In this document: in pieces, positions 1 to 64,000 of the stretch
Position numbering within the stretch: the first letter of the stretch is position 1
Layout of the letters: each line of letters starts with the position of its first letter
Assembly: GCA_034401795.1 (NCBI GenBank)
Contig: CM067373.1
Span: forward strand, 35,437,443-35,501,442
Origin: Chaetoderma sp. LZ-2023a
Taxonomy: Eukaryota > Mollusca > Caudofoveata > Chaetodermatida > Chaetodermatidae
Length of the DNA: 64,000 nucleotides
Reading direction: 5' to 3'
Position numbers and translations under genes: made by a program
Notes under the pieces: generated by a model
The model's database searches: none
What the model saw: the letters and a program-made list of their open reading frames with translations, nothing else
What the model was told of the DNA's origin: nothing

Positions 1-432
1 GTCTCGATGAACTTGTTCAATGGCTTGAGGTTGAGAATCGGTCTCCACCCTCCGGTGCGTTTTGTTACTAAGAACAGGGTTGAATAGAAGCCCGGACATC
101 TTTGTGCCGGCTGAATAGCTCCCTTTTGTATGAGGGAATTTATCTCCTCCTCGATACACAACCTTTGCTCTGGATCTCTCGGAATGGGAGTCCAGACTGG
201 CACCAGAGACAGTCGCGACGGCGGGCCTGTCACCCACTCTGGATGATACCCGACGGAAAGCCATCGCAAGACTAAACGGTCCTGAGTTAACCGTTCCCAC
301 TCTTGCATGTGGCCGGCTAGCCGGCCTCCCACCGGCCCACCTAGGGACCGCGGTGGACACGAGGCATGCAAGAGCGGCACTGTCTCCGTCGCCATACACA
401 CCGGAGTGGTTCTTACCGCGGTAAGCGTCCTG

Positions 433-2562
433 TCAGGACCGATAACCACGCCCAGACCCTCGCGCGCCCCGCCCCGCCCCGCGCGCACCTCGGTGCGCGG
501 GCGGCTGCCTGGCTGACGGCGCCTGAGGAACCTGCGCCCCCTTCGCTGCTGGCCGAATCGCACGCGGCCGAGGCCGACGCTGCGACGGTGGCTGGCCACT
601 GACCTGGCCATCACCACCTCCAGCCTGCAGGGGACGATACGCCGGGGCCGCGGCGCGAACGTTAGCACGACGCAGTACATCAAACTGCTCGCGCAGCGCC
701 CTCTGGTTATTCACCAGGGTGACCGTCTCCTGGAGGTGGCGACATCCCTCACCTCCAAAAAGACCAGGGCCCGTCATAGGCGTATGCAGTAGCCTATTGT
801 ACAGGTCCTGAGACGGGCACAGATTGTCCAGGGCAAACGTGCGTCTTGCCCTGACACTCCTGGTCACCGCCCGAGTCACACAGTCCAGTGCCAGGTTAAT
901 ACCATCCTGGATGGTTCGCTGGACAGTGACCGGACTTGGCTGGCGCGATGCGGATGCCGTTACTACCCCCTGTAACAGCTGGGAGACGTGGGACAGAGCG
1001 GCAATCGAAGCCCTCCCACTCTCCTCCGCATCACGCAACGCGGCATTCGCCGAACGCAACGCGTTCGCGCACAAGACACCCGTGTCAGAACGGGAGCCTG
1101 GCCGCGCATCCTCACCCAAAGCCGCGCGGTCATCCACGCTGGGCTTGGGTACCACACCGTACCGCTGGTAATCCAGGGGCACGATGCGACAACGCCTGGC
1201 CACCTCGCGAGGGGCCTTCGCGAGACGTCCACTCGACTTAATGGACGACTCCGCCGCCTTGAACATGTCAACGACATGCTCCGCCAGCGGCAGAGAAGGC
1301 ATAGCGCTAGCAGTCGGTTTCCCAGCTAACCACGGCGTGTGAACACGCTGGCTAGCCGACTGCTCCACGGGCAGATCAGGCCTAACGCTCACCAACCACT
1401 GGCAAGCGTCATACCAATCCTCCTCCGTGGCTAACTGCGAGCGCTCTACAAGACGGGGTCCTTCGTCTTCCTCCTGAGCGCAAGCAGTAGAGCTTGACGG
1501 CGGGTATGCTGATACACCTGGCAAGCCAGGGAAAACACGCGGGCCTGACAGCACCGGCATGAGAATATCACTGGTTTGACCAGGAGCAGGCACCGTGGCA
1601 GAGCGCGGGGTATATATAGGCTCACCACGGGCCCGGCCAGCACCAGCAACACCCTCGGCAAGCCGAGGTATGCGGTACCGCTGGCCATCAGCAGCGCCCT
1701 GGGCCACCACCTGAGCCGCGGACTTTACTCCAGGGTGAGTAAAACCGTGGAACAAGGCGCCTGTATTCCCCGCGAGGGGTGCACAAACGTCTTCATCCAT
1801 GTCCACGTCGTCAGACGGCGACCCTAGCAGGTAATCCTCATTACCCTGGTCAGAAAGATTAGACCCCGGGTTAGCAAAGAGAGCTAACCCGGGCTGACCA
1901 GGAACGGTGCCATAGGAGGTACGGGCCACCGCGGCGTGCGGATACCCCTGGACTGATAAGCAGCCCGCGGGTTCCAGCGACAACCGTCCACGGTCCCCTA
2001 TCGGCGCGGCAATAAGCCTGCTGCCAGGGCCGTGGAACGCCCCCTCTAATGGGGCCACCTCTGAATCATCGGACAACGGAAGCGGACTAAGGAAAATCGA
2101 TCCAGAGGCGGGGATTACCTGCTCCGAAGCCGATGATGAGGACAGTAAAGGATTTGGTCCAGGAAGCATGCCACGAAGCAACCCTGGAACCAAATCCTTT
2201 ATTGTCCTCTTCATCTCTCCCAACATCTCGGTCCGGAAGGCCTCCATATCCACCGCGGACGAGACCTTCCCCTTACCCTTCCTACTTACAACCTCTCGTT
2301 TCCGCTTCTTCTTCTTCTCCTCCTCTACCACCTTGTCCGTCGCCTGTAAACAGCACAAGAATTCGGACATTAACTCGCCCCCCCAGTGCTTACATATGTC
2401 ACAATTAACTAATGGACCACAAGGGCTACATTGACAGCACAGATGCGGCCAGAACTTATCCGGCAGAAAACGACCACAGGACGCGCAGCCCGGTCCCTGA
2501 AACAGGGCAAAGGACAAGGAGTATGAGCAACTAGTTAAGCTTAGAAACTCAATCCAACTCAA
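433..2562 (-). CDS. DIRS gag-like protein, copy 1
   Basis: Open frame of about 709 codons in the gag position of a DIRS element. The N-terminal part is Cys-rich (CASCGRFLPDKFWPHLCCQC), which suggests a zinc-binding module. A basic Lys/Arg stretch (EEEKKKKRKREVV) and a coiled segment around VDMEAFRTEMLGEMKRTIKD follow. The C-terminal end is an RG-rich tail, typical of nucleic-acid binding. The outermost start is non-ATG; the first Met in the conserved part is in GELMSEFLCC. The first bases of the next frame (RT) overlap its end. The role as a structural nucleic-acid-binding protein is inferred from position and from DIRS organisation. Confidence 0.8.
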   Translation of the reverse strand: MSWIEFLSLTSCSYSLSFALFQGPGCASCGRFLPDKFWPHLCCQCSPCGPLVNCDICKHWGGELMSEFLCCLQATDKVVEEEKKKKRKREVVSRKGKGKVSSAVDMEAFRTEMLGEMKRTIKDLVPGLLRGMLPGPNPLLSSSSASEQVIPASGSIFLSPLPLSDDSEVAPLEGAFHGPGSRLIAAPIGDRGRLSLEPAGCLSVQGYPHAAVARTSYGTVPGQPGLALFANPGSNLSDQGNEDYLLGSPSDDVDMDEDVCAPLAGNTGALFHGFTHPGVKSAAQVVAQGAADGQRYRIPRLAEGVAGAGRARGEPIYTPRSATVPAPGQTSDILMPVLSGPRVFPGLPGVSAYPPSSSTACAQEEDEGPRLVERSQLATEEDWYDACQWLVSVRPDLPVEQSASQRVHTPWLAGKPTASAMPSLPLAEHVVDMFKAAESSIKSSGRLAKAPREVARRCRIVPLDYQRYGVVPKPSVDDRAALGEDARPGSRSDTGVLCANALRSANAALRDAEESGRASIAALSHVSQLLQGVVTASASRQPSPVTVQRTIQDGINLALDCVTRAVTRSVRARRTFALDNLCPSQDLYNRLLHTPMTGPGLFGGEGCRHLQETVTLVNNQRALREQFDVLRRANVRAAAPAYRPLQAGGGDGQVSGQPPSQRRPRPRAIRPAAKGAQVPQAPSARQPPAHRGARGAGRGARGSGRGYRS

Positions 2563-3387
2563 AGAGAAGGAAAACGATCATAAAGATCAATATACATCAG
2601 AAACCAGCATAGCGCTTGAATTGCTGATAAACACATAGCCAGGCTGATTATGACGTCATTAATCCCGTGACAGGAAAAATTCGATCCCAACAAAACATCC
2701 AAGTGCAAGGACGAATTGTATGCTGAATGGATAAGTTGACTACACAACCATCAGATACATATAGATAACTCTTTTCTGGCAAAAATGTTAATTATCTCCC
2801 TTTGTTTGTTTACAATAATTAACATCACCACATTATCAATAACTAGATACCTGACACTTTGTATAGACAAACCATCCAACGTGACGAACCGGAGAACTCC
2901 ACCATCTGCACGGCTCTTAACTCTCTCCACCTCATGGGGAAGGAATTGGATCAAGAGGGCAAAGTGAGAAGACCTTTATACTAGGCCTCCAACTCACTGG
3001 ACATATTTTTCATTTGGTTAGATAACCTAACAGTGTTAGTAGGAAATGGAACCATGGTGGAGAGAAAACTAACTCTCAGCAACTGTGATTGTCACCACCC
3101 AGCGTCATACAGACCTGTGGACATAAACAGAAAGAGAAATTAGTCCTAGGAAGCACCGAGTTGACCTAAACCAACTAACTAAGGCGCTTATCACGGTAAA
3201 CGCGAGTCCCGGAAACACAATACACCGGGAAGAAAACTCGCTAATTTTACTAGAAGTCACCTGATTTAAAGGTCCTAAGTCCTTCTTTGGCGAATTGAAA
3301 CCTCCCGCCATCCAAAAAAGTGACTATCACACCAACCAACACCACTTAAACTAGTTTAAGATAAAGAAAAGCTTCAGCACAAAAAGA
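2563..3387 (-). other. DIRS copy 1 leader region
   Basis: Non-coding stretch between gag and the terminal repeat, closely matching 21114-21982 in copy 2. No other gene is visible in it. Confidence 0.7.
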
Positions 3388-3596
3388 CATGTGTGAACTC
3401 TCTGCCAATAATCTAGCAAAGAGGAAGTGCTAGTCTGCGCATGCGCGGTGGTGGGGCTGGCATCCGCCAGACTACGCTCTGACTCCCTGCCCAGTAGGGG
3501 CACCTAACTGTTTTAAATCTGAGTGTTTATTGAGTGAAAGCCAATATTTAGCAATATCAAAAGTATTAGGGAGGTAAGTATACTCTTGAAGTGAAA
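3388..3596. repeat. DIRS copy 1 terminal inverted repeat
   Basis: Begins near CATGTGTG and ends TACTCTTGAAGTGAAA. It is the same as the right terminus of copy 2 (21983-22191) and the reverse complement of that copy's left terminus apart from the outermost bases. It carries the GCGCATGCGC box and the GGGAGGTAAGTATAC motif. Confidence 0.85.
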
Positions 3597-5015
3597 AGAC
3601 AGATGGTCTGACACAAAAAATAAGTTACTTCCTCCTGGCCACAGATCCAATCTACACACAAAATTAGCAGCTACGTTATTGCACAAAAGCCTAAAATTTT
3701 CACACATAATACATGCATGCACAAACACGCACACCCACAGACAAGCACGCACGCACATGCACACACACGATCAACAATGCTATGCGATGGACGGACTGGA
3801 CGGTAAAGTAATCTGCTCCCTGCTACCCCATAATCAAATCTACTGACAGTTTCATCAACATAGCCCAAGCAAAAGCTACGTTTAAAAAAGTACAAAATCT
3901 GCATGCAAGGACACACACATGGTTACCAAGGCAGATGGATGGATGCACCAAGAAACAATCTGCTTTTTCCTAGCCAGATAGCCAACTGGCCCAAAGGAAA
4001 AAGGCCTCTCACATTAGGTCTTCGAAGCCAAGTTTGCTTGAAATCAGACAAGTGGGCATCTTTTGAAATCCAACATGGTCAGTGAAAAATATCACCAATC
4101 AGAGATTTGCAATGGAAGTTCTACAGCCTAGTGCCACCCTAGTTTCCTTCCATTCAAGTTTGATTAAAATTGGCTCAGGATGTAATTAGTACTTTTAAAA
4201 CATTTCCTGTATATCTAAATGAAAAGCAGGCACAAAAAAATATTGAAAATCAAATTTGTGCATGAAGTTTCTCAAGCCTACTTACTACCTTAGGGTCATT
4301 CTAGTCAAATTTGAATTCAGTCAACAGTTAATAAATAGTAGTAGAAGAAACAAGGGGTTCAGAAGCTTCAGCTTCAAGCCCAACAACCCAGGTCGCTAGT
4401 ATGTTAAACAAAACTCCTGGGCATTTTATGAAAAACCAAAGTGGGCACAGAAAAAAATTGAATAATCAGAGTTCTGTATATATTGAAGCATAGTCCTTAA
4501 AGCGATTTCCTGGACATTTTTGGAAGTACAAGATGGCCATTGGATCAATAAAATTTATGTTTTCTAATGCCTACCACCCTTAAGGTCATTACAGCCAAGA
4601 ATGATTTAGATTGGGTTATTTTTTATAAGATGCGTTTTAGAGATTTCTGGGCAAGGAAATCCAAGACAGATGCTGTACAAATAGACCAATGAAATTTTTG
4701 TATTAATTTCCAGAAATATACAGCTTTATGGCTCTTCCAACGATGTTTGGTCTAAAATGTGTAATTTTTTAAGAAGCTTTCTTTTGAAAGATTTCTGAAA
4801 AATCCCTGTAAATCCAAGATGGTCACAGGAAAACGTAAGCAATTAAATTTCTGTATAAATATTCGGAAACCTGCCTTCCTAGGGTCCTTCCAGCCAAATT
4901 TGGTTAAAATCCCTAAGCTGCTAATATTATGAGGAGATACATTAAAACAAAAGTTGATGGAGGATGGATGACAGTATATCATAAGCTCACTTTTGGCCAT
5001 TCAGAGCAGGTGAGT
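3597..5015. repeat. Intronic DNA: CA-rich stretch and a dispersed repeat copy
   Basis: 3710-3775 is rich in CA/CG dinucleotides (imperfect microsatellite). From about 4000 to 5012 lies a diverged copy of the dispersed family containing CCAAGATGG boxes, ending near GAGCAGGTGAGTTAAAAG. It has internal sub-repeats of about 200 bp built around 'TCCAGCCAAATTTGGTTAAAAT'-like blocks. No coding exon seen. Confidence 0.55.
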
Positions 5016-6935
5016 TAAAAGTATATGATCCTGCAAAACTAACCTCTGAAAGCCAATATCACGAGTGATCTTCAGACACCTATGCACAATCTCAAATCCA
5101 AGCTTGTTAAAGATCCCTCCTATTAAATTTGAGCTATTATGCAGAAGCTTAACACATTTTGCTTAATTGGATCATATTGGGCCATCACGACCTCAGTTCT
5201 TTGACCAGAAAATTAATAAGCTTCTTCGTATACCAAAGGACAACTTCCTACTAGGGCTTCACAGTATTAGGAAAATGAATACCTGTATCGATATCAATTT
5301 CCATACCGGTATACCTTTAATATCAATATTATTGTGAAGGGCAAAGTAGAGCGAGGCTTGAGTAGTGTGATTCCATATTCAATGTACATGTATATCAGCG
5401 CTCCTGAAATAGTTGCTGAACGTTACAAATTTCCAGAATAAAACAAAGAAATTACACGAATCCCAATATTAAACGCTAAATTATAACTGTCTAACAATCA
5501 AGTTGTTCACTTGAACTAACTTGGTTCAGCGCTTGCCCTTGATGATATTTTTTTAATCCATCCCCCAATCGGTTTCGGAGAAGATTTCTAAAGACATTTC
5601 TAAAAAATTGGCCAAAATCCAAGATGGCTGTGTCATAAAAAGGCTGACCGGTTTTGTTTGAACAAACTTGAATCTCTATTCCCTAAGTATGCTTCCTGCC
5701 AAATATAATTGAAATTGGTCCAGCAGTTCTCGAGAAGACATTTTAAATTTCTTATTGATTTAGTATAGGGTTTTATGGTGGAACAAGATGGCCGCCAAAC
5801 CATTTATCCGACAGTTTCGAAAATGCCAAATTTGAAGTCACAATTGAATTTGAACCCAAAAATCTATATAAAATCAATTTCGGCTTCAAAATCCATCAAA
5901 TAAAAATATCCAATATGGCCCCTGAACACACTACATTTTGATTGGTCCACGGCGGTCAACAGTTTTTTTTACGTATCAACTTCCCTTGAACAAACTTTAA
6001 TAGCCCTTAGTCCCTAATCATATTTGCCATATTTTGCCCCGATCCGTTCAACGGTTCTGGAGAAGTCGTTTTTGCGAAAACTAGATCATCCAAGATGGCA
6101 GCCAAACCACTTGACCAATCAAGTTCCCTTGAACAATCTTGGTTCAGCTCTTGCCCTAGATGATATTTCATGTGTTTTGAATCAATTCGCTAAGCGGTTT
6201 CAGAGATTTTAAAAAACATTTCTAAAAATGGACCAAAATCTAAGATGGCCTCCAGCCAAATTGGCTGATCAGCTCCCTTTGAACAAACTTAGATCCATAT
6301 GTTCTAAGGATGCTTCTTGCCAAATATATTTGAAATTGGCACAGTGGTTCTCGAGTGGAACACATTTTAAATTTCCGATTGCTTTAGTATAGGAGTTTTT
6401 GACAGGAAAATTATCCAAGATGGCCGCCAAACCATTTATCTGCCATTTTCGAAAGTGGCTAACTTGAAATCAGCATACCGTTACACAAAAATCCATATAA
6501 AACCAATTTTGGCTTCAAAATCCATCAAACAAAAAAACCCAGTGTCCGCCAAACATGCTACATTTTGATTGCTCCACGGCGGCCATGTTTTTTTACTTCC
6601 CGTGAACAAATTTTAATGGCCCTTAGTCCCTAATCACATCTCCCAAATTTTGGCCCGACCCGCTCAGCATTTATTTTGCGAAAACTAGGTTATCCGAGAT
6701 TGCCGCAGAACAATTGCCCACCAAATAGGCCAATCGGCTTCATTTGAAAAAATTTGAATCTCTATCGCCTAAGGATACTTCCTGGCAAATATAATTGAAA
6801 TCAGCCTAGTGGTTCTTGAGAATAAGTCATTTAAACGTAAAGTTTACAGACGACGTACAGATGACGGATGGATGGACACATGATGGACAGTCACCATGGC
6901 ATAAGCTCACTTTCCCTTTCAGACCAGGTGAGCTA
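5016..6935. repeat. Dispersed AAGATGGCCGCC repeat, tandemly built
   Basis: Two to three units repeat the order CAAGATGGC..., CTTGAACAA..., TTTGGCTTCAAAATCCATC and ACGGCGGCCATG. The block ends with CCAGGTGAGCTAATAAC at 6926-6942. A separate short piece near 5248 begins TAGGGCTTCACAGTATTAG, resembling a hAT terminus with no partner found. No gene identified. Confidence 0.6.
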
Positions 6936-6939
6936 ATAA

Positions 6940-7852
6940 CAAGAGGCCCAAGGGGCCTGTATCGCTCACCTGAAACATAGGCATTTCAACTAGAAAGGCC
7001 ATCAGCTAAAAGTAGCACCTTAAGGAGTTGAGAGGAATTGTTGTAGCAAGAACACAGTGGCCATGTTTCTTTACGTATCAACCGCCTTTGAATAAATTTT
7101 AATGGTCCTTAGTCCCTAATCATGTCTCCCAAATTTTGGCCCAATCTGTTCAGCGGTTCTGGAGATGAAGTGGTTTTCATGAAAACCAGGTCATCCAATA
7201 TGACTGCTAAAGCATTACGCCAATCATGTTCTGTCAAACATACCTGGTTCAGCTGTTGCCCTAGATAAATATAATTGAAATGTGCCCAATCTGTGATTCT
7301 CCAGAAGATAGTTTAAATTTCTCATTGCTTTAGTATGGGAGCTTTCGGCAGGAAAATGATCCAAGATGGCCGCCAACCAGTTTATCCGACAGTTTAAAAA
7401 ATGGTAAATTTGAAATCAGAATACCCAAAAACTTATAGAACTAATTTCGGCTTCAAAATCCATCACACCCTCTTCATTTTGATTGGTTCACGGTGGCCAT
7501 GTTTTTTATGTATCAAATTCCCTTGGACAAACTTTAATGGCCCTTAGACCTAATCATTTCTTCAAAATTTTGGCCTGATCTGTTCAGCTGTTCTCGAGAA
7601 GTCGTTTTCAGGAAAACGAGGTCATCCAAGATGGCCGCCTCACTAGTTGGTCAATTAAGTTCCCTTGATCAGCCAAAATCCAAGATACCCAATGGCCAAA
7701 TTGGGTGATCGGCTTCCTTTGAACAAACTTGAATCTTTATGCCCTAGGGATTCCCTGTGGTTCTTGAGAAGTTGCTTAAAGTAAAAGTTGACGGATGGAC
7801 GGTCGCCATGGTGTAAGTTTACTTGGCTTTTCAGGCCAGGTGAGCTAATAAT
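6940..7852. repeat. Dispersed repeat bounded by AACAAGAGGCCCAAGGGGCC
   Basis: Starts AACAAGAGGCCCAAGGGGCC next to TATCGCTCACCTG and ends CAGGCCAGGTGAGCTAATAA. The two ends carry AGCTCACCTG in opposite orientation. The same start occurs at 34640, and its reverse complement closes the copies at 53986 and 57956. Internal blocks repeat the AAGATGGCCGCC theme. Family name unknown to me. Confidence 0.6.
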
Positions 7853-8310
7853 AATCTTTGTTTAACGAGGGTATACCATTAATAACAAGAATTCAGCGGA
7901 ATTAAATGTTTCGCCTGCCTATTTGTTACAGTCGCATTGACGTTTGACCTTGTGACTTCCGTGTTATTATGCTGCTTCCAAACATAATAGGTAAACATGT
8001 ATTCAATTTTAGTTCCAATAGGATTAACCAATCATGAAACATAATTGATTTGCTGAATGGAAAAGCTTAGGATTGAAAAAGAACAGGTTAAATAGCAATA
8101 TTAGAATGGCCTTGACCTTTGACCTGGTTACCTCCATGTCACCATCCTGTATACTCTTGGTATAAGCAACCATGTACCCAAGCTGTGTTGCATTAGGGTT
8201 AAGCAATCCTGAAACATAACATGATAAGATTTGCCAAGCCTGAAAACATAACATTGAAAAATAACAGACATTTGTAGAGGTCAGAATGACCTTGACCTTC
8301 GACGTTGTGA
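7853..8310. repeat. GACCTTGACCTTTGAC tandem repeat
   Basis: About 2.5 diverged units of about 180 bp, each with TGACCTTGACC(T)TTGACCTGGT..., a CATGTACCCAAG-like block and 'caatcATGAAACATAA'. A 76-codon minus-strand ORF here is incidental. No gene. Confidence 0.5.
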
Positions 8311-8890
8311 CTTCAAAGATCGAAAGCTTTCCTCAAATCAATCATGATAGCTCCTATTAGATCACCATTGTCTATTTTGAAGCGACATTTTTTCAATAAA
8401 TTTAAGTAATGTGGTTTCGCATGAATGTTTTTGTTTATATCCTGGCCGTGATTCATTTAGTAGTGTATATTTAATTAAAAATTTATAAATGTGATCATGT
8501 ACGTGTCATTCTATAATTTTCGACATAGCTCGTAGAATTGACAATGGCCTGCAATTGTTTACATTGTCTTTGTAATCTGATTTGTGCAGCGGTATAACTT
8601 TAGCATGTTTCGATATTGCGGGAAATATTCCTGAGCCTATACTTTTATTGATGATACGAGTAATTGGTAGAACTTTCACAGCTGCAGTAATTTTAAGAAA
8701 ATAACCATTGAGTTCACCATATTCTTGTAGATTTATTAGTTTTCAGATTTCTAAGTTGATCATATACATAATCTACAGCGATATATGGTATCTGGAATTC
8801 AATATTATCTGGAACTTTACTGCTGACATGTGATTTTAGTTCCTCAACTGATGCATTTTTATCTGGTATGGATTCTGCTAGAGTGGATGC
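8290..8890 (-). pseudogene. Dead LINE fragment, N-terminal half of reverse transcriptase
   Basis: Reading the minus strand in changing frames gives the order of a non-LTR reverse transcriptase of the CR1/L2-like type. First comes VDYVYDQLRNLKTNK, then ELNGYFLKITAAV, then KVIPLHKSDYKDNVNNCRPL (compare family NNYRPISIL), then HSCETTLLKFIEKM, then AIMIDLRKAFD at about 8320-8350. The YxDD region and everything downstream are absent, replaced by the GACCTTGACC repeat. Several frame changes and stops show that it is dead. It lies in a TBCE intron on the same strand as the gene. Confidence 0.7.
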
Positions 8891-8938
8891 CACTTAACTA
8901 CAGTATTGGTTAAACATCTGCGCTTGCATCCCTGGTAA

Positions 8939-9002
8939 GCTGTTGAATATTTTGAAACTAATTTGACTGGCAGTCAAATTAGTTTCAAAACATTCAACAG
9001 CA
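8939..9002. repeat. Hairpin family A, short copy
   Basis: Near-perfect palindrome: GCTGTTGAATATTTTGAAAC with its inverted partner GTTTCAAAACATTCAACAGC around ATTTGACTGGCAGTCAAAT. It is the minimal form of a foldback family found at least ten times in this window. Confidence 0.85.
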
Positions 9003-9465
9003 TGTTTATTAAATAATAAAGCCAATTCATACAACAATGCTTAGTCCGTCATCAGTTAAGCGTTCGTGACGGAACTTATCTACATCATTCATGATGTAAT
9101 TGATTATCACATCATCTTATGCGTCCAATAGTTGATTATCACGTCATATGATTGACGGATAACCTGACTTTTGAATTGATTTCAAAGTTGAAAGAGCGAA
9201 TAGACGGATACATTAAGCTCCGCACCACATTTTACGTGTCTTGGAATCAATTTTTATATGTTGAATGCTGAATTCGCAGAATCCCAATTTCAAGGTAACT
9301 ATACAGGTAAGCTGTTGAATATTTTGAAAACAATTTGACTGGGCAGCCACATCACCCAGTCAAATTAAACACAAAATATTCCGCAGATGAAATAGAGTTC
9401 ATTGGTACAATTTTTGTGTAAATATCAATCATCATCAATCACCCTTATAAAGTCATACAACTCAC
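9003..9465. repeat. MITE pieces and second hairpin A copy
   Basis: 9036-9165 carries blocks (CTTAGTCCGTCATCA, TTATCACGTCATATGATTGA) shared with MITE-like pieces near 13080, 24600, 29740, 30480 and 49380. 9308-9398 is a diverged hairpin A with a CCCAGTCAAATT arm. No coding sequence seen. Confidence 0.55.
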
Positions 9466-9595
9466 CTCATTCAAGTGATTATTTTTAATAGAAAATGATT
9501 TCAATTTCTGGAAGGCAGAAGATTTGTTACCAGTAGTAACATCATCAAACAGGATCTTGTGTATGCCATTATCGTTCAACAGCAATGTCTGCAAA
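9466..9595 (-). CDS. TBCE: TBCE exon: last leucine-rich repeat found here
   Basis: 130 nt, flanked by acceptor CTTACAG and donor GTGAGTTG. It starts with one base that completes a codon from the 10966-11141 exon and ends in phase 0. It reads LQTLLLNDNGIHKILF, a spacer, then FQKLKSFSIKNNHLNE. This follows the TBCE pattern LEQLILSDTGISSLHFP...FPSLKYLVVNDNQIS. It encodes part of the leucine-rich repeat region that contacts alpha-tubulin and other cofactors in tubulin folding. No following exon could be found to the left, so the remainder of the repeats and the ubiquitin-like domain probably lie beyond base 1. Confidence 0.85.
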
Positions 9596-10655
9596 CTGTA
9601 AGCAATAAGTTTTCATATTTTCAACAAGAATTTGGTAAAATTAATGATCTCCTATATCTTACTCATTATTGATAAACATGCTGAGATCAAGTTCATTCCT
9701 TAGTACAAATAGAATGTCGGGGAAAAAAGCAAATTCTATAACACGATTTATAGAATATTCTGTTGGATATTTTGAAATTAATATGACTGGAAGCCATCAA
9801 TGGATGCAATCTTGCAATGAGTAAGATGTTTGCGGAGCTGTAACTACTGGTTCTCAAATCTAAACACATGAAGCGAGCCCTGAATGTGCACTTAATAACT
9901 GTGCAGTTTCTGTTTAATCTCTATCAGCAAGAATTCTTTGAGGACTATTCTTCAATAAATTAATGTCTCTGAAGCTCTTATCACAGCTTGTGCTTGTTTT
10001 GGATCCAGAGCAGGCACACACTAATCTGGTAGCACTAGCACAAGACCGGCTTAAGCAATACATGATACGAGACGACAAATGACAATCAATACTTCCAATT
10101 CATCTGCAAGTACGTGAACATATTTCTCACCGTTCTTATGTTTATTTCTGTCACATGTGAAGGCAATTGGATGTTATGTATTGTTTCACTCGATGAGTTT
10201 GGTAAATACTTGTTAGCATATGAAAAATAGAAGTATGCATGAATGACACCAGTTTATCTGGCTGACATCGAACAGGTTCAGCTCAACGACCTAGAGGTGT
10301 GGCAAGAATTTATTAATGGGAACATCAGTGTCTATAAAACTCCCTTCCCAATGTGTTTTATTGGCATGGAACAGGTCATAGAACGCATTAACCATTCTGC
10401 TCTGAACGACAATAACCCTAATTACAAGAGCTGGTGATTGATTTTCCTAAGTACATCAAAACTGAGCGGCACATGGTTGCATACTTATCTGACACTAGCC
10501 CCACTAACACCACATACTCTCAATCGCACAGTATAGATTAACTGCATTCCTACAGACCCTCTTTACACAAGATAGCACATTGCTGAAATGAACAAATTGC
10601 TAAGCCTTCTTGAATCTCTCCCCGACCAGGCACAAAGTATAAATGTGTCTGTGTG
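9596..10655. other. TBCE intron, little recognisable
   Basis: Contains a half copy of hairpin family A near 9752-9790 (TGTTGGATATTTTGAAATTA). Otherwise I see no element ends, arrays or convincing coding sequence. Confidence 0.4.
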
Positions 10656-10805
10656 TGATCTCAAGAAATGTCCATATTTGCAGGCCAAGAGAAACAGCTT
10701 TTGAAAATTTCCCACTGGACTTCTCTTGGCCTGCAAATGGACATTTATTAAGCAAATATTTAGGATTTCTGTATTAGTCTTGACCATTAAAGGATTAACA
10801 CTCGC
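10656..10805. repeat. Hairpin family B, short copy
   Basis: Arms AATGTCCATATTTGCAGGCC and GGCCTGCAAATGGACATTTA enclose AAACAGCTTTTGAAAATTTC. The copy is followed by TTAAAGGATTAACACTCGCC, the usual outer boundary of this family. Confidence 0.75.
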
Positions 10806-10965
10806 CATCTTATGGTGGCAAAAACCATATATCCTACAGGAAGATAACACAAGAGCACATGTGCATAGTGACTAGTTAGTGATGATCCATAAGCTGGTCA
10901 TGTAAGACACATTTGATTGTATATTATATTTTAATGTATTCTGTACATTGTATACTAGCTCATAC

Positions 10966-11141
10966 TTGACAATAGTGGAGAGTTTTAGCATCTCTGTCCA
11001 GTCTGAGATAGCACAGCCTGTGAGGTTAAGCATGTGCAGAGTGCGACTCAGGTAAGGTCCAGGGTTACTCAGTTTAGACATTGGATTATAGCATGCATGG
11101 AGTTCATGAAGGGCTGGCCACATAGTTGAACATAGCACCAA
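10966..11141 (-). CDS. TBCE: TBCE exon: leucine-rich repeats
   Basis: 176 nt, acceptor ACATGTAG, donor GTATGAG. It opens in phase 0 and leaves two bases (AA) that the next exon completes. The translation runs VLCSTMWPALHELHACYNPM, then SKLSNPGPYLSRTLHMLNL, then TGCAISDWTEMLKLSTIV. It aligns in order with the vertebrate TBCE stretch [20 protein letters not shown]...LLDLSSNQL. Leu/Asn spacing fits leucine-rich repeats. The segment before this exon (about 20 residues in human TBCE) is not securely found; see 12762-12817. Confidence 0.85.
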
Positions 11142-11207
11142 CTACATGTAAACATAGAAAGGATGTCTGTAGAAATTAAATATTGATATATGTAGTAATT
11201 AGTATGG

Positions 11208-11605
11208 CAACAGACCTTTCCACTTTACTAACCCATCCTAAATCAACCACGAGACATGTAGAATGACATCATAATGAATGACATTATGAATGATGTCGAT
11301 AAGTAAGTCATGAATGTATATTTGAAAATGGACTATGCATTGTTGTATGAATTGTATGTCTTTACTATTTACCAAATATTCCATTTAATACTTTGAAACT
11401 AATTTGACTGGGCACTGTTGCTGCCATAGGTAGTAACAGCACCAAATCAAATTAGTTACAAAATATCCAACAGCTTACCTGTATAGTTTTCAGGAAATTG
11501 ATAGTTAGGGCATTCAGGGATCGATCAGTCCCAAAACGGCGAAGTGTGGGTGGAGCTTAGATAGAGATGGGTGGGGCATGGCTAAAACTGGAAAGATCCA
11601 TGTTG
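11208..11605. mobile_element. MITE with AGACCTTTCCA termini and a hairpin A core
   Basis: Starts near CAGACCTTTCCACTTTAC and ends near AAACTGGAAAGATCCATGTTG, which is an inverted match. In the middle (11378-11482) sits a family A hairpin. It has no transposase and is the same design as 30467-30815. It sits within a TBCE intron. Confidence 0.6.
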
Positions 11606-12498
11606 AATTTAAACTTAAATTATCGACAGGCAGAAAAACGACCACATTTGAGACTATAAATACATTGTAACTATAAACCGACAGTAGCAGCAGCTGAGCC
11701 TGTAAACACAGTGACAAACCAGTGTAAGTACTTTGTAACGTGCCAGATATCACATCACATTAGGCAAATTAGAGTATTTCTACTCTCCATGGTCATGATG
11801 TCAGTCAATCGCTGGGAACTAACCCATTTTCTACATTGATACTCATTTCTGGGTGGAGATAGACAATGATGAATAAATGAATTACCAATATTTCCAACAA
11901 TTATGAAACAGTACATATTGAGCCATGGATGCTGAGTATCCAGTCTGGAAGCCTCAGATCATTCTGCTACAGCACTATCTACTTGACAATGTATATTTTT
12001 AGAAAAGTATATAAACATTGAAAACAATCCTACAATATCTTGAAATAAAATGTATGCATGCATGCGTTTGTGTGCGTGTGTGTGTGTGTCTACGAATGTG
12101 CGTGTGCCTGAGTGTGTGTGCATGTTGTGTATATGAGAAGGCATGTACATGTAAGTTGCACTCTCACATGAATTATTACTCATAGAAAGCACACCTGGTT
12201 CCATGTGATGCCGATTCTGTTTACACTAAGACAGGTGAGCTGGCTGAAGGCATGTGACAGATCTGATGGTGCTGCAGGTATTGCTAAGTGACTATCACTG
12301 GAAAGACATAGAAATGAGTGATAAGAGGTACAGAACTGGAATAATATTTAGATAAAGATCTAGCTTATATTTCCAGGGACGTCTTGGAGTGTTATTTTTC
12401 AAAACAATTATCAACAAAACTGCTTGAGTCAAATTTCAGACTGGAAAGTCCTATAGACAATATGAGGTATGCCTAACTACTAATGCGTGCAGTCCTGT
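11606..12498. other. TBCE intron with a TG microsatellite
   Basis: 12057-12125 is a TG/CG-rich microsatellite (TGTGCGTGTGTGTGTGTG core). The rest shows no recognisable gene or element. Confidence 0.5.
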
Positions 12499-12561
12499 TC
12501 ATAGAGACAGAGAGGGAGAGAGAGAGAGGGAGGGGTAGGGATGGAGAGATAGAGGGGAGAC

Positions 12562-12594
<33 letters not shown>

Positions 12595-12665
12595 GAGGGA
12601 GGGAGGGAGGGAGAGGAGGAGGGCGAGGGATGGGGAGGGGGGAGAGAGAGAGGGATGGAGGATAG
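12499..12665. repeat. GA-rich simple repeat
   Basis: Polypurine tract (GAGAGA, GGGAGG) of about 165 bp on the plus strand. It opens spurious ORFs in several frames on both strands. Confidence 0.95.
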
Positions 12666-12761
12666 AAAGGAAAGACGGATGCCCAGGCAAGTGGAAGGAC
12701 GATCCTGTAGGAAAACAATGTGTGCTTGCATGCAGGTTAAAACCTGACTACCGCAACTCAC

Positions 12762-12817
12762 TCTCATTATTCTGTAGCACAAGGACTAAGGTACGCAGTG
12801 CATTTCCCAGGTAAGGA
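12762..12817 (-). CDS. TBCE: Possible TBCE exon (doubtful)
   Basis: 56 nt between an acceptor-like GGCTCTTAG and a donor GTGAGTTG. Read after the two bases left by the 14845-15033 exon it gives SPYLGNALRTLVLVLQNNE. This resembles the TBCE stretch TLSVLKVLVLNQ that should lie here. Against it, it ends in phase 1, whereas the next secure exon begins in phase 0. Either another small exon is missing, the donor is elsewhere, or the match is chance. A duplicate of the PYLSRTLHMLNL leucine-rich-repeat unit is another reading. Confidence 0.3.
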
Positions 12818-12854
12818 CTAAGAGCCAATCAGCAAGGCTAGCAGAATGTATACT

Positions 12855-12958
12855 GCTCAGCTGCTAACTCGGCTGGGTTAATTTACTGTTAACTTGTGAC
12901 TCAGCTAGGTTAATTTACTGCTAACCAGTGACTCAGTCAGGTTAATTTACTGCTAGGA
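12855..12958. repeat. 32-bp tandem repeat, three units
   Basis: ACTCAGCTAGGTTAATTTAC followed by TGCTAACCAGTG, three times with small changes. Confidence 0.8.
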
Positions 12959-13030
12959 CATGGACATTCAATATGCAAATATTTGTATTTTCTTGACAAA
13001 GTTGAGCATTAAAAGGCTATCATCTTCTAA

Positions 13031-13065
13031 GATGTGTGTGTGTGTGTGTGTGTGTGCATGCGTGC
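13031..13065. repeat. GT microsatellite
   Basis: GTGTGT run followed by GCATGCGTGCGTGCG. Confidence 0.9.
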
Positions 13066-13079
13066 GTGCGTTTCTGAGC

Positions 13080-13545
13080 AAATTACATAGTCTATGCTGA
13101 CGGAAGATGCAGTAGAGGGATCTGATCTGTCACTCAAGTATCTTATGTCATAATCAATTATGCGGCACATCAGCTGACGTCACAATCAGAATGCCATAGA
13201 CTCAGTCATGAAAATCAAAATCTGTCAAGAAGTGTACATATTGCATGTCTTTGATGAAAGTACACCTCAATATACACATTCTGTTGAATATTAGGAACTT
13301 GTTTGACATAGGCAGCCACAGTGCCAAGTTAAATTAGTTGAAAAATATTCAACAGCTTTCCTGTATGGTTAACTTGAAATATAGATTCCTGGAATACGTG
13401 GTCTAAGGTTGAAAATCGATTCCAACATGCATAAAAAGTGGGTGGTGCATACAGACATGGGCGGGGCATAGCTAGAAATGGGCGGGGCATAGCTATAAAT
13501 GGGCAGTGCATAGCTATAAATAGGCAGGGCATAGCTAACAAGAGC
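13080..13545. repeat. Foldback element with hairpin A and GGGCGGGGCATAGCTA tail
   Basis: Holds a family A hairpin (13281-13363), then 13425-13545 with about five units of roughly 21 bp containing GGGCGGGGCATAGCTA. The same two parts occur together at 11480-11600, 14541-14692 and 30060-30120, so they belong to one larger family. Confidence 0.6.
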
Positions 13546-14530
13546 TCCGCAAATGGCGCATAATACCCGCCGTGATGACAAACTAATAAATGACAGCTAT
13601 CAGAAAATATAAATTTTTTCCTCAGACCAGTAATCCAAGTGTCAAAGCGATCTGCTAAACAGTCAAGGAGGCATCGTTCGGAAACCGATTTTCAAGATGG
13701 CTGCCGCTGACTGGTGGCCATATTGGATTTTGGATTATCGTAAATTGTGATAGGTTTCTTCATCAGACATATTCCAACGACCCTAGGATGTGATCCGATA
13801 AATGGTAACAGAGATATCATCCAGAAACCAACTTTCAAGATGGCAGCCCGTGGCTGGTGGCCATCTTGGATTTTGGATCAGTGTCAATTTCGATAAGTTT
13901 CTTCCTCAGACCTAGTCCAACCACTCTATGAAGTTTCAAAGCGATCCGATAAACGGTAACGGAGTTATCATCCATAAACCAATTTTCAAGATGGCCACCG
14001 GTGGCTGGCGGCCATCTTGGATTTTGGATCATTGTCGTTTTCGACAGCCTTCTTCAGCACACCTAGTCCAACCACTCTATGAAGTTTCAAAGTGATGCGA
14101 TAAACGGTAACAGAGTTATTATCCGGAAACCAATTTTCAAGATGGCTACCGGTGGCTGGCGGCCATCTTCGATTTCGGATCATAGTCAATTTTGATAAGT
14201 TTCTTCCCCAGACCTAGTCTAACCACTCCATGAAGTTTCAAAGCGATCCGATAAACGGTAACAGAGTTATTAACGAACCATCCTATGAAGTTTCACTGCG
14301 ATCCGACACACGGTAACGGAGTTATCATCCGGAAACCAATTTTCAAGATGGCCACCGGTGGCTGGCGGCCATCTTGGATTTCAGATCATCGTAGATTTCG
14401 ATAGTTTTCTTCCCAAGACCAAGTCCAACCACCATATGAAGTTTCAATGTGATCCGACAAATGGTAAAGGAGTTATCATCCGGAAACCACTCTGCCGCCC
14501 ACATGCCCGCCCGGACGGATGGCGGCATTA
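13541..14530. repeat. 165-bp tandem array with AAGATGGC hairpins
   Basis: About 5.5 units. Each holds AGTTTCAAAGCGATCCGAT, AACGGTAACAGAGTTATCAT, CCGGAAACCAATTTTCAAG and ATGGCCACCGGTGGCTGGCG next to its near-inverse GCCATCTTGGAT. It starts with AACAAGAGCTCCGCAAATGG. The same family forms the array at 25816-27665. Confidence 0.85.
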
Positions 14531-14540
14531 CATAATATAA

Positions 14541-14692
14541 AAATGGGTGGGGGATAGCCGAAATGGGCGGTGCATAGCTAGAAATAGATGGGCCATAGCT
14601 AGAAATAGGCGGGGCATAGCTAGAAATGGGTGGGGCATAGTTAGAAGCAGGCAGGGCATAGTTAGAAATGGGTGGGGCATAGCTAGAACTGT
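14541..14692. repeat. 21-22-bp tandem repeat
   Basis: About seven units of GGGCGGGGCATAGCTAGAAAT with point differences. Confidence 0.85.
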
Positions 14693-14844
14693 ATTCCTGT
14701 ATGATCCGCTAAACTCTAGTCACAGAATATCAGTATATTGAATCTAATTTGCCAGCAGAATATTTCTTAAATCATGATTCTTCATGTTTAGCAATTAGAT
14801 TTCATAAGGATTAAGTATTACTGCAGCAATATGACACACAGTAC

Positions 14845-15033
14845 CTGACATTTAGCTTGCTCAGGTGTGGCAACTGTTCTGTGATACGCGCGACTTCTGC
14901 CCATGATCCAAGCAAACATTTGGAGATATCCAGCTCTCGTATGTTTGGACAATGTAAGTGTATCTCATCAACGGGGCCAGCGCTGTAGATGTATGTATCA
15001 CGTACACCCACATCTAATAACTGCTCTAAATGA
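14845..15033 (-). CDS. TBCE: TBCE exon: first leucine-rich repeats
   Basis: 189 nt between acceptor ACCTGGCAG and donor GTACTG. One base completes the codon from the 22567 exon, and two bases are left over at the end. Reads SHLEQLLDVGVRDTYIYSAG, then PVDEIHLHCPNIRELDISKC, then LLGSWAEVARITEQLPHLSK and LNV. The match to TBCE is strong and co-linear ([44 protein letters not shown]). These are the opening leucine-rich repeats after the linker. The intron 5' of it is almost entirely a DIRS insertion, whose nearer end lies only 110 bp from this exon. Confidence 0.93.
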
Positions 15034-15142
15034 CTGCCAGGTAGAAAAGAATGTATACTTATAGAACACAGGAATCAAAGATGGTACTACTCAAGACAAA
15101 CTTTATTATCTTTGTCCAATAAGGGGAAATGTATTTTGTATT

Positions 15143-15372
15143 TAAACGAAATCTAGGATTTCTTTTTTCACGAGAGAGTTGATACTTACCTCCCTAATAC
15201 TTTTGATATTGCTAAATATTGGCTTTCACTCAATAAACACTCAGATTTAAAACAGTTAGGTGCCCCTACTGGGCAGGGAGTCAGAGCGTAGTCTGGCGGA
15301 TGCCAGCCCCACCACCGCGCATGCGCAGACTAGCACTTCCTCTGACTAGATTATTGGCTGACACACATGCAA
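15143..15372. repeat. DIRS copy 2 left terminal inverted repeat
   Basis: Outer bases TAAACGAAATCTAGGATTTC followed by CACGAGAGAGTTGATACTTA. From about 15193 it is the reverse complement of 21983-22166. The outermost ~50 bp are unique to this end, as is normal for DIRS elements, whose two termini are not equal. Confidence 0.9.
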
Positions 15373-15429
15373 CTATTAAGAGCCTGAAGACCGAGCCTCT
15401 GTGGGGTGGAGAGGCCGGGTCCGTATCTA

Positions 15430-15528
15430 GGGAGGTAAGTATCAACTCTCTCGTGAAAAAAGAAATCCTAGATTTCGTTTATTTCACTTCAAGAGTATAC
15501 TTACCTCCCTAATACTTTTGATATTGCC
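15430..15528. repeat. DIRS internal complementary region
   Basis: Reads GGGAGGTAAGTATCAACTCT ... CCTAGATTTCGTTTA, then directly TTTCACTTCAAGAGTATACT ... CCCTAATAC. The first half is the inverse of the left terminus and the second the inverse of the right terminus. It thus records the junction of a circular intermediate and fixes both element ends (15143 and 22191). Confidence 0.92.
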
Positions 15529-16058
15529 AGAATTCGAAAGTGAATCTGGCGGGAGGGAGGCGAGGTCAAAAGACCAGCTCATCCCTATACGCTTTTCTGC
15601 GTTTAAGGCACTTAAACTTCTGAAACTGTAAGAAAAAACAGTCAGGATTTGACTAACCATTGGATAACACTACCGATGTATGAGAGATGACCGAATGTCA
15701 TATGCGCTCCCCCCCCTCCTTCCTGGGAGGAAGAGTCGCCTGACCTCAATGTCCTATACGCTCTCTACGTACAAGTGCCATGTACTACAGGACAGAGACG
15801 AAAAAGCTCCATTTTCGTAACTCTCAACAATGAACCACACAAATACACAAACCATCACCATATTAATAACGGGTAATCGTGACAATACAATCAACAACGG
15901 ACAACACATGAACAAGACTGACCTTGTTGAAATGGCTGCTGACATCATCTTCCCATTGGTAAAGACTGATGCAGGCCCAAAAAAGTGGGTGTTTCCATAA
16001 ATTAATTGTGAAATATATAAGTAATGAGGAAAAACCTCCTCAAAAAATATAAACCGAG
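15529..16058 (-). other. DIRS copy 2 spacer between recombinase and internal repeat
   Basis: Non-coding part of the element. A 64-codon minus-strand ORF (15754-15948) has no recognisable features. Confidence 0.5.
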
Positions 16059-17100
16059 TTATTTTTTCAAAATCGACAAGGCGAGAGGATTAGAGGTGTC
16101 ACGGAGATAATGGTCTGTAAAACTTGACTCACAGTGCCACTGAGCCACCGACATAATATCATCCACAGGGACCCCATTAAATAGGGCCGTGGATGTCACT
16201 ACGCCGCGGACACTGTGAGCCTTGGCCACGTCAACCTGCTTCCCGGTGGCGGATTTATGGCAAAACTGAATGTATTCCACAATCCACCTGGAAATGGTGT
16301 CCTTAGAAGCCCTGCCATGGGGTTCAATATATGACAACCATAACGCTGACTGGTCGGTGCGCCACTCCGCCGTACGTTGTTTGTACCGGCGCAGCGCCCG
16401 GACGGGACACCATGCTTTAGAATTAGGATCATATCTAGTTAAAGCAGGCAAAATAATAGGTTGACCTGGATATTTCAACGACTGATTTTTAGCCAAGAAA
16501 TTAATCCTAGGTAGCAGCTTAAGGCCTTCCCCTGAAACCACAAAACGGTCATCCTCGGCTGATAAGGCATGAATTTCACTCCTACGCCTAGCCGAGGCCG
16601 CAGCAATTAAAAACACAGTCTTCAGTGTTAATAGTTTCATAGAAATGGAACTAAGTGGTTCAAAAGGCTTATCACCTAGTACTTGAAGCACTAGCGATAA
16701 ACTCCAAGACGGAATCACAGGTGGATTCCTTGGTCTTAGATTGCCCATGCCTTTAATTAATACATTTAATGTATTTACTTCATCACCTCCCCTCTTAGCC
16801 AAGCAAGGAATAACAGACATTAATGCTGACTTATAACCAGCAATAGAGTTAGGCTTGAGGCTATAGGCATCATAGAGGTGACAGAGGAAATCAGCTACTA
16901 CTTGAATAGATGAATCCATTGGATCAATACATCTTTTTGAGCACCATTCTGCAAATCTGTTGATTTTATAATTATATGCTCTGGAGGTTGACCCCCTCCT
17001 GGCTTTGGCCATAAACATGGCTGCTTGCTCAGAAAAGCCCTCCTTAATTCTAGATTCCTTGACAACATCCACGCAGTCAATCTGAACATTGACGGATTGT
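16059..17100 (-). CDS. DIRS tyrosine recombinase, copy 2
   Basis: C-terminal third of an open frame that runs 16059-18995; upstream of about 17100 that frame only shadows the RT gene. After an N-terminal helical domain (SRAYNYKINRFAEWCSKRCI) comes the catalytic domain. The first Arg is in ASARRRSEIHALS, His-x-x-Arg in KAHSVRGVV, and a Trp-His box with the nucleophile Tyr in AQWHCESSFTDHYLRD. Enzymes of this family cut and rejoin DNA and replace the integrase of LTR elements. The frame overlaps the RT/RNase H frame. Confidence 0.9.
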
Positions 17101-19279
17101 TGTGAAGGGCCTTGCCCTGGAAGATAATATCGTCCATCAGAGGCAGAGGAACCGGATTGCAGACCAGAAGGTCCAGCAGATCCGTATACCATGATCGGCT
17201 TGGCCAATCCGGGGCGATCAGAAGCACTTGGCATTCCTCTTGTCTGATTTTCTGAAGAATTTTTGGAATCAGGATTGCTGGAGGGAATGCGTATGCATAC
17301 ATTCTCCCCCAGCTGATAGCTAACGCATCTGTTGCGAAAGCGCTTGGATCCGGAATCGGAGAGACGTACGTCGTCATCTTCGCATTCTTCTTCGTTGCGA
17401 ACAAATCGATGTTGGGTTTCCCCCAATGGTCGAACAGACGATCCGCCACACATTGATTTAGTTGCCATTCCGTGGGTAAAACACTCATCCTTCGGCTCAA
17501 TGAGTCTGCTAGCAGGTTTAACCTTCCCGGAATATGAACTGCTTTCAAGGTAATCTGGTGATCCAGACACCAACAAAGCAGTTTCCATGTCATCATACAG
17601 AGACTGGGCGACTTCGTTCCGCCCTGGCGGTTTATGTAAGTCACAACTGTTGAGTTGTCTGAACGAATAAGAACAATCTTGCCCTGAACTTTCTGTAAGA
17701 AATGTTCCAGGCCCAGGACTACTGCTTTTAGCTCCTGTAGATTTATATGTTCCTTTGACTGTTCCAGATTCCAAAGCCCTGATATCGTGGACTCTTCCAG
17801 GCAAGCTCCCCAGCCCTCCATCGATGCATCTGTATATACAGTCACCTGAGGGTGGGGAGGGGTTAGCAAAACCCCCGGCAAGAGATTCTCTGTATTCAAC
17901 CACCATTGCAGGTGGTGAATCAGAGGCGCCAACACTGACACATTCGAGTCCAGCGAACCTGTACTCTGGGTCCATTGTGTCATGAGAAATAACTGGATCG
18001 GCCGCCTGCGTAAGGCGGCCTGAGGAATGACTGGTTCCAATGAAACCATCAACCCCAGCATTCTCAAGTAAACCCGTGCCAGGACATGACGACTGTCGCA
18101 CACTGACTGAATTAATGAGATGAGTTTCTGAACTCTCTCCTGAGTAGGATAAACATATCCTGTCTCTAGATCGAAGAACATCCCCAGGTAAACAAACTTC
18201 TGGGATGGAGTCAGCTCTGATTTTGGGAAATTGATCATCCAGCCTAAGTCTGTGAGAGTTTTCAAAACAATCTCCAGATTGGCCGACAAACTTTCCCGGG
18301 TGTGCGCTTTCAACAGCCAGTCGTCTATGTACGTGTGGACTGCTATGCTTCTCCTGCGGAGGTATGCTGTGATCGCAAGAACCACACGGGTGAAAACCCG
18401 AGGAGCCGTGGAAATTCCGAAGGGCAACACCCTGAATTCCCACTGTCTGCCCTGGAATGCAAATCTCAGGAAGCGACAGAAACTCCCGTGGATGGGGATG
18501 TGGAAATAAGCGTCCTTCAAATCTATCGACGCCGTCCACATCCCCCTCTCCAACCCCGCCAACACCGAGCGCACCGTTTCCATCTTGAAACTGGGCGTCT
18601 CGATGAACTTGTTCAATGGCTTGAGGTTGAGAATCGGTCTCCACCCTCCGGTGCGTTTTGTTACTAAGAACAGGGTTGAATAGAAGCCCGGACACCTTTG
18701 TGCCGGCTGAATAGCTCCTTTTTGTACGAGGGAATTTATCTCCTCCTCGATACACAACCTTTGCTCTGGATCTCTCGGAATGGGAGTCCAGACTGGCGCT
18801 AGAGACAGTCGCGACGGCGGGCCTGTCATCCACTCTGGATGATACCCGACGGAAAGCCATCGCAAGACTAAACGGTCCTGAGTTAACCGTTCCCACTCTT
18901 GCATTTGGTCGGCTAGCCGGCCTCCCACCGGTCCACCTAGGGACCGCGGTGGACACGAGGCATGCAAGAGCGGCACTGTCTCCGTCGCCATACACACCGG
19001 AGTGGTTCTTACCGCGGTAAGCGTCCTGTCAGGACCGATAACCACGCCCAGATCCTCGCGCGCCCCGCCCCGCCCCGCGCGCACCTTGGTGCGCGGGCGG
19101 CTGCCTGGCTGACGGCGCCTGAGGAACCTGCGCCCCCCTCGCTGCTGGCCGAATCGCACGCGGCCGAGGCCGACGCTGCGACGGTGGCTGGCCTCTGACT
19201 TGGCCAGCACCACCTCGAGCCTGCAGGGGACGATACGCAGGGGCCGCGGCGCGAACGTTAGCACGACGCAGCACCTCAA
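16898..19279 (-). CDS. DIRS reverse transcriptase, RNase H and DIRS-specific domain, copy 2
   Basis: About 793 codons. Reverse transcriptase fingers begin near residue 170 (LVQKGAIQPAQ..FYSTLFLVTKRTGGWRPILN). The catalytic motif is YIDDWLLKAH, and FPKSELTPSQKFVYLG follows. RNase H follows with VTVYTDASMEGWGACLEE, LQELKAVVLGLE, RSDNSTVVTYINRQGG and NLLADSLSR. Then comes the DIRS-typical segment PNIDLFATKKN..PDPSAFATDAL..YAFPPAILI..LLIAPDWPSRSW, often described as methyltransferase-like. Its first ~250 nt overlap the end of gag. Confidence 0.92.
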   Translation of the reverse strand: MRCCVVLTFAPRPLRIVPCRLEVVLAKSEASHRRSVGLGRVRFGQQRGGRRFLRRRQPGSRPRTKVRAGRGGAREDLGVVIGPDRTLTAVRTTPVCMATETVPLLHASCPPRSLGGPVGGRLADQMQEWERLTQDRLVLRWLSVGYHPEWMTGPPSRLSLAPVWTPIPRDPEQRLCIEEEINSLVQKGAIQPAQRCPGFYSTLFLVTKRTGGWRPILNLKPLNKFIETPSFKMETVRSVLAGLERGMWTASIDLKDAYFHIPIHGSFCRFLRFAFQGRQWEFRVLPFGISTAPRVFTRVVLAITAYLRRRSIAVHTYIDDWLLKAHTRESLSANLEIVLKTLTDLGWMINFPKSELTPSQKFVYLGMFFDLETGYVYPTQERVQKLISLIQSVCDSRHVLARVYLRMLGLMVSLEPVIPQAALRRRPIQLFLMTQWTQSTGSLDSNVSVLAPLIHHLQWWLNTENLLPGVLLTPPHPQVTVYTDASMEGWGACLEESTISGLWNLEQSKEHINLQELKAVVLGLEHFLQKVQGKIVLIRSDNSTVVTYINRQGGTKSPSLCMMTWKLLCWCLDHQITLKAVHIPGRLNLLADSLSRRMSVLPTEWQLNQCVADRLFDHWGKPNIDLFATKKNAKMTTYVSPIPDPSAFATDALAISWGRMYAYAFPPAILIPKILQKIRQEECQVLLIAPDWPSRSWYTDLLDLLVCNPVPLPLMDDIIFQGKALHNNPSMFRLTAWMLSRNLELRRAFLSKQPCLWPKPGGGQPPEHIIIKSTDLQNGAQKDVLIQWIHLFK

Positions 19280-21113
19280 ACTGCTCGCGCAGCGCCCTCT
19301 GGTTATTCACCAGGGTGACCGTCTCCTGGAGGTGGCGACATCCCTCACCTCCAAAAAGACCAGGACCCGTCATAGGCGTACGGAGTAGCCTATTGTACAG
19401 GTCCTGAGACGGGCACAGATTGTCCAGGGCAAACGTGCGTCTTGCCCGGACACTCCTGGTCACCGCCCGAGTCATACAGTCCAGCGCCAGGTTAATACCA
19501 TCCTGGATGGCTCGCTGGACCGTGACCGGACTTGGCTGGCACGATGCGGATGCCGTTACTACCCCCTGTAACAGCTGGGAGACGTGGGACAGAGCGGCAA
19601 TCGAAGCCCTCCCACTCTCCTCCGCATCACGCAACGCGGTATTCGCCGAACGCAACGCGTTCGAGCACAAGACCCCCGTGTCAGAACGGGAGCCTGGCCG
19701 CGCATCCTCACCCAAAGCCGCGCGGTCATCCACGCTGGGCTTGGGTACCACACCGTACCGCTGGTAGTCCAGGGGCACGATGCGACAACGCCTGGCCACC
19801 TCGCGAGGGGCCTTCGCGAGACGTCCACTCGAGTTAATGGACGACTCCGCCGCCTTGAACATGTCAACGACATGCTCCGCCAGCGGCAGAGAAGGCATAG
19901 CGTTAGCAGTCGGTTTCCCAGCTAACCACGGCCTGTGGTCACGCTGGCTAGCCGACTGCTCCACGGGCAGATCAGGCCTAACGCTCACCAACCACTCGCA
20001 AGCGTCAGACCAATCCTCCTCCGTGGCTAACTGCGAGCGCTCTACAAGACGGGGTCCTTCGTCTTCCTCCTGAGCGCAAGCAGCAGAGCTTGACGGCGGG
20101 TACGCTGATACACCTGGCAAGCCAGGGAAAACATGCGGGCCTGACAGCACCGGCATGACAATATCACTGGTTTGACCAGGAGCAGGCACCGTGGCAGAGC
20201 GCGGGGTATATACCGCCCCACCACGGGCCCGGCCAGCACCAGCAACACCCTCGGCAAGCCGAGGTATGCGGTACCGCTGGCCATCAGCAGCGCCCTGGGC
20301 CACCACCTGAGCCGCGGACTCTACTCCAGGGTGAGTAAAACCGTGGAAGAAGCCGCCTGTATTCCCCACGAGGGGTGCACAAACGTCTTCATCCATGTCC
20401 ACGTCGTCAGACGGCGACCCTAGCAGGTAATCCTCATCACCCTGGTCAGAAAGATTAGACCCCGGGTCAGCAAAGAGAGCTAACCCGGGCTGACCAGGAA
20501 CGGTGCCATAGGAGGTACTGGCCACCGCGGCGTGCGGATACCCCTGGACTGATAAGCAGCCCGCGGGTTCCAGCGACAACCGTCCACGGTCCCCTCTCGG
20601 CGCGGCAATAAGCCTGCTGCCAGGGTCGTGGAACGCCCCCTCTAATGGGGCCACCTCTGAATCGTCGAACAACGGAAGCGGTCTAAGGAAAACCGATCCA
20701 GAGGCGGGGATTACCTGCTCCGAAGCCGATGATGAGGACAGTAAAGGATTTGGTTCAGGAAGCATGCCACGAAGCAACCCTGGAACCAAATCCTTTATCG
20801 TCCTCTTCATCTCTCCCAACATCTCGGTCCGGAAGGCCTCCATATCCACCGCGGACGAGACCTTCCCCTTACCCTTCCTACTTACAACCTCTCGTTTCCG
20901 CTTCTTCTTCTTCTCCTCCTCTACCACCTTGTCCGTCGCCTGTAAGCAGCACAAGAATTCGGACATTAACTCGCCCCCCCAGTGCTTACATATGTCACAA
21001 TTAGCCAAGGGACCACAAGGGCTACATTGATAGCAAAGATGAGGCCAGAACTTATCATGTAGATAACGTCCACAGGACGCGCAACCCGGTCCCTGAAACA
21101 GGGCAAAGGACAA
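19029..21113 (-). CDS. DIRS gag-like protein, copy 2
   Basis: About 694 codons, close in sequence to the copy 1 protein (433-2562). It has the same Cys-rich start (CASCGRYLHDKFWPHLCYQC), basic KKKKRKREVV stretch, acidic segment SPSDDVDMDEDVCAPL and C-terminal GARGAGRGARGSGRGYRS tail. The outer start is non-ATG; an in-frame Met follows at GELMSEFLCC. Long GC-rich plus-strand ORFs opposite it are shadows. Confidence 0.85.
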   Translation of the reverse strand: MSFALFQGPGCASCGRYLHDKFWPHLCYQCSPCGPLANCDICKHWGGELMSEFLCCLQATDKVVEEEKKKKRKREVVSRKGKGKVSSAVDMEAFRTEMLGEMKRTIKDLVPGLLRGMLPEPNPLLSSSSASEQVIPASGSVFLRPLPLFDDSEVAPLEGAFHDPGSRLIAAPRGDRGRLSLEPAGCLSVQGYPHAAVASTSYGTVPGQPGLALFADPGSNLSDQGDEDYLLGSPSDDVDMDEDVCAPLVGNTGGFFHGFTHPGVESAAQVVAQGAADGQRYRIPRLAEGVAGAGRARGGAVYTPRSATVPAPGQTSDIVMPVLSGPHVFPGLPGVSAYPPSSSAACAQEEDEGPRLVERSQLATEEDWSDACEWLVSVRPDLPVEQSASQRDHRPWLAGKPTANAMPSLPLAEHVVDMFKAAESSINSSGRLAKAPREVARRCRIVPLDYQRYGVVPKPSVDDRAALGEDARPGSRSDTGVLCSNALRSANTALRDAEESGRASIAALSHVSQLLQGVVTASASCQPSPVTVQRAIQDGINLALDCMTRAVTRSVRARRTFALDNLCPSQDLYNRLLRTPMTGPGLFGGEGCRHLQETVTLVNNQRALREQFEVLRRANVRAAAPAYRPLQARGGAGQVRGQPPSQRRPRPRAIRPAARGAQVPQAPSARQPPAHQGARGAGRGARGSGRGYRS

Positions 21114-21982
21114 GGAGTATGAGCAAACTAGTTAAGCTTAGACACTCAAACCAACTCAAAGAGAAGGAAAACGATCATAAAGATCAATATACATCAGAAA
21201 CCAGCATAGCGACTTGAATTGCTGATAAATACATAGCCAGGCTGATTATGACGTCATTAATCCCGTGACAGGAAAAAATCGATCCCAACAAAACATCCAA
21301 GTGCAAGGACGAATTGTATGCTGAATGGATACGTCGACTACACAACCATCAGATACATATAGATAACTCTTTTCTGGCAAAAATGTTAATTATCTCCCTT
21401 TGCTTACTATAATTAACATCACCACATTATCAATAACTAGATACCTGACACTTTGTATAGACAAACCATCCAACGTGACGAACCGGAGAACTCCACCATC
21501 TGCACGCCTCTTAACTCTCTCCACCTCATGGGGAAGGAATTGGATCAAGAGGGCAAAGTGAGAAGACCTTTATACTAGGCCTCCAACTCACTGGACATAA
21601 TTTTTCATTTGGTTAGATAACCTAACAGTGTTAGTAGGAAATGGAACCATGGTGGAGAGAAAACTAACTCTCTGCTGCTGTGATGCCACCACCTAGCATC
21701 ATACAGACCTGTGGACATAAACAGAAAGAGAAATTAGCCTTAGGTAGCACCGAGTTGACATAAACCAACTAACCAAGGCGCTTATCACGGTAAACGCGAG
21801 TCCCGGAAACACAATACACCGGGAAGAAAACTCGCTAATTTTACTAGAAGTCACCTGATTTAAAGGTCCTAAGTCCTCCTTTGGCGAAGTGTTCCTTCCT
21901 GCCATCCAAATCAGTGACTATCACTCCAAAATAACACCACTTAAACAGTTTAAGAGTAAGAAAAAGCTTATGCACAAAAAGA
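21114..21982 (-). other. DIRS copy 2 leader region
   Basis: Matches 2563-3387. Non-coding in both copies. Confidence 0.7.
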
Positions 21983-22191
21983 CATGTGTGATCTCTCTGC
22001 CAATAATCTAGCAAAGAGGTAGTGCTAGTCTGCGCATGCGCGGTGGTGGGGCTGGCATCCGCCAGACTACGCTCTGACTCCCTGCCCAGTAGGGGCACCT
22101 AACTGTTTTAAATCTGAGTGTTTATTGAGTGAAAGCCAATATTTAGCAATATCAAAAGTATTAGGGAGGTAAGTATACTCTTGAAGTGAAA
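21983..22191. repeat. DIRS copy 2 right terminal inverted repeat
   Basis: Starts near CATGTGTGATCTC and ends ACTCTTGAAGTGAAA. Flanking host DNA resumes with CAGGTCTTTC. Confidence 0.9.
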
Positions 22192-22566
22192 CAGGTCTTT
22201 CTGTGCAAGTGATGGGCATATGTGTGCGCGTGTGCGTTCACGCGTGCGTGTGTCTAATAAAGACATTCTGCTCATAGTAAGCTGTTTAACTGTCTGCTTG
22301 TTGAATTTCTGCAGATGACATTTTCCACATGATTTAACTCTGTATATGTTGAATATTTTGAAAACAATTTGACTGAAAGTTGTTGGTGGCTAAGCCACCA
22401 ACAACTTTCAGTCAAATTGTTTTCAAAATATTCAGCAGGTCCAGAGTTATTGTCCATTGAATTTATTGTATAATTGCTTGCAGCAGTCAGATCTTTTTAA
22501 GTCAGACATGTTTGGCTGCACAATGTTATTATCTTGAGATTTCTATCACTATCAAAATAACATTAC
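22192..22566. repeat. TBCE intron remainder: GT-rich stretch and a near-perfect hairpin A
   Basis: 22215-22260 is GT/CG rich. 22347-22438 is the cleanest hairpin A in the window: two arms of about 44 bp meeting at GGTGGCTAAGCCACC, with almost no mismatches. Confidence 0.85.
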
Positions 22567-22767
22567 CTTTGTCTTTCATTGACCCGTACTGCACCAACAA
22601 CTTCTATTGTTGTATGCTGCTGGTTGTCACCCAGAATAAACATGGCATCCTTGTCAATACCACCAGAATCATCCATGGATCTGCCATAACGATCACGAAG
22701 TGCGGATAAAAATGTCATACCAAACTCAACACGGTTTGGCCGAATGAATGAACCAGAAGAAGGGCCA
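22567..22767 (-). CDS. TBCE: TBCE exon: end of CAP-Gly domain and linker
   Basis: 201 nt between acceptor AATTTACAG and donor GTAATG. One base completes the codon begun by AT of the 28977 exon, and it ends with two bases. Reads GPSSGSFIRPNRVEFGMTFL, SALRDRYGRSMDDSGGIDKD, AMFILGDNQQHTTIEVVGAV and RVNERQ. GSFIRPNRVEFG is the end of the CAP-Gly fold as in human TBCE (GSFIRPNKVNFG). The following ALRDRY corresponds to the start of the linker helix. CAP-Gly of TBCE binds the C-terminal EEY tail of alpha-tubulin. Confidence 0.93.
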
Positions 22768-23452
22768 CTGTAAATTCAACAACAAAAAATAAAGGGTTTG
22801 ATTTCGATTACACGGTCTGCTAAAATAGTAATAGATTCATCTTTACATATTGAAATTTAACCGTTCAACACTTAAATTTATTTACGAAAATTTTAATTTT
22901 CTCATAGATGTCATTTGCAGACCAAGAGATTATCTTTTTAAATTTACCACTAGAATAACTGACCGCCGAAGGCATTTTTGGTGGGCTTGAGTGTTAAGGG
23001 GTTATGACTAGAGCTTTGGGCCTTCACACGACGAGCCTTCTAGATATTTTGAAGTACCTTCAACAGTCTACCTAATTCTCAAATGCAGGATGCCACGACA
23101 TGATTCGGCTCACAAAGTCAAGCCGTCATCGGCTTCACATAGGGCTGACACAAACCAGAATATAGTAACCAGATTTGTGTGAGTGAAACACATATTCCCT
23201 ACGAAAAGCATCTACTTAAACTTAAATTTGAACATGTTTTAACCCTTTCACAGACAAATCACTGAAAAAGTAAATTCTTTACGATATAAAACATATTCTG
23301 TTGAATATTTTTTAATGAATTTGACTGGAAGCCATTGCTGCCTTAGGCAGCAATAGATTCCAGTTAAATGAATTTCAAAATATTCAACAGTTTTCCTGTA
23401 TGGTTTGCTTGAAAATAAGATATGGGGAATTCATCCGTGAAAGGGTTAATAT
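22768..23452. repeat. TBCE intron with hairpins B and A
   Basis: 22905-23005 is a one-armed family B copy ending GAGTGTTAAGGGGTTA. 23291-23398 is a family A hairpin (TGTTGAATATTTTTTAATGA / TTCAAAATATTCAACAG). A stretch ending AAAGGGTTAATAT abuts the hAT element. Confidence 0.7.
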
Positions 23453-24556
23453 CAGTGCTCCCACTATGCGTACTTTTACGTGTATATACGCACAAAATTT
23501 GCTCCAGGATGCATAAATGTAACCCTATGCGTCCCAAGGGCCGCCCAAATAATTCTGCCCTAAAACTGGTAATTCTAACGTGCTACGCTAGTTTATAATA
23601 TTTTAAGCAGGCGAGTAGTCAAAGGCGTGATTAAATTAAATCTCACCTTAGAAATTAATCCGGAATAACATACTAATCCGCCGTATCAATCAGTGCTAGT
23701 GTCAAATATAAAATATGATCGCCAGCTATTGGAAGGAAAGAAAGGTCATGAGGCGCAAATCAGAACGGTGTATATGATGTGCAAAAAGCTGATTTCAGCT
23801 GATTTCTTCAACGATCTGATTTATTTACAGGTATGTGGCTATCTAGTATATGTTATTGATCGAATAACTTGCTAACATTAAAAGCGATTTATGCTCTCGG
23901 GAGTTCTGGCATTTTTCGCCGTGTAACTGGCTCCTCTTAACTTGGTCACTTAAAATGTTCTAATTCTAACTCGACAACGTTAAAAGAGAATTGTACTCTC
24001 AGGAGTTCAGGCATTTTCCGTCGTGCGCTTGGCTCCTCTCAATTTGGCCACTATAAAACCTATAATCTATTTATACGTTATTCACTCTGGTGAAACGGTG
24101 GATAAAGCATTTCACGCAAAATATTAACTTGTGCATTTTTTATAACCCTCAAGGCTCAATGGACCATGATTATGCAATATCAGCACAAGATGAGATAAGT
24201 TTGCTTGTCTCCCCCCCCCCCCCCCCCCCCCCCCCCCCAAGATGCATTCGGATATATAGCCAGATTTTGTACACGCAGCAGTAAATTTATCAATCTCTCT
24301 GGTCTCCCTGACAATGACCTGACAGTTTACAACTTCCAGGAATAAAATAAACAAACGTCAAAATTTGATAATTTAGATAATATAGGCGGTCGCTTAACCC
24401 AGGTTTCACGATGAAAACTTATTATGTTTATCTAGAGCCACAAGATACGACCCCCAGATTTTAATGTGGGACCCTTAGATTACAGCTTGGGACACCCAAA
24501 TTTCAATGTAAGGGGTCCCTAGGACCCCCAAAATTCAGGTGCCAGTGGGAACACTG
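23453..24556. mobile_element. hAT-like non-autonomous element, 1.1 kb
   Basis: Terminal inverted repeats CAGTGCTCCCACTATGCGTA and (other end, inverted) CAGTGTTCCCACTGGCACCT. Flanking 8-bp sites GTTAATAT and ATTAATAT differ at one base, consistent with the 8-bp target duplication of hAT transposons. No transposase frame remains. It contains a run of 28 C (24211-24238). A 74-bp piece of it (24301-24374) recurs at 26604-26677. Confidence 0.8.
24211..24238. repeat. Poly-C run
   Basis: 28 consecutive C residues inside the hAT element. The length is likely unstable and could also be an assembly artefact. Confidence 0.9.
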
Positions 24557-25815
24557 ATTAATATAAACAAAAATAGTATGTACATTGTATCTTTGTAAAG
24601 ATGCACATGGAGAAGGATGGAGTGATATGATCTGTCACTTAATCATCTCACATCATAATAAACATGTCATGTGTTAATGGAGGATTCCAGTTCATCCATC
24701 AATTATATGACGCCATAATCAACTACGTGCATGATGATGTCATCAGGGCTTCCACTAATTTCTAAACACAGAAAGTCTGGGACTTCCAAAGTGATGCTAT
24801 TTGGAGTCCAAGCAAGAAACATGTAAGTCTGAAATGGTTCAAACACATGTAATTTGGTTAAAATCATTGCTTTTAGAGATATCGCAGCCAAATAAAAAGA
24901 TTAGATTTAAACTGCTAAGTTGAGCTAAACGGAAAATGCTAAATATATATATGTTGAAAAAAACCCACGGTTGGCCCCTGGCCAGCCTCTCCAAGGTCAC
25001 CGTGTCATTATAAGGAAGCATGTGTCCATGTTTTGGGTTTAGTATAATTAACCAAAAATGGAGATATAAACAGAAAAGTTGATCTAAACGGAAAATGTTA
25101 ATGTTGAAAAAACAAGGTTTTTACCACGGTTACAGTGACCGTGAGCATTGACCTTTTGACACCAAGGGCAGTGTGTGATGCTGGGTCACTATAGGAAACA
25201 TGTCTCCAAGTTCAGGTCCAGTATACTTAACCAAACATGAGATAAACAGAAAAGCTTAGCTAAATGCAAATTGGCGGCTTCACCACCGCCAGAGGACCTA
25301 CATGGTAAATTATAATAACCGTTTTACTTTGTAAAGCCAAGCTAAAAACCAAGACACATTTGGAATTATGTGTGGAAGCTAGAAATGGGATTAAAACTGT
25401 TTGTATTTTGTTGTTCCTATATAGTGATAATATGCAAAAACAGATTGAAGCTCTATAATCATTCTTACTAGCTTTGTCTTGCAGATGAAGTCTGATATAA
25501 AATGTCCCTAATGCGTTTTTCACTTGAATTATTTTCATTGCTGCAAATTTAGTAATTACATAATGAATGAAACTATGAAAGCCGGATTTATTGGTGGGTA
25601 AAACTATAGAACAGCAAAAAGACAACACAGGAACCATAGGTATCTAAATAGGATACATAAAAAGAGAGAACACATTCTAAGCCTTGCAGTGGTGGTTTCC
25701 TTTTGCGTAAATGAAATATATTAAGAAAGTTGTTGTTAACTTTATTATGAAGGGAGGTTTGTAAATTTGCTTAAAAGCGTGGTTATTGAGTCAGGCATTT
25801 CAGTGTTAAAGCTTA
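24557..25815. repeat. TBCE intron: MITE piece and GACC-type tandem repeat
   Basis: 24600-24735 shares the TCATGATGATGTCATCA-type blocks of the MITE family. 24830-25260 has two to three units containing AACGGAAAATGCTAA and 'ggtcaccgtg'. 25260-25815 shows nothing I recognise; a 125-codon minus ORF there has no exon-like or domain features. Confidence 0.5.
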
Positions 25816-27665
25816 AAAGGAGCTCAGCAAACAGTGGATACCCCGCCATGATGACAAACCAATGAAAGAGAGCTACATGTATCAGAAAATAGCAATTTCT
25901 TCCACAAACCTAGACCAGTCATCCTATGAAGTTTGAAAGTGATCCGCTAAACAGTCATGGAGGTATAATCCGGAAACCAATATTCAAGATGGCCGCCGGT
26001 GGATCACGGTCATATTGGGTTTTGGATCATCTAAATATGGATAAGTTACTTCCTTAGACATAGTCCAGTCATCCCATGAAACTTCAAAGCGATCCGTTGA
26101 ACAGAAATGGATTTATCGCACGGAAACCAATATTCAAGATGGCCGCTAGTCACTGGTGGCCATCTTGGATTTAGGAACATCGTCGATCTTGAGAGGCTTC
26201 TTCTCCATACGTAGTCCAAGCACTCTATGAAGTTTCAAAGTGATCTACTAAACGGTAATGGAGGTATCATCCGGAAACCAATATTCTAAATGGCCGCCCT
26301 TGGCTGGCAGCCATCTTGGATTTCAGATCATCGACCATTTCGATAGGTTTATTCCCCATATCTAGACCAACCACCCTATGAGGTTTTAAAGCAATCCGAT
26401 AAATGGTAACAGAAATATCATCGGGAAACCCATTTTCAAGATGCCTGACTGTGGCTGGTGGCCATCTTTAATCACTGATCATCAAAGATTTTGATATGTT
26501 TCTTCCCCAGACATAGTCCATCCACCATATGAAGTTTCAAAGCAATCCGATAAACGGTAACAGAGTTATCATCCAGAAACCTATTTTCCAGATGGCTGCC
26601 GGTGGTCTCCCTGACAATGACCTGACAGTTTACAACTTCCAGGAATAAAATAAACAAACGTCAAAATTTGATAATTTTTTAGAAACCTATTTTCCAGATG
26701 GCTGCCGGTGGCTGGCGCACACATTGGATTTCGGATCGTCACTTGTGATAAGTTTCTTCCCCAGACCTAGTCCAACCACCTTATGAAGATCCGATATATC
26801 ATCCCCAAATTTTCCAGATGGCCACTGATGGCTGACGGCCATCTTGGATTTCAAATTATTGTCAATTCCCCAGTCCAACCACTGTATGAAGTGTTAGAGA
26901 TCTGATAAACAGTAACAGAGTTATCATCCGGAAACCAATTTTCAAGATGGCCACAGGTGTCTGGCAGCCATATTGGATTTTGGATCATCGAAAATTTTGA
27001 TAGCCTTCTTCCCCAGACCTAGTCCACCTACCATATTAAGTTTCAAAAGAATCCGATAAACGGTAACAGAGTTATCATCCAGAAACCTATTTTCAAGACG
27101 GCTGCCGGTGGTTGGCGCCCACATTGGATTTCGGATCATCGTCACATTTGATAGGTTTCTTCCCCAGTCCAACCACCTCATGAAGATCTGATAAACAGTA
27201 ACAGAGTTATCATCCAGATATTTTCCAGATGGCCACTGATGGCTGGCAGCCATCTTGGATTTCAGATTATCGTCAATTTTGATAGGTTTCTTCCCCAGAC
27301 CTAGTCTAACCACTGTATGAAGTTTCAGAGATCCGATAAACCGTAACAGAGTTATCATCCGGAAACCATTTTCAAGATGGCCACAGGTGTCTGGCTGCCA
27401 TGTATTGGATTTCGGATTATTGTTGATTTCGATAGGTTTCTTCCTCAAACCTAGTCCAATTATCATATGAAGTTTCAAAGCGATCTGATATTTACAGCAA
27501 CAGTTATCATTCGGAAACAAATTTTCAAGATGGCCACTGATGGCCATCTTGGATTTGGGATCATCGTCAATTTTTATAGGTTTCTTTCCCAGCACAGGGC
27601 CAACCACCCTATGAACAAAGAGATCCGATAAACAGTTATCATCCGGGAATCAATTTTCAATATGC
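25816..27665. repeat. 165-bp tandem array with AAGATGGC hairpins, second block
   Basis: About eleven diverged units of the same family as 13541-14530, again introduced by GGAGCTCAGCAAA. Minus-strand ORFs up to 221 codons arise from the repeat and are not genes. One unit is interrupted by a foreign 74-bp segment at 26604-26677. Confidence 0.85.
26575..26711. repeat. Templated 74-bp insertion flanked by a 31-bp duplication
   Basis: The 31-bp block starting AGAAACCTATTTTCCAGATG occurs at 26575-26605 and again at 26681-26711. Between them, 26604-26677 matches 24301-24374 exactly (starts GGTCTCCCTGACAATGACCT). Confidence 0.9.
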
Positions 27666-27677
27666 CCATCGGTGTTT

Positions 27678-28990
27678 GGCAGCTGCTGTTACTTACATTG
27701 TACTAAAGTACTGTATTCCACGGCAGCTGCTGTTATTTACATTGTACTCAAGTACTGCATTCTATGGCAGCTGCTGCTACTTACATTACATTGTACTAAA
27801 GTACTGTATTCCATGGCAACCGCTGCTACTTACATTGTTATAAAATACTGTATTCCACGGCAGGTGCTGCTACTTACATTGTACCAAAGTACTGTATTCA
27901 ATGGCAGCTGCTGCTACTTACATTGTTATAAAGTACTGTATTCCATGGCAGCTGCTGCTACTTACATTGTTATAAAGTATTGTATTCCATGGCAGCTGCT
28001 GCTACTTACATTGTTATAAAGTACTGTATTCCATGGCAGCTGCTGCTACTTACATTGTTATAAAGTACTGTATTCCACGGCAGCTGCTGCTACTTACATT
28101 GTACCAAAGTACTGTATTCAATGGCAGCTGCTGCTACTTACATTGTTATAAAGTACTGTATTCCACGGCAGCTGCTGCTACTTACATTGTACCAAAGTAC
28201 TGTATTCAATGGCAGTTGCTACTACTTACATCGTTATAAACTACTGTATTCCATGGCAGCTGCTGCTACTTACATTGTACCAAAGTACTGTATTCAATGG
28301 CCGATGCTGCTACTTACATTGTTATAAAGTACTGTATTCCATGGCAGCTGCTGCTACCTACATTGTTATAAAGTACTGTATTCCATGGCAGCTGCTGCTA
28401 CTTACATTGTTATAAAGTACTGTATTCCATGGCAGCTGCCGCTCCTTACATTGTACTAAAGTACTGTATTCCATGGCAGCTGCTGTTACTTATATTGCAC
28501 TAAAGTACTGTATTCCATGGCAACTGCTGCTACTTACATTGTTATAAAGTACTGTATTCCACGGCAGCTGCTGCTACTTACATTGTACCAAAGTACTGTA
28601 TTCAATGGCAGCTGCTGCCACTTACATTGTTATAAAGTACTGTATTCCATGGCAGCTGCTGCTACTTACATTGTTATAAAGTACTGTATTCCATGGCAGC
28701 TGCTGCTACTTACATTGTTATAAAGTACTGTATCCCATGGCAGCTGCTGCTACTTACATTGTTATAAAGTACTGTATTCCATGGCAGCTGCTGCTACTTA
28801 CATTGTACTAAAGTACTGTATTCCATGGCAGCTGCTCTACTTACATTGCACTAAAGTACTGAATTCCATGGCAGTTGCTGCTACTTACATTGTACTAAAG
28901 TACTGTATTCTATGGCAGCTGCTGCTACTTACATTGTACTAAAGTACTGTATTCCATGGCAGCTGCTCCTACTTACATTGTGGTAAAGTA
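27678..28990. repeat. 44-bp minisatellite made of TBCE splice-donor copies
   Basis: About 30 units. On the minus strand each reads ATGGAATACAGTACTTT, then three to four variable bases (ATA, GTA or CCA), ACAAT, GTAAGTAGCAGC and AGCTGCC. The last unit toward 28990 overlaps the TBCE exon 28977-29061. Its first 25 bases are the exon's 3' end and the GTAAGT is that exon's donor. Units alternate in places between TTATAAAG and TACCAAAG forms, giving an 88-bp higher order. Nearly all units keep GTAAGT; a few have GTAAAT, GTAGGT or a 5-bp insertion. Confidence 0.95.
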
Positions 28991-29061
28991 CTGTATTCCA
29001 TTGTATGTTCCATCATGCTTACCACGCTCTGATCTGTCCCAGTCCACTCCAAGCCAGAGAC
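28977..29061 (-). CDS. TBCE: TBCE exon: core of CAP-Gly domain
   Basis: 85 nt between acceptor GTTGTAG and donor GTAAGTAG. It follows a one-base overhang and ends with AT. Reads [20 protein letters not shown] then GIQYFTT. WLGVDWD and the GKHDG signature define a CAP-Gly domain, and the order matches TBCE WLGVEWDNPERGKHDG. GKHDG makes the groove that holds the tubulin tail. Its 3' end forms the first unit of the 44-bp array, so the true donor is followed by many look-alikes. The codon after the exon would read TAA, so only the first donor keeps the frame open. Confidence 0.95.
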
Positions 29062-29510
29062 CTACAACAAGAGAGCAGCTCTTACTGACATAAAACTATA
29101 ATTAATGATTTAACCATTAAATTCCATCAAGATAATTTCAATTTCCTCCTAGAAAATCTCCATTTGCAGACCAACAAAATTACTTATCAAAATTTGTCAC
29201 TGGAATGACTGGTTTGGTTAGAGCCAGTCATTCCAATGGTAAATTTTCTAAAATCTTCTTACCCATGAATATTTCACAAGACCACTGCAGACGCCATTTT
29301 GGGATGGCATGAGTGTTAAATGGTTAAGCACAATTTCCAGCATTCATTCACTCATAACTAGAATTCAAGTCTTTCTGAGAAATCTGTCTATGTCGCAACC
29401 ATAGCGTGCCACATTTAGTATTTAATAAACCAAATAAGGCAACTAAATTAATCACTGAACCTTTAACCTTCCAGAAGCTCCATCTCAAGACATCTACATT
29501 TGTATATACC
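29062..29510. repeat. TBCE intron with hairpin B
   Basis: 29111-29327 is a family B copy bounded by TTAACCATTAAA and TGTTAAATGGTTAAG. Its arms meet near ACTGGTTTGGTTAGAGCCAGT. Confidence 0.75.
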
Positions 29511-30145
29511 GGAGAACTGTTGAATATCTGAATTTAATTTGACTAGTACCTGTTGCTGCCCTAGATAGCAACAGCTCTGAGTCAAAATAGTTTTGAAATA
29601 TTCATCAGAATGTTCCTTATGTTACAAGAAATTTGTCATGTATATGATCTGTAATGGTTAAAGTGTTAATCAATGTATCTCCTACAGCTCAGAAATACAC
29701 TAACATAGTTCCAAAACACAAACAGACACATGCTAGTTAGTAGGAAATGTAATATTGAACATATTTGACGTAATTCATGAATCCGTTTCCTGACTCAATC
29801 ATATGACGTGATAAAAAACTATGCGACGCGTATGCTGACATCATAATCATGACATCATGAATGATTCGATCAAGCCCATCTTTAACATTTAATTGTCCGA
29901 CACGTACAAATTATATGTTTTTGCTATTTAAGAAACATACTGTTGAATATTTTGAACCTAATTTGACTGGGCGCTGTTGCTGCCATAGGCAGCAACAGCA
30001 CCCCCGTCAAATTAGTTTCAAAATATTCAACAGCTAAGCTGTATAGTTTTCTGAAAATTGATAGTAAGGACGAGCAAGGTGTGGGTGGAGCTTTGCTAGA
30101 GATGGGCGTGGCATAGCTAGAACTGGAAAGGTTCATTGCATAATG
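29511..30145. repeat. Two hairpin A copies in foldback elements
   Basis: 29517-29607 and 29936-30035 are family A hairpins with TGTTGCTGCC...AGCAACAG centres. The second is flanked by MITE blocks (CATATGACGTG, AACTGGAAAGGTTCATTGCA) and GGGTGGAGC/GGGCGTGGCATAGCTAG. Confidence 0.7.
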
Positions 30146-30466
30146 AGGAAATTCAGAATACATCTAGAATGTCTCTAGAGTTAAACTTCTAAATTAAAAC
30201 ACTAATAACAATATACCATGTCATCAACCACTTTACCATTCATGTTCTTGTTATTTCTGGAAAGATTAGAAGAAATAAAAAAAACACCATCAGGATCAAT
30301 TGACTGCACAAATTGAATTGACACCAAATAGCATGACATTTCTATTATGAAACTTGTAAAGGCCTCCGAGAGATACATGTGCTGTGAATATTTGCACAAA
30401 TTCATGCCTATTGTGCAGCTGCTGCCATCATCAAGGTACATTTATTACATAGAAGCCTATAGCAGT
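30146..30466. other. TBCE intron, nothing recognised
   Basis: No repeats or exon-like sequence that I can support. Confidence 0.4.
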
Positions 30467-30815
30467 AATGGACCTTTCCAGTTTATGATCCATCCATCAT
30501 ATGACATCATCATCAACTATGTGACATGTAGGATGACTTCATAATCAATTAAGGTATGAATGACTCGTTTAGTCCGTTTTAAACGCTTAACAGTCCGACA
30601 TGCTGTATGAGTTGTATGTCTGTCTTTACTATTTAATAAACATAATCGTCATTGCCGAATATTTTGAAACTAATTTGAGAGAGCTGCTGCTGCTTACCTT
30701 TTTCTGAAAATTGATAATCAGGGAGTTCAGGGATCAATCGATCCCAACACGAGCGAGGTGCGGGTGGAGATTAGCTAGTGATGGGTGTGGCATAGCTAAA
30801 ACTGGAAAGGTCCAT
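30467..30815. mobile_element. MITE with AATGGACCTTTCCAGTTTAT termini
   Basis: Left end AATGGACCTTTCCAGTTTAT; right end AAAACTGGAAAGGTCCATT, its inverse. It contains CATCATATGACATCATC and part of a hairpin A. No coding capacity. Right-end fragments of the family occur near 49440-49475. Confidence 0.7.
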
Positions 30816-30908
30816 TGCATAATGTTCATAGAGATGAGGAAATTCAGAATACATCTATACTTATCTCTAGATGGAATAAGAATTGTAAATGTGAGATATT
30901 ATACCAAC

Positions 30909-31013
30909 CTTTGGTACCTTTCACCAAGCCTATATACATTATGGTGCCATAATCTCCATCATTGAAGACCCGATCACCAAGCATGACATCAGTGCCATTC
31001 TCTCGCTTTACAT
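30909..31013 (-). CDS. TBCE: TBCE exon: start of CAP-Gly domain
   Basis: 105 nt between acceptor TATTCCAG and donor GTTGGT. It begins two bases into a codon and leaves one base. Reads VKRENGTDVMLGDRVFNDGD then YGTIMYIGLVKGTK. VMLGDRVFNDGDYGTIMYIG corresponds to human TBCE VIGRRVEVNGEHATVRFAG, the first strands of the CAP-Gly fold. Because the exon opens inside a codon, a further 5' exon probably supplies the start. If not, translation would begin at Met of MLGDRV. No upstream exon was found in 31014-48800. Confidence 0.88.
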
Positions 31014-31730
31014 CTGGAATACATGTAGGTATATAAAATAACGCATGATTCATTTAATAGTTAAAATGATGTTACATGTACTAACAAGTAACAATGTATT
31101 AAAAGGTGGTTCCTCAATGGATATCTATGCAGATACATTACTAATGAATGACATCCATGCCATATTTAGTAATTAAACATTTGGTGGCAATTTTCATCTT
31201 AAACTAGAGTTTTAGTGATGCAGTGCATCATAAAGAATACCCAGCATTTTGTTGAAACTGCTTCCTTTTAACAAACTTGGATCTCTAAGCGCTAAGGATG
31301 CTTGCTCCTGCCAGTTGTAATTGAAATCGGCCCAGTGGTTTTTGAGAAGAAACATTTACAATTTCCCATTGCCTTTGTATGGGAGTTTTTGGTGGGAAAA
31401 AGATTCAAGACGGGCGCCAAACCGTTTATCAGACCAAATTGGACGATCGGCTTCCATTGAACAAACTTGGATCTCTACGCCGTAAGAATGCTTCCTGTCA
31501 AGTATAACTGAAAGTGGGCCAGTAGTTCTCGAAGACATTTAAAATTTCCAGATTGCTTTAGTATGGGAGTTTTTGGCAGGAAAAAGATCCAAGATGGCCA
31601 CCAACCGTTAATTCGACAGTTTAAAGAGTGAAATTTGAAATCAGCATACCCAAATATCAATATAAAAACCAATACTGGCTTTAAATGACAGGTGAGCTAA
31701 TAATTGATTGTGCATTGGTCCAGTCTGACT
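31014..31730. repeat. Region 5' of TBCE: AAGATGGCC repeat fragment
   Basis: 31200-31700 is a truncated copy of the dispersed AAGATGGC family (TATGGGAGTTTTTGGCAGGA, CCAAGATGGCCACC), ending GACAGGTGAGCTAATAATTG. No promoter motif that I can support. Confidence 0.5.
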
Positions 31731-32110
31731 GCTATAATAATTGATACAGCAGATGGCCAAAAGTAAAACTATCAATTGTGGCAATAATCACAATATATTT
31801 TATAGCTATATATTTTGTGTGCCTATTGTTTCAGCCAATCAGAACATGTGCCTATCACTATAGGGCATAATTAATATTGGGCTGGTAGATGGCTATAATT
31901 TGTGTGTCTATCGCTTCAGCCTATCACATCATGTTTTTATCGCTATAGGGCATAATTAATATTGGGGCTGGTAGGTGGATGTAATTTATGTGCGCCTCTC
32001 AGCCAATCAGATCACACATCTATCGCTGTAGATCATAATCAATATTGATTGACAGCTGGGTTATAATTTATGTGTGTTTAAAATAGTCATCTTGGTCAGC
32101 AAATAGATAC
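31731..32110. repeat. Tandem repeat of about 100 bp
   Basis: About three units with TTCAGCCAATCAGA, ATCGCTATAGGGCATAATTA and ATATTGGGCTGGTAG. Confidence 0.75.
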
Positions 32111-32129
32111 GTTCTATGAGAAAATAATC

Positions 32130-32325
32130 TAAGGCCATTTAAAAATGCCTTCTGCAGTGGTCTTGAGAAATGTCAATTTGCAGACCAAGAGAAGACTTTT
32201 TTTAAATTTACTGCTGGAATGACTGGCTTCATAACCGAGCCAATCATTCCAGCTGTAAATTTTCAAAAATAGTCTTCTCTTCATCTGTAAATGAACATTT
32301 TCTATGAGAAAATTGAAATTGTCAT
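32130..32325. repeat. Hairpin family B copy
   Basis: AATGTCAATTTGCAGACCAAG and its partner CATCTGTAAATGAACATTTTC enclose GAATGACTGGCTTCATAACC / GAGCCAATCATTCCAGCTG. Confidence 0.8.
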
Positions 32326-32620
32326 GATCACATTTGAGGATAAACAACCATGAAGTTAAATATACAAATATATATAAACAGCTGCCACCTAATGTCTGAG
32401 CACTTCCCAGTATTTCCCATTGCCATGAGAAATACTAGTATTTCCCGGGAAATTGCCAACCCTGTGTCCCACATATGTCCATCTGTCTGTCCCAGAAAAT
32501 ATTGTTGCTGCAAGTCCTTCTACAGTTTGAGAGTGAATTTGATGAAATTTGACATGGTGATTGTATACGACCCAAAGATGTGCCTAATATGAATGCATTC
32601 ACTTTTGTCGTCGGCATCGC

Positions 32621-32656
<36 letters not shown>

Positions 32657-33204
32657 TGATTTTCTGCACAGTTCTTAACTACTCTTCTCAAATTTTATCC
32701 GATTTTTTCCAAACCCAGGCAATTTCTAGTTAATAATAAATATTTTTGCCTTGCTATAGTATCTTCAACATTGCATTGGGAGGATCGGCCAAAAGTGGTC
32801 CCGATGTACATGTATGTGAGTGATGTGCGCTGTGTGTACATGTGTGCATGCCTGTGTGCGCGCGAGTACTTGCGAGACACAAATTTGTCGGAGCACAGAA
32901 GGCACGTGACAGGTCCAGGTGGCATATTTGCCATGATAAAATCAATATTGATCATGAGGTTTAACCAATAGTGGGATTAAGCAGATCAGTACCTCATCTC
33001 CCACACCCAACAACGCATTTATAAACATTATATTCTCTCAGAGGCCATCTGCATTTCAGGAATTAAAAATCGACATACTGCTGTCTGCAAAAGTACCCTG
33101 TTTTGCGCAGTTTCTCCTGAAAAATAATTGACTAAATTGAGAAAATCTGTTATCTGTGTCAGCAAGCTATGACTATAGAACAATGGCATGCCATTGCAAA
33201 TACT
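32326..33204. other. Intergenic or intron DNA with an ATT microsatellite
   Basis: 32622-32654 is an (ATT)n run. 32780-32870 is TG/CA rich. Nothing else recognised. Confidence 0.5.
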
Positions 33205-33775
33205 CAAGCTTTCATTAACCTTTTAGCCATGCCATGTGTACTCCTCCTCCTACAACTGCCAAATTAGCAAGAGGCATGGCTGTCATCCACAGACTAAACC
33301 CATATATATTACACGACGCTGTTAAAATGCTGTACAGCACCTTGATTCTCCCACATCTCACGTACAGTGACGCACTGCAATGCTGTTTGGACTAACACGC
33401 ACAAAAATAAATTATCAAAAATTCAGTCTCCAGAAAAAAAGCAGTAAGCTATTTGCTAATCCAGCAGAGGGCCAAACCATTTTTAAAACTGAAAACGGCT
33501 TAAACTCAGACATCGAAGAATCACAAATGCTTACTACTGTTAAAGACATTCATCACAATGCCCAACCCAAATCCATCACCCCATACTTCACACACAACAT
33601 CAGCATTCACCAACATAACACAAGAACAAGATATAATTTACACATCGCATATTCATGAACAGACATAGGGAAAAACAGAATATCTATTGCAGCCACTAAA
33701 TTATGGAACAGGTAACATGTGACAAAATTTTAACAGCAAAATCATTCAAGAAAACTATAAAAAACTAGAATGCGC
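33205..33775 (+). pseudogene. Dead LINE 3' end (after the RT core)
   Basis: Plus-strand translation in changing frames gives the thumb and C-terminal part of an L2/CR1-like reverse transcriptase: KLARGMAVIHRLNPYILHDA, VKMLYSTLILPHLTYSDALQ. After a frame change it continues HNISIHQHNTRTRYNLHIAY and TDIGKNRISIAATKLWNR. The HxxNTRxxxNLHI and GKxxxxxxxxxLWN patterns are usual at LINE C-termini. Frame changes and internal stops show that it is inactive. Confidence 0.65.
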
Positions 33776-34639
33776 AGTCGATGGCATGCCATCGCAAATC
33801 CCCAAGCATTCACCACTTCGAGCTTTACCCTCACTTTGACCCAAAACACATTAAATTCCTTAAATGTAGTTTCAATGGGTAATGAATGGGTTTCAAAATG
33901 AAATACAATGATCCCCATTTGAAGTTTCAAGTTTCTATCTTAGATGGTGTGCGCGTAGTTCCACTACAATTGGCTGATGACCAATTTGCCCATTTGACCC
34001 CTGGCCACTGCCCTCATATTGACTCAAGAACAAAATAATTTGTTGTACTGTAGTCTACTAACTACAAGCTTCAAAATGATATGGCACATGACCACATTTG
34101 ATAAAATATTTTTGCCCACCATTGCCCCACCCCTGCCCCTAGGTGTGATATCAAAATTCTAATGTGTCATGCACATCCTTGCTCATAGGTGTAATTATAC
34201 CCAAAGTTTCAAATTTCTATCTGAAATGGTGTGCGAAGAGTTGCGTTACAATGGATTGGTGGCCAATTTTGACCTTTTTACCCCGCCCCTACACTCACTC
34301 TGACCCAAGATCAAAATAATTCCTTGTACTGTAGTCTACTCCTCATGGGCTTCAAACTGATATGTGACATGACCAACTTTGGATAAATTATTTTTTTACC
34401 AACAGTCCCCACCCCAAGCCCCACCACCCCTGGCGGTCATAACAAAATTTCAAAAGTGACATGCACATCCCTGGCTATATGTGTAATCATACTCAAAGTT
34501 TCAAGTTTCTATGTGAAATCGTCTAGGAGTTGCGTTACAATCGATTGGTGCCCACTTTTGACCCCGCCACGACCCTCAGTTTGACCCAAGATCAAAATAA
34601 TTCCTTGTACTGTAGTCTACTCATCATTGGCTTGAAAAC
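33776..34639. repeat. Tandem repeat, about 290-bp units
   Basis: About 2.5 units. Each contains TTGACCCAAGATCAAAATAA, TTCCTTGTACTGTAGTCTAC, 'tgcacatccttggc' and GAGTTGCGTTACAATGGATT (near 33957, 34234 and 34531). Confidence 0.7.
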
Positions 34640-35580
34640 AAGAGGCCCAAGGGGCCTGTATCGTTCACCTGGACTTATTGGCCACTGACATATCCGAACA
34701 AAATGAGATGACCACTGGAACTAGATGATATTTCATGAGTTTTGAATCAATCCCCCAAGCGGTTTCAGAGATTTTTAAAGACATTTTAAACTAGAGCCCA
34801 CCTCCAGAGGATCCTTCTAACCAAATTTGGTTTTAATCTATCAAGAAACCAAGAAAATGCGTTTTGACAGTTTTCGGTAAATTTTGCACAAAATTTAAGT
34901 TTTTTAACCAAAAAATTTAACTTTCAAAAAACTGAATAGAAGTTCTAAAGCTTTTTTCTTCTTTTAAAGCTCCATGGTATGGCACTTCTAGCCATATGTG
35001 GTTGAAATCTGTCAAGAAACTAAGGAGGAGATGAGTTTTGACACTTTTTGGTAAAATTTTTTACCAAAAAATTTTAAATATAAAAAATCTGAAGAGAGGT
35101 TCTAGAGTCTACCTTCATATGATCGTTCTAGCCAGATTTTATTGAAATCTGCCAAGAAACTAAGGAGGAGTAGCGTTTTAAAGCAATTTGACAATTTCCA
35201 GCAAATTTTAAATAGAATCCAAGTTTTTTACACCAAAAATTGAAATATAAAAAATCTGAATACATATTCTAGAGCCTCCCTCCGTATGATTGTTCTAACC
35301 AGATTTGATTGAAATCTGCAAAGAAACTAAGGAGGAAATGCATTTTGACACTTTCCGGTAAATTTGCAACCAAATCTAAGTTTTTTACCCAAAAAATTGA
35401 AATATTAAATTTTTGAATAGTAGTTTTAGAGCCTATGTCGGTCCGAGCCTTCTAGTCAAATTTGGTTGAAATCTGTCAAGAAACTAAGGAGGAGATGTGT
35501 TTTGACACTTTTTGGTAAATTTTAAACAAATTCTAAGTTTTTTACCACAAAATTTTAAATATAAAAAACCTGAATAGATG
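34640..35580. repeat. Dispersed repeat starting AACAAGAGGCCCAAGGGGCC, internally tandem
   Basis: After the shared start come about five diverged units of about 170 bp with TGAAATCTGCCAAGAAACTA, AGGAGGAGATGCGTTTTGAC and TTTCCGGTAAATTTT. No gene. Confidence 0.7.
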
Positions 35581-35910
35581 TTCACGCGTGCACGCATGCA
35601 CATGCACACACGGGTTGCATCACATAATCCCCACCTTTTCTTCGAAAAGCGTGGGGATCTGCTTCTTTTCGTTCGCTGATCATACCGCCAGTCCTGTAAG
35701 TGACTATCGACATGATCATAAGCGTTAAGTGTGTGGATCCATGGTTTATTAGAGTGCGCTGTGCGGCCTGGAACCTCTGTCTTCAGCACTCGAGGTTTCT
35801 GTCAGGGTTACCTCACCCGTACCACCTTTAGTCGCCTCTTACGACACGCAGAGGATACGGAACGTGTATTCTAAGCCCCACCTACAGGGCATAAGCGTGG
35901 GGATAATTAC
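35581..35910. repeat. Unassigned short repeat with TAATCCCCAC ends
   Basis: Begins near CACATAATCCCCACC and closes near AGCGTGGGGATAATTAC, an inverted match of about 10 bp. The inside holds GTCGCCTCTTACGACACGC and GTATTCTAAGCCCC, blocks I have seen in invertebrate repeats but cannot name. It directly abuts the hAT element. Confidence 0.4.
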
Positions 35911-37210
35911 CAGGGTTCACACACCTTGGGGAGAATATTTTTCCATACCTTTTCCATACTTTTTCCAGACCAAATTAAAAAATTTCCATAGCCATTTAAA
36001 GACATTTTAATTGTGGACATTTGGGGAAAATAAAATCTTAAAAAATTATTTTTAACATTTGAGGCTTTTAATTGGTTCTATTTTGTACATCATATCACAG
36101 TTAAACATGAGAAAACAATGTACATGTATAAATAAATTTCATAATTAAACTAGCAAACAGTTTTAACACTACCCGCTCTGATGGCATTGTGTACCTGGTG
36201 TAATCCACAGCTACCAATATTTATCATCCGCTTCTGATTTTCATCCTCTATGTCCTTTGAAAGGCTATCATATGTCTTCCAGTTGACATTGCGGTCATCC
36301 ATTGACAGTTGGAACATGCCACGAAGACCTAACTTATCACAACATTCTTGGAGTTTTTCATAAATATCTGTTGCTGTGACATGGCCGAGGAATTCTGATG
36401 TGTAGAATCGAGTGGAAATCTGATCTGCTTGCCAGAACTGAACATCCATTTGTTTAGACTGAAGATGTCCATTAAAGCTTTCGTCGAATAATAAAACATA
36501 ATCCATCTCAGCCTTCACCTTTGACAATAACAGTGACTGAAAATATGGTGCAATGCCAAAAGTAGAAAGATAAGCACAATTCGTCTCTCCACAAGAGAAT
36601 TTCGAGGCGATCATACTATCTGGAAACATTATACAGAATAAATCTCTAACCTCACAACTTTTGAATGAGAAGTGATTTTGTATGACATTAAGGCACCAGT
36701 AAATCTCGGATGAGAGGACTTCATTTGTTGCTATGAATGATCCTAACAAGGCTGATGGTGTAGAAACGACTCTGGGTTGCTTGGGAGGAATGACTGCTGG
36801 AGTTCTGGAGTTTTTCAAAATTTACAACAAATTTATTTGACACAAATATTTAATTTCCTTTCTAAGGGGGAAAAATAATTTAATTTAATTAAAAAAATTT
36901 GTATAAGTTTAAATTTTATTTTAAAATTTAATTAATTTTTTTTAAATTTTTACGTTCCCGGTAATCGCAATGTATTGGAGCTTGGCGGTTACTGGTACCA
37001 AATCCAGACTTGCGAAATCAGGAACAAGGAAGTGTTTGTTGACAAAATGGCTGCCGAAAAAAATTACAAATCCCGATATTTTAATTTTCCATACCTTTTC
37101 CATAGCGGTACCGCGAAATATCAAATTTTCCATAGCTTTTCCAGCCCTGGAAATGCTTTTCTTAAATTTCCATACTTTTTCCAGACTTCCATACCTGCGT
37201 GGGAACCCTG
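35911..37210 (-). mobile_element. hAT-like DNA transposon remnant, 1.3 kb
   Basis: Ends are CAGGGTTCACACACCTTGGG and, inverted, CAGGGTTCCCACGCAGGTAT. Flanks share AATTAC (left ATAATTAC, right AATTACAT), so the target duplication is imperfect. Subterminal blocks repeat TTCCATACCTTTTCCATA. One internal minus-strand ORF remains. Confidence 0.75.
36150..36818 (-). pseudogene. hAT-type transposase fragment
   Basis: About 222 codons. Middle segment: KFSCGETNCAYLSTFGIAPY, VLLFDESFNGHLQSKQMDVQ and RFYTSEFLGHVTATDIYEKL, then QLSMDDRNVNWKTYDSL and NIGSCGLHQVHNAIRAG. This DES..K..D and MDxxNVNWK...GSCGLH order is common in a group of invertebrate hAT-like transposases. The N-terminal zinc finger and C-terminal dimerisation region are missing, so it is a fragment. 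It sits inside matching terminal repeats. Confidence 0.65.
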
Positions 37211-38249
37211 AATTACATAATCGATACAAACTAGGCCCTGCATAAATAACATTACTAACACAACACAAAATAGTAACTGCTTTTAACTGATATCCTGAAT
37301 CAGAACTGTATTTATATATAATTATTCATGCACTCTGGTGCTGAACAGTGTTTATGTTATTATTACTGAACTGTTATATTTAGCTAATCTATAATTGCGG
37401 ACTAAAATTATAAATCGAACTGTAGTCTACGTAACCACATCTGTGGGTGCTCCAATCAAGAGAAGGGATAAACGAACAACAACAACATAGCATGCACACC
37501 CCTCCCCGTCCCCTGCCCATGTACAATCTACTAAATGCAATGTATATCCTGATATCTAACTGTCGCTGTTGTCTGTATTGTTACTGGTCTGTCTATATAT
37601 GTAAGGTGTCTGCCAGAACTATAGGTTGTGCCCCCTCCCATATGTTTACTATGGGATTTCGATTTGCCACAAAATGTGGTTAAAACACTATAAATAAAAT
37701 TATCTATAATGTTTTCGCTGTCTACAACATTTTAAAAAGTACGGCAATACTTCTATGATGCTTTTTCCGCCATACGAAGAAAGTGGTAAAATTAAATAAC
37801 AGAAATAAACGCGTAAGTTACTGCTTTTCGTGAGGGGTAAGAATAAGGATATAGCCTGAATATCCAGATTTAGTGCACGGATTACCCAAAACTATGGTAC
37901 GGATTCTCAAATCGGGAGAGAGTGCGCATGCGCAAGTTAGAAGACGCACATTTTTTTCTCTTAAATTTTCTAACGATCGTATCGTTTTAAACTACTCAAT
38001 TCATCATCTGTTGATATATTTGGACGATTGAAACATCTCAATACCAGGTATGTAATGTGAACACTTGTTTTGTGTTGGTTATCGGCCCCAATACACCACC
38101 TTGTTGACATTGGAAACGTAGGAAATAGCTGCCATTTTGTTTGTATCGTGGACATCCCGCCTCATAACAGGAGCACCAATTTGGAATGGCGTCCTATGCA
38201 TTCTCAAATCTGCTATTGTTAACATTATGTCAGCACGTCGTGACATGCT
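37211..38249. other. Intergenic DNA, nothing recognised
   Basis: Short ORFs on both strands have no domain or splice features. From about 38000 it may be the 5' leader of the LINE that follows. Confidence 0.4.
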
Positions 38250-39536
38250 GTGACCATCAATCAACTTTCTGTCATATTGCCTAAATCAATTATTGCTCTT
38301 CGTTCATCAAACAGAACATTATGCTACCCGAAAACAAACAGTACTTTATTTTGCTACTTCTGCTATTATCTGGTGCTATTCAATCAAACCCAGGACCCAG
38401 AACTAAGCAAGCAAGTACATACCTGTGTGGAATATGTGAATATTCAGTCTCGTGGAACTGTAGAGGTGCTGCTTGTAATGAATGCAGTGTGTGGTATCAC
38501 AAGTATGTATTCAACTGTGCAGCGCTGACTATGAACTGTTAAATCAGCCAAGCATAAACTGAATTTGCTATAAATGTCATAACACCAATTGTAATAGCTT
38601 CACGTTTCGCAGTTACGAACTTGAATGCTCAAACTACTACAGTCCACTGTGCGATCCAAACATCAGCCTACCCTCTGTATCATCTGCTTCTGCGCTTAGT
38701 CTACTCAAAACTAGTAGCCCTGAGGTACAAACATCATCAGCTAAAGACTTATCAGGCCATAAAAACATCATCATCAGATACCTATGCTATTTTTAACATA
38801 CCTAAAAAACAAGACCTTAGAATATTGACTATAAACTGTTGCAGTGCCTCTGACAAGAAATCTGAGTTGTGTGCTATCCTTGACTACATCAAACCAGACC
38901 TATCCAGCCCGGTCGAAATCCATCACCCAACCACATAAAATCATGCAAAGTATTCCCAGACAATTACACAGCCTATCGGAATGACAGATCAACCGCTGGT
39001 GGTGGCATTGTCCTAATTCAGAACAACTTAATATCAGTCGAATAACCTGATCTTGTCACAGACTGTGAACTTGAATGTGTCAAAATTAAATTACAGAAAG
39101 AAAAGGACTTAATCATTGGTGCCTTCTACATGCCACATCGTAACTCCAAAAACATGATTGAACTAGATAAATCACTCCAGCTCATGTCATCAAGAGGCCT
39201 AATGCAGAAACAAGTCATTCTAGCTTGTGATTTCAACTGTCCAGATATCAACTGGGAAACTGTTCCATAAACCGGAACTGCACAGACAAAGCCATACAGC
39301 AAATGCTAGTTGACATCTCATCCGATGCCCACCTAACTCGAATCCACATGTCACCGACTCGTCAAAGCAACACCCTTGACCTAGTATTCACATCAAACCC
39401 CACACTTGTGAAGTCATCCGTGTCAGCCCCTGGCAAATCGGACCACGACCTGGTCATAACAGACATGACCACGAAACCACATTACGTCAATCAAGTATTG
39501 TATGCATGTTATGACGTAATTCACATCTTTGGTTAA
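38250..39536 (+). pseudogene. CR1-like LINE: 2A-like start, PHD-type finger, endonuclease (dead)
   Basis: The start reads MLPENKQYFILLLLLLSGAI followed by QSNPGP, a hydrophobic stretch ending in the 2A-like box NPGP. Next comes a PHD-like Cys/His finger (CGICEYSVSWNC, CNECSVWYHKYVFNCA). The apurinic endonuclease follows in pieces: LRILTINCCSASDKKSEL, then GGGIVLIQNN, LIIGAFYMPHRNS, ILACDFNCPDINWE and SDHDLVITDM. Frame changes and stops occur between pieces. 2A-like peptides are known in APE-type LINEs; here the residues before NPGP (AIQS) deviate from D-V/I-E-x. Confidence 0.75.
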
Positions 39537-40600
39537 GCTCTGGACTCTTATAGGCACTTAAATTTCGACCAGAAACTACTTATGTAGTTACATTATGGAA
39601 TTAGAGGTAACGAAAACTGGTATTATTGATATAAAATTGAATTTGTAACTGTGTGTAATTTCTATTAACCTGTCATTATTGATAAAAATCCTATGCCGCG
39701 AGTCATCTATTGCTGTAAATACTTCCAGTGTATCGACACTAATCACTATGCTTCTTTCTTCTGAGTCATGATCTCAAAAGAAAATTGGAAAGGTTAACTC
39801 GATTCTCGAGTCCTGCGTAGCATCGGGGACAATGAAGGGGTGGTGGGAGGTGGGGGTCGGGGAAGGGAGGAGGCGTTCTCAGAATGAAGAAAACAACGTG
39901 TTTATAGAAGACTAGTCTTGTGACCACTCATGCGCTAGTAAGTTAGTCATTTATTGACAAATGCACAACATTCATATGCAATCTGTGAACTAGCCCATAC
40001 ACTGTTAGAAACTGGTAACCCCTCAGTCCCTCCGTGTGTTAAATCTCGTCGTAAACTACACTCACTCATCCACGTTTCATCATCATTACATGATTACTTT
40101 GAAAGTGTTATGAAACTTTTGACGTACCGGTAGTTTATATTTGGACTTTGCCCACCATCCTGGTTGTTTTAATTTATATTAAAATTAATAATAATTGTAT
40201 TAGAAAGTAGACATGAAACTGCGTGTTGATAAATCAAGGCCATGCACAGGTAATAAATTCAGCTAAAACTATAGATACATATCATATAGATTCTAAGATA
40301 CATAACATAGAATAATTATTTTAGATGTACTCTGCTGGTTAGGCTAGATAGCCTGTAGCAGATCTTCACTCTCATGCTCGTTGTCGCTAAATTCTTGCAC
40401 CTGTTTGACTTGTGTGTGGGTGCAGACGGGCTCGATTGGGAAGTCGGTCTCAAACGTTTTACCGCAGCAGCACTTGTCTTGTCTAACCGTATCTTGAAGG
40501 TGTTCAGTGTGAGTGTCGGGTCAGATACAACTGACTTGGTACCATACAACATTCCCATATTCGAGATGGGGCCCGTACTAAACTTTTATGCATAGGACAA
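39537..40600. other. Interval where the LINE's RT core should be
   Basis: No reverse transcriptase motifs seen; presumably deleted or replaced. A G-rich patch lies at 39830-39875. ORFs on both strands near 40316-40595 overlap each other and are not recognisable. Confidence 0.4.
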
Positions 40601-40960
40601 GAGTACTGGATAGTATGCCTTATAACTGTGTATAAGAAATACGTCCAGCTTCTTGAGAACGTACAACGATGTGCAACAAAACTGATACCTGGATAGAAGC
40701 ATTATGAAGCATATGAAGAACGGCTTAAGAAGGTAAAACTGCCAAGCGTGATATACTGATGCCTCCGCGGAGATCTAATCGAAACATACAAGTACGTACA
40801 TCACAACTACAGTGTCGATCAAGAGAAGCTGCTGCTGCCTGATGCTAGCAAATGTACCAGAGGCCACAGTTACACGCTTCTAAAGCAACGTTTCAACAGT
40901 GAAAAAGGGTTTTCGGCATCCATGTGATCAACTACTGGAACAACTTACCCATATTATTTA
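40601..40960 (+). pseudogene. LINE C-terminal remnant
   Basis: Frame-broken translation gives LENVQRCATKLIPG, YEERLKKVKLPSVIY, CLRGDLIETYKYVHHNYSVD and RGHSYTLLKQRF. These are typical of CR1/L2-like LINE C-termini (LxxVQRRATKLIPG, RRLRGDLIETYK). Probably the same insertion as 38250-39536 with its middle lost. Confidence 0.7.
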
Positions 40961-41450
40961 TTTTGATATTTATTTATTTGCTTTTTTTGCCAGCTTTGGC
41001 TAATCATGCAGCATAAATTGCAGTCTCATACATACATACAAATGTTATGATACATTTTAATACAGTGCACATATGGTATGGAATTGGTACAGAGAGGCAC
41101 AGTGATTGACAGCACTGAGGGACGGGTACACCCAAGCTCATGTCCAGAAACCACACACCACCCATCCAAATCAGCTCTCAGACACATCCTGTCTCCCGCC
41201 TGAATATTGTTGTGTGGTCTAGTCTATGCATGAACCAAGGAATAAACCGTTCGACCAGCACTATCAACCAATGAACAGCATGGTAGGGCTTGAATCTGCG
41301 CTTGGCCAGTAGTGGAGGCTTGTTCTAGCTAGTTCTACAAGTTGTGGCTTACAGTTGGTGGATCCAATCTGTTGAACCAGCTTAGACGTCATGACCAATT
41401 ATGTGCCATGCGAGCTGACGTCACAATCATACACTGTACTCCATCATATA
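40961..41450. other. Intergenic DNA, nothing recognised
   Basis: No gene or element ends identified, apart from possible MITE blocks near 41385-41450 (GACGTCATGACCAATTATG). Confidence 0.4.
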
Positions 41451-41458
41451 GTGTCTCC

Positions 41459-42627
41459 TAGGGTTGCGCGATATACCGATACCATATTTAAAACCGATAT
41501 CACGCACTGACGGTTTCAAAGCTGCTTATAAAATATAAATATCGAAAAACCGAATATGAACATATTTTTGATTTTTAGTATCAGCGTTGTTAAAAATGAA
41601 TACACAGGGCTTTGAATTTTCGTCCACCCATCCTAGTACCACATAGTCACCTATCTTATATACCGGTATAGTAAAGATGCTTGTGATAAAGCTAACCAGC
41701 GACAATCATGAAAAAGAGTAATGAGCGATGCCTAAGACATGGTTTTCCAGGAAATATATGTATCGTTTAAGTCGCATCTGCTGATCATTCCATTCCCATT
41801 TTCTCATTGGCTAGCATGACAAAAATTATCCAATCACTATATGAAGAATAAGTTTTCTTCCTACAAATGAACATTGTATATCTAACCACGTTATGGCTGA
41901 CACTTTATGATCTTTGCTACAATGAATGGTTATACACACATGACATTAAATATTTGACACATGCTTGATAGACTGTTGAAAGCGAAATATCTTTTTTCGC
42001 CCCTTTTGACTAAAACAAATTCTTTTCGACTAGCAAGTAAATTTAACAGGCTAATAATAACAACCAGGTCACGCAATCAATCTATTTAGAAAATAATTAT
42101 GATATATATTTGTAAATAATTAGTTGAACTATTCACGGAAGAGTTTGCTTGAAGGCACACATTCATATTCTCGCAAGGTTTCATATGCCAGGTTGAGATA
42201 ACTGCGCGATTCCCAACATCCTTGGATGAAACTCGGATCAGATCTAAAAGTCGCAGACGAGTACTCGCTCTGAATACTGGAAATAAATCCTAATATTACA
42301 TGATTTGTATTTTTTCATGACGACATGAAATGTCAAATTGTATACTAATTTTGATGTAATGAACAATGGTTATTAGCGTATACCTGATATTTAGGCAGTC
42401 CCAGATAATAAGTTCACTCCCGCAACGATGGCCATGGGGTATATTAAACATATGTGTATAAAACTGTTCTTTTTTCGTGTTATTGACAATATTTTTTAAA
42501 GCATTTTATAGAATGGATTTCAACTTTTTGGTGATAGAAGTCACCTACAAAACTGATATTCGGTGAAAACTGATATGAAAAGTCATATCGAAACTGATAT
42601 GGCTGTAAGCCAAACTGTGCAGCCCTT
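41459..42627. mobile_element. hAT-like non-autonomous element, 1.17 kb
   Basis: Flanked by an exact 8-bp duplication GTGTCTCC (41451-41458 and 42628-42635). Ends TAGGGTTGCGCGATATACCG and, inverted, AAGGGCTGCACAGTTTGGCT. CCGATAC-type subterminal blocks occur on both sides. No transposase left. Related in its ends to 50151-51233. Confidence 0.85.
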
Positions 42628-42635
42628 GTGTCTCC

Positions 42636-43105
42636 TATATATAGGGTTGCTGATCCAAACTCTGTGGTACTATAGCAAACTCTGTGGCAAGGCTTCATTT
42701 TCAAGCTATAGTGACATCAGATATATAATAATAGCGAACACAGTGAGCACTGGCTTCGCGCCGTGAGCGTATATAGATAACAGATACGTATGTGTAATGA
42801 GGAAAAATCTACAAAAAATGACACAGGGAACCAGGCTAAATTACATATACCATGTGACTGAGAAAGCTTCGTTTCCGGTCGCAAGATCTTTTTCGTTCCG
42901 GTGTCGGCTTATGATATAACTTTTATTGTTTCTTCATGGGCCCCCGTTGCATTATGTGATATGGTCCTTCATTATGTGTGTTTTCCCCAGTAGTATTTAG
43001 ATCAACCTGTTGCATGTTTTCCGTATCTAAAACGTGTGTGTTATTGTTATCCCGACATAGCATACGTTGACTTCAGAATGTAAAAATGATTGCCATAAAT
43101 AGGCT
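42636..43105. other. Intergenic DNA, nothing recognised
   Basis: No supported feature. Confidence 0.4.
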
Positions 43106-44690
43106 TTTCACTTCAAGAGTATACTTACCTCCCTGATAGTCATTGATATTTCCTAAATATTGATCTAGCTCCTATAAAACTCAAACTTTAATAAAGAAAC
43201 TGCCCCCACTGGGCAGGTTATACATATGACAACTCGGCGGATGTGGTGCCCAACTGCGCGCATGCGCTGACTGTCACTTCCTTGTTCGGGCATGATTGAA
43301 ACACGCTCTGTTTTTATTAGCAGAATTTGTTCAAATTGTTCCATTTTAGAGTCTGAGTTTGTTGAGTTTGTGTTCGCTTTTCTCTTTGTAGAGCTATCTA
43401 AACATGTCAAGTCGCCTGAGGCCATGCCTGGACCATGTCATCAGGTGTATTTAATTAAATTAGCGTTTACTTTGTCCGTCCATCCGTTCAGGTTTCATTT
43501 CTGGATGATAGCTCGAGTTCTATGAAAGGGATCATTACCAATCTGGCGTGGGAGTATGTCTTTGGTGGTCCGAAGAACCCTATCGATTTTGGCGCAAAAT
43601 GCTCAAAAGCCAAGGTCACAGTGACCTAATTAATTATGTAATATTGCGTTTCTGGATAATAACTCAAGTTCTGTTGAGGGGTTATTGTGAATCTGGTGTG
43701 GGAGCTTGTCCTTGGTGGTCTGAAGAATCCTCTCAATTTTTGCGCCAAACCATCAAAGGTCAAGGTCACGGTGACCTAATTAATGACATAATATTGCGTT
43801 TCCAGATGATAACTCGAGTTCTATTGAAAGGATCATTATCAATCTGCTGTGGGAGCTTGTCCTTGATGTTCTGAAGAACCCTATCGATTTTTGTGTCAAA
43901 CGGTCAAAGGTCAAGGTACGGTGACCTAATTGCATAATATTGCTTTTCCGGATGATAACTCCAGATGATAATTCAAGTTCTGTTGAAAGGGTCATTATAA
44001 TCTGGCATGGGAGCTTGTTCTTGGTGGGCCGAAGAACCATATAGATTTTGCGCCGAACACTAACACATCAAGGTCATGGCGACCTAATTAATTACGTAAT
44101 ATTGCGTAAGATATATTGATAAGAGGAGAGTTGAGGAGGAGGGTTGTGGTAAGAAGAGGAAGGCGTCCATGAATGACATGGAAGCCATCCGTGCTGAAAT
44201 GATGGGTGAAATGAAGGAGACGATAAAAGATTTGGTACCAGAGTTGCTTCGCAGCATGCTTGTCGGTCCAGGTAGTTTACCGTCTTCCTCGTTTGCACCA
44301 GATCAAAATGTCCCCGCCTCTGGTTCTAGGTTTTCTGATAAGATCCAACCAGTTTTCGATAAAGAACCAGAGGTGGTTCCTGTGGATCCTGGTAGGAGGC
44401 TTGTCTCATCCGTAGATCCAGGAGCGAAATCCAAGGCCTCGAGTTCCCGCTTAACGGATTCCCTAGAGCAGCCTACGGCTCCAAGAATTGAAACATCTAC
44501 CGATTCATTCTCTGTTCAGGCTTGGTTTGGGTTCTTTTCCGTCCCAGCGGCTAATATTTCTAAACAGGAAGACGATTACATGTTGTTATGGTCTCCCGTT
44601 GAGCCGATGGCCAGCCGTACCATATCCCTCGGCGTGCCGAAAAGTACGCTACGGAAGGCCTGGACCATGCGCCCACTACGTCTTTAGACT
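43106..44690 (+). mobile_element. Diverged DIRS relic (terminal repeat plus gag start)
   Basis: Plus-strand fossil of a second DIRS subfamily. 43106-43290 begins TTTCACTTCAAGAGTATACT and keeps CCCACTGGGCAGG and GCGCATGCGC, matching the termini of copies 1 and 2 at lower identity. At 44169-44687 a gag-like stretch reads MNDMEAIRAEMMGEMKETIK then DLVPELLRSML, against VDMEAFRTEMLGEMKRTIKD in the young copies. Everything downstream of gag is missing, so it is broken and clearly older. The leader (43440-44100) is a four-unit tandem repeat. Confidence 0.8.
43440..44100. repeat. Tandem repeat, about 160 bp, four units
   Basis: Each unit holds GGATGATAACTCGAGTTCTA, TTGAAAGGGTCATTAT, GGAGCTTGTCCTTGGTGGTC and TCAAGGTCACGGTGACCTAA followed by an ATATTGCGTTTC block. 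Confidence 0.85.
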
Positions 44691-45195
44691 AAGTCAGTAG
44701 TTTGACTGAAGTCAGTAGTTTGACTCATCATTTTTAGCCTAATTAATGGAGGCTTGTTGAATGACTGTTTCAGATTCTCCAGTGGCTTTTGATACCCAGC
44801 ATTCAAAATTTGGGCAATTTCAACATTTTCCTGATTTTGTCAAAGATAGAATGGCATATTTGGTTGAAACCCATAAGGCAGTTACTGATGAGATGTGTTT
44901 TGACAATTTCCGGAAAACACTTCATAAAGTTTTAAGATTTTCACCAAAAAGATTTATTCCGGAGCATACCAGCATAGAATCCTTCCAGCCAAATTTGTTT
45001 GAAATTGGCCCAACTGTTAAGGAGGAGATGCAATTTGGTGGACAGACAGGTGGATGGAGGGACATATGGACAGGTGAGATGAATAGCCGCCATGGCATAA
45101 GCTCATTTGGCCCTTTGGTACATGCTTCATTACAATAACACGACATGACGCAATGACAAAGGTCAGGGTCACTGACATTGGAAAAAATCTAGTTT
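44691..45195. repeat. Dispersed repeat fragment
   Basis: 44870-45080 carries TTTTGACAATTTCCGG and AAGGAGGAGATGC, as in 34640-35580, and ends TGGCATAAGCTCATTTGGCC. No gene. Confidence 0.5.
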
Positions 45196-46247
45196 TTAGC
45201 TCACCTGGCCAGAATGGTTAAGTGAGCTTATGGCATGGCAACCGTCCATCTGTCCATCAGTCCGTCGGCCAGCACCCGTCCGTCAACTTTTGCTTTAAAC
45301 GCTACTCCTCATTAACTGCTTGGCTGATTTCAGCCTAATATAACTGGAAGGACCCTATGGGGTAGGCTTCAGATCTTGTATACAGAATTTTGATTGGTCA
45401 ATGTTTTCGCCAACCATCTTGAATATTAAAAAAAAAAGGCAGGAAATCGTTTAAAACGTTACTCCTTATTAACTGCTTGTTCAATTTCAACCAGGCTTAG
45501 CTGGGAGGATAGTACAGCGGTATGTTTCAGAACTTGTATACAGAATTTTGATTGGTCAATTTTTCTGGCAGCCACCCTGGATTTTCTGCCAATTCTGGAA
45601 ATCACTTAAAAGCCTACTCGATAACCACTGGGCCGATTTCAATCAAACTTGGATGAAAGACCAATAGCATGGTATGCTTCAGAAGCTGTATACAGAATTT
45701 TGATTGGTCCACTTTTCTGGTGGCCATCTTGAATTAAAAACAAAATGGCAGGAAATCGTTTAAAACGCTACTCATTAACTGCTTGAGCAATTTCAACCAG
45801 ACTTGATTGGAAGGATACTAGGCTGGTAGGTTTCAAAACCCCTATACAGAATTTTGATTGGTCAATTTTTCCGGCGGGTATCTTGGATCTTCTGAAAATT
45901 TCTGGAAATCACTTAAAAGCCTACTCGATAACCACTCGGCTGATTTCAATCAAAAATGGATGGAAGAACGCTAGCGTAGTATGCTTCAGAACTTGTATAC
46001 ACAATTTTGATTGGTCCATTTTTCCACCGGCCATCTTGAATTTTCCGAAAAAAGGCGGGAAAATGTTTAAAACACTACTCATTAACTGCTCGAGCAATTT
46101 CAACCAGACTTGGCTGGAATGATACTAGGCTGGTAGGTTTCAGAACTTGTATACAGAATTTTGACTGGTAACTTTTTCTGGTGGCCAGCTTGTATTTTCT
46201 GGAAAATGGCGGGAAATCGTTTAAAACGCTACTCATTAACTGCTTGA
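45196..46247. repeat. Dispersed repeat, about 215-bp tandem units
   Basis: Starts TTTTAGCTCACCTGGCCAGA. About five units follow, with CGCTACTCATTAACTGCTTG, AGCAATTTCAACCAGACTTG and ACAGAATTTTGATTGGTCAA. The last unit is split by the transposon 46248-48313 and resumes at 48314. Confidence 0.8.
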
Positions 46248-48313
46248 GGTCAATTCCACAGAAAAGTAACATTTTCATGATTTAAAAAAAAATTTTTACA
46301 GTTAAATAACGCACTGAAATCAAATATGGATTGGTTCTGGTTTCTAAAACAGGTCTAACCTTGTTGATATCTGCTTCTATTCCTGATATATAGTTTTTCA
46401 AAATATAGGTTAAATTTGAGTTTAATATTAGTCAATTTAGTAATTAGTTATGTACCTCCCACATTCAGTTCACACTGCATTCTATGCTTCTCGGTGATGA
46501 ATTCAGAACAAAGGTGCAATGCACTTTTTATAGCCAGGGTCATGAATCGACATGATTACCAGCCTCTACACTAATTTGACCCAGAAGTGTCTGGACGGCT
46601 CTGTCCCATCAGTCACAGTTTTGGTCTTGTTGTTTAGTCTGTATCTCAACTGGAATGCACATTTTTGTAATTTTATATTTTCCTATATACCGGTACTAGA
46701 CTATACCGGTACTAGACTGCTAAGCCTATCAGAGCCATGTGCATATATATGAGTTGATGTGTAGATATTCTCAGCAGACCAGTTTAAGTTTTGTCCCATA
46801 AGTCACAAAATATTTAGTAATAACGCAAATGGGGAAGACAAGTTTAGAAACCCTTAACAGTCTGCCAACAAAGTGGCACTTTTCAGCCACCTCTCATGGT
46901 AAGGGATGCATTGATGGTATTGGAGGGACTGTTAAAAGACGAGTATCTGAAAAGGTGAGAAGCGAGAAATTAGATATTGCATCTTCAGCCGATTTTGCCA
47001 AACTAGCTACCAATGTCTGCCCAAACATCAATGTGGTATATATTGATAAGGACAAGATTGAATCAAAAAAACCCTGAGCTTGATGATTTCTGGAACCCAA
47101 ATGGACAAGAAATTAAAACACTATCTGGCAGCCGTTCAGCTCATTATTTTGAAGCCATTTAACCATATGTTATTAAGTATGCTATTTATTCACCCATTGA
47201 GACATAAAAAATGCCAATGTTTTCACTTGTGAGCGGGGATGCAGGTAATAAGAATGATGTAGTACATGTAAATGATGACCATGCTCCCGAAGAGATTGAT
47301 TTACCCCTTTCACCAAATGAGTACTTTGTGGACAATGGGTAATTGTCGATTATGACTCCATAAGTTATTATGGATTAATAGTAATGTAGAGGAAAACATT
47401 CATCAAAATCGGTGCCTTAAGCCATCTAGTTCTGGAAAAACATAAGTGTTTGAACCAGAGAAAAAGACAGTTTGGTATAATGAAGAGCAAATAAAGGCCA
47501 GAATGGAAAGAGAGCCCATGCTAGTTAATGCCAGAGGCTTGTATAAAGTGTCATCATAATCATGAAAATTGTCCCATCAGTCACAATTTCAAAGGTCTTG
47601 AAACTGACACATGGCTGTATTTGTGACCATTGTATTACATGTAAGCATTTTATTATTTTTACGCATTATTTGAGAATACATATTAAAAATATGCGGTCTT
47701 TTGGCATCATGAATCATGATAATAAGTTTTCACTCTTCAGTGTAGGCATTAGTAATTATAGAATAAAAACGTTTTAAGCTGTTGTTGTGTTTGCTTAATA
47801 TAAAGTGATCATTACTAATAATATAATGCCTCTTAATACTTTGATGGTTCCACTATTCTATTAAGAATAATATGTCTCAGAGTGACACCTACAGATATTT
47901 TTTAGATACAGTCCCATCAGTCACAATTTATTGTCCCATAATAATTCACTGCTGCCATGATGAAAAAAATAGGATGTATGCCTCTATGGTGTATTTAGAA
48001 AGCTACAAGTATCTCTTAATAGAATTAAGTCACATGTAAGCTGCCTCTCAAACTGAGATAGTATTTACAGTGTGACTGAGCAGGGTATAAAACGGTGGTC
48101 CGCAAAGGTCCCATAAGTCACAGCCCCTTTATGCATGCTGTTCACAAGTGAAGGTGATAGATAATTCCAGTTTACATTCATATTTGGTTATAGTCAGGTC
48201 TTTGCTATCAGATTAAATTCAGATAATAACTATTGTGCCTTAATTCTTTGTATTATTGGCTACAATTTTGAAAAAATAATTCAAATGTCCCATAAGTCAC
48301 AATGGAATTGACC
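46248..48313 (+). mobile_element. DNA transposon with TTGA target duplication, family unassigned
   Basis: Inserted in a unit of the 215-bp repeat, so its ends are exact: ...CTGCTTGA | GGTCAATTCCA ... TGGAATTGACC | TTGAGCAATT. The terminal inverted repeat is 11 bp and the target duplication 4 bp (TTGA). It carries remnants of a plus-strand protein (46829-47560) and six direct copies of GTCCCAT(A/C)AGTCACA. A 4-bp duplication fits Sola, Academ or Ginger2-like groups, but I cannot choose. Confidence 0.75.
46829..47560 (+). pseudogene. Transposon protein remnant with SHGKG-GGTVKR box
   Basis: First frame: LPTKWHFSATSHGKGCIDGI, GGTVKRRVSEKVRSEKLDIA, then FAKLATNVCPNINVVYIDKD. After a frame change comes ELDDFWNPNGQEIKTLSG, later SGDAGNKNDVVHV and, near the end, EKKTVWYNEEQIKARMEREP then LVNARGLYKV. 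I know the box (W-F-ATSHGKG-x-DGIGGTVKR) from uncharacterised invertebrate proteins of likely transposon origin. Frame changes and stops make it dead. A DDE core was not seen. Confidence 0.55.
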
Positions 48314-48317
48314 TTGA

Positions 48318-48864
48318 GCAATTTCAACCAAACTTGGCTGGAAGGATACTAGGCTGGTAGGTTTCAAAATTTGTATGCCAAATTTTGATTGCCGGACTCA
48401 GCCAAACTATAGCAGGTAATCCCGAGCTATTTAGACCATACTGTTCTTTCTCCAATCAGTAGCTTCATTGCTTTATTAGAGATAAATTACAGGCGTGGTC
48501 AGCGAGAGGAGTTCAACCAAGCGAGTCATGAGGGCCAAGATGATGGTTTATGCGTTGCGTTTGGAATCAAATTTTCATAAGATAATCCAAGTTTGACTGC
48601 TTATTGTATTCTGTTTATATATCATGATATCATGTTCATTGATTTGATATATTCATGCTCATTCCCAGGCTATTATGTGTCAGGTTTTGTTAACCCACTT
48701 GTCACGTTTGTGTTTCATGCAAGATTTCATGTTCACTAGTTCTCTCCCCTTGCTGGAGAAAGAGGGGAAGTGGGGGTGGTTATGCGAATGTGAGTCGGTC
48801 AGAAGACTTGTTGGTCCTCTATGAAAAGGACTGTGACAAGTTTAATCTCATTCTTTTTCTAAAG
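48318..48864. other. Upstream of the first EPRS1 exon found
   Basis: 48318-48400 is the rest of the interrupted 215-bp repeat unit. 48400-48864 has no repeats I recognise and is a plausible place for EPRS1 5' sequence, but no start exon could be proven. Confidence 0.35.
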
Positions 48865-48901
48865 GCACTTTTGTCAGTTCTGGATCGCCCCTTCCCACCA
48901 G
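48865..48901 (+). CDS. EPRS1: EPRS1 exon (short, 5' region)
   Basis: 37 nt between a polypyrimidine acceptor (ATTCTTTTTCTAAAG) and donor GTTACTG. Reads ALLSVLDRPFPP plus one base, and that base completes an Ala codon with the next exon (…PPAALLTLEHLNE). This fits the human EPRS1 start [20 protein letters not shown]. No ATG lies in frame within the exon, and the upstream in-frame start is GTG, so the initiator exon must be further 5'. The support is the phase match and the short alignment; being so small, it could be wrong. Confidence 0.5.
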
Positions 48902-49733
48902 GTTACTGTTCAGATCTGGTGTTATCAATAAGTACATGTAATGTAATGGTAAGCGTTGATCGATGGAGAGCAAAGAAAATTAAATTTTCCCTTCTCCAAG
49001 ATCTAACAATACTTATCATTACATAATGGACCCAGCCTCTCAGCCCCACGGAGGCGATCCATGTGTGATTTACTCTTGCTTAAGCTATGCAAACAAGTGG
49101 AGTTCATGGTAACATGTACCCATTTGTTGGGGCCGGTACCCGGTTCCAGGAACCGGTAAGAGTTTCTGTTAAAGTCTAAAAAGTCTTAGCGCACAACCTC
49201 CAAGGTGGTTGTTATCAATAAGTAATGTAATGGTAAGTACTGTTAGATCTGGGAGAAAGGGAAATTGAAATTTCCTTCATTCTCAAATAATTGTCGATGT
49301 TGACAAAATGTCAGATTTCCGACCAAATACCAATGTCAGATTTTCGACTTTTTGCCGACATTGACAGAGCGTCAGATTTCAATGCTTAGTCCATCACCAA
49401 TTATGCATTCGTGATGTACTTATCTATTGATTATGACATCATATGATGGATGGATAAACTGGAAAGGTCCATTGTACTAACTAACATGTTTCTGTTTTTG
49501 TTCTGGAAACATTTGAACTTATTTCCGAGCTTTACTGTAAATGTTAAAACATTTAATTTAATATATAATCAACTAATTCCGTGAGACTTGCCTGGAGACT
49601 GGAAGCATATTTTAAATACTGCCACAGTGCCACTCTCATTGTTTGTTGTGAGAAACTATCATGTTTGATGATTTTATTGTACAGTCAAAATCAGTATCTA
49701 TAGATCTAAGATTAAGCATTCTTTCTATTGCAG
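48902..49733. repeat. EPRS1 intron with small repeats
   Basis: 49285-49385 has three versions of ATGTCAGATTTCCGAC. 49385-49478 is the right end of the AACTGGAAAGGTCCATT MITE. Nothing else recognised. Confidence 0.5.
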
Positions 49734-49821
49734 CCGCCCTGCTCACATTAGAGCATTTGAACGAGGTGAAAAGTGTGATTGATGTTGACTGGCAGCAAGC
49801 AAATATCCTCACTGTTGACAA
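49734..49821 (+). CDS. EPRS1: EPRS1 exon: GST-like domain, N-terminal part
   Basis: 88 nt between acceptor TTCTATTGCAG and donor GTAAGTTA. It needs one base from the previous exon and leaves AA. Reads ALLTLEHLNEVKSVIDVDWQ then QANILTVD(K). Human EPRS1 here is [29 protein letters not shown]. This is the thioredoxin-like half of the GST-like domain, which docks the synthetase in the multi-synthetase complex. Confidence 0.85.
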
Positions 49822-49851
49822 GTAAGTTATTAAATATGTATGCATGATCAA

Positions 49852-50012
49852 TTAACCCTTTAATGGTCAAGCCGGCCAAAACTGACCTCTGTAATGGTCT
49901 TATGGAATGTCAATTTACAGGCTAAGAGCGATGACCATGCCATTCATTCCAGTGATAAATGTTCAGAAATTGTGTACTGTTGGCCTGTAAATGGACATAC
50001 AATAGGCAGATA
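49852..50012. repeat. Hairpin family B copy
   Basis: TTAACCCTTTAATGGTCAAG start; arms AATGTCAATTTACAGGC and GGCCTGTAAATGGACAT. Confidence 0.8.
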
Positions 50013-50150
50013 TTTAAATTAAACGAGCACAATAACATGTAGAACATAATGCCATGGTCTGCTTAGTACAGCTCAGATATAGCATGCAGACCATACTGCC
50101 AGACTGTACTTAGTACAACTCGGAAATAACATGCAGACCATACTGCCAGA

Positions 50151-51233
50151 TAGGCTGGCGCGATTTTTCGATTTAATCGTGAAGTTCGATTTATTTTTAA
50201 AATCACCATTTTTACGATGTAATTGATGGAAAATCGGAAAATTGTCTGAAATTTCATGTTTTTTTTAAATCTGAGGTATGTACTTTTCCATCGCATTTTA
50301 TCAGTACATGAGTACAATTATAATCGATTCACGCCAGTGCTCATTTTGTTTATATCCCGCCGTGCTATGCACGTGTAGAATAATTACTAATCATAACACA
50401 AAGCGCTACAATAAACAAGCTAACATTAGCGAGGTAACAGCTTTGTCGTTGAGAAAACCAGCTAGTTACTCCGTCGAATCGCCATATAATTTTCTTTCTT
50501 TCGCTGCAGACCAGGCAATCAGTGAGCATACTTCTTTTTAATTCTAGAGTTAGCAATTTCAGGTGGTGTAATAATTTTTCCCTTTTGATTCGGTTGTCAT
50601 GTCAAATTAAAGAAAATAAAGCAACAGCATTCCAGATTGTTTGATTTTGAAATGTGCGTTCTGTTGATTACTCTTAAATGTAAATAGTACATTCTGAAAG
50701 CAACTATAAACTGCACTATAGGACGAGTTTATGCCGTTACACTTATACCTACTCAAGGCTACCGTCCTATGTATGTGGATTGCGCAGTATCTCCCCGGGT
50801 ACTAATATTAGCATCTTCGCGTTACTCCGGTAATGACCTAAACTCGTCCTACAAAGGGAGGATATAAGCGGAAGCTGATACATCATGTAATTAATTTTTT
50901 CTCGGCGACATTTTATCTCAAATTTTGATGAAATAAATATTGTTTATTAAACTATGCGCAATATGTAGGTGGCCCCAATTAATAATTTCACTCCTGCGAT
51001 GATGGATATAAGGTATACATTAAGCATAGACGTAGGATGGTTAGAATACGTCGCATGAAAATCTGTTCCAATTTCGTGCTATTTTTGTATCATTTATTTC
51101 AACTTTTTCTAGAAACAAGTCACGTTACCTCGGTTTATACTTTTGGGAATTTGGACCTACGATTTAATCGAAAATCGCAATTTTTTTTACAAAATCGATC
51201 GCGATGTTTCAAAGCAAAAATCGTGCAAGCCTA
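50151..51233. mobile_element. hAT-like non-autonomous element inside the minisatellite
   Basis: Ends TAGGCTGGCGCGATTTTTCG and, inverted, TAGGCTTGCACGATTTTTGC. An exact 8-bp duplication CTGCCAGA (50143-50150 and 51234-51241) comes from the array unit itself. Subterminal ATCG-rich blocks (CGATTTAATCG) occur at both ends. No transposase. Confidence 0.9.
50721..50849. mobile_element. 129-bp MITE nested in the hAT element
   Basis: Starts GGACGAGTTTATGCCGTTAC and ends with the inverse-like GTAATGACCTAAACTCGTCC. It is flanked by TA on both sides, as expected for Tc1/mariner- or PIF-like target preference. Confidence 0.7.
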
Positions 51234-52209
51234 CTGCCAGACTCTGCTTAGTACAGCTCAGATATAACATGCAGACCATACTGCCAGGCTCTGCTTAGTA
51301 CAGCTCATAAATAACATGCAGACCATACTGCCAGGCTCTGCTTAGTACAGCTCATAAATAACATGCAGACCATACTGCCAGGCTCTGCTTAGTACAGCTC
51401 AAAAATAACATGCAGACCATACTGCCAGGCTCTGCTTAGTACAGCTCAGAAGTAACATGCAGACCATACTGCCAGGCTCTGCTTAGTACAGCTCAGATAT
51501 AACATGCAGACCATACTTCCAGGCTCTGCTTAGTACAGCTCAGAAGTAACATGCAGACCATACTGCCAGGCTCTGCTTAGTACAGCTCAGAAATAACATG
51601 CAGACCATACTTCCAGGCTCTGCTTAGTACAGCTCATAAATAACATGCAGACCATACTGCCAGGCTCTGCTTAGTACAGCTCATAAATAACATGCAGACC
51701 ATACTGCCAGGCTCTGCTTAGTACAGCTAAAAAATAACATGCAGACCATACTGCCAGACTCTGCTTAGTACAGCTCAGAAATAACATGCAGACCATACTG
51801 CCAGGCTCTGCTTAGTACAGCTCAGAAGTAACATGCAGACCATACTGCCAGGCTCCGCTTAGTACAGCTCAGAAATAACATGCAGACCATACTGCCAGGC
51901 TCTGCTTAGTACAGCTCAGATATAACATGCAGACCATACTGCCAGGCTCTGCTTAGTACAGCTCAGAAATAACATGCAGACCATACTGCCAGGCTCTGCT
52001 TAGTACAGCTCAGATATAACATGCAGACCATGCTGCCAGGCTATGCTTAGTACAGCTCAGAAATAACATGCAGACCATACTTCCAGGCTCTGCTTAGTAC
52101 AGCTCAGAAATAACATGCAGACCATACTGCCAGGCTCTGCTTAGTACAACTCATAAATAACACGCAGACCATACTGCCAGGCTCTGCTTAGTACAGCTCA
52201 GAAATAACA

Positions 52210-53990
52210 GTGTACTGGTGAATATTTTTAGCCCAATGCAGCAATGTTTTCCAATCCAATTATGCCCAAAATATTCAACAGGACATTTCTTACATCATGT
52301 TCAAAATTTTACTAACTAATATGTTTCTTTTTAGCTCACCTGACCTGAAAGGCCAAATGAGCTTTATGCTCTGGCGACCGTCCTTCGTCCATCTGTCGTC
52401 CGTCAACCTTTTCCTTAAACGATTTCTTGTGAAGAACCACTCACTTAAATTATATTTGGCAGGAAGCATCCTGAGGGCATAGAGCTCCAAGTTTGTTCAA
52501 ACGAGGCTAGTTGGTGAATTTCGCCGGTGGCCATCTCAGATTTTGGCCGATTTTTAGAAACATCTTTAAAAATCTTCTTAAAACGCTTGAGGGATCGATT
52601 CAAAACTCATGAAACACAATTTAGGTCAACAGCTGAACTAAGTTTGTTCAGGGGAACTTGAATAGGAAAATGCTTTAGTGGCCATCTTGGATGACCTAGT
52701 TTTCATGAAAACAACTTCTCCAGAACCGCTGAACGGATTGACCCCAAGTTTGGATGATATGATTAGGGACTAAGGCCCATAAAAATTTGTTCAACGGAGG
52801 CTGATTCGTAAAAAAAACATGGCTGCCATGGACCAATTGGATCTTTTATTTGATGGTTGTATATAGGCTTTTTGATATGTTGATTTCAATTTTCAACTTT
52901 CGAAACTGTCAGAAAAATGGTTTGGCGGCCATCATGGATCTTTTTTCCCGTCAAAAAGTCCCATACTAAAGCAATAGGAAATTTAAAATGTCTTCTCAAG
53001 AACCACGGGGCTGATTTCAATTATGTTTGGCAGGAAGCACTCTTAAGGCATAGGGATCTAAGCTTGTTCAAAGGAAGCTGATCGGCCAATTTGGCTGGCA
53101 GTCATCTTGCATTTTGCACGGTTTTTAGAAATGTCTAAAAATCTTCTCTAAAAACGGGGGATCGATTCAAAACTTATGACACATCATCTTGGGCAACAGC
53201 TTAACCAAGTTTGTTCAAGTAAATTTTGATTGGCCAAATGTTTCAGCAGCCATCTTGGATGACCAATTTTTTGCAAAAACCGATTCCAGAACCGCTGAAT
53301 GGATCGGGCTGAAATTTGGGAAATATGATCAGGCATTGATGGCTATTAGATTTGTTCAAAGGAAGTTAATATGTCGCAAAACATGGTCATTGTGGCCCTA
53401 TCAAAATGTAGCGTGTTTGACAGCCATATTGGATTTTTAATTTGATGGATTTTGAAGCCAAAATTCGTTTTATATAGGTTCTTGGAATGCTGATTTCAAA
53501 TTTGGCACTTTCGAAACTGTCAGAAATAATGGATTGGTGGTCATTTTGGATTTTTTAAACCGGCAAAAACTCCCAAAGTAAAGCAATGGGAAATTGAAAA
53601 TATCGCCTCGAGAAACATTTGACCGATTTTAACCAAATTTGGTAGGACATTCTGTTTGTGGGTCTGGCCAAATCTTAATGTTCTACATAAAGGTGATGAC
53701 ATTTCTAGTGACAGTATTCTACATAAAGGTGATGACATTTCTAGTGACAGTATTCTACGTAAAGGTGATGACATTTCTAGTGACAGTATTCTACATAAAG
53801 GTGATGACATTTCTAGTGACAGTATTCTACGTAAAGGTGATGACATTTCTAGTGACAGTATTCTACATAAAGGTGATGACCTTTCTAGTGACAGTATTCT
53901 ACATAAAGGTGATGACATTTCTAGTTGAAATACCGATGGTCCACATGGTCCAGGTAAGTGATACACGCCCCTTGGGCCTCTTGTTTTGGA
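52210..53990. repeat. Dispersed AGCTCACCTG...GGGCCTCTTGTT repeat
   Basis: 52212-52283 is a decayed hairpin A (CAAAATATTCAACAGGAC). 52331-53986 starts TTTTTAGCTCACCTGACCTG and ends CCCCTTGGGCCTCTTGTTTT, the reverse orientation of 6940-7852. It includes two cycles of the AAGATGG-type blocks. Confidence 0.7.
53681..53925. repeat. 36-bp minisatellite, about seven units
   Basis: Unit TTCTACATAAAGGTGATGAC followed by ATTTCTAGTGACAGTA. 36 is a multiple of three and no frame has a stop, so ORFs open on both strands; none looks like a protein gene. Confidence 0.9.
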
Positions 53991-54840
53991 GACATGTTAG
54001 CTTATTTACAACATGTATGTGCTGTACTCTCATCTTGACCTTTTGACCCTTATACTAGACCAGAAACAGTCAAACAACAAAGTCAAAATCTAGGGCAAGA
54101 GCTGAACCAACTTTGTTCAAGGACACTTGATTAGCCAAATAGTTTGGCGGCCATTTTTAATGACCTGGTTTTTGCACAAATGACCTTCAGAACCGCTGAA
54201 CAGATCGCGCCAAAAATTGGGAAATATGATTATGGTCTAAGGGCCATTAAAGGTTGTTCAAGGGAAGTTGATAGTCGATCTTTTTCCCGCCGAAAACTTC
54301 CATACTAGGGCGCATCCTTAGGCCATAGAGATCCGAGTTTGTTCAAAGGAAGCCGATCATCCAATTTGGCTGACCATCTTGTACTTCAGCCCATTTTTAG
54401 AAATGTCTTAAAAATCTTTTCGAAACCACTTTGGGGACTGATTCAAAACTCATGAAATATCATCTATGGCAAGAGCTGAACCACGCTTGTTCAATTCAAG
54501 ACAACTTAATTAGCCAAATGGTTTGGTGGCCATCATGGATGACTATTTTTCATGAAAATGACCTCCAGAACCGCTGAATGGTTCTTAGGCAGCAACGGCT
54601 TTCCAGACAAATTAATTTCAAAATATTCAACAGCTTCTCTGTATGGTTGCCTTGGAAATGAGTTTTATAGGGATCCATCGATGAATGGATTAAAGAAGTG
54701 ATCAGCTTTGAGCTTGCAAAAATTTGTTGATGAATGGCCTCACATCTATATATTATACATGTACATGAGTCTTCATGCTGGCACAATTCAGCATAATGTT
54801 TTTCTCTATATATGTCATTAGTAAGACTCAGTATTTCACT
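53991..54840. repeat. Dispersed repeat remnant and half hairpin A
   Basis: 54070-54585 continues the AAGATGG-type blocks, then switches at GGTTCTTAGGCAGCAACGGC into the right arm of hairpin A (54590-54640). Confidence 0.6.
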
Positions 54841-55052
54841 TAACCCATAAAGTCTTAAATTTGTTCAAGAAAATTTCAATTTGCAGACCAATATGAGACT
54901 ATTTTTGAAAATTTACCACTGGAATGACTGGCTCGGTTATCGAGCCAGTTATAACGGTGGTAAATTTTCTAAAATAGTCTCTCTGTCTGCAAATGGACAT
55001 TTCTCAAGACTACTGTAGAAGCCATTTTTTGCTGATGTGAGTTAATGGGTTG
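54841..55052. repeat. Hairpin family B, clean copy
   Basis: Bounded by TTAACCCATAAAG and GAGTTAATGGGTTGA. The centre is ACTGGCTCGGTTATCGAGCC with its partner AGTTATAACGGTGG; arms run to TTTGCAGACCAATATGAGAC / GTCTCTCTGTCTGCAAATGG. It ends only about 30 bp before an exon. Confidence 0.85.
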
Positions 55053-55083
55053 ATGTTTCTTTCCTATATGATTGTTTTACCAG

Positions 55084-55183
55084 AGATGTGGAATTCACCA
55101 GCTCAGCTTCAATCTGTCGCTATCTCGCTCGTCTTTATCCGGATGCTGGATTGTATGGAGGCAATATCCTACAGAAGACTGAG
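55084..55183 (+). CDS. EPRS1: EPRS1 exon: GST-like domain, middle
   Basis: 100 nt between acceptor TTTTACCAG and donor GTGTGTAC. One base completes AA+A (Lys); it ends in phase 0. Reads DVEFTSSASICRYLARLYPD then AGLYGGNILQKTE, matching human [32 protein letters not shown] almost position by position. The RYLAR helix and the GLYG turn are characteristic of this domain. Confidence 0.93.
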
Positions 55184-56419
55184 GTGTGTACATAAACTGG
55201 TGTTAACAATTTAACCCTTACAGATCATCTGGAAATGAAAATTTTGTTGTTGTAATGCTATGAATATTTTGAAGGTAATGAATGTGAACTGTTGCTCTCT
55301 GTCGCAGCATAGGTTCCAGTCATCAATCATATTAGTTTCAAAATAATCGACAGCGAAATTGAGACACTGGATTTTGAAGGATTAAAGGGTCAATATAATA
55401 CTTATGTTATACACACAGATATATTTGTCATAACACTGATGGCAACACTGTCAGCCTATTTTTTAGCTAACGTGTATTATAAGAATCTGGCTTTGGAAAT
55501 GGATAAATATAATTTGATAGCATTTTTGAAAAGTGCATTATTTATTCGGGCAATATTGCTGGTTATTTTCTGTTCATATCAAAAGTTGTCTCCCATTCTG
55601 TGCATCTGATGATGATGAGTGGATACTTCTTTCAGGTGCAATCAGCTTTTTTTCAAGCTTCTCCACCGTGTGTTGTCCATTGTATGTATCCTTTAGAAGC
55701 TCATTTAGGGTCTTTTTCCATATATAAAGGGAGAGAAAAGGGAAATAACAAATGATGTTTATTGGTAATTTCATACAATATTAAATAAAGTACCATTGGT
55801 AAAAAATGGAAATAAATCAGGATTATCTGAGAAAACGCATTTATGAAATCTCGGCGCGCTTGGAGCCAATTAGTGACTTCGCTGGTGCTTCGCATTCCGC
55901 CATGTGTCAACTGTGTGTGCAGGTATACCGCATAGGCCTACCTGAATATAACGAAAGCACACCTGAATATAGTTTTGTAAGCGGTATGAATAGTATTCTC
56001 TATAGGCGCCGATGTAGAGCGATTAACTCACTACTGCTAATTCGCTATTGATCCTTTTGAAATCGTTATATTTGAAAGTCACTTTTTCTGGTGGAAGCAA
56101 CAAGTTTCGGTAAAAATTATTTCAAAATACACTGCTGTTTTCCAAGGTTGCAGTATGATGCTTACTAAATACTTTGAAATTCATGTGAGTGAATGTAGAC
56201 CCTGTCTCTGGAAACAATGGCTTTCAGTCAAATTGTTTTAAAACTAGACAGTATTTTACCTTTTAGGACATAGTGGCTAATTAGCTTAACACGAGTTTAA
56301 CTTAGCTTATATGACCGGCTATAGCGGGTATTATTTATTTACTCGGCATACACCAGAGCGCATATGTCCAGCTGCATCACTAATTGGTTCCCACTAGTGT
56401 CATAAATGGTATTTAGCTG
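55184..56419. repeat. EPRS1 intron with decayed hairpin A copies
   Basis: 55255-55352 is a family A copy (TATGAATATTTTGAAGG / GTTTCAAAATAATCGACAG). A further weak copy lies near 56165-56260. An 81-codon plus ORF at 55806-56051 is not recognisable. Confidence 0.5.
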
Positions 56420-57014
56420 CTTTTTAGCTCGACTTTACGAAGTAAAACGAGCTATTGCGATACCCTGCATGCCGTCTGGCGGCGGTGGTGGCGACGGCGT
56501 CCAGTTTGAGGATAGCTCAACGTTTCTGTTTATATCTCAGGGTTGATTTATCATACTGGACCCAAGCTTGGGCACATACTTCCATATAATGATACGGCAT
56601 CTCAGGATGACCTTAGCATCAAAAGGTCAAAGCTCATGGTCACTATTACCTAGGTAAAAAGGTACCTTTTTTTCAACATTAACATTTTCTGTTTAGCTCA
56701 ACTTTTCTGTTTATATCTCAGGTTTGGTTAATCATACTGGAGCCAAACTTGGACAGATGCCTCCTTATAATGAACCTGACATCACACAATTATGTTGAGG
56801 TCAAAAGGTCAAAGATGAAGGTCACTGACCTTGGTAAAAAACATTTCTTTCAACATTAACATTTTCTGTTTAGCTCGACTTTTCTGTTTATCTCATGTTT
56901 GGTTAATCATACTGGTGCCAAACTTGGACACACGTCTCCTTATAATGGCACCGCATCACACAATGCTGTTTTGGTCAAAAGGTCAATGGTCAAGGTCACT
57001 GATATGCATGGCGA
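56420..57014. repeat. TTTTAGCTCGACTTTACGAAG repeat, about 180-bp units
   Basis: Three units with TCTGTTTATATCTCAGGTTT, 'atcatactggagccaaactt' and AAAAGGTCAAAG...GGTCACTGA. Confidence 0.65.
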
Positions 57015-57960
57015 CCGTCTGTCATCCGTCATCCGTCCGTCAAACTTTGTTTTAAAATGCTACTCCTCATTAACCGCTTGACGGATTTCAACCTAATTTG
57101 GCTGGATGGACTCTATGGGGGTAGTCTTCAGAACTTATATACATAATTTTGGTTGGTAAATTTACCAAAAATTGTCAAAACATTACTACTCATTAACCGC
57201 ATGGCGGATTTCAACCTAATTTGGCTGGAAAAACCCTAATGCTTTCTGCTGCAGAACATATATACAGAATTTGTATACTTGATTGGTCAAGTTTTTTGGT
57301 GAAAGCTACTCTAATTAACCGCTCAGCAGATTTCAACTTAGTTTGGCTGGAAAGACCTTATGGGGATATGCTTCAGAACCGATATACAGAATTTTGATTG
57401 GTATAGTTTTTTGGTGAAAACCTTAGATTTTATGAAAAATATAGCAGAAATCGTCTAAGCGCTACTCATCATTAACCGCTTGAAAGATTTCAATCGTAGT
57501 TGGCTAGACGGACCCTATCACGGTCGGCTCAAGAACACCTTTTCAGAATTTTAATAGATCAATTTTTTTGGTGAAAGTGTCAAAATGCATCTTCTCCATA
57601 ACCACTTGGTGCATTTTATCCAAATTTGGCTGGAAGGATTCTATAGTGGTAGGCTCTAGAATTTCTGTTCAGAATTTTGGTTGGTCAATTTTTTGGTTGA
57701 TTTTTTAAAAACTTTCCGGAACCGTTTAAAACGCTACCCATTAATTTGTGAGCCAATTTCAACAAACCTTGGGTGGAATGATCCTATGGCAGTAGGCTTC
57801 GGCATATCAAATGAGAATTCTGATTGGTCAATTTCTTCGGTGGCCATATTGGATTTTTTAGAAAATTGTCCATCATGTCTACCAGTATTTAAATGCAAAT
57901 GTTTCAAATACTAATGGTCCAGGTTAGTGTTACAGGCCCTTGGGCCTCTTGTTGATAAGT
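57015..57960. repeat. Dispersed 215-bp-unit repeat ending GGGCCTCTTGTTG
   Basis: Same family as 45196-46247: CTACTCCTCATTAACCGCTT, GATTTCAACCTAATTTGGCT and ACAGAATTTTGATTGGT, about five units. Closes with CCCTTGGGCCTCTTGTTG. Confidence 0.75.
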
Positions 57961-58720
57961 CCTATATTTATTGTATGTTTAAAGTCAAGCTTCATAGTTC
58001 ATTCATTGCAAAGTTGTAAAGTCGAGCTTCATGGTTGCATTGTAACCACATTTCTGGTTTCTAATTATTCTGATTTCTTTATGTTTTTATCCCCCCCGTT
58101 CTGGAAGACGGGGGTGGGGTGGGGGGATATAGTGATCAGCATATCCGTCCGTCCGTCCATCTGTCCCCGTCTTGTCAACGCAACTCCTAGAGGTCTCAAT
58201 GGATTAGCTTAAAATTTTGTCCACATTATCAGTATCATGTGCAGATGTGCATGTGTTTTTTTCACAGCCAAAAAATTATTCACTGCAATGTTATCTCCCT
58301 TTAAATATCTTAAAGGTGATACATAAACTGCATTGCCAATCATTTCTTGTCGACGCAACTCCTCCTACAGTTTAGCTCCGATTCTTTTGAAACTTAGTAA
58401 GTGTTATCATTACCATGTGAAGGTGTGCATGTGCTATCCGTATACCTGTACGTCCATCCGTCTGTCCAAAATGTATTATGTCCCTCTGTTGGTCCGTCCA
58501 TCTCTGACAATCATTTCTTGTCAACAAAATCCTCCTAGAGGTCTCAATGGGATTAACTTAAAATTTTGTCAACAATATCAGTATCATGTCCAGCTGTGCA
58601 TGTGCTTTTTTTCGTGCCCAAAAAACTATTCATTACAGAGTTATCACCCTTTAAATATCTTAAAAGTCGATACATAAACTACATTACACTTAGTGACAAA
58701 GGAATTTATGTTGTAGGAGG
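57961..58720. repeat. Duplicated CCGTCCGTCCATCTGTCC repeat
   Basis: Two related blocks (about 58090-58330 and 58440-58690) share CAACTCCTAGAGGTCTCAAT, GGATTAGCTTAAAATTTTGT and 'cagtatcatgtgcag'. Opens with a G/C-rich inverted patch (CCCCCCGTTCTGGAAGACGG). Confidence 0.65.
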
Positions 58721-58920
58721 AGTTGCATTTTTCATTGATTAGTTTTTCTAAAATATTGTCCTTTACAATTAACGTTATATACACTCTTGATGTATGTTTA
58801 TCTGAAATGTTTGGATCTGGGGGGATATGCCGTCTTCTGATGGCTCTTGTTTACTTGGGGCTGTATGTTGACTATTATATAAATTCAAGAGCGTATGTTA
58901 ATTCCCGGATCCTTTCCTTT

Positions 58921-59127
58921 AACTCTCATATCAGCCAAAAACAGCTACTGCTGTGATCTTGAGAAATGGCCATTTCCTGACCAAGAGAACACTATTTTTG
59001 AAAATTTATCACTGAAATGACGGAGCCAGTCATTCAAGTCGTAAGTTTACAACAAATAGTCGTCTTGGTATGTAAATGGCCATTGTCTATGAGAAAATTA
59101 ATAAAGTCAAATGTTAATGGGTTAATG
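58921..59127. repeat. Hairpin family B copy
   Basis: Arms GAGAAATGGCCATTTCCTGA / GTATGTAAATGGCCATTGTC; bounded on the right by GTTAATGGGTTAATGG. Ends 75 bp before an EPRS1 exon. Confidence 0.75.
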
Positions 59128-59202
59128 GTTTTAGATTATGTTTGTGAGGTCTGATTTCTAAACACTTAGCAAATTGGTGCTATGACGTCCTTCTTATCAT
59201 AG

Positions 59203-59359
59203 GTTGACCACTGGCTCCAGTTTGCTTCCGGTCAGCTCTCCTGTTCAACCCGCTACACCAAAGCCATCCAGTATCTTGAGAATGTGCTACAGCCTCTTAC
59301 ATACCTTGTTGGTGATGCACTGACCATTGCAGATTTTGCAGTATGGGAAGCTTTGCAAG
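59203..59359 (+). CDS. EPRS1: EPRS1 exon: GST-like domain, C-terminal half
   Basis: 157 nt between acceptor CTTATCATAG and donor GTAATATA; starts in phase 0 and leaves one base. Reads VDHWLQFASGQLSCSTRYTK, AIQYLENVLQPLTYLVGDAL and TIADFAVWEALQ. This follows human EPRS1 IDHWLEFSATKLSS...[21 protein letters not shown]. The N-capping box TYLVGDALTIADF is the classic GST C-terminal motif. The catalytic Glu- and Pro-tRNA synthetase parts and the WHEP linkers are not in the window. Confidence 0.95.
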
Positions 59360-59404
59360 GTAATATACATGTACCCGTTTTATGTTGCAATCATACGCGT
59401 ATGT

Positions 59405-59832
59405 TTAAAGCTTTAATGGTCAAGCGAACAAAGACTGGCCTCTGCAGTGGTCTTGTCAAATTTCCATTTGCAGGCTGAATGAAGAATTTTACAAATTTTG
59501 GCACTTGATTGACTGGCTCAATAACTGATCCTGGCTCAATAACTCAGCCAGTCAGTGGCTAAAATCAGTCAGTGGTAAAATTTCAAAGTTAACTACACAG
59601 GCTAGACCCTATATGGATGAATCATGCAGACTGATGATTCTTTTATAATTAGTTTCTCTCATGCTTACTCGAATCACTACACCTCCATGTCATGGCAACT
59701 TGTCTATGACATCATCAAACAGCGTCACACTCATGATGTCACACTAACCACTACATTGAGCTCTACCAACATAATACTAATTAAACTAGCCACTTAACTA
59801 GTAGTCTTACTAATGGCTAGATTTTTCTGCAG
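59405..59832. repeat. EPRS1 intron: hairpin B copy and MITE blocks
   Basis: 59409-59605 is a family B copy with a duplicated centre (GGCTCAATAACTGATCC / GGCTCAATAACTCAGCC). 59690-59760 has TCATGGCAACTTG and GACATCATCAAAC blocks. Confidence 0.65.
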
Positions 59833-59833
59833 C

Positions 59834-60392
59834 GAATGCACAGCCAGTTTTGCCCAATAAGAAGCATTATCTAGACATTCCTCGTCATCCACCTCAAAGC
59901 CCTGTTTTGGACTTGGCGGTTACTGCCAGACCGACTTCATGAGGAAAGGAGAAGCCAGGAAACACTGATGGACCAAACATCTCATTCCACGAGATCTGTT
60001 CTACCAAATTGCTCGTGAAGTCGACGCTTCTTAGATATCGGAAACATGCAGGCTCACCCACTGCAACCATCGGCAACAGCCCACGTTGATCCAGCACCAT
60101 CAAACAAAGATCAGAACGAGGCCAGTACAAGCAATGAAACAGGTTCCTGGGGAAAATTCTGACACAAAAGAAAATTCTCAGGAACAACAAACTCGGATAC
60201 TTCAAACGAGAATGTACTACAATACGTTGTTATCGCTCTTCCCGTGGACCACATCGCGACAGATGATGAACAATAACTTTTTCAGTGCGTGTATGTTGAA
60301 TCAGCATACATTTCAGACACTGTATACTTTGCTGTCCCAGGAGGACAAACAGAACTATAGTATTACGCCGATCATGGCACTGATCCATAAAG
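59834..60392 (+). other. Unrecognised exon-like segment
   Basis: Follows a good acceptor (ATTTTTCTGCAG at 59822-59833) and ends before GGTAAGACA. In the phase left by the 59203-59359 exon it is open to 59941 (ANAQPVLPNKKHYLDIPRHP, PQSPVLDLAVTARPTS), then stops. A second open stretch in another frame, 60033-60400, reads ISETCRLTHCNHRQQPTL and later MMNNNFFSACMLNQHTFQTL, YTLLSQEDKQNYSITPIM. It does not match EPRS1. It may be a decayed transposon piece, a lineage-specific exon or chance. Confidence 0.25.
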
Positions 60393-60403
60393 GTAAGACA
60401 TAA

Positions 60404-60655
60404 TTTCTTCAATCATCCTCAATGTTCTGTGATTAAACTTGTCCAAAAAATATCAATTGAGGATGGTTCTCGGAGGAGTACAACTAAACAAAGTACGAAG
60501 CACTATAAATCCGAATCATATGACTGATCCAAGCCATTTTCACAACCACTGTAAAGGCAATGTCCAGCTAGCAAATGCTGTGTTACACACATGTGTAAAA
60601 ATGTCTCAATTTTAACAGACAGAAAGCAACACACTTTCTACAATAACAAAAACAA
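60404..60655. other. Nothing recognised
   Basis: No supported feature. Confidence 0.4.
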
Positions 60656-61035
60656 ACTTCTTAAAAATTAAAACCAAATTTTTTTTTATAAAAATCAAAT
60701 TAACCCAAACTTACCATCACAAACACTGACAGTTACAGAAAAACAAATTCCCAGTTACACTTAACCATTAAAAAACCAAATTAATGGATACAAAAAATAT
60801 CTGGTTACACCATCTCTGCCCACGAAAACTTTCCCGGTTACAGAAATCTGATTATAACGGTTACACAAGAGGAAAAATTATTTAAACCGTTACGCCATTA
60901 AAATTAACGGTTACATGGTGGCCATTACCGGTTACAAGAACAAACAAAATGGTTACAACCCGTTAGAGCCCAGTTATACAACCGGGTACATGTAACCATC
61001 AATTTCAGCAGCGGGGTCATGTAGCCTTTGTAACC
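60656..61035. repeat. Cluster of GGTTACA motifs
   Basis: About ten GGTTAC/AGTTAC motifs, most reading (C/T)GGTTACA on the plus strand, at spacings of about 20-60 bp, closing with an inverted TGTAACC. There is no clear repeat unit between them. Confidence 0.6.
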
Positions 61036-62044
61036 GGCCAGAAAAACTATAAAAGCAGCTGCAGAACACTGCACTGACATTCGGATTTGGATACACATAG
61101 TATCAGCGTCAAAACACATCTGAACAAACACAGCAAGTTTACTAGACCAGTTGAACTGAAAATTTCAAACAGTCTTTTCTTGGCATGTTAATGGACATTA
61201 ATTAGGCAAAAATGAAGATTTTCTTGACTAGCTGGTCACTTTTGCTCACTTAGGTCACTGAGCTTTCACATTCATACATTCCGTCCTCTAGATATGTTAA
61301 TGGGTGTTCATTTTGGAGACAGTGCTGATGTAAGCTATTGCTCTCTGTGATGGAAACAGCAGCGTTGGTTTCAAAATGTTCAACATCTCTATTGACTCTG
61401 TGATGGCGAAGCTTTTGCCACCACCAGTTTGATAAAAATTAATACAGATCAGTTCTTAATCCTTTAATGGTAAAATTTGGTCAAGAAAATTTAAATATTT
61501 TCTTATTGAATGTCCATTTACAGGCCGAGAGAATAAAACTTTTGAAAATTTATCACTGGAATGACTGGCTCGGTTATTGAGCCAGTCATTCCAGTGGTAA
61601 ATCTTCCAAAATTGTATCCCCTCTGCCTATAAATGGACATTTCACAATACCATAGCAGAGGCCGGTTTTGGCTAGTATGAGCATTAAAGGGTTGAATCAA
61701 AAATATAGTTTATTGTCACATGATCATCATTTTAATAACAGGAGTCACAATGCATTAATGCTGGTTTTGACTGCACAAGATATATATTAAGACGATGTTT
61801 GAAAATTTATCACTGGAAGGACTGCCTCAGTTATTGAGCCAGTCAGTTCAGTGATAAATTTTCAAAAATTGTCTGCTTGGCCTTAAAATGGTTATTCACA
61901 AAGCAACAATTTAAATTTCCTTGACAAATCTTAACCACTAAAGTGTTTATACAGGTTCGATGGATTGTCAATCATCAATTTCTGATGTCATATGGTTTAG
62001 CTTAAGCACTGTTCAAGATCACAAAATTTGCAAAATTTGGTCTA
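61036..62044. repeat. Intron or intergenic DNA with hairpins A and B
   Basis: 61316-61386 is a decayed hairpin A. 61456-61695 is a clean family B copy (CTTAATCCTTTAATGG ... GCATTAAAGGGTTGAA, centre GACTGGCTCGGTTATTGAGC). 61790-61940 is a second, shorter B copy (GCCTCAGTTATTGAGCC). No exon seen. Confidence 0.75.
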
Positions 62045-64000
62045 GCTTCTTCTTCTTTTCGATCGCTGGTATCACACTTGGAGAGCCGTTCTCAAGATGA
62101 AATCTGTGGTTTTCTGCAGTTCTTCCACAGGCCCATACAGCTTTTCAAGAAAAGAGGTTGACAAAGGCCAGATCTCTTCTCTCAGCAGCTGATACGTACT
62201 GCAACATTGAAGTATGTGCTCTGTGGTCTGTTCTGCTTCTCCACAAGGACAAGCGGGTGATGTCGTAAGGTGGAACCGCCTGTACATGTGTTGGTTTAGT
62301 CTGTTATGTCCAGTTCTGAGACGAAAAATGGTCACTTGCTCTGGCCTCGAGAGGTGATGGTAGGCATCTTCTGATTGAGGTGTTCTATAGAGTGACTTGA
62401 TGATAGTCTTCATCTCTGTATACGTAACCATGTTTTCTGTCTGATTCTCTTCTGCACCCACCTTTGCCATCTTGTCTGCCTCCTCATTTCCGTGTACTCC
62501 ACAGTGTGAGGGGATCCACTGCAATGCTATCCGAAAGCATTTGATGGTTTGTAGTGCTTCTTCAATTTGTGGCAGCTTACCTTTGGTGATAGCCTCAAGG
62601 ACGGAGCGGGCATCAGATAAAAAGATAATCTGTGCAATAGGGTCTGCTGTTCTGCTGATGGTATTAGCTGCATGGACCAGTGCTTCAACTTCAGCTCTGT
62701 AGTTTGTGCAGTGTTTGCCTGTCGGTATTGCAGCTGACTCATGTTGTCCGTTTGGATACTGTATGTGCAGTCCGGCACCTCCGCTCCTAATTGCATCTTT
62801 GGCTGATCCATCTGTGTAGATCCTTATCCATGTCTCCTGAGGGTACATTTCTTCCAGCATGGCTAGGGTCAGGGCCTTCTTGCTCACATCACTGTGTTCA
62901 TCTTTGGTTGTGAGATGAGGTACTGTGGTGCGAATAGCTATGCTCTCTAGTTTGTTTTCCCAGGGTGGAGGATCAAGGGTGTGGTTTGGGTCTTCTATTT
63001 GTGCTGGCAACATTTCTTGGTGTTTCCTTTGAAGTGCTTTTGTCTCTTTCACAAAACTTGATCTTTTAAGTCTTCCTGATGACAGCTGTGCTTGCCTGAT
63101 CTTCATCGGGTGGTTGTTGAACGATTTGAACTTTGCAGCTTGGATCAGTGCTTTGCATTCCCTTCCTTTACTAAGTGGGGGGATGCCTGCTGTCTGCTCC
63201 ATTTTTTCTATTGGTGTTGATCTCATTCCGCCAGTGATGATGCGCAGTGCCTGGTTTTGTACTCTGTCAAGGTTCTGTTGATGAGATTTAGCTGCTGTCA
63301 TCCATGAGCTGGATCCATACTCAAGGTGTGGTCGTACGACACCTAGGTAGATGGTCTTGAGGATCCTTTCATTGGCACCCCACTTTGTTCCTGCCAGCTT
63401 CCTCATGATGTTTAGCTTTCTTCTGGCCTTTGCCTCTGCATTCTGGATGTGCTCCTTCCATGTTAATCTTCTGTCATAGGTGACTCCCAGGTATGTCTGC
63501 TGGTCCTCGTACTCGAGTGGAGTACCGCCCAGTGTCAGATTGCCAACCTTGGTTTTGGTGGACAGTGAGAATAGCATGGCTGATGATTTTTCTTTGTTGA
63601 TGGTAATACACCAGCGATTGGCCCAAGCTGTAATTCTGTCCAAGGCGAGCTGCATTCTGTACGTGGCAGTCGTTGTGTACTCCTCGGTGCACCAGAGTAC
63701 GAGGTTATCTGCATAGAGGGCTGCTTGGATCCCATTGGGCAGCTCTGCTACAATATCATTAATGAAGAGTATGAACAGAGTTGGTGATAATACTCCGCCT
63801 TGTGGTACCCCTTGTCTCAGCAATACATTCTGTCCAGATTGTCCATCCACCAGCACCCTAGCTCTGCGATTGTGTAGGTATGACTTGGTCCATCGGAACA
63901 TGTTGCCACCGATGCCTGTGCACCGGAGCTTCACGAGGAGGCCATCCTTCCACACCTTGTCAAATGCCTTCTGCAGATCAATAAAGGCAGCTAGCATCAC
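62045..64000 (-). mobile_element. LINE of the I-like group (RT plus RNase H), 3' part
   Basis: Minus-strand non-LTR retrotransposon running off the right edge. The long ORF ends about 15 bp before a short AAG/GAA-rich tail (GATCGAAAAGAAGAAGAAG near 62045-62063 inverted), so the 3' UTR is very short. A RNase H domain after the RT places it with I, Nimb, Ingi or similar groups. The 5' half, including the endonuclease, is outside. Confidence 0.85.
62072..64000 (-). CDS. LINE ORF2 C-terminal part: RT, RNase H, zinc knuckle
   Basis: At least 642 codons, open at the window edge. RT motifs: AAFIDLQKAFDKVWKDGLL, LLRQGVPQGGVLSPTLFILF, then YADNLVLW where the family has YADD, then TYLGVTYDRRLTWKEHI. 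Thumb region VRPHLEYGSSSW...LDRVQNQALRIITG. RNase H: IRIYTDGSAKDAIRSGGAGL, NYRAEVEALVHAA, IFLSDARSVLEAI, IPSHCGVHGNEEADKMAKVG. Near the end CPCGEAEQTTEHILQCC. The second catalytic Asp of the RT is Asn, which should abolish polymerase activity although the frame is open. Likely a recently dead copy or a sequence error. Confidence 0.9.
   Translation of the reverse strand: MMLAAFIDLQKAFDKVWKDGLLVKLRCTGIGGNMFRWTKSYLHNRRARVLVDGQSGQNVLLRQGVPQGGVLSPTLFILFINDIVAELPNGIQAALYADNLVLWCTEEYTTTATYRMQLALDRITAWANRWCITINKEKSSAMLFSLSTKTKVGNLTLGGTPLEYEDQQTYLGVTYDRRLTWKEHIQNAEAKARRKLNIMRKLAGTKWGANERILKTIYLGVVRPHLEYGSSSWMTAAKSHQQNLDRVQNQALRIITGGMRSTPIEKMEQTAGIPPLSKGRECKALIQAAKFKSFNNHPMKIRQAQLSSGRLKRSSFVKETKALQRKHQEMLPAQIEDPNHTLDPPPWENKLESIAIRTTVPHLTTKDEHSDVSKKALTLAMLEEMYPQETWIRIYTDGSAKDAIRSGGAGLHIQYPNGQHESAAIPTGKHCTNYRAEVEALVHAANTISRTADPIAQIIFLSDARSVLEAITKGKLPQIEEALQTIKCFRIALQWIPSHCGVHGNEEADKMAKVGAEENQTENMVTYTEMKTIIKSLYRTPQSEDAYHHLSRPEQVTIFRLRTGHNRLNQHMYRRFHLTTSPACPCGEAEQTTEHILQCCSTYQLLREEIWPLSTSFLEKLYGPVEELQKTTDFILRTALQV

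What the first reader, a model, noticed from the sequence alone, without database searches (positions are those of the whole stretch)
27678..29061. Minisatellite built from about 30 copies of a TBCE exon end plus its splice donor
Seen: the 44-bp unit on the minus strand contains the last 25 coding bases of the CAP-Gly exon (ATGGAATACAGTACTTTACC-ACAAT) and GTAAGTAGCAGCAGCTGCC from the intron. The array starts inside the exon, so the exon's own boundary is unit 1. Nearly every unit keeps GTAAGT. Just past the true junction the frame reads TAA, so use of any later donor would put a stop in the message. Inference: the boundary was tandemly amplified, leaving one productive donor and about 29 decoys that may compete for U1, produce unproductive isoforms, or tune TBCE level with copy number. 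I know of no described case of a splice-donor minisatellite like this.
Basis: partly seen in the sequence, partly recalled or inferred. Interest (0 to 1): 0.85.

Follow-up and report, generated by a model that had tools for sequence, protein, structure and literature searches.

The report
Minisatellite of a TBCE splice donor
A stretch covering the end of one exon of the TBCE gene and the start of its intron has been copied about 30 times in a row, leaving many spare splice signals; arrays of this kind are already known in human genes, and nothing found here shows that the spare signals are used or preserved.

Summary
A 44-bp minisatellite (30 units, 27677-29001, minus strand) starts inside a TBCE CAP-Gly exon; each unit carries copies of the exon's last 25 bases plus 19 intron bases. 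The unit-1 donor (exon end 28977) is the productive one on comparative grounds: joined to the next exon it gives an ungapped match to human TBCE across the junction, E 4.9e-18. Of 30 units, 29 keep a donor GT and 26 keep GTAAGT. Each of the 28 later GT donors would give the same truncated product.

The belief that no such case is described is wrong: human CBS, ABCA7 and IFI6 have repeats that contain a splice donor.

Donor retention shows no clear excess over other parts of the unit, so selection is not seen. Folding leaves unit 1 more open than nearly all decoys, but arrays of shuffled units behave alike. Most likely this is a near-neutral amplification with some unproductive splicing. In ABCA7, array length changed skipping of the next exon, not use of the second donor. 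Transcripts, copy-number variation and species could not be examined.

The parts
28977..29061 (-). TBCE CAP-Gly exon, 85 nt, phase 1 in, phase 2 out
   Evidence: with the next exon: human TBCE 9m1k_E E 4.9e-18, Pfam CAP_GLY E 7.9e-13
28958..29001 (-). unit 1: last 25 exon bases plus first 19 intron bases; holds the productive donor (GTAAGT from 28976 down)
27677..29001 (-). 44-bp minisatellite, 30 units
   Evidence: TRF; unit list
27691..28932 (-). 28 later units' donor GT sites (25 with intact GTAAGT); unit 12 reads AT
22567..22767 (-). next TBCE exon, 201 nt, phase 2 to 2 (skipping it would keep the frame)
14845..15033 (-). TBCE exon, 189 nt, leucine-rich repeat region
   Evidence: tblastn E 1.3e-10 to a recalled human TBCE; boundaries
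12195..12297 (-). TBCE exon, 103 nt (weak match, E 0.11, but boundaries and frame fit)
9460..9609 (-). TBCE-like coding segment, boundaries not settled
   Evidence: tblastn E 2.1e-4
26942..27683 (.). 150-bp satellite repeats that abut the intron-side end of the array
   Evidence: blastn matches of the flank to other satellite copies reach 27683, array matches begin at 27677; TRF rows

Best explanation
The last 25 bases of a TBCE exon and the first 19 bases of its intron were duplicated in tandem and grew to 30 units, with later rounds of expansion inside the array. Unit 1, the only unit attached to the reading frame, still supplies the donor that makes full TBCE. The later donors are copies carried along. 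They are mostly silent; when one is used the message gains a stop codon at once and gives a protein cut off inside the CAP-Gly domain, or is degraded. If the array affects the gene, the likeliest ways are a small loss of productive message and, as in ABCA7, more skipping of the next exon. Shown: array, exon identity, frame, donor count, stop, lack of clear excess conservation. Inferred: which donor is used in cells, degradation, near-neutrality.
For: Array and unit structure. Productive unit-1 donor: the codon split AT|T restores frame and an ungapped alignment to human TBCE over the junction; three following introns keep frame too. The 28 later GT donors all give one product ending ...YFTTM. 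Donor hexamer: 4 distinct variants, and 25 of 44 circular hexamers of the unit have as few; 25 of 29 later units intact against 24.8 expected from the mutation rate outside five subtype columns. Edge units (2-5, 12-13, 28-30) share one subtype and inner units others, as expected from internal expansion. Unit 1 donor is more open than 25 of 25 intact decoys in four of five folding settings and than 24 of 25 in the fifth. In ABCA7 the second-unit donor is used at 2 +/- 1%.
Against: With the overall mismatch rate (5.8%, subtype columns included) only 20.3 of 29 intact hexamers are expected against 25 seen, so weak constraint cannot be excluded. The later donors score the same as unit 1 with a recalled vertebrate matrix, so nothing in the donor itself favours unit 1. 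The openness of unit 1 is largely generic: unit 1 exceeds the decoy median in 55 of 60 arrays of shuffled units, and the decoys are no more closed than in those (36 of 60 as low or lower). No transcripts were seen.
Confidence: 0.65

Rival explanations
1. The array is a regulatory brake: copy number of decoy donors sets the share of unproductive TBCE message, by competition for U1 or for pairing with the next acceptor.
For: 25 intact decoys with scores equal to unit 1, each adding an immediate stop; the title of Lievers 2001 links the CBS 31-bp VNTR to reduced CBS activity (reference entry).
Against: No clear excess conservation of the donors. In ABCA7 use of the second donor did not follow array length.
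Confidence: 0.12
2. The array acts through length and bound proteins or U1, not through use of the donors: longer arrays make skipping of the next exon more likely, or bound U1 guards the intron from early polyadenylation.
For: ABCA7: exon 19 skipping rose with VNTR length (p = 3.24e-13). Here the next exon is 201 nt and its loss keeps the frame but removes the end of the CAP-Gly domain. The U1 guarding idea is recalled and rests on no call.
Against: No transcript evidence; this array (1.3 kb) is short beside the expanded ABCA7 alleles (up to about 10.7 kb).
Confidence: 0.13
3. Assembly artefact or a non-functional TBCE copy.
For: No reads or second assembly could be consulted; the window's whole genome is not held; TBCE segments for the N-terminus and for human residues 222-271 and 324-527 were not convincingly found.
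Against: Units differ in an ordered way (pairwise identity 0.75-1.0, mean 0.91), which a simple assembly stutter would not make; four exons keep splice sites and frame.
Confidence: 0.07

Closest known systems
Human CBS 31-bp VNTR, c.1444_1467+7(16_21), exon 13-intron 13
   Same: The unit is an exon end plus the start of the intron: by its name 24 exonic and 7 intronic bases, so each unit carries a donor; 16-21 copies (passages of PMC2630376; table of PMC1395315).
   Different: 44-bp unit here with 25 exonic and 19 intronic bases and 30 units; another gene and organism; CBS is known to vary in copy number, which is untested here.
Human ABCA7 25-bp VNTR, intron 18
   Same: Includes the donor of exon 18 and repeats it in each unit; use of the second unit's donor breaks the frame (PMC5954066, passages and sections 21-22).
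   Different: The ABCA7 unit begins at the GT, whereas 25 of the 44 bases here are copies of exon sequence; ABCA7 alleles run from about 12 to 427 units.
Human IFI6 (6-16) minisatellite, Turri et al. 1995
   Same: A minisatellite described by its title as providing multiple splice donor sites; two downstream units are used as donors, giving three mRNAs (passage of PMC4526556; title also).
   Different: The IFI6 unit is 12 nt (recalled) and so keeps the frame; here every later donor truncates the protein. The paper itself is not held.

Membership tests
Minisatellite or VNTR spanning a splice donor (CBS, ABCA7, IFI6 type) | Tandem array of a unit of about 10-100 bp | tested here: met
   44 bp, 30.0 copies
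Minisatellite or VNTR spanning a splice donor (CBS, ABCA7, IFI6 type) | First unit contains the gene's own donor | tested here: met
   Comparative: frame and ungapped match to human TBCE across the junction; not seen in transcripts
Minisatellite or VNTR spanning a splice donor (CBS, ABCA7, IFI6 type) | Later units keep donor-like sequence | tested here: met
   28 of 29 later units keep GT, 25 keep GTAAGT
Minisatellite or VNTR spanning a splice donor (CBS, ABCA7, IFI6 type) | Later donors are used in mRNA | not testable with these tools
   No transcript data
Minisatellite or VNTR spanning a splice donor (CBS, ABCA7, IFI6 type) | Copy number varies between individuals | not testable with these tools
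   One window, no other individuals; genome not held
Regulatory decoy-donor array under selection | Donor hexamer better conserved than the rest of the unit | tested here: inconclusive
   4 variants, 25 of 44 circular hexamers have as few; 25 intact of 29 against 24.8 expected without subtype columns and 20.3 with them
Regulatory decoy-donor array under selection | RNA structure of the unit specially hides the decoys | tested here: not met
   Decoy openness as low or lower in 36 of 60 arrays of shuffled units; z -1.64, 5 of 100 shuffles fold as well over the first eight units

The most novel reading that the evidence does not exclude
A self-made rheostat: 25 decoy donors as strong as the true one, each leading to the same truncated message, make the output of an essential tubulin chaperone depend on the copy number of a fast-changing minisatellite, with the exon-attached unit kept usable because it differs from the repeats and stays more open in the RNA.
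Probability: 0.08. Interest if true: 0.65.

Novelty: new member of a known kind. Interest (0 to 1): 0.33.

Why it matters
The locus offers a natural test of how the splicing machinery picks one donor among about 26 equal copies spaced 44 bases apart, in a gene needed for tubulin folding. With the CBS, ABCA7 and IFI6 cases it suggests that amplification of exon ends into minisatellites recurs in unrelated genes and perhaps in distant animals. It is not a new kind of element.

Tried and rejected
Tried without result: own-genome search (no genome held); TBCE relatives in genome contigs (18 pattern matches, none a relative); the unit in viral contigs (0); first TBCE exon in the window by motif (none) and by tblastn (best E 0.092 at 60926-60891, which I did not accept because it lies among taaccggt-like repeats). 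One piece of the unit matched outside the array at 30700 with up to 4 substitutions; on reading it I took it as chance. Single-unit and two-unit DNA folding: z between 0.52 and -1.82, no strong hairpin.

Considered and rejected: special structural masking of decoys (shuffled units do the same); donor retention as a sign of selection (no clear excess); the reverse origin, an old repeat recruited as exon end, because the exon end encodes residues that align without gap to human TBCE. MIR137 VNTR and the C. elegans CeRep25B minisatellite were looked at and are less close: neither is shown in those passages as a repeated native donor. Papers on choice between competing donors (passages only) give no simple rule that would settle which unit is used.

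Full report
Observation. The array lies on the minus strand at 27677-29001: period 44, 30.0 copies, 89% matches. I split it into 30 units, 28 of 44 bp, one of 43 and one of 49. Mean pairwise identity is 0.91, range 0.75 to 1.0. Unit 1 runs 29001-28958; its first 25 bases are the last bases of an exon that ends at 28977 and the other 19 are intron. A 23-base piece of the unit is found 28 times with up to 3 mismatches against 0 in shuffles. Outside the array, one of four 22-base pieces had one loose match (30700), taken as chance.

Gene. The exon (29061-28977, 85 nt) and the next one (22767-22567, 201 nt) together match human TBCE at E 4.9e-18 without a gap at the junction and the Pfam CAP_GLY model at 7.9e-13. 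Two more exons (15033-14845, 12297-12195) continue in frame with AG acceptors and GT donors. The donor of unit 1 splits a codon as AT|T, the phase that the next exon needs. This is comparative evidence for its use; no transcript was seen. TBCE segments for the N-terminus and for human residues 222-271 and 324-527 were not convincingly found, so the gene model is partial.

Donors. Of the 30 units 29 keep a donor GT and 26 keep GTAAGT; unit 12 reads AT, and units 13, 15 and 29 are weakened. With recalled vertebrate base frequencies 25 sites in the array score as high as or higher than the average unit-1 level (unit 1 itself included), 18.8 per kb, against 22 of 3579 GTs on the same strand outside it, 0.35 per kb. 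The exon also holds a strong unused-looking site at 29022, GTG|GTAAGC. Use of any of the 28 later GT donors gives the same peptide end...YFTTM followed by a stop.

Are the decoys preserved? The donor hexamer has 4 distinct variants; 25 of the 44 circular hexamers of the unit have as few or fewer, and 16 of 44 have at least as many intact copies as its 26. Among units 2-30, 25 are intact. The expectation is 24.8 if the five subtype columns are left out and 20.3 if they are kept. I read this as no clear excess, but the second figure leaves room for weak constraint.

Folding. In five window settings the unit-1 donor is more open than all 25 intact decoys in four and than 24 in one (about 0.26 against a median near 0.06 in the middle setting). 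Replacing unit 1 by a later unit closes it (0.025). But when the repeat is shuffled around the donor, unit 1 still exceeds the decoy median in 55 of 60 arrays, and the decoys are as closed or more closed than the real ones in 36 of 60. So the effect is mainly that repeats pair with each other and unit 1 does so less; it is weak support at best. Over the first eight units the fold has z -1.64, with 5 of 100 shuffles as stable.

Origin. The intron-side end of the array meets 150-bp satellite repeats that recur at 13.6-14.5 kb and 25.9-27.5 kb; the flank's matches to other satellite copies reach 27683 and so overlap the array's last bases by about 7. Collapsing the array to unit 1 plus this flank gives an ordinary exon end and intron. 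Units 2-5, 12-13 and 28-30 share one subtype and the others lie inside, which fits a first expansion followed by internal rounds. This history is inference.

Known cases. Passages of PMC2630376 name the CBS repeat c.1444_1467+7(16_21), which by its notation is 24 exonic plus 7 intronic bases in 16 to 21 copies; PMC1395315 places it at exon 13-intron 13. PMC5954066 (passages and sections 21-22) describes a 25-bp ABCA7 repeat that includes the exon 18 donor, about 12 to 427 units; the second unit's donor is used at 2 +/- 1% whatever the length, while exon 19 skipping rises with length and expression falls. [quoted passage not shown] The originals of Turri and Lievers are not held.

Mechanism. 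The best reading is near-neutral amplification: unit 1 makes TBCE, later donors are mostly silent, and their occasional use wastes message. The ABCA7 case suggests looking first for skipping of the next exon, which here is 201 nt and keeps the frame while removing the end of the CAP-Gly domain. A selected brake remains possible (about 0.08 to 0.12).

Limits. The species is unknown to me: an animal gene with many satellites; a mollusc is a guess from recall. One haplotype, no reads, no transcripts, no relatives. Ten literature searches in an open-licence library bear on novelty; they found precedents and no paper on this TBCE array, which does not show that none exists.

Noticed in passing
50151-51233: A 1083-bp insertion with similar inverted ends and an identical 8-bp flank CTGCCAGA on both sides (50143-50150, 51234-51241) splits a 47-bp minisatellite (50031-50150 and 51232-52209); it looks like a hAT-type DNA transposon (type from recall).
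   Followed up: partly
1-2700 and 18597-21298: Two copies of one element, 97.0% identical over 2702 bp; nearby frames hold a reverse transcriptase (RVT_1 E 2.6e-22) and weak integrase-like matches below their cut-offs, as in DIRS-like retrotransposons (recalled).
   Followed up: partly
13637-14476 and 25896-27544: Arrays of a 150-bp satellite in two TBCE introns; one abuts the minisatellite.
   Followed up: partly
29022: A strong donor-like site GTG|GTAAGC inside the TBCE exon, upstream of the real donor, predicted closed by folding.
   Followed up: no
53681-53925: A 36-bp minisatellite, 6.8 copies, 97% matches.
   Followed up: no
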